Below are positions 1 to 29,438 of a stretch of 29,438 nt of DNA, piece by piece. Numbering within the stretch: the stretch's first letter is position 1; the number at the start of each line of letters is the position of its first letter. The notes under the pieces were generated by a model, which worked only from the letters and a program-made list of their open reading frames with translations, ran no database searches and was not told the DNA's origin. The stretch is from a virus, in IMG/VR virus record IMGVR_UViG_3300023178_003941, positions 1 to 29,438 of that record. One strand, written 5' to 3'. The position numbers were made by a program, and so were the translations under genes.

Positions 1-316
1 ACTGTTCGCCAACTAGTTTCTGTACAGCATTGTTTACATCTTCACGTAAGTTCAATGTAATCGGTGACCATGTGTGCTTACCTGCTAAGTATGCTTTTGA
101 GTTGTACGCATGGATCTCCATTGGCTCAAATGCAACCGTTGGTCGAGTAACATCAATTACCTGCTTGGTAAGTTCAGTAGTCGGTGTTGAAACACCAAAG
201 TTTTCCAGCGACACTCTAAAGCGATACTGGAGCTTCGGCATCAACAAACCTTGGTTACTTGCAGAATCTCCGCCAGCTAACGGTACTGAAATTTTTGATA
301 GTGTTGAAATTGCCAT
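1..316 (-). CDS. 19: Tail tube protein, T4 gp19-like (3' end outside window)
   Basis: Major subunit of the inner tail tube of a contractile tail, through which DNA passes; gp19 polymerises on the baseplate and is surrounded by the sheath. The visible N-terminal 105 residues begin MAISTLSKISVPLAGG and continue with the LMPKLQYRFRVSLENFG strand pattern and the DVTRPTVAFEPMEIHAYNS segment typical of gp19-family tube proteins. The start ATG at 316 has AGGAGC about 8 nt upstream and a T4-like late promoter at 340-347. It lies directly downstream of the sheath gene on the same strand, the T4 18-19 order. The gene runs off the left edge of the window. An opposite-strand reading frame over this stretch (30-389) is a shadow. 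Confidence 0.85.
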   Translation of the reverse strand, partial: MAISTLSKISVPLAGGDSASNQGLLMPKLQYRFRVSLENFGVSTPTTELTKQVIDVTRPTVAFEPMEIHAYNSKAYLAGKHTWSPITLNLREDVNNAVQKLVGEQ

Positions 317-339
317 TTATATTGCTCCTAATTCAATAG

Positions 340-347
340 TATTTATC
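340..347 (-). promoter_or_regulatory. T4-type late promoter for the tail tube gene
   Basis: On the minus strand the sequence reads GATAAATACTATTG, close to the T4 late consensus TATAAATACTATT recognised by the phage sigma factor gp55. The predicted start near 334 leaves an 18-nt leader containing AGGAGC before the ATG at 316. It overlaps the sequence just before and after the sheath stop codon. Confidence 0.65.
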
Positions 348-350
348 ATA

Positions 351-3300
351 TTAAAGTCCTGCTATTTCACCGGTGTTTTTCAAACGTAGTGGAATATAGA
401 TGAACTCAATACTCTTAACAGGTTCAATCGCAATATCAACATATAGTTCATTACGATCAACTCTTGCAGGAGTGTTGTTGGTTTCGTCACATACAACTAA
501 GAAGTCATAAAGTGCTCTCTGTCCTACAAGTTCTAATAACAAGCTCTCAGTTTGACCTTTGATCTCATCACGTGTAATTTTATCGTTTGGTTCAAAGATA
601 TAAGGTTTAGCTAATTGATTTAACTGGCTACGTAAGTAAATTACTAAACGTGCTACGTTAATTCTATCTAGAGAACTTGTACCTCTTGCTCGAGTTTTCT
701 GTCCAAAGTTAACAAGACCTGCACCAGTAATAAATGTAATTGGATTTACGCCTTGTGAGTATAATGTATCACGTTGACCTTCATTTAGTGCAACACTTGA
801 AAACTCACCTTCGCTAGTAATAAACCCTGTTGAGCTTGCATTAGTTACACCGCCACGTCTTGTACCTGCTGGTGCAAACCATGGATAGCTAACTTGATCA
901 CTTAATGCAATAGTTCTTAGCATCATGTGACTTGGCGGAACAACAATATTGTTACCTACGTTGTCACTTGTAAAGCCCCATGGATAAAACATTGCCAAGT
1001 ATTCATCTCTACTTACTAAGCCGTCGTCATTATCTTCAACTACTGAGCGAGCGTTTGTTGCCCATTCGTTTAATGAAGTTGCATCTGGTGTTAATCTTGC
1101 AGGACTATCTCCAACAACAAAACCAGTTAAACCTCTATCGTAGTTTAGATTAATTAGTTCGCCAATTAGTTCTGGATATGCTGGTGCTGATATCAAGTTA
1201 AAGATGCGTGATTCATCGTCACGTACATCGTCGTTATTATTGATAACTGCTTGCATTGCTTGTAAAATAACTTTACGTTGTGCTTTACGTCCAAAACTAC
1301 CTGAGCCGTCAACTTGGTTAGCTGATTCAGTAACCCAACGATCATATACACCAGTAGATGCATCACCGTAGTTAGCTTGTTCTTCGTTGTTCATTCTAAT
1401 GTTTTGTGCGCCACTATCAACATAGTCTGATACATAACGCTTAACATTAAATCCTGAACGACGAGTATTAAACAGCATCATTCCTTTTGGAAATAAGTCT
1501 GGATCTGGGCAATCAAAATCAACATAGTTTTCTGTTAACAAATCTACAATGTCAGCTTGAGTATTTCCATTTGCTCCGCTAGTTCCCCAACGTGCATCTG
1601 CAAACACAATACCGTTTTCAGTTGTTTGATCACCGTTATCAATTAATTCCCACTTGTCAGTAAGTTTTCTGTAACGATAAATTACTGGATAGTTTTCTAA
1701 ATCACTAGTATCAATCCAAAGATCACCGTCAACTAGTTCTGAACTATCAGTTTGTTTAGTAGGCTGTGTTGCACGAACAATTGGTCCTGCTGGATCACAG
1801 TCTTGATAATCTGCATTAAAGTTATGATAACCAACCCATTTTTCGCCATCGTTAATCATAATATCAACTTCGTCGACAATTGAGTTATACCATAATGTTC
1901 CGTCTTGTGCAGCTTGTGTTAATGGTGTTGCACTTGGTGTATATACTAGTGGTAACCAGTTACTTGCTCTAAATTGCAAAGTTCCTGAACTGTTATCAAC
2001 ACCAGGCTCGTCTATTAAAAATTGTGTTGTAGTTGCATCATCTACATCAAACGCTGATAATCCAAATAAAACAAAACATGCAAATGCACCTTGACCGTCT
2101 GTTAAACGCATCTCGCCGCCTTTTGAATGTTTAATAATAACTCTGTCTGCACTATCTACATCAGCACTTACATATGAAACTCCTGCGTTTGTAATTGCTC
2201 CGGCTATAGCAATAGCGTCTGTTGCGCCGTCACCGGAACCAGTAAATTGTACATATACTGGGGATGAGAAATTAGCATCTCCAGGTGCTGTTGCTTCAAT
2301 TTGGAAATTGTAAACAGTTCCGTTACCAAATTTTCCATCGGTAATTTTTGCAGTTCTTACGGCAGTTGAACCAACTGCTGCTCTGCGCATAATTTTAAAA
2401 GTACCTAATGGAAGTTCGTCTTGTGCAACGTTACTATTAATGAATAAATCACCAATAGTTAAATTTTCACCGCCGCCTGTTCTATCTAATTGTACTAATG
2501 CATCTTGTGCAGTATCATAGATAGGTGCTTCAATGTCTTCCCATAATCTTGTGTTATCGTTCCACTGCTTTACTCTCCAACGTGCGCCTGCATTTGGTGT
2601 AGTTGTTTTAATCCAAATACTACCAGTAGGTCTATTGTAAGTATCAGTGTCTTTAAATTCTGGAACACTAGTATGTCTACTAATTTGTAATGCTGGTGCA
2701 TGATATGTTCCGCTCTCAATACCTAATGCATCAAGCGTAGTTGTTCCACCTGCTTCAGAAATGCTAAATGAACCAGCTAATGAAGAATCAGGTCCGCTTA
2801 CCGTACCGTCAGTGTAAATTGCAATTTTTCCGTTAACAACTCCTGCACGGAAACCTAAAGGAATAGTACTATTAATTCCTTGTGCAACATCTGTCATAGT
2901 TGATGCACCTGTCCAACTAACTGGAGAACCATCAATTGTAAAATTACCTGTTGCTGGTGCTGCTGATTTAGTACCAGTTACTGCTGGCCACGCATCACGC
3001 CACGCATCACTACCTAATTCAACCCAAGTACCGCCGGATTCTCTATACCAAAATGTATTAAGGTTAGTAACAGCAACTACTGCATAATCGCCAATTTCAC
3101 CAATGGATGCTAAAGGACGTTTTACAACAGTTCCGTTATCATCTGAAGCGTCTTCGGTTTGAGCAGCGTTAGTGATTACTAATGGAATCTTATTAGTAAA
3201 TGTCTGGCCGCCATTAATATCTATTGGCGCATTGTTCCATTCTTGGATACCAAACAATGTTGAAGCTGTATCTAACCAATATGTTCCGTCTTCTGGATCT

Positions 3301-3683
3301 GCTGTTGGAACAGATGACCTTGGTGTTAATGATCCTAAGTCAATTCCTGCTCTAACAACCCAAGCTCTGTTACTTACTCCTAAAAATGAGTATGCTGCTT
3401 GTAAACCATATTCATTTAATTCACTACCGTGAATTGGATTATTATTTGCGTCAATTTGAAAAATTGGATCGCCAAATGTTTCTGCCAGGTCACGTTGCGA
3501 AGTCATTAAGTAAGGCTTACCAGCATTTTGTGCTAGTGTGCCTGGCGCAGTGCCTGAACCCGAAGCATTTGTTTTATCTTGTGCCGTTGCACAGAAGATA
3601 ACTGGAACTGTACCTGGTTCAGCGGGTGTGTAGAAACTTTCATCTACTACGCTAACCTGTACACCTGGTGATACTAATGCCAT
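351..3683 (-). CDS. 18: Contractile tail sheath protein, T4 gp18-like, enlarged (1110 aa)
   Basis: Sheath subunit that contracts to drive the tail tube through the cell envelope. The start ATG at 3683 (MALVSPGVQVSVVDES) has AGGAGAAT 6-8 nt upstream; an earlier in-frame start 16 codons upstream lacks support and would precede the promoter-leader arrangement. The N-terminus (GVQVSVVDESFYTPAEPG, then FGDP and AAYSFLGVSNRAWVVRAG) and the last ~400 residues (SYPWFAPAGTRRGG, GVNPITFITGAGLVNFGQKT, a YLRSQLNQLAKPYIFEPND helix region) are classic gp18. Between them lies an insertion with several aromatic DGxxW-type modules, for example DGTYWLDTAS, TGSIWIKTTT, DGTLWYNSIVDE and DGDLWIDTSDLENYP. T4 gp18 is 659 aa, so this protein is about 450 residues longer, presumably as added surface domains. 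It is followed by the tube gene. Confidence 0.93.
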   Translation of the reverse strand: MALVSPGVQVSVVDESFYTPAEPGTVPVIFCATAQDKTNASGSGTAPGTLAQNAGKPYLMTSQRDLAETFGDPIFQIDANNNPIHGSELNEYGLQAAYSFLGVSNRAWVVRAGIDLGSLTPRSSVPTADPEDGTYWLDTASTLFGIQEWNNAPIDINGGQTFTNKIPLVITNAAQTEDASDDNGTVVKRPLASIGEIGDYAVVAVTNLNTFWYRESGGTWVELGSDAWRDAWPAVTGTKSAAPATGNFTIDGSPVSWTGASTMTDVAQGINSTIPLGFRAGVVNGKIAIYTDGTVSGPDSSLAGSFSISEAGGTTTLDALGIESGTYHAPALQISRHTSVPEFKDTDTYNRPTGSIWIKTTTPNAGARWRVKQWNDNTRLWEDIEAPIYDTAQDALVQLDRTGGGENLTIGDLFINSNVAQDELPLGTFKIMRRAAVGSTAVRTAKITDGKFGNGTVYNFQIEATAPGDANFSSPVYVQFTGSGDGATDAIAIAGAITNAGVSYVSADVDSADRVIIKHSKGGEMRLTDGQGAFACFVLFGLSAFDVDDATTTQFLIDEPGVDNSSGTLQFRASNWLPLVYTPSATPLTQAAQDGTLWYNSIVDEVDIMINDGEKWVGYHNFNADYQDCDPAGPIVRATQPTKQTDSSELVDGDLWIDTSDLENYPVIYRYRKLTDKWELIDNGDQTTENGIVFADARWGTSGANGNTQADIVDLLTENYVDFDCPDPDLFPKGMMLFNTRRSGFNVKRYVSDYVDSGAQNIRMNNEEQANYGDASTGVYDRWVTESANQVDGSGSFGRKAQRKVILQAMQAVINNNDDVRDDESRIFNLISAPAYPELIGELINLNYDRGLTGFVVGDSPARLTPDATSLNEWATNARSVVEDNDDGLVSRDEYLAMFYPWGFTSDNVGNNIVVPPSHMMLRTIALSDQVSYPWFAPAGTRRGGVTNASSTGFITSEGEFSSVALNEGQRDTLYSQGVNPITFITGAGLVNFGQKTRARGTSSLDRINVARLVIYLRSQLNQLAKPYIFEPNDKITRDEIKGQTESLLLELVGQRALYDFLVVCDETNNTPARVDRNELYVDIAIEPVKSIEFIYIPLRLKNTGEIAGL

Positions 3684-3721
3684 TTTATATTCTCCTATCT
3701 GGATGGGTATTCTGTTACATG

Positions 3722-3728
3722 TATTTAG
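3722..3728 (-). promoter_or_regulatory. Late promoter for the tail sheath gene
   Basis: Minus strand reads GCTAAATAC, matching the CTAAATA form of T4-like late promoters. The predicted start near 3716 gives a 33-nt leader that carries AGGAG just before the sheath ATG at 3683. Confidence 0.55.
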
Positions 3729-3785
3729 CACTTGGATCAGAAAATATAGCAGTTATGCCATAGAAAAAGGGACCGAAAAGGTGAG

Positions 3786-3792
3786 CTAAATA
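3786..3792 (+). promoter_or_regulatory. Late promoter for the HNH-like zinc protein
   Basis: CTAAATA lies only 4 nt upstream of the ATG at 3797. The expected start, about six bases past the final A, falls on the start codon, and no Shine-Dalgarno sequence is present. It is the plus-strand counterpart of the sheath promoter in the same 113-bp divergent gap. Confidence 0.5.
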
Positions 3793-3796
3793 CAAT

Positions 3797-4132
3797 ATGA
3801 GACCATTATGCTTATGTGGACACCGTCCTGCTGCTATAAATTATAAAAAAGGCAACAAAACTTACTATCGTAAACTCTGTGAAAGTTGTTTGCGCAACGG
3901 GTTAGGTAATGGAATACCTAAATGGAAACAAGCAGGATATACAAAAAAAGATACTTGCGAAAAATGCGGATTTCAGTCAAGACATCCAGAACAGTTTAAT
4001 GTATTTCATATTGACGGAAATTTAGAAAACTGTCGACCTAGCAATCTAAAAACTGTGTGTGCTAATTGTCAGCGTCTAGTTCAAAAGGACGGGGTGCGTT
4101 GGAAGCAAGGTGACCTAGTCCCCGATTTCTAA
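3797..4132 (+). CDS. Degenerate HNH-like / treble-clef zinc protein (111 aa)
   Basis: Small zinc-binding protein of a type found in T4-like marine phages. Residues 5-31 hold one set of likely ligands (C5, C7, C28, C31) around PAAINYKKGNKTYYRKLCESC-like sequence. Residues 54-91 resemble the HNH fold: C54xxC57, HIDGN at 71-75, PSNL at 81-84, and C88xxC91. In active HNH nucleases the histidine before HIDGN and the one after the last CxxC are normally conserved; here they are F70 and Q92. This suggests a zinc fold without nuclease activity, or with altered chemistry. The start at 3797 is the only in-frame ATG near the N-terminal Cys cluster. Its last 71 bp overlap the convergent dNMP-kinase-like gene. 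The biological role is unknown. Confidence 0.7.
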   Translation: MRPLCLCGHRPAAINYKKGNKTYYRKLCESCLRNGLGNGIPKWKQAGYTKKDTCEKCGFQSRHPEQFNVFHIDGNLENCRPSNLKTVCANCQRLVQKDGVRWKQGDLVPDF

Positions 4133-4622
4133 AGATAGTACGAACTAGTACATCAACATTCTTTTCTAATCGTTTTAAATCGCCGTTGTTGTCAATTGTG
4201 TAATCGCACATCCACTGTTCGATGCTCATTGAGCTAGGATCTTCAGTTGGTAAATGATCTGTACGATCTACCCAAATAGCATAGTCAAAAATTTCTTCGT
4301 TTTGCATTGCAAAGAATTCACGCTTGTTACGTAGTCCACAGTATATTTGATTTTGAGCAAACAAGTTACGCCCAAGGCGTGCCAAATCATCTTTACAATA
4401 GTCGTGTATCATGTTGTACCACTCTGTACGATGATTGTGTCGATCTGCGTAACACTCTTCTTCGTTAGCGTATCCGTACTTGTCTTTTAAATCGTTGAAT
4501 ATAAAAAGTTCTGAACAGAACTTAGAACTAGACTGAAAACTATAGCCGTATTTTTCTAGCATTTCACAGACGGTATCTTTGCCATGCCTGCCGTGTCCAA
4601 CAACAAGTAGTTTAGGTAACAT
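4062..4622 (-). CDS. P-loop kinase, probable deoxynucleoside monophosphate kinase (T4 gp1-like)
   Basis: Likely phosphorylates dNMPs to dNDPs for phage DNA synthesis. The N-terminus has a Walker A motif, GHGRHGKDT at residues 9-17, with the GKDT form seen in T4 gp1 dNMP kinase. Further on are YAIWVDRTDHLP and a C-terminal IDNNGDLKRLEKNV stretch of the kind seen in phage P-loop kinases of this group. At 186 aa it is shorter than T4 gp1 (241 aa), so the exact substrate is uncertain. The ATG at 4622 has AAAGGAT upstream, and a near-consensus sigma70 promoter (4656-4684) stands about 35 bp away. The 3' end overlaps the convergent zinc-protein gene. Another P-loop nucleotide kinase is the alternative. 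Confidence 0.65.
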   Translation of the reverse strand: MLPKLLVVGHGRHGKDTVCEMLEKYGYSFQSSSKFCSELFIFNDLKDKYGYANEEECYADRHNHRTEWYNMIHDYCKDDLARLGRNLFAQNQIYCGLRNKREFFAMQNEEIFDYAIWVDRTDHLPTEDPSSMSIEQWMCDYTIDNNGDLKRLEKNVDVLVRTIFRNRGLGHLASNAPRPFELDADN

Positions 4623-4644
4623 AAATTAAATTATCCTTTGCACA

Positions 4645-4662
4645 ATATACTTTACAGTATAT
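4645..4662. repeat. Inverted repeat at the -10/start region of the kinase promoter
   Basis: ATATACT-TTAC-AGTATAT is a perfect 7-bp inverted repeat with a 4-bp spacer. It covers the -10 box and the predicted transcription start. It shares the 10-base TTTACAGTAT core with the palindrome at 4891-4910, so both could be sites for one regulator. Confidence 0.6.
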
Positions 4663-4684
4663 AGAATAATTGCGTTTTTGTCAA
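4656..4684 (-). promoter_or_regulatory. Sigma70-type promoter for the kinase gene
   Basis: Minus strand has TTGACA (4679-4684), a 17-bp spacer and TATACT (4656-4661), nearly perfect host consensus. The leader of about 27 nt contains AAAGGAT ahead of the ATG at 4622. The -35 box overlaps the end of the upstream 70-aa gene. A host-type promoter fits early expression of a nucleotide kinase. Confidence 0.75.
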
Positions 4685-4893
4685 GTATTTTTTAATTTTT
4701 TTGCTTGTCGTTGTGCCCAGGCGGCTTCAAAACCAAGTGTGCTATACTCAGCTCGTTCACAATTACCCCATAATCTAGCCATGTAGGAATCATATGTTTT
4801 TTCAATATCTTTTTCGCTCCATGATTTTGGGATAAGGTGACCTTTAACCATCCAGTACAAACGATTTGCTTCTTTGTGTTGAAAGTATGTCAT
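4681..4893 (-). CDS. Hypothetical protein (70 aa)
   Basis: Small basic protein that I do not recognise. It begins MTYFQHKEANRLYW and is rich in aromatic and basic residues, with an SWSEKDIEKTYDSYMARLWG middle and an Ala/Lys-rich end (WAQRQAKKLKNT), consistent with a small soluble helical protein. No transmembrane segment or signal peptide is visible. The start ATG lies inside a 20-bp inverted repeat (4891-4910), just downstream of TATAAT at 4916-4921, and no Shine-Dalgarno sequence is present. Position and promoter type suggest an early gene co-regulated with the kinase downstream. That the frame is real is supported by its own promoter and by the tight fit between gp13 and the kinase. Confidence 0.5.
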   Translation of the reverse strand: MTYFQHKEANRLYWMVKGHLIPKSWSEKDIEKTYDSYMARLWGNCERAEYSTLGFEAAWAQRQAKKLKNT

Positions 4894-4910
4894 ACTGTAT
4901 TTACAGTATG
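4891..4910. repeat. Operator-like inverted repeat over the start codon of the 70-aa gene
   Basis: CATACTGTA-TT-TACAGTATG has perfect 9-bp arms and a 2-bp centre. It covers the start codon and predicted transcription start of the 70-aa gene. It could be a repressor site, or an RNA hairpin hiding the AUG. It shares TTTACAGTAT with the repeat at 4645-4662. Confidence 0.65.
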
Positions 4911-4915
4911 TTTAG

Positions 4916-4945
4916 ATTATAGCGTTAACATTAACCAATGGTGAA
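4916..4945 (-). promoter_or_regulatory. Putative sigma70-type promoter for the 70-aa gene
   Basis: Minus strand shows TATAAT at 4916-4921 with a weaker TTCACC at 4940-4945, 18 bp apart. The predicted start falls at the outer edge of the inverted repeat, giving a leader of only about 17 nt. The -35 part overlaps the 3' end of the gp13 gene. Confidence 0.45.
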
Positions 4946-5689
4946 GCCGTATCCTGCGCCGCCAGAAACAGCTTCTTGAACATCTTTTTCAAGTTTTTCT
5001 ATTTCCTGCATAGCTTCATTTTTTAGTGCATCACCATTAAGTGTTGAACCGCCTTGTGGGCCTGCAATAGTAGCAAACTTACTTCTTGCTTCGCCTAGCA
5101 TATACTTACACGTTGCTAAAGTATAATCTTTAATCCACTGCTGCGCAAGATAATCATTTAATAGTTCACTATCTGGACGGTAGTTATATGCATAAAGCAT
5201 AAGAGTTTCTTCAGTTCTAGGACGTTGTAGTAACGTTAATTGTTTGTTTGTAGTATTCCATTTAAATTCAATAAAACTACCAAACATACGTCCGACAAGT
5301 TCTTGATATTGACTAAAAAGGTCATATGTTGCTAGACCGCCAATATTAGAACTTGATAACAAATATGTATTTGTATATGCTAAATTAAACGGCTCAAACA
5401 ATGTGCCGCCATCTCCTCCACCGCTGCGTGATCCAATTGATCTACGGAATATTTGACGAACTTCAACAACTTCATTTGGTAAGGTATAAGTGTTTTGATC
5501 TTCAACAGTTGGCATAAACAAATAACTTTCTTCTACAGAATTATCTGAACGCTGTCGAAATTTAGAAAGTGCTTTACTTAATGCTGTTTGATAATGTACT
5601 GGATCAAGCTCAACGTCAATCATGCCACCGCCGAGCATTGCGTTAACGTAATCAAATACTTCCTGTTTTTGTGTTGTTAAGTCTGCCAT
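4931..5689 (-). CDS. 13: Neck / head completion protein, T4 gp13-like
   Basis: Probable neck protein that joins the filled head to the tail. It is 252 aa, beginning MADLTTQKQEVFDYVNAMLGGG, followed by HYQTALSKALSKFRQRSDN, a TYTLPNEVVEVRQIFRR strand pair, and a C-terminal helical region (WIKDYTLATCKYMLGEARSKF, then an acidic NEAMQEIEKLEKDVQEA helix). This pattern matches the gp13-type proteins of T4-like marine phages as I know them; T4 gp13 itself is 309 aa. The start at 5689 has GGAG upstream and a late promoter at 5711-5717. It diverges from the gp14-like gene, whereas T4 has 13 and 14 in the same direction. The label relies on family resemblance and on being next to gp14 and gp15. Confidence 0.62.
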   Translation of the reverse strand: MADLTTQKQEVFDYVNAMLGGGMIDVELDPVHYQTALSKALSKFRQRSDNSVEESYLFMPTVEDQNTYTLPNEVVEVRQIFRRSIGSRSGGGDGGTLFEPFNLAYTNTYLLSSSNIGGLATYDLFSQYQELVGRMFGSFIEFKWNTTNKQLTLLQRPRTEETLMLYAYNYRPDSELLNDYLAQQWIKDYTLATCKYMLGEARSKFATIAGPQGGSTLNGDALKNEAMQEIEKLEKDVQEAVSGGAGYGFTIG

Positions 5690-5710
5690 AATGATATCTT
5701 CTCCGTATTG

Positions 5711-5726
5711 TATTTATCGATAAATA
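5711..5726. promoter_or_regulatory. Palindromic bidirectional late promoter between gp13 and gp14
   Basis: TATTTATCGATAAATA is a perfect 16-bp palindrome, so each strand reads CGATAAATA, a T4-like late -10 element. The minus copy would start near 5705 and give a 16-nt leader with GGAG for gp13. The plus copy would start near 5732, exactly on the gp14 ATG. A single palindrome thus serves two divergent late genes. Confidence 0.65.
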
Positions 5727-5731
5727 TGTAT

Positions 5732-6841
5732 ATGCCAAGATTAAGTTTATACAAACCAGAAAAAAGTAATGATTATGAATTCCTAGACAAACAGATCCAG
5801 GAAATGTTTACTGTAGGTGGTACTGATATACATATTCACAAATATATTGGTACTGACGACGGAACAACTGTCAAAGATCATACACAAATACAAGATATGA
5901 TGTTTCTAGAAAATAGAGACAGAAAATATGATCAAGACATTTATACCATGAGAGGCATTTACAATGTACAAGATATTGATTTTGATCTTAGCCAATTTGG
6001 ATTGTTTTTAAGTAATGATACATTATTTCTAACAATACATATAAGAAGCAGTGTTAAGACACTTGGCAGAAAAATAATGAGCGGTGATGTAATTGAATTT
6101 CCGCATCTAAAAGATGAATATGCTGAAAACGATTATAATGTAGCTCTTAAAAGGTATTATGTTGTAGAAGATGTTAATCGTTCTGCAGAAGGATTTAGTC
6201 AAACATGGTATCCACATTTATATCGTGTGAAATTAAAACAAATATACGACGGACAAGAATTTAAAGATATATTAGACTTGCCAGCAAGTGAAGATACACC
6301 AGAGGGCAATACACTTCGTGATTTGTTATCTACATATGAAAAAGAAATGCAAATTTCAAACGCAGTAGTTAATGAAGCAACTGAAGAAGTTCAGCAAAGT
6401 GGATATGACATTACTAGTTTCTTTACACTACAAACTGACGAAAATGGAAAGACAGAATTAACTAATACACAAGACGCAGATGGCCTTAATGAAATGCAGC
6501 CACCTGATAGACCTGGTTATAAAGGTTACTTAGTTGGAACAAGTTTGCCGCCAAACGGAGAAACTGTATTTGGACATGGTATTAGCTTTCCATCAAATCC
6601 AGAAGATGATGATTATTTCTTAAGAACTGATTTTATGCCTAATAGATTATTTAAATATAAGAATCAAAGATGGAATAAAGTACAAGATGTACAACGTGCA
6701 GATCTATACGGTTCTGATACTACTAATAACCAAAAAGGATCATTTATTAATAACGACGATGCAACTACTACTGTTGCAGGTGAAACGTTTAACGAAAAAC
6801 AAAGCCTTTCACAAGCACTTAGACCAAAGGCAGATAACTAA
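5732..6841 (+). CDS. 14: Neck protein, T4 gp14-like (369 aa)
   Basis: Probable second neck / head completion protein. It begins MPRLSLYKPEKSNDYEFLD, followed by QIQEMFTVGGTDIHIHKYIG, then FGLFLSNDTLFLTIHIRSS and SGDVIEFPH with a conserved ALKRYYVVEDV strand. The order of these blocks parallels T4 gp14 (an ESIQMRG segment, then FGMQVQDEVTLSI, GDLIYFP and FEINWVEP). T4 gp14 is 256 aa; this version has an extra C-terminal tail of more than 100 residues that is acidic and Asn/Asp-rich. I chose ATG 5732 because an earlier ATG (5726) sits inside the promoter -10 and the predicted start is at 5732. The stop overlaps the gp15 start (TAATG). Confidence 0.6.
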   Translation: MPRLSLYKPEKSNDYEFLDKQIQEMFTVGGTDIHIHKYIGTDDGTTVKDHTQIQDMMFLENRDRKYDQDIYTMRGIYNVQDIDFDLSQFGLFLSNDTLFLTIHIRSSVKTLGRKIMSGDVIEFPHLKDEYAENDYNVALKRYYVVEDVNRSAEGFSQTWYPHLYRVKLKQIYDGQEFKDILDLPASEDTPEGNTLRDLLSTYEKEMQISNAVVNEATEEVQQSGYDITSFFTLQTDENGKTELTNTQDADGLNEMQPPDRPGYKGYLVGTSLPPNGETVFGHGISFPSNPEDDDYFLRTDFMPNRLFKYKNQRWNKVQDVQRADLYGSDTTNNQKGSFINNDDATTTVAGETFNEKQSLSQALRPKADN

Positions 6842-8475
6842 TGCAACATTTTTATGATCAACAAATAAGAAGGTACCTTACACAAATAATTCGAATGTTT
6901 AGTGAATTTGGGTACAAAGACGGAAACAATAATGTAGTTAAGATTCCAATTAGTTACGGAGATTTAACCCGTCAAGTTGCAAACATTATTCGTGATAACA
7001 GCGAAAATAAAGTACCAAGTGCTCCAAGAATGGCAGTTTATGTAACTGGCTTAGAAATGGATACTTCTAGATTAGCAGATAGTAGTTATGTAAACAAATT
7101 AAACATTAGAGAACGTGCAGTAGATGCTAACGGTGTAGAATATCTCAAAAAAGAAGGTAAAAACTACACTATTGAAAGATTAATGCCTACTCCGTATAAA
7201 CTTACTGTTAATCTTGATCTTTGGGCAACAAATACAGATCAAAAATTACAAATAATAGAACAAATATTAATGTTGTTTAATCCAAGTTTAGAAATACAAA
7301 CTACTGACAATTATATTGACTGGACTAGTTTGAGTGTAGTAAACTTAGATAATATTAATTGGAGTTCTAGAAGTATTCCTGTTGGTGTTGACAGTGAAAT
7401 TGATATTGCAACACTTACATTTAACACACCAATCTTTATTAGTCCTCCAGTTAAGGTTAAAAAATTGGGTGTTATACAAAATATTATTACTGCAATGTTT
7501 AGTGAAAATGGATTAGAAGTTAATATTGACGATACTGCTTATGCACAAAGTCTAGTTAAACAATCTGTACTTAATGAAAACAAAGCAGAAGTTCCAGATA
7601 AACTTTATGGAAAAAGAGAAGCAATGACTAGCGAAACTACTCTAGTTGCTACTAGCCATAATAACTACGATCTTATTTTTATGAATGATGGTGCTGGCGG
7701 CTATTACGCACAGTTACTTGGAAAAGGTGTAGTTGGCGCAGAAACATGGACAGGATACATTAAATCTATACCACAATTATTCCAACCTGATATTACAGAA
7801 CTAAGGTTACAACGTTCTAATGGTTACGAAATTGTAGGTACAGTATCTATTAATCCTTTAGATCAAACTGTATTAAGTGTTAATATTGACAATGATACAT
7901 TACCAGATGATACTGTAATTAACGGAACAACTGGAATTGATGCAATCATTGATCCTGTTAAAGGAAATCCTAAATTACTTCCTAATACAAATCCTAGAAT
8001 ATTACTACTTGGAAATGTTGGACATATACACACTGGAGAATTTACTGTGTCTGATAGAACTATCTTATATGATACAAAATATCCATTTAATGAAGTTGTA
8101 AATTCAAAAGTTTTTGTTAATGGTACTCAAGTAAATGCTACACATTTTACAGTTGATTCATCGGACGAAACATATCAAATAAAATTTAGTGAATTCTTAA
8201 ACGAAGGTGACAAAGTCTATTATGAATTATATCTAGATGTAGATGGTCCTGATGCTTGGAAAAATGCAGATGGCACAGACTTTGCAGCTAGTGTAAATGA
8301 TATTGTTGAATGGGATGGTAGTAAATGGAATGTTATATTTAAAGCTATCAATACTTCTACAGAAACATTTGTTACAAATTTCACCACTAATAAACAATAT
8401 AAATGGACTGGGTCAGAATGGATTCTTTCGTTTGAAGGAGAATATCCAGATGGCACCTGGAGACTTGCATACTAA
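6841..8475 (+). CDS. 15: Tail completion and sheath stabiliser, T4 gp15-like, with long C-terminal extension
   Basis: Caps the head-proximal end of the tail, binding the last rings of tube and sheath. Residues 1-205 follow T4 gp15 closely in pattern: FYDQQIRRYLTQIIRMFSEFG at the start, VKIPISYGD, then RLMPTPYKLTVNLDLWATNTDQKLQIIEQIL and an IATLTFNTPIFISPPV block. T4 gp15 is 272 aa; this protein is 544 aa. The extra ~320 residues are beta-rich and end with WDGSKWNVIFKAINTS and WTGSEWILSFEG, resembling the aromatic DGxxW modules inserted in the sheath of the same virus. Start overlaps the gp14 stop by one base, so the two are translationally coupled. Confidence 0.82.
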   Translation: MQHFYDQQIRRYLTQIIRMFSEFGYKDGNNNVVKIPISYGDLTRQVANIIRDNSENKVPSAPRMAVYVTGLEMDTSRLADSSYVNKLNIRERAVDANGVEYLKKEGKNYTIERLMPTPYKLTVNLDLWATNTDQKLQIIEQILMLFNPSLEIQTTDNYIDWTSLSVVNLDNINWSSRSIPVGVDSEIDIATLTFNTPIFISPPVKVKKLGVIQNIITAMFSENGLEVNIDDTAYAQSLVKQSVLNENKAEVPDKLYGKREAMTSETTLVATSHNNYDLIFMNDGAGGYYAQLLGKGVVGAETWTGYIKSIPQLFQPDITELRLQRSNGYEIVGTVSINPLDQTVLSVNIDNDTLPDDTVINGTTGIDAIIDPVKGNPKLLPNTNPRILLLGNVGHIHTGEFTVSDRTILYDTKYPFNEVVNSKVFVNGTQVNATHFTVDSSDETYQIKFSEFLNEGDKVYYELYLDVDGPDAWKNADGTDFAASVNDIVEWDGSKWNVIFKAINTSTETFVTNFTTNKQYKWTGSEWILSFEGEYPDGTWRLAY

Positions 8476-8923
8476 CATAATTATTAGTATGAGTGATATA
8501 GTTTGTAGCGGCGCTTTATTTTATAGTCTAGATACGCAAAGATTTTTATTTTTACATAGATCTAACGGAAAACGTAGTAATAACGTATGGGGTCTTGTTG
8601 GCGGCACAAATGAAGGCGCTGAAACTCCTTGGGAAGGGTTAAGACGAGAAATTACTGAGGAAATTGGTGAAGTAGAAATTAAAAAAACTATTCCACTCGA
8701 AACCTTTGTATCAAATGACTCTAAATTTCATTTTCATACATACCTGTGTTTAGTAAACACAGAATTTCTTCCTACACTAAACAGTGAACATGATGGGTAT
8801 TCTTGGTGTAGCTTTGGCATGTGGCCAAAACCTTTACACTATGGACTACAAAATACATTAAACAAAAAAGTTAATCTTAAAAAATTAGAAACAGTATTTG
8901 AAGTAATAAATTTACTTGACTAA
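8450..8923 (+). CDS. Nudix hydrolase
   Basis: Hydrolyses a nucleoside diphosphate linked to another group; the substrate cannot be read from sequence. The protein has a nearly complete Nudix box: GTNEGAE, then seven residues, then REITEEIGE (G-x5-E-x7-RE-U-x-EE-x-G), with Glu instead of an aliphatic residue at the last place. It continues with a PLETFVSNDSKFHFHTYLC strand and the EHDGYSWCSFGMWPKPLH ending seen in other marine phage Nudix proteins. I chose ATG 8450 because GAAGGAG lies 9 nt upstream, giving a 26-bp overlap with gp15; ATG 8489 (MSDIVCSG) matches the domain start better but has no Shine-Dalgarno. It precedes the ADP-heptose operon and could clean up nucleotides or an ADP-sugar, which is a guess. 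Confidence 0.85.
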   Translation: MAPGDLHTNIIISMSDIVCSGALFYSLDTQRFLFLHRSNGKRSNNVWGLVGGTNEGAETPWEGLRREITEEIGEVEIKKTIPLETFVSNDSKFHFHTYLCLVNTEFLPTLNSEHDGYSWCSFGMWPKPLHYGLQNTLNKKVNLKKLETVFEVINLLD

Positions 8924-8944
8924 CACTCTGTTTTAATGTATAAT
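8916..8944 (+). promoter_or_regulatory. Sigma70-type promoter of the ADP-heptose operon
   Basis: TTGACT (8916-8921), a 17-bp spacer and TATAAT (8939-8944) form a near-perfect host promoter. The -35 overlaps the Nudix stop codon. The +1 expected seven bases after the -10 is 8951, which is the A of the hldE ATG, so the mRNA would be leaderless. No Shine-Dalgarno precedes hldE. Confidence 0.78.
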
Positions 8945-8950
8945 TGTAGT

Positions 8951-10090
8951 ATGAAAGTCTTAGTTATTGGCGATATAATCATTGACAAATACATTACAGG
9001 AACTTCAACTAGATTGAGTCCTGAAGCACCTGTGCCTGTTGTTAATCAACAAGAAGTATGGGAACAATTAGGCGGCGCTGCACTAGTATATCAAAATTTA
9101 TTAAGTTTAGGCGTTGATGTAGAATTATTAGATTTGTCATATCCAAAATGTATTAAGACTCGTGTATTATGTGACGGACATTATGTTACACGTATAGACC
9201 AAGATCATTTTACTAATGGCCAAGGTGTACTTGAAATAATTTGTGCAAAAGATTTTAGTACATACGATTATGTTATATTAAGTGATTATAATAAAGGTGT
9301 ATTAGAATACTCAAACAATATTATAGAACACATTAATCAATATGATTGTAAAGTTATTGTAGATCCTAAACGTCATGTTAGTTATTATGACGGTGCTTGG
9401 TTAGTTAAACCTAACAAAAAAGAATTTGAAGATTTAGGATTTACAAGTTGGACAGGTAACATAATTATTACTGCTGCAAGTCAACCTACTATTGCAGAAA
9501 TAGATAAAACATATTATACCGTTGATGTAGAACAAGTTGAAGTTAACGATGTTACTGGAGCCGGTGATTGTTTTTTAGCAGCATTTGTTTATGCGCTTAC
9601 AAAAGGATACGATTACGAAAGTGCAATTAAACTTGCTGTACAAGGATCAACTGAAAGTGTTAAACATGTAGGCACATACATTCTTAACGAAAAAGATCTA
9701 AAGAAGCGTGTAGTTTTTACTAACGGCTGTTTTGATATATTACACAAAGGGCATCTTACACTGCTAAAAGAAGCACGTAGTTTAGGCGATAAACTTGTTG
9801 TAGGACTTAATAGCGATGGTAGTGTAAAACGTTTAAAAGGCGAAACTAGGCCATTTAACGATCTTGAAACAAGACGCGAACAGCTAGAACTTATTCCGTA
9901 TGTAGACGAAGTTGTTGTTTTTCATGAAGACACTCCATATGATTTGATTAAAGAAATAAAGCCAGACTTAATTGTTAAAGGCGGTGACTATACTGTAGAA
10001 GAAATTGTAGGACACGATTTAGCACCTGTGCATATTATACCTACAGTAGAAGGTTATAGCACAACTAATATTATAGAGAAAAGCAAATGA
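8951..10090 (+). CDS. hldE: Bifunctional heptose-7-phosphate kinase / heptose-1-phosphate adenylyltransferase
   Basis: Catalyses two steps of ADP-heptose synthesis: phosphorylation of D-glycero-D-manno-heptose 7-phosphate at C1, then, after GmhB removes the 7-phosphate, adenylylation to ADP-D-glycero-D-manno-heptose. Residues 1-250 are a PfkB/ribokinase domain: VIGDIIIDKY (5-14), LGGAALV (40-46) and DVTGAGD (200-206) with catalytic D206. Residues 250-379 are a cytidylyltransferase-like domain: TNGCFDILHKGH (257-268, HxGH), LNSDGSVKRLKG, LIVKGGDY and the C-terminal GYSTTNII that closes E. coli HldE. At 379 aa it is about 100 shorter than E. coli HldE (477), mostly through trimming of the kinase half. 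Start 8951 fits homologues and the promoter; ATG 8936 lies in the promoter. Its stop overlaps the next gene (ATGA). Confidence 0.92.
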   Translation: MKVLVIGDIIIDKYITGTSTRLSPEAPVPVVNQQEVWEQLGGAALVYQNLLSLGVDVELLDLSYPKCIKTRVLCDGHYVTRIDQDHFTNGQGVLEIICAKDFSTYDYVILSDYNKGVLEYSNNIIEHINQYDCKVIVDPKRHVSYYDGAWLVKPNKKEFEDLGFTSWTGNIIITAASQPTIAEIDKTYYTVDVEQVEVNDVTGAGDCFLAAFVYALTKGYDYESAIKLAVQGSTESVKHVGTYILNEKDLKKRVVFTNGCFDILHKGHLTLLKEARSLGDKLVVGLNSDGSVKRLKGETRPFNDLETRREQLELIPYVDEVVVFHEDTPYDLIKEIKPDLIVKGGDYTVEEIVGHDLAPVHIIPTVEGYSTTNIIEKSK

Positions 10091-10638
10091 AGTACTTAGT
10101 AATTGACGATGCATTAGAACACAACGATGCTATAAATTTAAAAAACTTATTTGAATCTGAGGAGATATTTTGGAAGACAGGTCAACCTGTTCCTCAAAAA
10201 TTTCAAACAGAAGGCACAAGTCTTTACCAATTACAATTTTTTCACACAATTTATAAAAATTTAAATTGGACTACTAGCCCTGAAATAGGTGAAGCAATTA
10301 TTCCTTTAATTAATAGATGTCACACTTATACATTATTAAGATTAAAAGTTAATTTAACTCCAAGAGCAGATATTTTAACCACACACGGATTTCATATAGA
10401 TTTAGATCCTCCTCATGATTGTGCATTAACTGCTGTATATTATTTTAACGATAACAATGGATGGACTGAATTTAAAGATGGTACTAAGATTGAAAGTAAG
10501 TTTAATAGACTTTTAGTGTTTCCAGCTAAACAAGAACATTCAGGTAGTACACATACTGATGCACTTTCAAGGATTGTAGCAAATATTAATTTTATACCAC
10601 ATCCAGAAAATAAAGAATTTACAGAGTTAACAAAATGA
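10087..10638 (+). CDS. 2OG-Fe(II) dioxygenase (prolyl-4-hydroxylase-like fold)
   Basis: Predicted non-haem iron oxygenase using 2-oxoglutarate and O2, usually for hydroxylation. The facial triad is visible as H103-x-D105 (FHIDLD) and H151 (QEHSG), with R162 (SRIVANINF) placed to bind 2-oxoglutarate. A VYYFNDNNGWTEF strand segment and LLVFPAK complete the double-stranded beta-helix pattern. It is 183 aa, a usual single-domain length. It sits inside the ADP-heptose operon with 4-bp overlaps to hldE and to hldD, so its substrate may be the sugar or its acceptor. Such oxygenases are also common elsewhere in marine T4-like phages, so the link to heptose is inference. Confidence 0.82.
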   Translation: MKYLVIDDALEHNDAINLKNLFESEEIFWKTGQPVPQKFQTEGTSLYQLQFFHTIYKNLNWTTSPEIGEAIIPLINRCHTYTLLRLKVNLTPRADILTTHGFHIDLDPPHDCALTAVYYFNDNNGWTEFKDGTKIESKFNRLLVFPAKQEHSGSTHTDALSRIVANINFIPHPENKEFTELTK

Positions 10639-11444
10639 AAATTTTAATTACAGGGTTTGAAGGGTTTATTGGTAAAAATTTAAAATCATTCTTAGATAAA
10701 GATCACGAATTATTTGGATATGAATGGGATACAGAGTTTTTGCCTGAAGTAGAAGGTTTTGATTGGGTAATTCATCTTGGTGCAATTAGTGCAACTACAG
10801 AACGTGATATAGATAAAGTAATGCTTCAAAACTATGAGTTTTCCAAATGGTTGTTTAATGAATGCAATACTAAGGGTGTAAATTTTCAATATGCATCAAG
10901 TGCTAGTGTATATGGATGTAATACAGACTTTACAGAAGATGCTCCTAAACAACCACAGAGTTATTATGCTACAAGCAAATATCTATTTGACAGATGGGTA
11001 ATGCAACAACAACACAAAGTAATTGTACAAGGATTTCGTTATTTTAATGTATATGGCCCTCATGAAGATCACAAAGGCGACCAAGCAAGTCCTGTGACAA
11101 AGTTTTTTAAACAGGCTAAAGAAAACAAAGTTATCAAGTTATTTGAAAATAGTGATAATTACAAACGTGATTTTATATATGTTGGCGATTGTTGTAATAT
11201 ACATCGTTATCTATTAGGCACTAAAGAAACAGGTATTTTTAATATTGGAACAGGTATTGCAACAAGTTTTCAAACTGTTGCAGAATTAGTTGCTAAAAGA
11301 TATAACGCTAAAATTGAAACTATACCAATGCCAGAAGAACTTAAAGGTCAATATCAAGAATATACTTGTGCAGACATACAAAAATTAAGTAATGTAGTAA
11401 ATATTAATTTTACAAAATTAGAGGAATTTATCAATGGAAAATAA
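10635..11444 (+). CDS. hldD: ADP-L-glycero-D-manno-heptose 6-epimerase
   Basis: Converts ADP-D-glycero-D-manno-heptose into ADP-L-glycero-D-manno-heptose, the donor for LPS inner-core heptosyltransferases. It is an extended short-chain dehydrogenase: GFEGFIG at 7-13 binds NADP, YASSASVYG covers the catalytic Ser region (86-94), and Y111-x3-K115 is the catalytic pair. The match to E. coli HldD (RfaD) is specific rather than general: GFRYFNVYGPHEDHKGD (133-149), LFENSDNYKRDFIYVGD (169-185), IFNIGTGIATSFQTVAE and ELKGQYQEYTCADI all have direct counterparts. It has 269 aa against 310 in E. coli. It overlaps the preceding and following genes, so it belongs to one tightly coupled operon. Confidence 0.92.
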   Translation: MKILITGFEGFIGKNLKSFLDKDHELFGYEWDTEFLPEVEGFDWVIHLGAISATTERDIDKVMLQNYEFSKWLFNECNTKGVNFQYASSASVYGCNTDFTEDAPKQPQSYYATSKYLFDRWVMQQQHKVIVQGFRYFNVYGPHEDHKGDQASPVTKFFKQAKENKVIKLFENSDNYKRDFIYVGDCCNIHRYLLGTKETGIFNIGTGIATSFQTVAELVAKRYNAKIETIPMPEELKGQYQEYTCADIQKLSNVVNINFTKLEEFINGK

Positions 11445-11829
11445 AACAGAACCTACACGTCTAAGTGGTGCAGTACAAAAAGGCTGGGGTTACGAATTAA
11501 TTTGGGCAACCAATGATCAATACTGCGGAAAGATTATGTTCTTTAATAAGGCAGGTAATAAAACAAGTATGCACTTTCATAAAGAAAAAGATGAAAGTTG
11601 GTTTGTAAACAGCGGAAGTTTTAAAGTTAGATATATTGATACTAAGGATTCAATGCTATATGAAAAAGAATTAAACGAAGGAGATGTTTGGCATAATCCT
11701 CCTTTACTACCTCATCAATTAGTAGCAACAAGAGACGAGTCTAGCATTACTGAAGTAAGTACACCAGATAGTGTTGAAGATAATTATCGTATTGGTCCAG
11801 GGGATAGTCAGTCAGCGCCAAATGAGTAG
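11434..11829 (+). CDS. Cupin protein, phosphomannose-isomerase-like
   Basis: Single-domain cupin of 131 aa, probably metal-binding. Cupin motif 1 is exact: G41-x5-H47-x-H49-x4-E54-x6-G61. Motif 2 is looser (GDVWHNPPLLPH, with H94 as the fourth ligand; Leu replaces the usual Gly). The KGWGYELIWA opening and the C-terminal EVSTPDSVEDNYRI resemble the cupin domain of type II mannose-6-phosphate isomerase/guanylyltransferases and their stand-alone relatives. GAGG lies 8-9 nt before ATG 11434, and the start overlaps hldD by 11 bp. As the operon lacks GmhA, this aldose-ketose-isomerase-like fold is a candidate for that step or for another sugar isomerisation or epimerisation; this is inference only. 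Confidence 0.78.
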   Translation: MENKTEPTRLSGAVQKGWGYELIWATNDQYCGKIMFFNKAGNKTSMHFHKEKDESWFVNSGSFKVRYIDTKDSMLYEKELNEGDVWHNPPLLPHQLVATRDESSITEVSTPDSVEDNYRIGPGDSQSAPNE

Positions 11830-12472
11830 TACTAGAATTGCATGGACTGAAGGTTACACAGATACTAGATTAGACACTGAGACCTTCTATAATGAAACTA
11901 ATATTGCACCAAAATGTGTAATTGGGTTAGACCGTGACGGAGTCATTAACGTTGACCGAGGAACATATACTTGGAGGGTTGAAGATTTTGTTCCTATTGC
12001 TGGTAGCTTAGAAGCAATGGCAAAACTTCGAAATTTAGGTCACAAAATGGTTATAATTACAAATCAAGCAGGCATTAATAAAGGACTATATACTCCTGCC
12101 GATGTAGAACGTGTACACGAATATATGTTTCAACTATTAGGCGAAGCAGGTTGTAAAAGTATAGATGCACTATTCTACAGCGAAAGTAATTTAAGAAGTG
12201 ATATATTTGCAAAGCCTAATATTGGAATGTTTAAACGATGCGAAAATGAAGTTAAATATATCAAATTTAAAAACGGATATTTCGTAGGTGATAAAATTTC
12301 TGATCTTAAAGCAGCATTTAAAATTGGTGCTAAACCGGTATTAGTACGCACAGGACACGGTGAAGAAACAATAAAAGAACTAAACAAATTTGCAAATCAA
12401 AAGATAAAGAAAAAGACTATTATTTTTGATGATTTACTATCTTTTGCAAATTGGATAGAATCTAAATCGTAG
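11822..12472 (+). CDS. gmhB: D-glycero-D-manno-heptose 1,7-bisphosphate 7-phosphatase
   Basis: Removes the C7 phosphate from heptose 1,7-bisphosphate between the two HldE reactions. HAD motifs are all present: DRDG at 37-41 with nucleophile D37 and acid/base D39, T80-N-Q (IITNQAGINKG), K131 and GDKISD at 156-161. The general GmhB/HisB-N pattern (DRDGVINVD, GSLEAMAKLRNLGH, NIGMFKR, KPVLVRTGHG) is clear. In E. coli GmhB a zinc loop carries CxH and CxC ligands; here the same stretch (LFYSESNLRSDIFAKPN) has no cysteine. The ATG at 11822 overlaps the cupin stop by 8 bp; earlier in-frame starts give an unrelated extension. It ends 11 bp inside the convergent oxygenase gene. Confidence 0.88.
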   Translation: MSSTRIAWTEGYTDTRLDTETFYNETNIAPKCVIGLDRDGVINVDRGTYTWRVEDFVPIAGSLEAMAKLRNLGHKMVIITNQAGINKGLYTPADVERVHEYMFQLLGEAGCKSIDALFYSESNLRSDIFAKPNIGMFKRCENEVKYIKFKNGYFVGDKISDLKAAFKIGAKPVLVRTGHGEETIKELNKFANQKIKKKTIIFDDLLSFANWIESKS

Positions 12473-13106
12473 CACCAGTTTCTAAAACTATATTAAACGA
12501 CAAACTAATACGATCAAACTTAGTTCTATTTTCTTTAACACTGTGATCTAGATAGCTAGGCCACATAACTATTCTTCCTTGTTCAGGAAAAAACTCATTT
12601 TCGTGTGCATATGTAGATCCAATAGGGTTACATTTTAATGCTTTAAGAGCATTTCTAAAAACTATATTACCATCTTGACCATTTGTTTTAAACCAATATA
12701 CTCCGCTTATATGATTAGTTCCGTGATCATGTAAATGGGCATGTTGTCCCGGATTAGTTAAGGTTAACCAAGATGTACTAATTGCTGCTCGATAGTTTTC
12801 TTTAACATTCATGTGTACCATATAGTTTCCACAATGATGAAGAATAGATTGTTTAACATTTTTTAATTTTTCTGATGTTATTATACATTCTCTAAAATTA
12901 CCTCTATTTGATAATTGATGCGTATTTGAATTCCAATCAGTATTTTGTCCCCATTTATTTTCTTCGTATAGTTTATCAACTACCGTTTGAAGATCTTGTT
13001 GCATACCTTCGTATTCACCGCCTTCTATTTGATGTGTATACAACGGAGTAGGAAATAAACTTATTATTTGACCTTCTACTGGAACTTCAAGATTAGGCTC
13101 TATCAT
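12462..13106 (-). CDS. 2OG-Fe(II) oxygenase of the marine-phage type (PF13759-like)
   Basis: Second predicted iron/2-oxoglutarate oxygenase in the cassette. The N-terminus has the LFPTPLYTHQI opening usual for this family. The core reads QHAHLHDHGTNHISGVYWF (metal His around 124-128), then WPSYLDHSV with H188 and FDRISLSFNI with R199 for 2-oxoglutarate. At 214 aa it is full length. The start codon lies inside the 3' end of the carbamoyltransferase gene (14-bp overlap), so the two are translationally coupled. The substrate is unknown; in this setting it may hydroxylate a glycan or make the hydroxyl to be carbamoylated, which is inference. It is unlike the first oxygenase (10087-10638) in sequence, so the two are not recent duplicates. 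Confidence 0.85.
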   Translation of the reverse strand: MIEPNLEVPVEGQIISLFPTPLYTHQIEGGEYEGMQQDLQTVVDKLYEENKWGQNTDWNSNTHQLSNRGNFRECIITSEKLKNVKQSILHHCGNYMVHMNVKENYRAAISTSWLTLTNPGQHAHLHDHGTNHISGVYWFKTNGQDGNIVFRNALKALKCNPIGSTYAHENEFFPEQGRIVMWPSYLDHSVKENRTKFDRISLSFNIVLETGATI

Positions 13107-14907
13107 TGTGGTCTATCCTTACTATCATTTGAGTTTTAGGGAAATACAAATAGTTAATTCCTGAATTATATAATGTACGCATAGCATCATCAATAGTTTC
13201 AACTAACGGCTCTCCACCTAAGTTAAAACTAGTATTAAATAATGCAGGTATTCCTGTTTGTGATTTAAACTCATTAATTAAATTATACCAATGTTCGTTT
13301 TGTTCTTTAGTAACAGTTTGTATTCTGCAAGTTCCGTCAACGTGTATTACAGCAGGTATCTTTTCTTCAACACCTGGCTGACAATTTACTGCATACATCA
13401 TACTAGGTGATTCTTTCATACCGCGCAAATCAAACCATTCATGAACATCATCTTGTAATACTGATGCTGCAAATGGTCTAAAATATTCTCTTTTCTTAAT
13501 TAAATTAACAAAATCTTTTCCGTCTGGGAATGTTGGGTCAAACATTAAACTTCTGTTACCTAATGCTCTAGGACCGTTTTCGCATCTTTCTTGAAATAAT
13601 GCTACAATATTTTTTTCTCTAATAATGTTAATAACATCTTTATAGCTAATGTTATTTTCAACAACACCGCCGTACTTATTAGCACAGTTTGTAATTTCTT
13701 CCTCAGTAATATTTTGAATAGGACCTAAAAATAAGTTTTCATTTTTTTCTCTAACTCTATTATCTTTAGTAGTTTTATAGTAATGATAAAATGCTGCACC
13801 TATTGCTGTACCTGCATCTGTAGAAACAGGTTCAACATATAAATTTGTACCTTCTGGTAAATGTTTTAAATAGAAATAGTTAGCAACACAGTTTAATCCG
13901 TAACCTCCACTTACAACTACATTTTTATTTCCAGTTTTTTCAATTGCTTTTAATATTAAATCAAGTACTTTTTGTTGAGTTTCAGTTTGTACATTATATG
14001 CCATATTTCTGCGAGACTCTAACAATGTTAAATCTTCGCTTGCTAGTAATTCTTCAATTCGTGCTATTTCATCTTTATCTTCTTCAGATACTCCCATCCA
14101 TAATTCGTGAGGATTATATTTTCTATCGTGTAACTCTGGATACAATGCTTCATTTACTATAGCACCGTTTGGATATGTTGGTAGTATAATATCTCTATTA
14201 GCACTAACATTATCAAATATTTTTGGTGCTTTATTAGGTTGCCCGTATGGAAACAATCCCATAGTCTTTCCAGCTTCAATACTATGCCAACCGCAATATT
14301 GAGTTACTGCTTCATATGCTTTGACAATACCTGCTTTGTCGTCAACTATTATTTCCATATTTCCGTCATTTAAATATTCAGTTGCCCAAGGACCATTGCC
14401 TCCAAAGTGTTTATATAACTCAGCAAAGTTATCAGGATAAGATGCATAGTATATACTTTCTACTTCCCACATTGTTTGTTGATCGTGTCGTTTAGCAAAA
14501 GTACCAGCGCCGTCAACAATAACAACGTTTGCTTCATCAAATCCTGATCTATAAAAGGAACAAGCAGCATGATTTCTGTGATGTTGATCCCAGTACTCAA
14601 CAACTTGAGGATGGTTCCTACCTTGATTTGGATCAATTAATTTAAGTTTACGTGCTAAAGAAGTATACGGATCTTCAGCAGTATAATCTGTAAGATTTTC
14701 GTCAGCGTGTGTATGTGAAATAACTAGATAATCAATTTTGTCAGTATACTCTAATATTTTAATAATACTAGCAAACGGAGTACCGTCATATTTTTGTCTT
14801 GTTAATCTTTCTTCTTCAATTGAAAATACAATCTCACCATCTTTTAATAAACAAACACCTGCATTGTGTCCTCTAGCAATTCCTGCTATGTATCCTGTTT
14901 TATTCAT
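13093..14907 (-). CDS. O-carbamoyltransferase (NodU/CmcH/TobZ family)
   Basis: Transfers a carbamoyl group from carbamoyl phosphate, through carbamoyl-adenylate, to a hydroxyl of the acceptor. The N-terminal Kae1-like domain shows GIARGHNAG (9-17), HHRNHAACSFYRSGF with the metal-binding His pair (109, 113) and D132-GAG. The ATP-binding part has VSGGYGLNCVAN (332-343). The C-terminal YrdC-like domain has FQERCENGPRALGNRSL (438-454), YFRPFAASVL and NTSFNLGGEPLVET. At 604 aa it is full length with all signature motifs. Known relatives act on nodulation factors, antibiotics and, in Pseudomonas aeruginosa (WapO), on LPS-core heptose. Its ATG overlaps the stop of the GT9-like gene. The acceptor is inferred to be a heptose, but DNA or another glycan is possible. 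Confidence 0.92.
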   Translation of the reverse strand: MNKTGYIAGIARGHNAGVCLLKDGEIVFSIEEERLTRQKYDGTPFASIIKILEYTDKIDYLVISHTHADENLTDYTAEDPYTSLARKLKLIDPNQGRNHPQVVEYWDQHHRNHAACSFYRSGFDEANVVIVDGAGTFAKRHDQQTMWEVESIYYASYPDNFAELYKHFGGNGPWATEYLNDGNMEIIVDDKAGIVKAYEAVTQYCGWHSIEAGKTMGLFPYGQPNKAPKIFDNVSANRDIILPTYPNGAIVNEALYPELHDRKYNPHELWMGVSEEDKDEIARIEELLASEDLTLLESRRNMAYNVQTETQQKVLDLILKAIEKTGNKNVVVSGGYGLNCVANYFYLKHLPEGTNLYVEPVSTDAGTAIGAAFYHYYKTTKDNRVREKNENLFLGPIQNITEEEITNCANKYGGVVENNISYKDVINIIREKNIVALFQERCENGPRALGNRSLMFDPTFPDGKDFVNLIKKREYFRPFAASVLQDDVHEWFDLRGMKESPSMMYAVNCQPGVEEKIPAVIHVDGTCRIQTVTKEQNEHWYNLINEFKSQTGIPALFNTSFNLGGEPLVETIDDAMRTLYNSGINYLYFPKTQMIVRIDHNDRA

Positions 14908-15839
14908 ACAGATTTAACTCCAACTGAACTTTTAATATCTTTAACAATCTGATTAATAGTTTTATCGTCAAGTTTCATTAAGTATTCATTATTTTTTTCA
15001 ATTCTAATATCATAAGACATTCTAATAGGCGAGTACATTTTTTTGCCTTTTCCGTTATCAATAATTTTCATATGTTTATTATTAGGATATGAAGTATTTT
15101 CTGGATATGTACTTCCAATAACAACTGTACTAGGTTTTCCTAGTGCATATGCAAGATGTTGTCCTACTGAATCACATCCTAAAAAATAGTCTGATGAGTT
15201 AATAATAGATGCCCATTGCAACAAACTAATTTGTTCTGGAACAATAATCCCTATAGAATTCTGTAATGGAATTTTAATATCTCCCATCATAATAACAGCA
15301 AAATCTTTGCTTAACATCTCTATTATTTTTAATAAGTCTTCTACTTCAAATGACCTTCCACTTTCATCAATAATATATTGACCTTCAAGTTTAGCAGCCG
15401 ATCCAAATGGCTGTATAACTATTGTTTTATCTTTCTTTGTATGTGCTTTTGCTTCTGTAATGAGATTATGTCCTGCTAGGTGATCTATCTTGCTGATAAA
15501 AAGATTGTATTCTTTCACAGGAGGAACTTCTTCTGGCGGCGTATCATAGTTAATTAACATGTCAAATGCTTGCACAAGATTTGCTCTTTGAGTAAAGTAT
15601 GCATTAAGTCTATACGGCTCCGGTGATATTACTTCTCTGTCTTGTAATTTTTCAAAAAGATTTGGATGATCATGAGGATATACATTATGCATAATTGTTT
15701 TGTTTAACAAACATAATTCAAGCCATCCTTCAACAATAATCATTGCTGTTGGGTCAACATTTTTTATGTAATGTTCTAGAGCTGGAATAGCGCATAATAC
15801 TCTACCGGCGCCACCGTTAATAAAGAAGGCTTTTTTCAT
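14904..15839 (-). CDS. GT9-family heptosyltransferase-like protein
   Basis: Predicted transferase of the family that uses ADP-L-glycero-D-manno-heptose (WaaC/WaaF/WaaQ). The opening FFINGGAGRVLCAIPALEHY matches the GT9 pattern x-GD-x-L-x3-PAL. The C-terminal half has VIQPFGSAAK (141-150) and GCDSVGQHLAYALGKPSTVV with the DSxxxHLAxALGxP donor-site motif (223-236), then GSTYPENTSYP. At 311 aa it is close to normal GT9 length. The Asp that follows Gly in the first motif (D13 in E. coli WaaC, the proposed catalytic base) is replaced by R13. The chemistry or donor may therefore differ. ATG 15839 has AAGGAT upstream and leads the three-gene minus operon with the carbamoyltransferase and oxygenase. 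Confidence 0.75.
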   Translation of the reverse strand: MKKAFFINGGAGRVLCAIPALEHYIKNVDPTAMIIVEGWLELCLLNKTIMHNVYPHDHPNLFEKLQDREVISPEPYRLNAYFTQRANLVQAFDMLINYDTPPEEVPPVKEYNLFISKIDHLAGHNLITEAKAHTKKDKTIVIQPFGSAAKLEGQYIIDESGRSFEVEDLLKIIEMLSKDFAVIMMGDIKIPLQNSIGIIVPEQISLLQWASIINSSDYFLGCDSVGQHLAYALGKPSTVVIGSTYPENTSYPNNKHMKIIDNGKGKKMYSPIRMSYDIRIEKNNEYLMKLDDKTINQIVKDIKSSVGVKSV

Positions 15840-15871
15840 TAATATTGTATCCTTTTATACTAAGTTTACAA

Positions 15872-15879
15872 TATTTATT
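15872..15879 (-). promoter_or_regulatory. Possible late promoter of the GT9-carbamoyltransferase operon
   Basis: Minus strand has AATAAATA about 33 bp before the GT9 ATG, matching the T4-like late element except for its first base. A weaker sigma70-like pair nearer the gene (TTGTAA, 16 bp, TACAAT) would start on the ATG. Which one is used cannot be decided from sequence. Confidence 0.35.
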
Positions 15880-15900
15880 ATGGCCTGATACTGTAGTCGT

Positions 15901-15929
15901 AAAAAAAGGCTTGTTGCCAAGCCTTTTTA
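15901..15929 (-). terminator. Rho-independent terminator after the fibre operon
   Basis: GGCTTG (15908-15913), loop TTGC and CAAGCC (15918-15923) form a stem extended by A/T pairs. On the minus strand it is followed by seven U residues. It lies 12 bp past the stop of the fibre-chaperone gene and separates the fibre operon from the GT9 operon. The five T residues on the plus strand make it partly bidirectional. Confidence 0.85.
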
Positions 15930-15940
15930 AACTATTAAGT

Positions 15941-16648
15941 TTAGCTACAACCGTCTGGTAGTTGATCAAGTGCTGCTTGATCTTCTGCTGTTCTATCTTC
16001 AATCCTAATAATATGAACATCAGGATCATCAAAGTCTGGATCTCCTACTTGATCAGGTGGATGGGGGAATCTAATTAGGTGATTAGGAACTATTGCATAG
16101 TTTACCGGAATGTCACGTAATTTTTGTCTGTAATCAAGCCACTTCTGTTTCAGTTCAGCTGGCATATCTTCTGAAATTTTTCCGTCACTTTCTGATAATA
16201 GCTCGTTTCTTCTTTCTCTTATAAAATCGTCTGATTGTTCCTTAACATACTCTAAAAATTTAAGTGGTGCAGTATAATCCTCTACAATTGATATTTCGTC
16301 AAACACCATTATAATGTCAGTCGGATCACTAACAATAGTGTTTGGATCTTCTTCAGGTCCAATTGCTACTTCGTATTCTTTTGGAACCCAATGAGAATGA
16401 AGAATCATAATTTTAATATAGTCTTCGTCTGTTTCAGGAATAAATTCTACTCTTTCAATGTTAACAGCAAGTGCTTCAATTGGTGGTTCATCTTCTGGAG
16501 CCCATGTCTCCATAATCCTTCCTGTTTCATCATCAAGATATAAAATTAACTTTTCAGGTCCAATATATTCTTGGGTACTAGTTTTATTCAATTCTGATGA
16601 CGTACCATATAATGTATCAGGAATGGGATATGTTAATATTTTTGGCAT
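15941..16648 (-). CDS. Tail-fibre assembly chaperone-like protein
   Basis: Probably assists folding or attachment of the fibre proteins encoded just upstream. It is 235 aa and acidic. The C-terminal part has RNELLSESDGKIS, then AELKQKWLDYRQKLRDIP and IRFPHPPDQ, which is the W-x2-YRQ-x-LRDIP pattern of phage tail-assembly-chaperone (APC/Tfa-like) domains. The N-terminal half (TYPIPDTLYGTSSEL, IMETWAPEDEPP, a run of acidic beta segments) I do not recognise. AAGGAG precedes ATG 16648. It is the last gene before the terminator and follows the Cys-rich tip protein by 13 bp, the normal place for a fibre chaperone. It may alternatively be a minor structural component. Confidence 0.68.
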   Translation of the reverse strand: MPKILTYPIPDTLYGTSSELNKTSTQEYIGPEKLILYLDDETGRIMETWAPEDEPPIEALAVNIERVEFIPETDEDYIKIMILHSHWVPKEYEVAIGPEEDPNTIVSDPTDIIMVFDEISIVEDYTAPLKFLEYVKEQSDDFIRERRNELLSESDGKISEDMPAELKQKWLDYRQKLRDIPVNYAIVPNHLIRFPHPPDQVGDPDFDDPDVHIIRIEDRTAEDQAALDQLPDGCS

Positions 16649-16661
16649 AATAATTTACTCC

Positions 16662-17489
16662 TTAACTATATGATACCTTGACTAAGCCGCCAGCGCCCCA
16701 GCTACCCCAACAAGCATTTCTTGATGCAGTAACATGTCCTGGGCCACCGCCTCCTGGAAATACCGAGTGTGCTGAACAGCAAGCTAAGTTGCCTGTACAT
16801 GCATCTTTACCGCTTACACCGTGTACTGACGAAAATGGTCCAGTTGGCGTACCAGCAACACTAAACATGTGTGAACAGCAACTAACACCTTTATACATTG
16901 ACCCAGAAGTTCCTCTAAATTCAATGTCGCCGCCAAATGTTGCACTGTTACAATAACAGTTAATCCAGCCTGCGTTGTATTGACCTTTGTTACATTGTGT
17001 ATTACCTAAATAACAGTTATAACAACCGCTCACTGTGTCAAAGTTTGTTGAACCTCCCATGCCGCCTTGAGCACAGAAGTTACTTAATCCTGAACCCTGA
17101 ACAAAGGACTTACAGCCATGTCTACAGTTAACACCGCAACGGCAACAACAACTACAACTTGACGTTCCGCCTGCACACATTCTGTAACCGCAGCCAGCAG
17201 CAAAGTTTCCTGCTGCTTTTCTTAAATGTTTTGAAGTATAGTTTCCGCCGTTTCCGCCGACTCCAAAATCGTAGTCGCCTCCTGACGCTCCGCCTGGGCC
17301 ACCGCCTGACAAAATTTCAAATTTAATTGAAGTTACCCCTGCTGGCACCGTCCAATAACAACAGCGTCCGCCGTTTGTAACATTCCAATGACTTCCGTTA
17401 TATACGTAAAATTCATGGTAATCAGTTAATGTTTCTTGTACAGTATTGTCAGGAAACTTAATGCCGACGTTATTAATTTCAGTTGCCAT
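16662..17489 (-). CDS. Cysteine- and glycine-rich fibre tip / adhesin-like protein
   Basis: Probable receptor-contact protein of the tail fibre. It is 275 aa with 23 cysteines, among them C112, C114-116, C118, C122 and C126, and CC pairs at 43-44, 204-205 and 237-238. Gly-rich runs (SGGGPGGASGGDYDFGVGG, PGGGGPGHV, WGAGGLVKVSYS) recall the glycine-rich domains of phage fibre-tip adhesins. The N-terminus (NNVGIKFPDNTVQ) is a typical fibre start, and TVPAGVTSIKFEILSGGG introduces the Gly-rich domain. It starts 2 bp after the stop of the 738-aa fibre with AAGGAG inside that gene's end. Whether the Cys bind metal or form disulphides after release is unknown. No signal peptide is present. Confidence 0.7.
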   Translation of the reverse strand: MATEINNVGIKFPDNTVQETLTDYHEFYVYNGSHWNVTNGGRCCYWTVPAGVTSIKFEILSGGGPGGASGGDYDFGVGGNGGNYTSKHLRKAAGNFAAGCGYRMCAGGTSSCSCCCRCGVNCRHGCKSFVQGSGLSNFCAQGGMGGSTNFDTVSGCYNCYLGNTQCNKGQYNAGWINCYCNSATFGGDIEFRGTSGSMYKGVSCCSHMFSVAGTPTGPFSSVHGVSGKDACTGNLACCSAHSVFPGGGGPGHVTASRNACWGSWGAGGLVKVSYS

Positions 17490-17491
17490 TT

Positions 17492-19708
17492 TTAATTATC
17501 TCCTTTAAGACTATTTATTTCTTGTTTTAACTCTTTAATTGCTTCAATTAGCAACGGTACAAGTCTTTCGTATTGTACTGTTTTATAATCTAAACCTTCT
17601 TCGTCTGACTTATTATTTATTGGAGCATCTTGTACTACTTCAGGCATAACAGCCATAACTTCTTGTGCGCTAACACCTACTTGTCTATGATCACCTTCAA
17701 ATCCTAGCTCTTTAGCTCTATCATTACCTGTGTAATAGTAACCATTTAGTGCTGTTACTTTATCTAATGCATTATCAATATTACCTTCAAAATTCTTTAA
17801 ACGTTCATCTGAGTAATATGCAATAACTTGGTTAGTTGCTCTTAATTGTCCAGTTACTTCAGCACCACTAGAAAATGTATTAAATTTCTCAGCGCCGTTA
17901 TAATATAGTCTACATTCACTGTTAAAGATGTATTGTAACGCCCATTCGTTGTTTGCATCATCATACAAGCCCATTGAGTTTGCATTATCATGCATAAACA
18001 CAGCGCGGCCGCCAATGTTATAACCTTCCCAACCACCGTGTGCGCCACCGTCAATTTGAATTGAACCGTAGTTACCACTTACTGGTTGGAAGTATCCGTT
18101 ACCTGTATCACCTAATCTAGTGCCTGTTCCGTTAATTGTTACTTCTTGTACGCCTCCCACAATAATAGATATTTCATTGCCTTCAAAGTCAAGATATGTG
18201 TCAGTATCGCCTGCGTGTCTAATATAACGTGCAACATCTAAGTTGCCAGTTGCTTCAAGGTTTGTAAATTTACCTGTTGAAGCAGTTGTAGCACCAATTG
18301 TCATGTTGTTAATAGATCCACCGCCTGCTGGTGATAATGTAACTGTACCTGATCCTGTTGGTGAAAGTGTTACGTTAGCCCCTGGGCTTAGTGTAACTGT
18401 TGAGTTAGCATCTAGTGTTGTAAACTGACCTGAACTACGTGAAACGTTACCAATTGCACCTTGGAAACCGCCTCCTGAGTAAACTCGTTTAGCAATACTT
18501 GCACCACCTTCGCAGCGTAGTACTCCAGTGTCGCCTGAGTTATCAGTTGCTTCAGTTGTAGCTGTAAAATCTACAGTTGAGTTAGCATAAAGTGTAGTAA
18601 ATGCTCCTGAAGATCTAGTTGTAGATCCAACTGGAGTATTTTGCAAACTTCCTGCATATAATGCGCCGTTGATACCAACACCGCCGTCAACTTGTAATGC
18701 ACCACTGTTTACACCAGTAGCTGCTGTAGTATTTGTTATAGTAGTAACACCGTTTGCTGTAAGAGTAGTGAACGCTGCTGAACTTCTACTATCTCCGCCA
18801 ATTGGCGTTCCTTCTAATCCGCCTGCCCATATATCTCCGCTTACGCCTACTCCTCCTGTAACAATAACGCTACCTGAAGTAGTACTTGTAGAAGCTGCGT
18901 TTGCTGTAAACTGAGCAGTACCTGTACCAGTTAATGAAGTAACTCTAGCAGTTGCTGGTGTTGTTTGACCAATTGCAACATTGTCTAAATTACCTAAAAC
19001 ATCTGAACTAATTGTTAGTGTTCCGCCTGCGCCAATTATTGTATCGCCACCTGGGTCAATAGTAACTGCTGATGCAGCACCTGTTGGTGACATATTAATA
19101 GTTTGATTATTTGCTGTAAAGTCTAAGTTACCTGGAAATTCAGTTGGTTTTCCAGCTTCACCTAATGATATTGATCCTGATGCTGATGCTAAGATTAAGT
19201 TACCAGTTGGACGGATAGTTGCAGTTGCCCCAGGCTGAATTGATACTGAACTTTGTGGGCTAATGTCAACTAAACCAGTACCTGTTGGTTTAATTTCTAC
19301 ATTTTCATCTAGTGGATTTAATTCTACTTTGCCATTTGCATCGAGCAAATCTCTAAATTCAACTGGATCTTCAAACACTGCCGGACCTGATAACGCACTT
19401 GTTAGAACGTAGTTAGTACCATCCGAAGTCATAGTAAATGTTGAATTTTTTGGAATATCAATACTTGTTCCGTTTGGTACTGGAACACCGTTACCAAGTA
19501 TTAATCCTGCTGCTGTTGCAAGTGTACAGTGTCCGTCTGTTGCATTGTAAAATGTTTGTTTGCTTCCTGGGAAAAAGACTGGACTTACCATCGTAACAGT
19601 ATACCCAGTTGTACCAGTTAGAGAAATAATTCCTCCGGTAAATGCGTAAGTAAATGTCTGTTCACCTGTAACTTCTAACGTTTGCGGTGCTGTATTATAA
19701 CGTGCCAT
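17492..19708 (-). CDS. Tail fibre protein with C-terminal S74 intramolecular chaperone
   Basis: Trimeric fibre-like structural protein, 738 aa. Residues 1-130 form an N-terminal beta domain. The middle is built of Gly/Ser/Thr-rich beta repeats, including three ~57-aa units ending RSS-x-x-FTTL-x-AN (about 265-445) and runs such as VTLSPGANVTLSPTGSGTV. The last 106 residues are a Peptidase_S74 autochaperone: S633-DERLK with the Ser/Lys dyad S633/K638, NALDKVTALNGYYY, QVGVSAQEVMAVMPEVV and a terminal helix VPLLIEAIKELKQEINSL. S74 domains assist trimer folding and are then cut off at the conserved Ser-Asp site. It lies between a small structural gene and the Cys-rich tip protein in one operon. 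AAGAGAT is a weak Shine-Dalgarno. Confidence 0.85.
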   Translation of the reverse strand: MARYNTAPQTLEVTGEQTFTYAFTGGIISLTGTTGYTVTMVSPVFFPGSKQTFYNATDGHCTLATAAGLILGNGVPVPNGTSIDIPKNSTFTMTSDGTNYVLTSALSGPAVFEDPVEFRDLLDANGKVELNPLDENVEIKPTGTGLVDISPQSSVSIQPGATATIRPTGNLILASASGSISLGEAGKPTEFPGNLDFTANNQTINMSPTGAASAVTIDPGGDTIIGAGGTLTISSDVLGNLDNVAIGQTTPATARVTSLTGTGTAQFTANAASTSTTSGSVIVTGGVGVSGDIWAGGLEGTPIGGDSRSSAAFTTLTANGVTTITNTTAATGVNSGALQVDGGVGINGALYAGSLQNTPVGSTTRSSGAFTTLYANSTVDFTATTEATDNSGDTGVLRCEGGASIAKRVYSGGGFQGAIGNVSRSSGQFTTLDANSTVTLSPGANVTLSPTGSGTVTLSPAGGGSINNMTIGATTASTGKFTNLEATGNLDVARYIRHAGDTDTYLDFEGNEISIIVGGVQEVTINGTGTRLGDTGNGYFQPVSGNYGSIQIDGGAHGGWEGYNIGGRAVFMHDNANSMGLYDDANNEWALQYIFNSECRLYYNGAEKFNTFSSGAEVTGQLRATNQVIAYYSDERLKNFEGNIDNALDKVTALNGYYYTGNDRAKELGFEGDHRQVGVSAQEVMAVMPEVVQDAPINNKSDEEGLDYKTVQYERLVPLLIEAIKELKQEINSLKGDN
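17512..17518 (-). promoter_or_regulatory. Possible internal late promoter before the Cys-rich tip gene
   Basis: Minus strand reads AAATAAATAGTC within the last codons of the 738-aa fibre gene. The predicted start near 17506 would give a 17-nt leader with AAGGAG for the tip protein. It is based only on the ATAAATA core and may be coincidental. Confidence 0.35.
18380..18905 (-). repeat. Three tandem ~57-aa repeats in the tail fibre
   Basis: Three consecutive coding repeats share the pattern SG-x-L-x-V-x-GGVG-I/V-x-G, then Y/W-AGG/S-L, a G-x-x-x-RSS-G-x-FTTL step and an AN-x-T strand. The third is diverged (GVLRCEGGASIAKRVYSGG). Flanking single copies (IGQTTPATARVTSL, IGATTASTGKFTNLEA) extend the series. 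Such units form beta-stacked trimeric shafts. Confidence 0.7.
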
Positions 19709-19729
19709 ATCTCTTCTTTCCCTTAATTC

Positions 19730-20050
19730 TTATGTAGTTGATGTTTCAATACCGTAAACAGTACAACCAACGTTAGCTGCGCTTGTGTATACTACTATAT
19801 TTAGCCCGCCTTGCATCACTAATCCAGTACGTTCAAAAACACCATTAGGAATAAGAACTGTATCATATTCTATCCATTCAGAGTCTGCAGGAGTAGCAGT
19901 TGTTGCCATCGCTACACGTAAATTAATAGAAGTTGGATTTCTATTTGTTAATGATATGTTTGCCACAGCGTAGGTTCCTACTGGAACTGTATACGCAGTA
20001 GTATTTGTTGTTGCAGGTATATCTACGTTACCTAGTCTTCCTGTTGCCAT
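19730..20050 (-). CDS. Small virion structural protein (106 aa)
   Basis: Small beta-sandwich protein of a kind common beside fibre genes in T4-like marine phages. It begins MATGRLGNVDIPATTNTTAYTVP and continues with YAVANISLTNRN, a RVAMATTATPADSEWIEYDTVL strand series and a FERTGLVMQGGLNIVVYTS ending. No catalytic motif, membrane segment or signal is visible. GGAGAT stands before ATG 20050, 16 bp after the giant fibre gene, and the next fibre begins 21 bp downstream. The operon position suggests an adaptor or collar piece of the fibre, which is inference. Function is otherwise unknown. Confidence 0.72.
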   Translation of the reverse strand: MATGRLGNVDIPATTNTTAYTVPVGTYAVANISLTNRNPTSINLRVAMATTATPADSEWIEYDTVLIPNGVFERTGLVMQGGLNIVVYTSAANVGCTVYGIETSTT

Positions 20051-20066
20051 TTTGTTTTATCTCCAT

Positions 20067-23000
20067 TTATCTCGCTAAGAAGAATCCTAATGCAACTGGT
20101 GCACCGTCAATTCCGCCTGTAAAGTTCATCTTTGCTGTTATATTTAGTTGACCTCCGCTAGTTGTAGTAATTTCATCGTTTGCAATGAATACTGTACCAG
20201 CTGTCAATGTGTTAACGTTCAAGCTACTCTGACCACCACCAATCTGTGCTGTGATATAGCTCTTAATTGCACGTTGCGTTGGAACAACACTATCACTGTT
20301 TGCAGTAAAGAACGGGTCTGTACTAAATTGTGTAATAATTGCTGAGCCAATGCCAAGTCCAATACCATTAAGCTGCAATGATTGTAGTCCTGCTAAGTTA
20401 AATGCATCAGCATCCAATGTCGCAGTACCTGTGGACTGTTGTACACCAAACAAGCCGCCAACGTTAAAGTTACCGTCTTGGTCTGTACTTGTAAAGAATA
20501 CTCGTCCACCGTTGCTTGCTAACTGTTGTCTTTCTTGTAGTGCAGTAGTAATATCTACATATGGATAATTAGTGTCTGCTTGGTTACCAGTACCAATGTA
20601 CAAGAAGTCATGTCCTGTTAGACGTACTTGTGAGTATTTGTTAGTTGTAGTAATTCTTGTACCGTCTAGTGGTGCAACTAGTGTTGTTAGTCCCGGACTT
20701 AACTGGAATGTTGCACTGTAATCACCGCTGTCGCCTAGTACGTTACTAATAGCAACTAACTTATAGAATGTTCCAACACGATCTGCAAATTCAACGTTTG
20801 AACCTGGTTCTGGTAAATCAAACAAGTTCTTAACAGCAATAAATGTACTTGCTTGGAATAAGTCTGCTGAACCATCACCACTAAGTTCAGTAGTAGCTGT
20901 TTGATAGCCTGTACCTCTATTAGTAAATGTTGGGTTAGCTAATACACCGTCGCCTTGTCTTGCATCTATTGGAGCAGCTTGTGTTGAATTAGGATCTGTA
21001 ATAGTTACTATTGGACCTGTTCTAAATTCTGCACCTGTAAATGTTGCTGTTTCAACAACTACTGGAGTACCACTATTAGCAATTAAACTAACTGTAATTT
21101 CAGTGCCTGATGGAATTGTATTAATGTAGTACAATGATTCATCTGTTAGTCCTGATTCTGTAACACCAGTAAATTTAATTTGTTGTCCAACAATCATATT
21201 ATCTGTTGTATTAACAGTAATTGTATTTGAAGCAGTTGTACTTGCTACAGTTCCTTTTGGATAGTTTGATCCTGGCTCAATTATTCTTATTTGATTAATT
21301 GCGCCGTCTGCTTCGGTCAATCTACTTCTTGCTTTAGCACCAGTATTAATTGAAGCAGAGTCTGTTGCTACATCATCTGTTAATGCGATCCAATATGGCT
21401 TTTTATTAACACTACCAAATGCTAGTGCATGCCAGTCGCCTAGTGTAATAGCATGTTTAGTCCATGTTAATCCATCCTGTGATGTTGCATAAACATCTGA
21501 ATCTTCTGCTACTGCTACAAACAATCCTTGTCCGTATCTAACTGTAGACCAAGTTTCAACACTTGGTAATCCGCTTACAGATTCAATCCAGGTAACACCT
21601 TTATCGTAACTAATTGCTACATCACGGCCGCTTGATGCAACTGCAACAAATCGTCCATTACCATAAGCAATACTTGTCCAAACTGCTGTAGCTGGTAGGT
21701 TACCTCCTGCTGTCCAAAGAATACCATTTGAACTTACAAGTGTTTCGTTGCCGCCGCCATTGATTGCAACATAATAACCTGCACCGTATGCAACACCAGT
21801 GAGTGTTCCTGCACCAAGTCCCGGAGTTGTTCTTGATACCCAAGATGAGCCATCAGTAGATGTAGCTGCGCTACCTGCGCCTCCTGATCCGCCAACTGCT
21901 ACATAAGTACCGTTACCGTATATAACTGATGTAAAGTTAGAATTTGGAAGAGCAGTGCCTGCTGTCCAGTTATCTTGATCACCATCACTTAACAATAGTG
22001 AAGCATTATCAGTAGAACCATTAGCAACTGCAACAAATTTAGCATTTGGATCTGTAATAGTTACTACTGGATCACTAGTGTAACCTGCACCAACTAATGG
22101 ATTATCGTCTCCATCAAGATCAAACGCAAGTGAAACTACACCGTTATTATCTGTTGTTGCAAGAACTGTTGCTTGTGTACTTGCACCGCCACCGCTAAGT
22201 GTAACTGTTGGTGTTGTTAAGTAACCATTACCGTATGAATCTACAATTAGTTGTGTTACTTTATCAGTTTCAACTGTTACAGTAGGTGCACTTGCATATC
22301 CAGCACCTGTAGTTGTTACAATAACCTCTTGTATTGAACCATTTAGTACTGTACATATTGCAGTTGCTCCATTTCCGCCGCCGCCGCTAATTGAAATAGT
22401 TGGAGGGCTAGTGTAACCTTGACCACCATTAATAACATTAATACGTGCAATCTGCGTAGGACCTGGTAAACCAATACTGTTTAGTTCACCTAGTTCTGCT
22501 TCAAGAACTGCATCACGGCCTCCTAAGCCCCCAACAATAGCTCTTGCAGTTGCTCCACTGCCGCCACCAAATGTAGCTTCTGACCAATTAGCACTTGCTG
22601 GTAATGCGCCGCCTTGTGACCAAGTTACACCGTCTCTTGAGTAAATTGAATCAGTTCCGCCATTCTGTAATGCAACAAATTTACCGTCTGCAAACTGTGC
22701 TGCTCGGAATGCTGTTGCCGGACTTCCAGTTGCGTCAACATCAGTTGTTGTACCTGGAGCACTATATGTAATACTAGGTTCAACGGTATATCCTGTTGTT
22801 AAATCAAGTGCAGGTTCAATTGGTGTTCCTGCAATAACATGATCCCATCCAGCTGCATAAAGGATTACATCTTTAGTTTCGTTTGTTAGTGTTTCGTCTG
22901 CGCCGCCTTCTGATGTACTTACAGTAAATGTTGTTGTACTAGGTATAGCAGTTACGTAGTAAACTGTTGTGCCTGATAATCCGCCAATATCATCGCTTAA

Positions 23001-26000
23001 ATATATTGGCATATTAACATATAATGGATATGTATCTGCAACAGTTAATACATTACCTGTTGCACTAGTTGCAGTAACAGTTAAGTTTTCAAAACTATCT
23101 TTATAAACTTTTGCAATTTTAGTACCGTTACTAAACGATAGTATCTTTGCATATTGACCTACACCAGTACCTGCTGTTATTTGAATATGCATTCCATTAT
23201 AAGCATTTGCCAATGCAGTATCAGTTGCAGCAAGTTGAGCTGTAATTAAATCACCACCCTGTGCAACGTTTTTAGCAGTCACGTATTCTTCGCCGCCTAC
23301 ACCGTTACCGTCGTCCAAGTCAATTAAACGAGTTTCAAATATACCAGCATCTCTAAATTCATCTGCAACTACTGTTGCATTAAACCCGTCGCCGCTTATT
23401 GCATACTGTGCATTAGTATAATTAACACCTGCATTATCAAATTCGATGTTAAGTACTTGTTCACCGGTTGTTAAAACATCACCTGCAAATGCATCGTTTG
23501 AAAGGTTATCTACATTACAGTATAGTGGAACTTCTCCAACATCGGTACCTTCTGCAATAACACCATATGTACCATATGAACTGTTACCGTTTGTAGCACG
23601 TATTCTTGCACCGTAATCTGCAATATAACCTGCATAGTTGTAGTATGCAAACACAGAAACAAGTTCTGTTAGTGAGTTGTTACCGCTACACCATACACCA
23701 ATACCATCCGATAGTACTTGTGTAAAGTCGTTGGATACCATTGAACGGTTACCACCTGAGTGTAGTCCGCCATCAATCTTATTACCAACACAACCAACGC
23801 CAAATGTAGTTACGTTTTGTATATATGGCGATTTGTTAGTGATCCATGCTTCAGTATCATTTGGTCCAAAACCTGGGTCAAGTGCAACATAAGCACCTGC
23901 TGTTGGTCGTCTAGTACCAAAATCGTTTTCCTCGGTTAAGTTACCACGTAAGCCATTAAGTGTTTGGTTACGAACACCAGTTGAGTTACGTACACGATAC
24001 ATATCTGAACGCTCTGAACCATTTACAGCATTTAAGTATAGTTCTGCTGCTCTTAATGATTTAAAGTTTCCTGGATATTGTAAATCGTAAACAATAGAAT
24101 CAATGTATCTTTCCATATCTCTACGACATGCTGCTTCGTCAAAGTTATAAGTTACACTAGGAGTACCTGTTACTACTCCGCCAATTGCTACAACTTCGCC
24201 TCCAACTGTTAGTGCTACTTTAAATGAAAGGTTATCAACAACTTCTACAATATAGTAAGTAGTTCCAGCAGTTAAGTCAGCAACGCCTGTTTCAAATACA
24301 ACAGGATCATTAACTATAAACTTATGCGGAGATGTAACTTGCACTGTATCTCCATTATTAATAATATCTACAGTTCTACCAAATTCACTAGTAACCCAAG
24401 CTGTTGCTTCGTTAGCAAGGAAGTTTCTATTTGCTTTAAGAATATCAACACCGTTAATTATTTGAATGTTATTTCTATATGAAACTGTTCCTGTAATTTC
24501 TGGGCTATCGTTTTCACCTTTATCAAGAATATTAATAATAATGTCCATTAATGCATTTGCACGTTTCTTAGGAACAACAACGTTATTTCCAGTACCAATT
24601 GATGTGTTTGTTAGGAAAGAAGCAATAACATTTTTAAGCTCTCTGTACGATTGTACTGTAGCAGTTTTTTGTTCTCCTAATACTAAATCAGCTTGTGCAC
24701 CTCTAAAGTATGCTAGTGCTGCTATAATAGTACGATAGTTACTATCAAGTAGTAAGTCCCAAATAATTGCATCAACAATATATCCAACATCTCTTTCACA
24801 CTTAACAGTATCATAATCTAAAGTTGGATAATTTGTTTCAATATATTCTGAAACACTAGATTTAATTGATGCTACAGAACCTGACAAGTTAGAAGCTTGC
24901 TGTTTTAGTGTTGCATTAATCGAAGAAATATCTGGATTAGTTTTAGCAACAATTAGTGATCCAAATGGTGATGCATCATCTGTTAGCGGAAATTCTGAAC
25001 CATTAAAGAACGATGCAACAGTAAATGTTGTTGAACTAGGAACAGATTTTACATAGTAGTTTCCATCACCAAAATCATTAAATGTGCCGTTAGTTCTTAC
25101 TTCGTCACCTACTTTAAGATTATGGTTTGCAGATACAGTTATAACATTGCTAGTAATATCAACAACTGTTAATTCTGTTAGTGTTGATTCAACACCACCT
25201 GATTCAATAATAGTTATTACATTTCTTATTAATGCATCTACTCTTGAAGCAGAATTTGCATCGCCAATTTCTTGAATATCAGTATCTCTAAATTTTGGTT
25301 CTATTTCAGTTTGTAATACACCTGGACTTCCTATTGTGTTTTGTGCTAAATCTCCACATAAGAAAATCATATATTCATAAGCATTAAGCGTAGCTTCTTG
25401 ATCTGCGCCATCTATTTGTAATGCTGCTGCTAAGAAGTATGCATCTGCAAACTGCTGAGTTGCTGTATCGCCGCCGTATGTCATATCATAACGAACTGCG
25501 TCAACTAGCATGCCAATATCACGCTTACATTTTTCAGAATCAAATTCAATTCCAGGATATTCTATTGCAATCCATTCAAGTACTTCAGTTTGAATAAATT
25601 CTTTGTTTTCCCAAATAATAGTAGCACCAGCTACATCAGCTGTATCTGAAGAAGCATTTATTCTCCATTTAGTTGACGGTCTAGCACCTCCATTAATTGT
25701 AGCAGTAATGTCGTCAATAATTAATTCTGCATGTCCTGATGCTGAATCAGTAACAACATGCTTTAATTTATGTTTTAAGAAGTTTACTGCACCAATAGTT
25801 GCTTTTAGTTCATTATTAATTACTTCATTGGTTGAAGTTAATGCTCTATGATAGCTCATTCCTGCTTTAATTGAAGCAAAGTTTGATCCTGTTAATATGT
25901 CACGTGCAATAGCATCGGTCATTAAACCTGCATCTCTACGACACGTTGTTTGATTATATGCAAGATCTTGGTTAAATTTTTCTACCCAATATACAACGTC

Positions 26001-29000
26001 TTCAACAATCTCGTATCTAGTTGCTGCGATTGTATTAAACGCTGTTTCATAATCTTCTTCTGCCCATTCAGTTGCAATTTCAATTGTTGCATTTGGGTTA
26101 CCGTTGTTAATCCAGTCTAAAATATCGTCTACACGATCTTCGGCAAATTCAATTGATGCTGCATTACCTGGTGTACCAGTAGTATCTTGTACTTCTGTAA
26201 CTCCTGGGCTAGTTGTTACTGTAGTTTCTGCAATAACTTCGCCAATTACTGTACGCATTCTAGCATATGCTGCTAGTGTTGAGGGCAACTCATCAATACC
26301 AATTGTTAAAACAAAGTTTGAATAATATGCGCTACCTGCAATTAGTGATTGTGTATTACCGCCATAAATCAAATCATAACGTATAGCGTCTAAGATATAA
26401 CCAACATCACGTATACAACGATCTTGTGCACCACTTGATAATGTGCCCCAGAAAGTATCGTAACCATTTGCTGGATCTTCTAACCATTTACGCACTTCTT
26501 GTTGAATAAACGCATGGTTTGCTGCAAGTTGATTTGCTGCATCGCTATATGTAGCATTAGCACCTGTTGTGTTAGATGCTGTTGCAAAGGCAATGTCTTC
26601 TGTTAAATTATTTGGAACAGGAAGTTCTATACCTGGTAATGCTGCAAGACCGTTTTCAATAATATTTCTAATATCATCTGCACGTTTTGCTGCAATCATT
26701 GCAACTTCAGTTGTACCAAGATCACTAATTACACCAATTGTAATTCTTGTTAGTGCTTCTTCAATAAAATTAATTGTAGCAATAGTAGGTTCTAGTTGAT
26801 CAGCCAGCACTACTTCTGTTGAAGTTATACCTCTTAAATATGACATGCCTGCTTTTGCGCTGCGGAAGTCACTGCCAAAGATAACATCGTATGCAATAGC
26901 ATCGATCATATAGCCTACATCTCTTGAGCAAATATCTTGGTCATATACTAGATCTGGATACTGATTATTGATATAATCAATTACACTGTCTTGTATAATA
27001 GACTTTCTGCCATCAATTACTGATTTTAGATCTTGATATGCACTATCTACCCATGCAGTACTTGGACTAATTATTGCTGGATCATCACCAGTATCGATAG
27101 TGTTATAAATTTCATTAATACGATCTACTGAAAACGCTGCTGCGCCTGCACTACCAGCAGTTCCGCTAGTGTCTTGACTAGTAACGTTTCCTGCACTAGG
27201 AGTAATTGCATTACCTGTAGCAATATCATCAATAATTGTTGCAAGGTGACTTTGTATTGCCAACGTAGCAACTTTTGTACTACTTGGTCTTATGAACACT
27301 CCATTACTGTAATAAGAACGTGCTACAACTATAGTTTCTAAGTTTCCACGATATGTTAAATCGTAACGTAACGCATCAATGCTATAGCCAACATCAGCAA
27401 GCCATGCTGCTTGTTCTCCAGCAGTAAGTCCTGTCCAAACAGAATTGTAGTTAGTATTTAGGTATGCTTCAATTTCGTCAATTATAAATTGTTTGTTAGC
27501 AAAAACTAATCTACGAGCATCAAAGAATCCTGTATCGTATCCTGTTGGATCTGTAATTGTAAATGATGTAGGATGTACACCAGATATTATAATATCTCTA
27601 ATAAGTTCAGTACTTGCTTTTACAGCATTTGTCCCTGAAGTAATTTCTTTAATTTCTTCTCTTATATGATTAACAGTAGCTATTGTAGCAGTTAACTGAT
27701 TTTCAATAACAACTTCTGCAGAACTAATAGCTCTACGATAGGACATTCCTGACTTAAGAGATCTAAATTTACTACCAAACATTATGTCATAACGTAATCC
27801 GTCAATTATATATCCAACGTCTCTTGAACACTTAGCATGATCATATACAAATTCGCTATAGTTGTCAGTGATAAATTGTAATACAGCAGGAACAACAGTA
27901 GTATCTGCTAATACATCATCAACATCAGATTGAATAGCTGCTGTTGCCCAACTGTAGTCTGGATATGTTTTAGTTGGAATACTACTTAAACTTCCTGCAT
28001 CAATTGCACTAATTAGTATATCTAATAGTGTTGCAGCTTCAGCTTCTTCAGTAACTCCTGACATATAGCCAGTAACAATAGTTTTTAATTCTGTCATTGC
28101 TGCAACTTCAATTTGACGCTGACTTACTGGTAAAGTACTTGCCCAACCGTCAAAGTATGCCTTAGTTACTTCGATAGTTGCACTATTACCTCCGTACTGG
28201 ATATCATAGCTAAGTGCATCAACAATGTAACCTGTGTCTCTTTCGCATACTGCTTGATCATATGCAAAGTTTGGATAGTTTGTATTAATCCAATTTGTTA
28301 CATCTGTAATAATGTCAGCTCTATTTGTTTGTAGTTCAGTACGTGCTATTGTTTTATTTGTTACACCGCCTGGATCAGTCCAGTTAATTACATCTGCTGC
28401 GGCAGTGCCGTTTTGAATAATATCAATTACTTCAGTCCAATAAGCAGTATTTCTACTAATAGCAGTTGCATCATTTAGTAACGCTTCTACTAAGTCACGT
28501 TCTTCAGTAATTGCGCCAACTGTTTCTGTTAACTGATTTTCAATAACTTCTTTGCTTAAACTTCTTCTGTATGATAGACCATCTCTAACTGCATTATAGT
28601 TAGTTCCTAATGCAATATCATATGATGCGCCTGTTTGTAATAAGCCTGCATCTCTACGACATTTTGCACTGTCATATTTAAATGTTCCAAAGTTACTATT
28701 AACATAATCAATAACTGATTCCTGTATGCTTGGTGTAGCTGTTATAATACTGTTATTGATAGTAGTTAATGACGAAGCTACCCAAGTAGTGTCTGGAAGT
28801 ATTGGTGTTGCTAGTGTGCCGTCTGTATCAATAGTATCATAAATTTCTTGAATACGTGCTTCTGCAAATGTTTCTGCGCCTGCACTACCTGCTGTACCAT
28901 CTGTATTTTGTGTTTCTGTATTGCCTGGTGTAGGCGTAATTGTAGTTTCTGTAATTACATCGCCAATAATTGATTTAAGATGAGCATATGTTGCAAGTGT

Positions 29001-29438
29001 TTCATCTTTTTTACCAGTACCGTAAACCGGACTACCGTCTACAAAATAACTTCTAGCTGCAACTGTTGTTTCTAAGTTTCCGCCGTAGGTTAAGTCATAT
29101 CGTACCGCATCAATAATATAACGTGTGTCTCTTTCACAGTTTGCAGTATCAAAAGTAAACAATGCATCAAATGGTGCAATTACATTATCAACTTGGTATT
29201 GAATCCAAGCAGTTTGTTCTGCAACAATAAAATCAACATTTGCTTCAAGTTGTGCAACAGCATTAGCAAATCCTGAATCGCTTGCATTGTTTGTACCACT
29301 TGTAGGTGTTGGACCAACTTCTGGCAATGTTGGAACTATATCTAAACCTTCTACTAAAATATCTGCAAGTAATTTAGTACTGTTGTTTGTTCTATCAGTT
29401 GCAACTGTTGTTCCGCCATAACCATTTATAAAAGACTG
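20067..29438 (-). CDS. Giant repeat-containing tail fibre-like protein (5' end outside window)
   Basis: Very large virion protein, at least 3,123 aa. The frame stays open through the right edge; a TTG at 29325-29327 is in frame but is preceded by 37 more coding residues, so the true start lies outside. From N to C: eleven repeats of about 140-160 aa with a C-x-RD-x-GY-x2-DA-x2-YD motif (about 24050-29200); a beta-helix-like part (about 23400-24050); an Asp-box-like propeller (about 21360-22720) interrupted by Gly-rich GYTSPP repeats; and a C-terminal domain (RLTGHDFLYIGTGN, RVFFTSTDQDGNFNVGG, VPTQRAIKSYITAQIGG) seen in fibre proteins of T4-like marine phages. Four copies of a VG-x2-V-x-FTG...YYV-x-x-IPS beta module are scattered through it. 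It heads the fibre operon and probably contacts the host surface. Confidence 0.85.
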   Translation of the reverse strand, partial: QSFINGYGGTTVATDRTNNSTKLLADILVEGLDIVPTLPEVGPTPTSGTNNASDSGFANAVAQLEANVDFIVAEQTAWIQYQVDNVIAPFDALFTFDTANCERDTRYIIDAVRYDLTYGGNLETTVAARSYFVDGSPVYGTGKKDETLATYAHLKSIIGDVITETTITPTPGNTETQNTDGTAGSAGAETFAEARIQEIYDTIDTDGTLATPILPDTTWVASSLTTINNSIITATPSIQESVIDYVNSNFGTFKYDSAKCRRDAGLLQTGASYDIALGTNYNAVRDGLSYRRSLSKEVIENQLTETVGAITEERDLVEALLNDATAISRNTAYWTEVIDIIQNGTAAADVINWTDPGGVTNKTIARTELQTNRADIITDVTNWINTNYPNFAYDQAVCERDTGYIVDALSYDIQYGGNSATIEVTKAYFDGWASTLPVSQRQIEVAAMTELKTIVTGYMSGVTEEAEAATLLDILISAIDAGSLSSIPTKTYPDYSWATAAIQSDVDDVLADTTVVPAVLQFITDNYSEFVYDHAKCSRDVGYIIDGLRYDIMFGSKFRSLKSGMSYRRAISSAEVVIENQLTATIATVNHIREEIKEITSGTNAVKASTELIRDIIISGVHPTSFTITDPTGYDTGFFDARRLVFANKQFIIDEIEAYLNTNYNSVWTGLTAGEQAAWLADVGYSIDALRYDLTYRGNLETIVVARSYYSNGVFIRPSSTKVATLAIQSHLATIIDDIATGNAITPSAGNVTSQDTSGTAGSAGAAAFSVDRINEIYNTIDTGDDPAIISPSTAWVDSAYQDLKSVIDGRKSIIQDSVIDYINNQYPDLVYDQDICSRDVGYMIDAIAYDVIFGSDFRSAKAGMSYLRGITSTEVVLADQLEPTIATINFIEEALTRITIGVISDLGTTEVAMIAAKRADDIRNIIENGLAALPGIELPVPNNLTEDIAFATASNTTGANATYSDAANQLAANHAFIQQEVRKWLEDPANGYDTFWGTLSSGAQDRCIRDVGYILDAIRYDLIYGGNTQSLIAGSAYYSNFVLTIGIDELPSTLAAYARMRTVIGEVIAETTVTTSPGVTEVQDTTGTPGNAASIEFAEDRVDDILDWINNGNPNATIEIATEWAEEDYETAFNTIAATRYEIVEDVVYWVEKFNQDLAYNQTTCRRDAGLMTDAIARDILTGSNFASIKAGMSYHRALTSTNEVINNELKATIGAVNFLKHKLKHVVTDSASGHAELIIDDITATINGGARPSTKWRINASSDTADVAGATIIWENKEFIQTEVLEWIAIEYPGIEFDSEKCKRDIGMLVDAVRYDMTYGGDTATQQFADAYFLAAALQIDGADQEATLNAYEYMIFLCGDLAQNTIGSPGVLQTEIEPKFRDTDIQEIGDANSASRVDALIRNVITIIESGGVESTLTELTVVDITSNVITVSANHNLKVGDEVRTNGTFNDFGDGNYYVKSVPSSTTFTVASFFNGSEFPLTDDASPFGSLIVAKTNPDISSINATLKQQASNLSGSVASIKSSVSEYIETNYPTLDYDTVKCERDVGYIVDAIIWDLLLDSNYRTIIAALAYFRGAQADLVLGEQKTATVQSYRELKNVIASFLTNTSIGTGNNVVVPKKRANALMDIIINILDKGENDSPEITGTVSYRNNIQIINGVDILKANRNFLANEATAWVTSEFGRTVDIINNGDTVQVTSPHKFIVNDPVVFETGVADLTAGTTYYIVEVVDNLSFKVALTVGGEVVAIGGVVTGTPSVTYNFDEAACRRDMERYIDSIVYDLQYPGNFKSLRAAELYLNAVNGSERSDMYRVRNSTGVRNQTLNGLRGNLTEENDFGTRRPTAGAYVALDPGFGPNDTEAWITNKSPYIQNVTTFGVGCVGNKIDGGLHSGGNRSMVSNDFTQVLSDGIGVWCSGNNSLTELVSVFAYYNYAGYIADYGARIRATNGNSSYGTYGVIAEGTDVGEVPLYCNVDNLSNDAFAGDVLTTGEQVLNIEFDNAGVNYTNAQYAISGDGFNATVVADEFRDAGIFETRLIDLDDGNGVGGEEYVTAKNVAQGGDLITAQLAATDTALANAYNGMHIQITAGTGVGQYAKILSFSNGTKIAKVYKDSFENLTVTATSATGNVLTVADTYPLYVNMPIYLSDDIGGLSGTTVYYVTAIPSTTTFTVSTSEGGADETLTNETKDVILYAAGWDHVIAGTPIEPALDLTTGYTVEPSITYSAPGTTTDVDATGSPATAFRAAQFADGKFVALQNGGTDSIYSRDGVTWSQGGALPASANWSEATFGGGSGATARAIVGGLGGRDAVLEAELGELNSIGLPGPTQIARINVINGGQGYTSPPTISISGGGGNGATAICTVLNGSIQEVIVTTTGAGYASAPTVTVETDKVTQLIVDSYGNGYLTTPTVTLSGGGASTQATVLATTDNNGVVSLAFDLDGDDNPLVGAGYTSDPVVTITDPNAKFVAVANGSTDNASLLLSDGDQDNWTAGTALPNSNFTSVIYGNGTYVAVGGSGGAGSAATSTDGSSWVSRTTPGLGAGTLTGVAYGAGYYVAINGGGNETLVSSNGILWTAGGNLPATAVWTSIAYGNGRFVAVASSGRDVAISYDKGVTWIESVSGLPSVETWSTVRYGQGLFVAVAEDSDVYATSQDGLTWTKHAITLGDWHALAFGSVNKKPYWIALTDDVATDSASINTGAKARSRLTEADGAINQIRIIEPGSNYPKGTVASTTASNTITVNTTDNMIVGQQIKFTGVTESGLTDESLYYINTIPSGTEITVSLIANSGTPVVVETATFTGAEFRTGPIVTITDPNSTQAAPIDARQGDGVLANPTFTNRGTGYQTATTELSGDGSADLFQASTFIAVKNLFDLPEPGSNVEFADRVGTFYKLVAISNVLGDSGDYSATFQLSPGLTTLVAPLDGTRITTTNKYSQVRLTGHDFLYIGTGNQADTNYPYVDITTALQERQQLASNGGRVFFTSTDQDGNFNVGGLFGVQQSTGTATLDADAFNLAGLQSLQLNGIGLGIGSAIITQFSTDPFFTANSDSVVPTQRAIKSYITAQIGGGQSSLNVNTLTAGTVFIANDEITTTSGGQLNITAKMNFTGGIDGAPVALGFFLAR
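21360..22720 (-). repeat. Asp-box-like beta-propeller repeats in the giant fibre
   Basis: About six repeats follow the pattern S-x-DG-x-TW, then a W-x-S/T-x-x-YG step and GNG-x-FVAV: SRDGVTWSQGG, SDGDQDNWTAG, STDGSSWVSRT, SSNGILWTAGG, SYDKGVTWIES and SQDGLTWTKHA. This is the Asp-box signature of sialidase-type propellers. No catalytic residues could be assigned, so a binding role is likely. Confidence 0.65.
22040..22560 (-). repeat. Gly-rich GYTSPP repeats inserted in the propeller
   Basis: Four repeats of GGQGYTSPPTISISGGGGNG type (also GAGYASAPTVTVET, GNGYLTTPTVTLSGGG, GAGYTSDPVVTITDPN) lie between the first and second propeller blades. They look like a beta-rich inserted domain. Two related single copies occur further downstream in the gene (SNYPKGTV, RGTGYQTATTELSG). 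Confidence 0.65.
24050..29200 (-). repeat. Eleven alternating C-x-RD-x-GY repeats in the giant fibre
   Basis: Cores lie near 29130, 28655, 28235, 27820, 27395, 26915, 26405, 25935, 25525, 24790 and 24120. Type A carries YDLTYGGN followed by a Y-F/Y; type B carries YDIMFGSKFRS-x-K-x-GMSYRRA, then E-x2-x-NQL. They alternate A-B along the first nine cores. Cys-x-Arg-Asp is kept in ten; the fifth has AAWLAD instead. The tenth and eleventh are spaced wider because beta modules are inserted. Confidence 0.8.

Follow-up and report, generated by a model that had tools for sequence, protein, structure and literature searches.

A phage gene cluster for predicted ADP-heptose synthesis next to a GT9-fold transferase that accompanies cysteine-rich tail proteins

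Introduction

Asp13 of Escherichia coli WaaC, a GT9 heptosyltransferase, is the catalytic base. The TibC-type autotransporter heptosyltransferases form dodecamers and carry an iron-binding C-terminal finger. In Pseudomonas aeruginosa, WapO is associated with the carbamoylation of heptose in the LPS core, and SunS-type S-glycosyltransferases attach a sugar to a peptide cysteine.

The closest described gene clusters are those of the cyanophages P-SSM2, S-SSM7 and S-CAM1 (T4-GC 302-308), which contain genes for a GT9-like protein, a carbamoyltransferase, the halves of HldE, a cupin, and an HldD-like protein near tail-fibre genes. In P-SSM2 and S-CAM1, the GT9, carbamoyltransferase, HldE-half, HAD-like, and cupin genes are all on the same strand, with no more than 11 bases from one gene to the next. 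In the cyanophage records, the carbamoyltransferase and pathway genes carry names and the GT9-like gene is annotated as hypothetical; the papers speak of LPS genes. Papers on pelagimyophages and cyanophages assign similar genes to the O chain or to LPS (PMC7029224; PMC3037559; PMC7824862). The 2010 comparison leaves the role of the cluster open, as functional genes or "stuffer DNA" (PMC3037559). A passage on S-SSM6a proposes a carbamoylated metabolite as the product (PMC7824862). The gene set is already known in outline from cyanophages, as "LPS genes" or as a metabolite cluster.

Results

Gene content and surroundings of the cluster

We analyzed a stretch of viral DNA of 29,438 nucleotides, hereafter the window. 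Relatives of HldE, HldD, and GmhB are encoded on the plus strand together with a cupin and a 2OG-oxygenase. On the minus strand, a NodU-type carbamoyltransferase gene lies between genes for a GT9-fold protein and a second 2OG-oxygenase (Table 1). An earlier note, made from the sequence alone, had named HldE, GmhB, HldD, the GT9-like protein, the carbamoyltransferase, and an oxygenase but not the cupin (131 aa), and the ORF calls, profiles, structures, and fold agreed with its families and coordinates. Its placement of the cluster within a late structural region also held, as sheath, neck, and fibre genes surround it. Its statement that all genes overlap applied to the seven joints from HldE through GT9 (4-14 bases each) but not to the flanks: NUDIX and HldE are separated by 12 bases up to the listed start at 8936 or 27 bases up to 8951, and the tail-fibre chaperone and GT9 by 101 bases. 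Judging by relatives, 8951 is the more likely start of HldE. The start of GmhB was corrected to 11822.

Table 1 Features of the cluster and its flanks (positions in the window).
Feature	Position	Strand	Evidence
NUDIX hydrolase, directly upstream of hld block	8489..8923	+	PF00293 5.9e-14
sigma70-like promoter of HldE, TTGACT-N17-TATAAT	8916..8944	+	sequence, conserved upstream pattern
HldE, shortened heptose-7-P kinase fused to heptose-1-P adenylyltransferase	8951..10090	+	NF008454 1.5e-87, TIGR02198, TIGR02199
2OG-Fe(II) oxygenase-like	10087..10638	+	PF13640 26 bits, just below cut-off 27; phrog_274
HldD, ADP-heptose 6-epimerase	10635..11444	+	TIGR02197 246.4 bits; 1eq2 1.1e-51
Cupin, candidate phosphoheptose isomerase replacing GmhA	11434..11829	+	Cupin_2
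GmhB, heptose-1,7-bisphosphate phosphatase (HAD)	11822..12472	+	NF006506 8.4e-40; 4pnh 3.7e-23
2OG-Fe(II) oxygenase, last in GT9 operon	12462..13106	-	PF13759 3.7e-18, phrog_81
NodU/TobZ-type O-carbamoyltransferase	13093..14907	-	PF16861, PF02543; phrog_1601 8.9e-171; 7xb6
GT9-fold transferase with GGxGR	14904..15839	-	model pTM 0.86; PF01075 23.0 vs cut-off 22
ATAAATA late-type promoter motif, GT9 operon	15872..15878	-	conserved upstream of GT9
Hairpin with T tail, terminator-like, chaperone/GT9 interval	15901..15928	-	by eye; unlisted by scan
Tail-fibre assembly chaperone (Phage_tail_APC)	15941..16648	-	PF16778 3.1e-09
Cys/Gly-rich tail adhesin-like protein, 23 Cys in 275	16662..17489	-	phrog_4205 1.3e-50; composition

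The NUDIX gene was present at most HldE loci, and the plus-strand oxygenase-like gene was missing from its position in many relatives. The cyanophage clusters are arranged differently: the two halves of HldE are separate genes, the position of GmhB is taken by a small HAD-like protein, the GT9 gene run extends into the hld genes, and HldD is transcribed convergently. The nearest relatives of the sheath and neck proteins were found in Agrobacterium, Sinorhizobium, and PA5oct-type jumbo phages. The source reads as a marine phage; psbA was found in none of 20 related records. No named phage matched in a megablast search with 8,352 bases.

The predicted ADP-heptose block

By homology, the window shares the reactions of the E. 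coli HldE-GmhB-HldD pathway to ADP-heptose. The PfkB and CTP_transf domains of HldE are in one frame (TIGR02198 4.3e-51 and TIGR02199 2.8e-50, both scores below the curated cut-offs of 345 and 181.5; NF008454 294.2 bits, below the cut-off of 521), with the motifs GAGD and GCFDILHKGH; its nearest structures were 5x9q (nucleotidyltransferase) and 4e84 (kinase). HldD also scored below its cut-off (274.6), and its nearest solved structure was that of E. coli HldD. Its YxxxK and the lysine of HKG, both of which have a catalytic role in HldD, align with the E. coli enzyme. The NF006506 score of GmhB was 136.2 bits (cut-off 178), and 4pnh was its closest structure.

Unlike in the E. coli pathway, the kinase domain is shortened, and SIS-type GmhA (PF13580) was not found in the related phage records searched (0/20, possibly partial; 0/10 among named phages, searched whole). 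We rejected an assignment of cyanophage T4-GC306 as GmhA, as it reads by eye as a small HAD-like protein, and the two members tested had no Pfam match. In the cupin, H47, H49, E54, and H94 were invariant across 23 rows, and at two loci (L157 and L132) it is fused to an HldE-type nucleotidyltransferase. Its fold neighbours included CapF, KdgF, quercetinase, and phosphomannose and lyxose isomerases; profile comparison favoured oxalate decarboxylase.

The GT9-fold transferase and the carbamoyltransferase

Searches of the GT9 protein against the PDB (phmmer, hmmsearch) returned only chance matches (ubiquitin-like, ribosomal, and nucleotidyltransferase proteins), and the fold search succeeded. The predicted model has the GT-B fold of GT9 enzymes and matched WaaF (1psw, Z 21.6), WaaC (Z 19.1), and TibC (Z 18.8, a likeness of fold); GT9 proteins, including one from Veillonella, scored Z 18-22, three plant NDH-subunit rows 18-19, and all others at most 12. 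In hhalign, the GT9 set reached probabilities of 2.6-9.3 against single E. coli sequences, and only the C-terminal D..H region, a motif shared with these enzymes, aligned with WaaC and WaaF. Where E. coli WaaC has Asp13, the phage family has an invariant arginine (25/25), also seen in three Vibrio members and the HJ05 member, and this substitution is a new feature of the GT9-like family. As the base of WaaC is replaced, the family might be inactive or catalyze another reaction. Used as a single query, the D505 transferase found no relatives in viral_contigs.

The carbamoyltransferase contains Carbam_trans_N (PF02543, 92.4 bits) and Carbam_trans_C (PF16861, 191.3 bits), both above the cut-offs, and aligned with its nearest structure at full length, mostly through the C-terminal half (174 bits). 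It belongs to the two-domain family of TobZ, GdmN, and NodU, here next to a GT9-like gene, which it directly followed at all 44 non-redundant loci. TIGR02199 was missing from 12 of 14 searched records with GT9 and carbamoyltransferase, all possibly partial (13 chosen as apparently lacking HldE, one a positive control), and the sugar may therefore differ there. Conversely, among 18 HldE records chosen for having no nearby GT9, six carry GT9 further off; in those of at least 32 kb, GT9 was present in five of seven, and the two misses have HldE about 2 kb or less from the contig end.

Cysteine-rich tail proteins accompany the GT9-like family

In 19 of 25 cases, one of the four genes preceding GT9 encodes a tail-fibre chaperone, and a Cys-rich protein (Cys 4% or more) lay within the same distance at 20 of 24 non-redundant GT9 loci (background 10/294). 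In a GT9-led search the count was 42/47 (background 13/372); of the five misses, three have such a protein at another place in the locus, in two cases on the opposite strand. In the window, this protein is called an adhesin from its gene place and composition, phrog_4205 being of unknown function. When the search was led by the adhesin, GT9 was present at 62/62 and 64/64 testable loci among the best-scoring matches listed (126/126), which reduce to 14 and 29 non-redundant loci. A tblastn search of named phages with the Cys-rich protein gave no match, perhaps owing to low-complexity filtering.

In N4-like Vibrio phages, the GT9 gene is flanked by a small gene and by the gene of a tail protein that contains 39-41 Cys, against 1-9 Cys in the same protein family of six records lacking GT9, the GT9 bearers representing only two independent lineages. 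For HJ05, gp49 matched only itself in the phages collection, which left no relative for a comparison of cysteine counts. Neither TIGR02199 nor PF02543 had a match in four phages with GT9, three of them N4-like Vibrio phages and one an Aeromonas phage. If the hosts of the GT9-bearing N4-like phages supply ADP-heptose, the absence of HldE would be as expected. Overall, the GT9-like family accompanies Cys-rich tail proteins in four phage groups, an association reported here for the first time.

Promoters of different type precede the two parts

The earlier note had proposed a host-type promoter. By count alone, such sites are at chance level (46 in the region versus 43.0 in shuffles, sd 6.5); however, the pattern TTGAC-N18-20-TA[TC]A[AG]T is conserved upstream of HldE: of 25 non-redundant regions, counting that of the window, 22 have it (shuffle mean 0.00), and we therefore regard the HldE promoter as real. 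Its -10 ends 5-7 bases ahead of the ATG in 23 regions; with 6 bases in the window, the HldE mRNA may be leaderless. The promoter is kept at a locus whose upstream gene is not NUDIX (L083), and absent from two loci with an internal HldE (L022, L045) and a cyanophage-type locus (L170).

The GT9 operon instead has a late-type motif. ATAAATA preceded GT9 in 25 of 29 regions (shuffle mean 1.96), its usual position being -37 to -43, and HldE in none of 25. The four exceptions are cyanophage-type loci (L002, L004, L166, L168), where the hld genes follow GT9; thus, the split between two promoters is limited to window-type phages. In these, the fibre region can lie between the hld block and the operon of GT9 and carbamoyltransferase. 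The occurrence of a sigma70-like and a late-type promoter in such phages is a new observation, and it does not favour the single moveable unit suggested earlier. In the window, ATAAATA is depleted (6 sites where 16.7 are expected); the genes for the tail tube, neck, GT9, and Cys-rich proteins each have one of the six directly ahead. Across loci, it was rare directly ahead of Cys-rich genes (6/36, shuffle mean 2.12) and of the chaperone (2/22). The T4 consensus TATAAATA did not occur in the window; the shorter motif was informative. We dropped co-transcription of GT9 with the fibres for the window, as the terminator-like hairpin and late motif lie between them, and a sigma70-like site before the window GT9, as it occurred in one of 27 regions (the window alone), with the HldE-type pattern in 2/29.

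Discussion

Our observations are the identities of the genes by homology, the fold of the transferase, the order of the genes, their promoter motifs, and the company of Cys-rich tail proteins. From these, we give about an even chance to a model in which the hld block makes ADP-heptose and a late operon places heptose, possibly carbamoylated, on the tail adhesin of the phage itself. The GT9-carbamoyltransferase-oxygenase operon would be read late, from a promoter motif like that of several virion genes; the GT9 protein would use ADP-heptose as donor and the Cys/Gly-rich adhesin as acceptor, perhaps at its cysteines, and the carbamoyl group would go onto the heptose. The product would be of the WapO type. 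Points against this model are the scarcity of the late motif directly ahead of Cys-rich genes, the arginine at the site of the WaaC base, and the records that have GT9 and carbamoyltransferase without an HldE match. The cysteines of these proteins could instead serve for metal binding or disulfides.

Remodelling of host LPS, in which carbamoylated heptose on LPS or the O chain blocks re-adsorption or superinfection, appears somewhat unlikely. The closest folds include WaaC and WaaF, pelagimyophage and cyanophage papers favour this interpretation (PMC7029224; PMC3037559; PMC7824862), and late timing and linkage to an adhesin would also suit a receptor-masking enzyme, which must act on the same receptor that the adhesin binds. 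However, it leaves unexplained why a lone GT9-like gene sits in the tail run of N4-like and Aeromonas phages and why related tail proteins are Cys-rich only where this gene is present, and Asp13 of WaaC is missing. The LPS core as single acceptor, as the earlier note had stated it, is unsupported, since the transferase family goes with Cys-rich tail proteins. That note had also named GT9 and carbamoyltransferase genes without hld genes, in relatives with another known acceptor, as evidence against itself; such records were found, but no other acceptor is known there. Its interpretation is partly supported.

Two unrelated neighbours, with hld feeding the host surface and the GT9-like protein modifying the tail with another sugar or acting as a non-catalytic tail chaperone, would fit the separate promoters, the GT9 genes without HldE, and the arginine in place of aspartate. 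The single gene run of cyanophages and the distant GT9 genes of the HldE records argue against this, and we consider it decidedly improbable. A carbamoylated sugar compound, as proposed for S-SSM6a (PMC7824862), seems least probable. The carbamoyltransferase is near TobZ, GdmN, and novobiocin enzymes, and S-SSM7 carries a halogenase and a second carbamoyltransferase; yet no halogenase or acyl/peptide assembly family was detected among 20 window ORFs (PHROGs for all 20, with Pfam and NCBIfam in addition for 10), and a linkage to Cys-rich tail proteins at every testable locus among the listed matches is unexpected for a diffusible compound.

Building on the adhesin model, a bolder and rather doubtful proposal is that the GGxGR family is a phage cysteine S-heptosyltransferase acting on many adhesin cysteines, with carbamoylation in jumbo phages and cyanophages, and that the cupin is a new, non-homologous phosphoheptose isomerase completing the phage pathway. 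An Asp base is dispensable for a thiolate, and this would account for the invariant arginine. The link to SunS-type enzymes is the co-occurrence with Cys-rich tail proteins. If modification of the adhesin is correct, phages would make their own nucleotide sugar to modify the receptor-binding apparatus, work so far read as directed at host LPS, the GT9 fold would gain a new acceptor class, and tail cysteine content would mark post-translational modification. It would also account for the cluster whose role the 2010 comparison left open (PMC3037559). The cassette is common, with 558 HldE relatives matched in viral contigs, and a scan of genome contigs gave three MAG contigs that are phage-like in appearance.

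Cysteine-rich proteins beside the GT9-like gene

The window is a complete virus record of 29,438 bases. Its sheath and neck proteins had their nearest relatives in jumbo phages of Agrobacterium, Sinorhizobium and Pseudomonas, not in cyanophages. Past the fibres, the minus-strand genes run in the order Cys/Gly-rich protein, tail-fibre chaperone, GT9-like gene, carbamoyltransferase and 2OG oxygenase.

Strand and coordinates of the features discussed
Feature	Source	Position	Strand
HNH endonuclease	window	3797-4132	
Gene with ATAAATA at its start	window	5708-6841	
NUDIX gene	window		+
HldE, 2OG-oxygenase-like gene, HldD, cupin, GmhB	window	8951-12472	+
2OG-oxygenase-like gene	window	10087-10638	+
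GT9-like gene, carbamoyltransferase, 2OG oxygenase (after fibres)	window	12462-15839	-
Tail-fibre chaperone (after fibres)	window		-
Cys/Gly-rich protein (after fibres)	window	16662-17489	-
T4-GC 306 protein	cyanophage locus L002	13113-13457	
T4-GC 306 protein	cyanophage locus L005	13092-13415	
Nucleotidyltransferase-cupin fusion	L173 (186-kb record G002)	1504-2265	
N4-like tail protein	locus L245	8745-11522	
N4-like tail protein	locus L182	9735-15005	
N4-like tail protein	locus L332	8736-11024	

A protein with at least 4% Cys was encoded within four genes upstream of GT9 at 20 of 24 non-redundant loci, against a background of 10 of 294 other ORFs; the four remaining loci had just one upstream gene each. 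A GT9-led search returned 80 loci, 70 of them new, and 47 were tested after 23 near-duplicates were dropped. Of these, 42/47 had a neighbour containing 15 or more Cys that made up at least 2% of its residues (background 13/372). Three of the five misses had a Cys-rich protein elsewhere in the locus (two on the opposite strand), and the remaining two had a single upstream gene.

When the search was led by the Cys-rich protein (best 80 of 506 relatives), GT9 and the carbamoyltransferase were both found in all 62 loci with room, 15 of 77 being too short. A more distant Cys-rich query (best 80 of at least 218 relatives) gave GT9 in 64/64 and the carbamoyltransferase in 63/64 loci (15/79 too short). 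These sets held 14 and 29 non-redundant GT9 sequences, and 17/62 and 64/64 loci, respectively, were not near-identical to the earlier GT9 loci. GT9 lay 66-2175 bases after the Cys-rich gene.

Gene order was compared for 110 GT9 genes (172 sources), of which 45 remained after loose and 25 after strict removal of redundancy. The carbamoyltransferase directly followed GT9 in every locus reaching that far (44/44 loose, 24/24 strict), and the chaperone was within four genes upstream in 38/44 and 19/25, respectively.

GT9-like genes in Vibrio and Aeromonas phages

Fifty-five named records had a GT9-like match: 23 cyanophage or marine, 31 Vibrio and one Aeromonas phage. In Vibrio phages D505, K479 and SBP1, the GT9-like gene immediately precedes a tail protein with 41, 39 and 41 Cys, respectively; SBP1 belongs to Schitoviridae according to its record, and gene order led us to group the other two with it. 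In Aeromonas phage HJ05, it immediately follows a gene for a 559-aa protein with 23 Cys. No match to TIGR02199 or PF02543 was detected in these four phages.

Related tail proteins contained few Cys in PG11 (4), 1.261.O (7), 1.004.O (9), 2.044.O (1), D63 (2) and AD45 (4, aligning to a different part of the query only), and no GT9 match was found in these six phages. They were drawn from 50 records below 60% identity, two of them SBP1 itself, leaving out Gram-positive phage hits, which match another domain. As D505 and K479 are 89% identical, the comparison is of two lineages with GT9 versus six without. At the aligned Cys positions, relatives without a GT9-like gene had a mixture of residues, among them A, T, S, E and D. 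The N4-like tail proteins of L245, L182 and L332 contained 41, 41 and 58 Cys, respectively. Proteins that assemble in the cytoplasm seldom contain so many Cys.

Fold and possible acceptor of the GT9-like protein

By sequence, the window GT9 protein matched PF01075 marginally (23.0 against a cut-off of 22). The predicted model (pTM 0.86) matched the LPS heptosyltransferases WaaF (Z 21.6) and WaaC (19.1), a Veillonella GT9 protein (21.5) and the autotransporter heptosyltransferase TibC (18.8); three plant NDH-subunit rows scored 18-19 and the remainder 12 or less. All 25 non-redundant members had GG-G-R with Arg at position 13. E. coli WaaC has in the same register Asp13, which we take to be the catalytic base; a search of open-access PMC papers returned nothing on this role.

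The simplest account is that the GT9-like family acts on tail proteins. ADP-heptose would be supplied by the host, or by the phage hld genes where host supply may fall short. A bolder step is that the cysteines may be the sugar attachment sites, which would account both for Cys content tracking the GT9-like gene and for Asp13 perhaps being dispensable; the cysteines could instead serve metals or disulfides. A search of open-access PMC papers, a coverage with most subscription papers outside it, found no link between phage GT9 and Cys-rich tail proteins.

The earlier note had proposed remodelling of the host LPS, which we consider possible but less likely. T4-GC 304, 305, 307 and 308 occur with three others in three cyanophages and were named LPS genes with their function left open (PMC3037559). 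A cluster with kinase, nucleotidyltransferase, cupin isomerase, epimerase and carbamoyltransferase parts was proposed to change O-antigen or make a secondary metabolite (PMC7824862), and pelagimyophages contain glycosyltransferases and rfaE (PMC7029224).

Heptose pathway and the cupin

In profile searches, HldE, HldD and GmhB fell short of the NCBI curated cut-offs, but each protein's bit score was well above what it obtained with other families. Aligned with E. coli HldD, the window HldD retained the lysines of YxxxK and HKG. A search for SIS-type phosphoheptose isomerase (GmhA) gave no match in 20 related viral records, which may be incomplete, or in 10 named phages searched whole.

With one carbon more, the mannose/fructose isomerase reaction becomes the conversion of sedoheptulose-7-phosphate to D-glycero-D-manno-heptose-7-phosphate, and the cupin is therefore a candidate for this step. 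Its fold neighbours included phosphomannose and D-lyxose isomerases, among others. H47, H49, E54 and H94, the usual cupin metal ligands, were kept in 23/23 aligned rows, and at two loci the cupin was fused to an HldE-type nucleotidyltransferase. By eye, the L173 fusion resembles a type II phosphomannose isomerase.

T4-GC 306 proteins of six cyanophages (L002, L005 and four equivalents) are labelled phosphoheptose isomerase. This label is probably wrong, because by eye they read as small HAD-like proteins (DIDGTI...GKP...DDKG); the two tested had no Pfam match.

Linkage of the hld genes and GT9

GT9 was searched for in 22 HldE-bearing records, four with GT9 known nearby and 18 chosen for none nearby. 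It was present in 6 of the 18, and in 5 of the 7 that were at least 32 kb; in the other two, HldE was about 2 kb or less from the contig end. GT9 did not in turn imply HldE: among 14 GT9 records (13 chosen for no nearby HldE and one positive control), 12 had no TIGR02199 match, and one of the two matches (G002) was a different, cupin-fused nucleotidyltransferase.

In P-SSM2 and S-CAM1, the GT9 run continues into the HldE halves, a HAD-like gene and the cupin. In relatives of the window, for example loci L041 and L063, the hld block is followed by a giant fibre gene in convergent orientation, and GT9 lies past the fibres. Contigs L174, L175 and L176, binned as Rhodobacteraceae and Euryarchaeota MAGs, carried the cassette, or its GT9-carbamoyltransferase part, alongside tail genes and are probably phage contigs inside MAG bins.

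Promoters

Of 25 non-redundant regions upstream of HldE, 22 had the sigma70-like pattern TTGAC-N18-20-TA[TC]A[AG]T just 5' of the gene (shuffle mean 0.00) and none had ATAAATA. The -10 box lay 5-7 bases from the ATG in 23 regions, suggesting leaderless transcripts. Coding constraint may contribute to conservation of the -35 box, part of which falls within the stop region of the NUDIX gene. Both hexamers were retained in L083, which has a different gene upstream, and were absent in L022 and L045, where HldE lies within a gene run.

Before GT9, ATAAATA was present in 25/29 regions (shuffle mean 1.96; shuffles preserved base composition only) and the sigma70 pattern in 2/29. The four regions without ATAAATA (L002, L004, L166 and L168) were all cyanophage-type. 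ATAAATA preceded the Cys-rich gene in 6/36 (shuffle mean 2.12), the chaperone in 2/22, HldD in 0/36 and the carbamoyltransferase in 0/23 regions; for the first three genes, the start codon was the first in frame. The window contained 6 ATAAATA sites, where 16.7 were expected. Four precede the tail tube, neck, GT9 and Cys-rich genes, one is at the start of another gene (see table) and one is inside a fibre gene. The nucleotide-sugar block of window-type phages therefore looks driven by the host polymerase, and their GT9 operon looks late. In cyanophages, the hld genes come after GT9.

Other observations

The 2OG-oxygenase-like gene matches phrog_274, labelled 'DNA endonuclease V'; judging from its PF13640 match (26 bits, cut-off 27), the product instead appears to be a 2OG-Fe(II) oxygenase. 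The HNH endonuclease is flanked by the sheath gene and a deoxynucleoside kinase-like gene, and look-alikes occupy the same position in L041, L063, L029 and L362.
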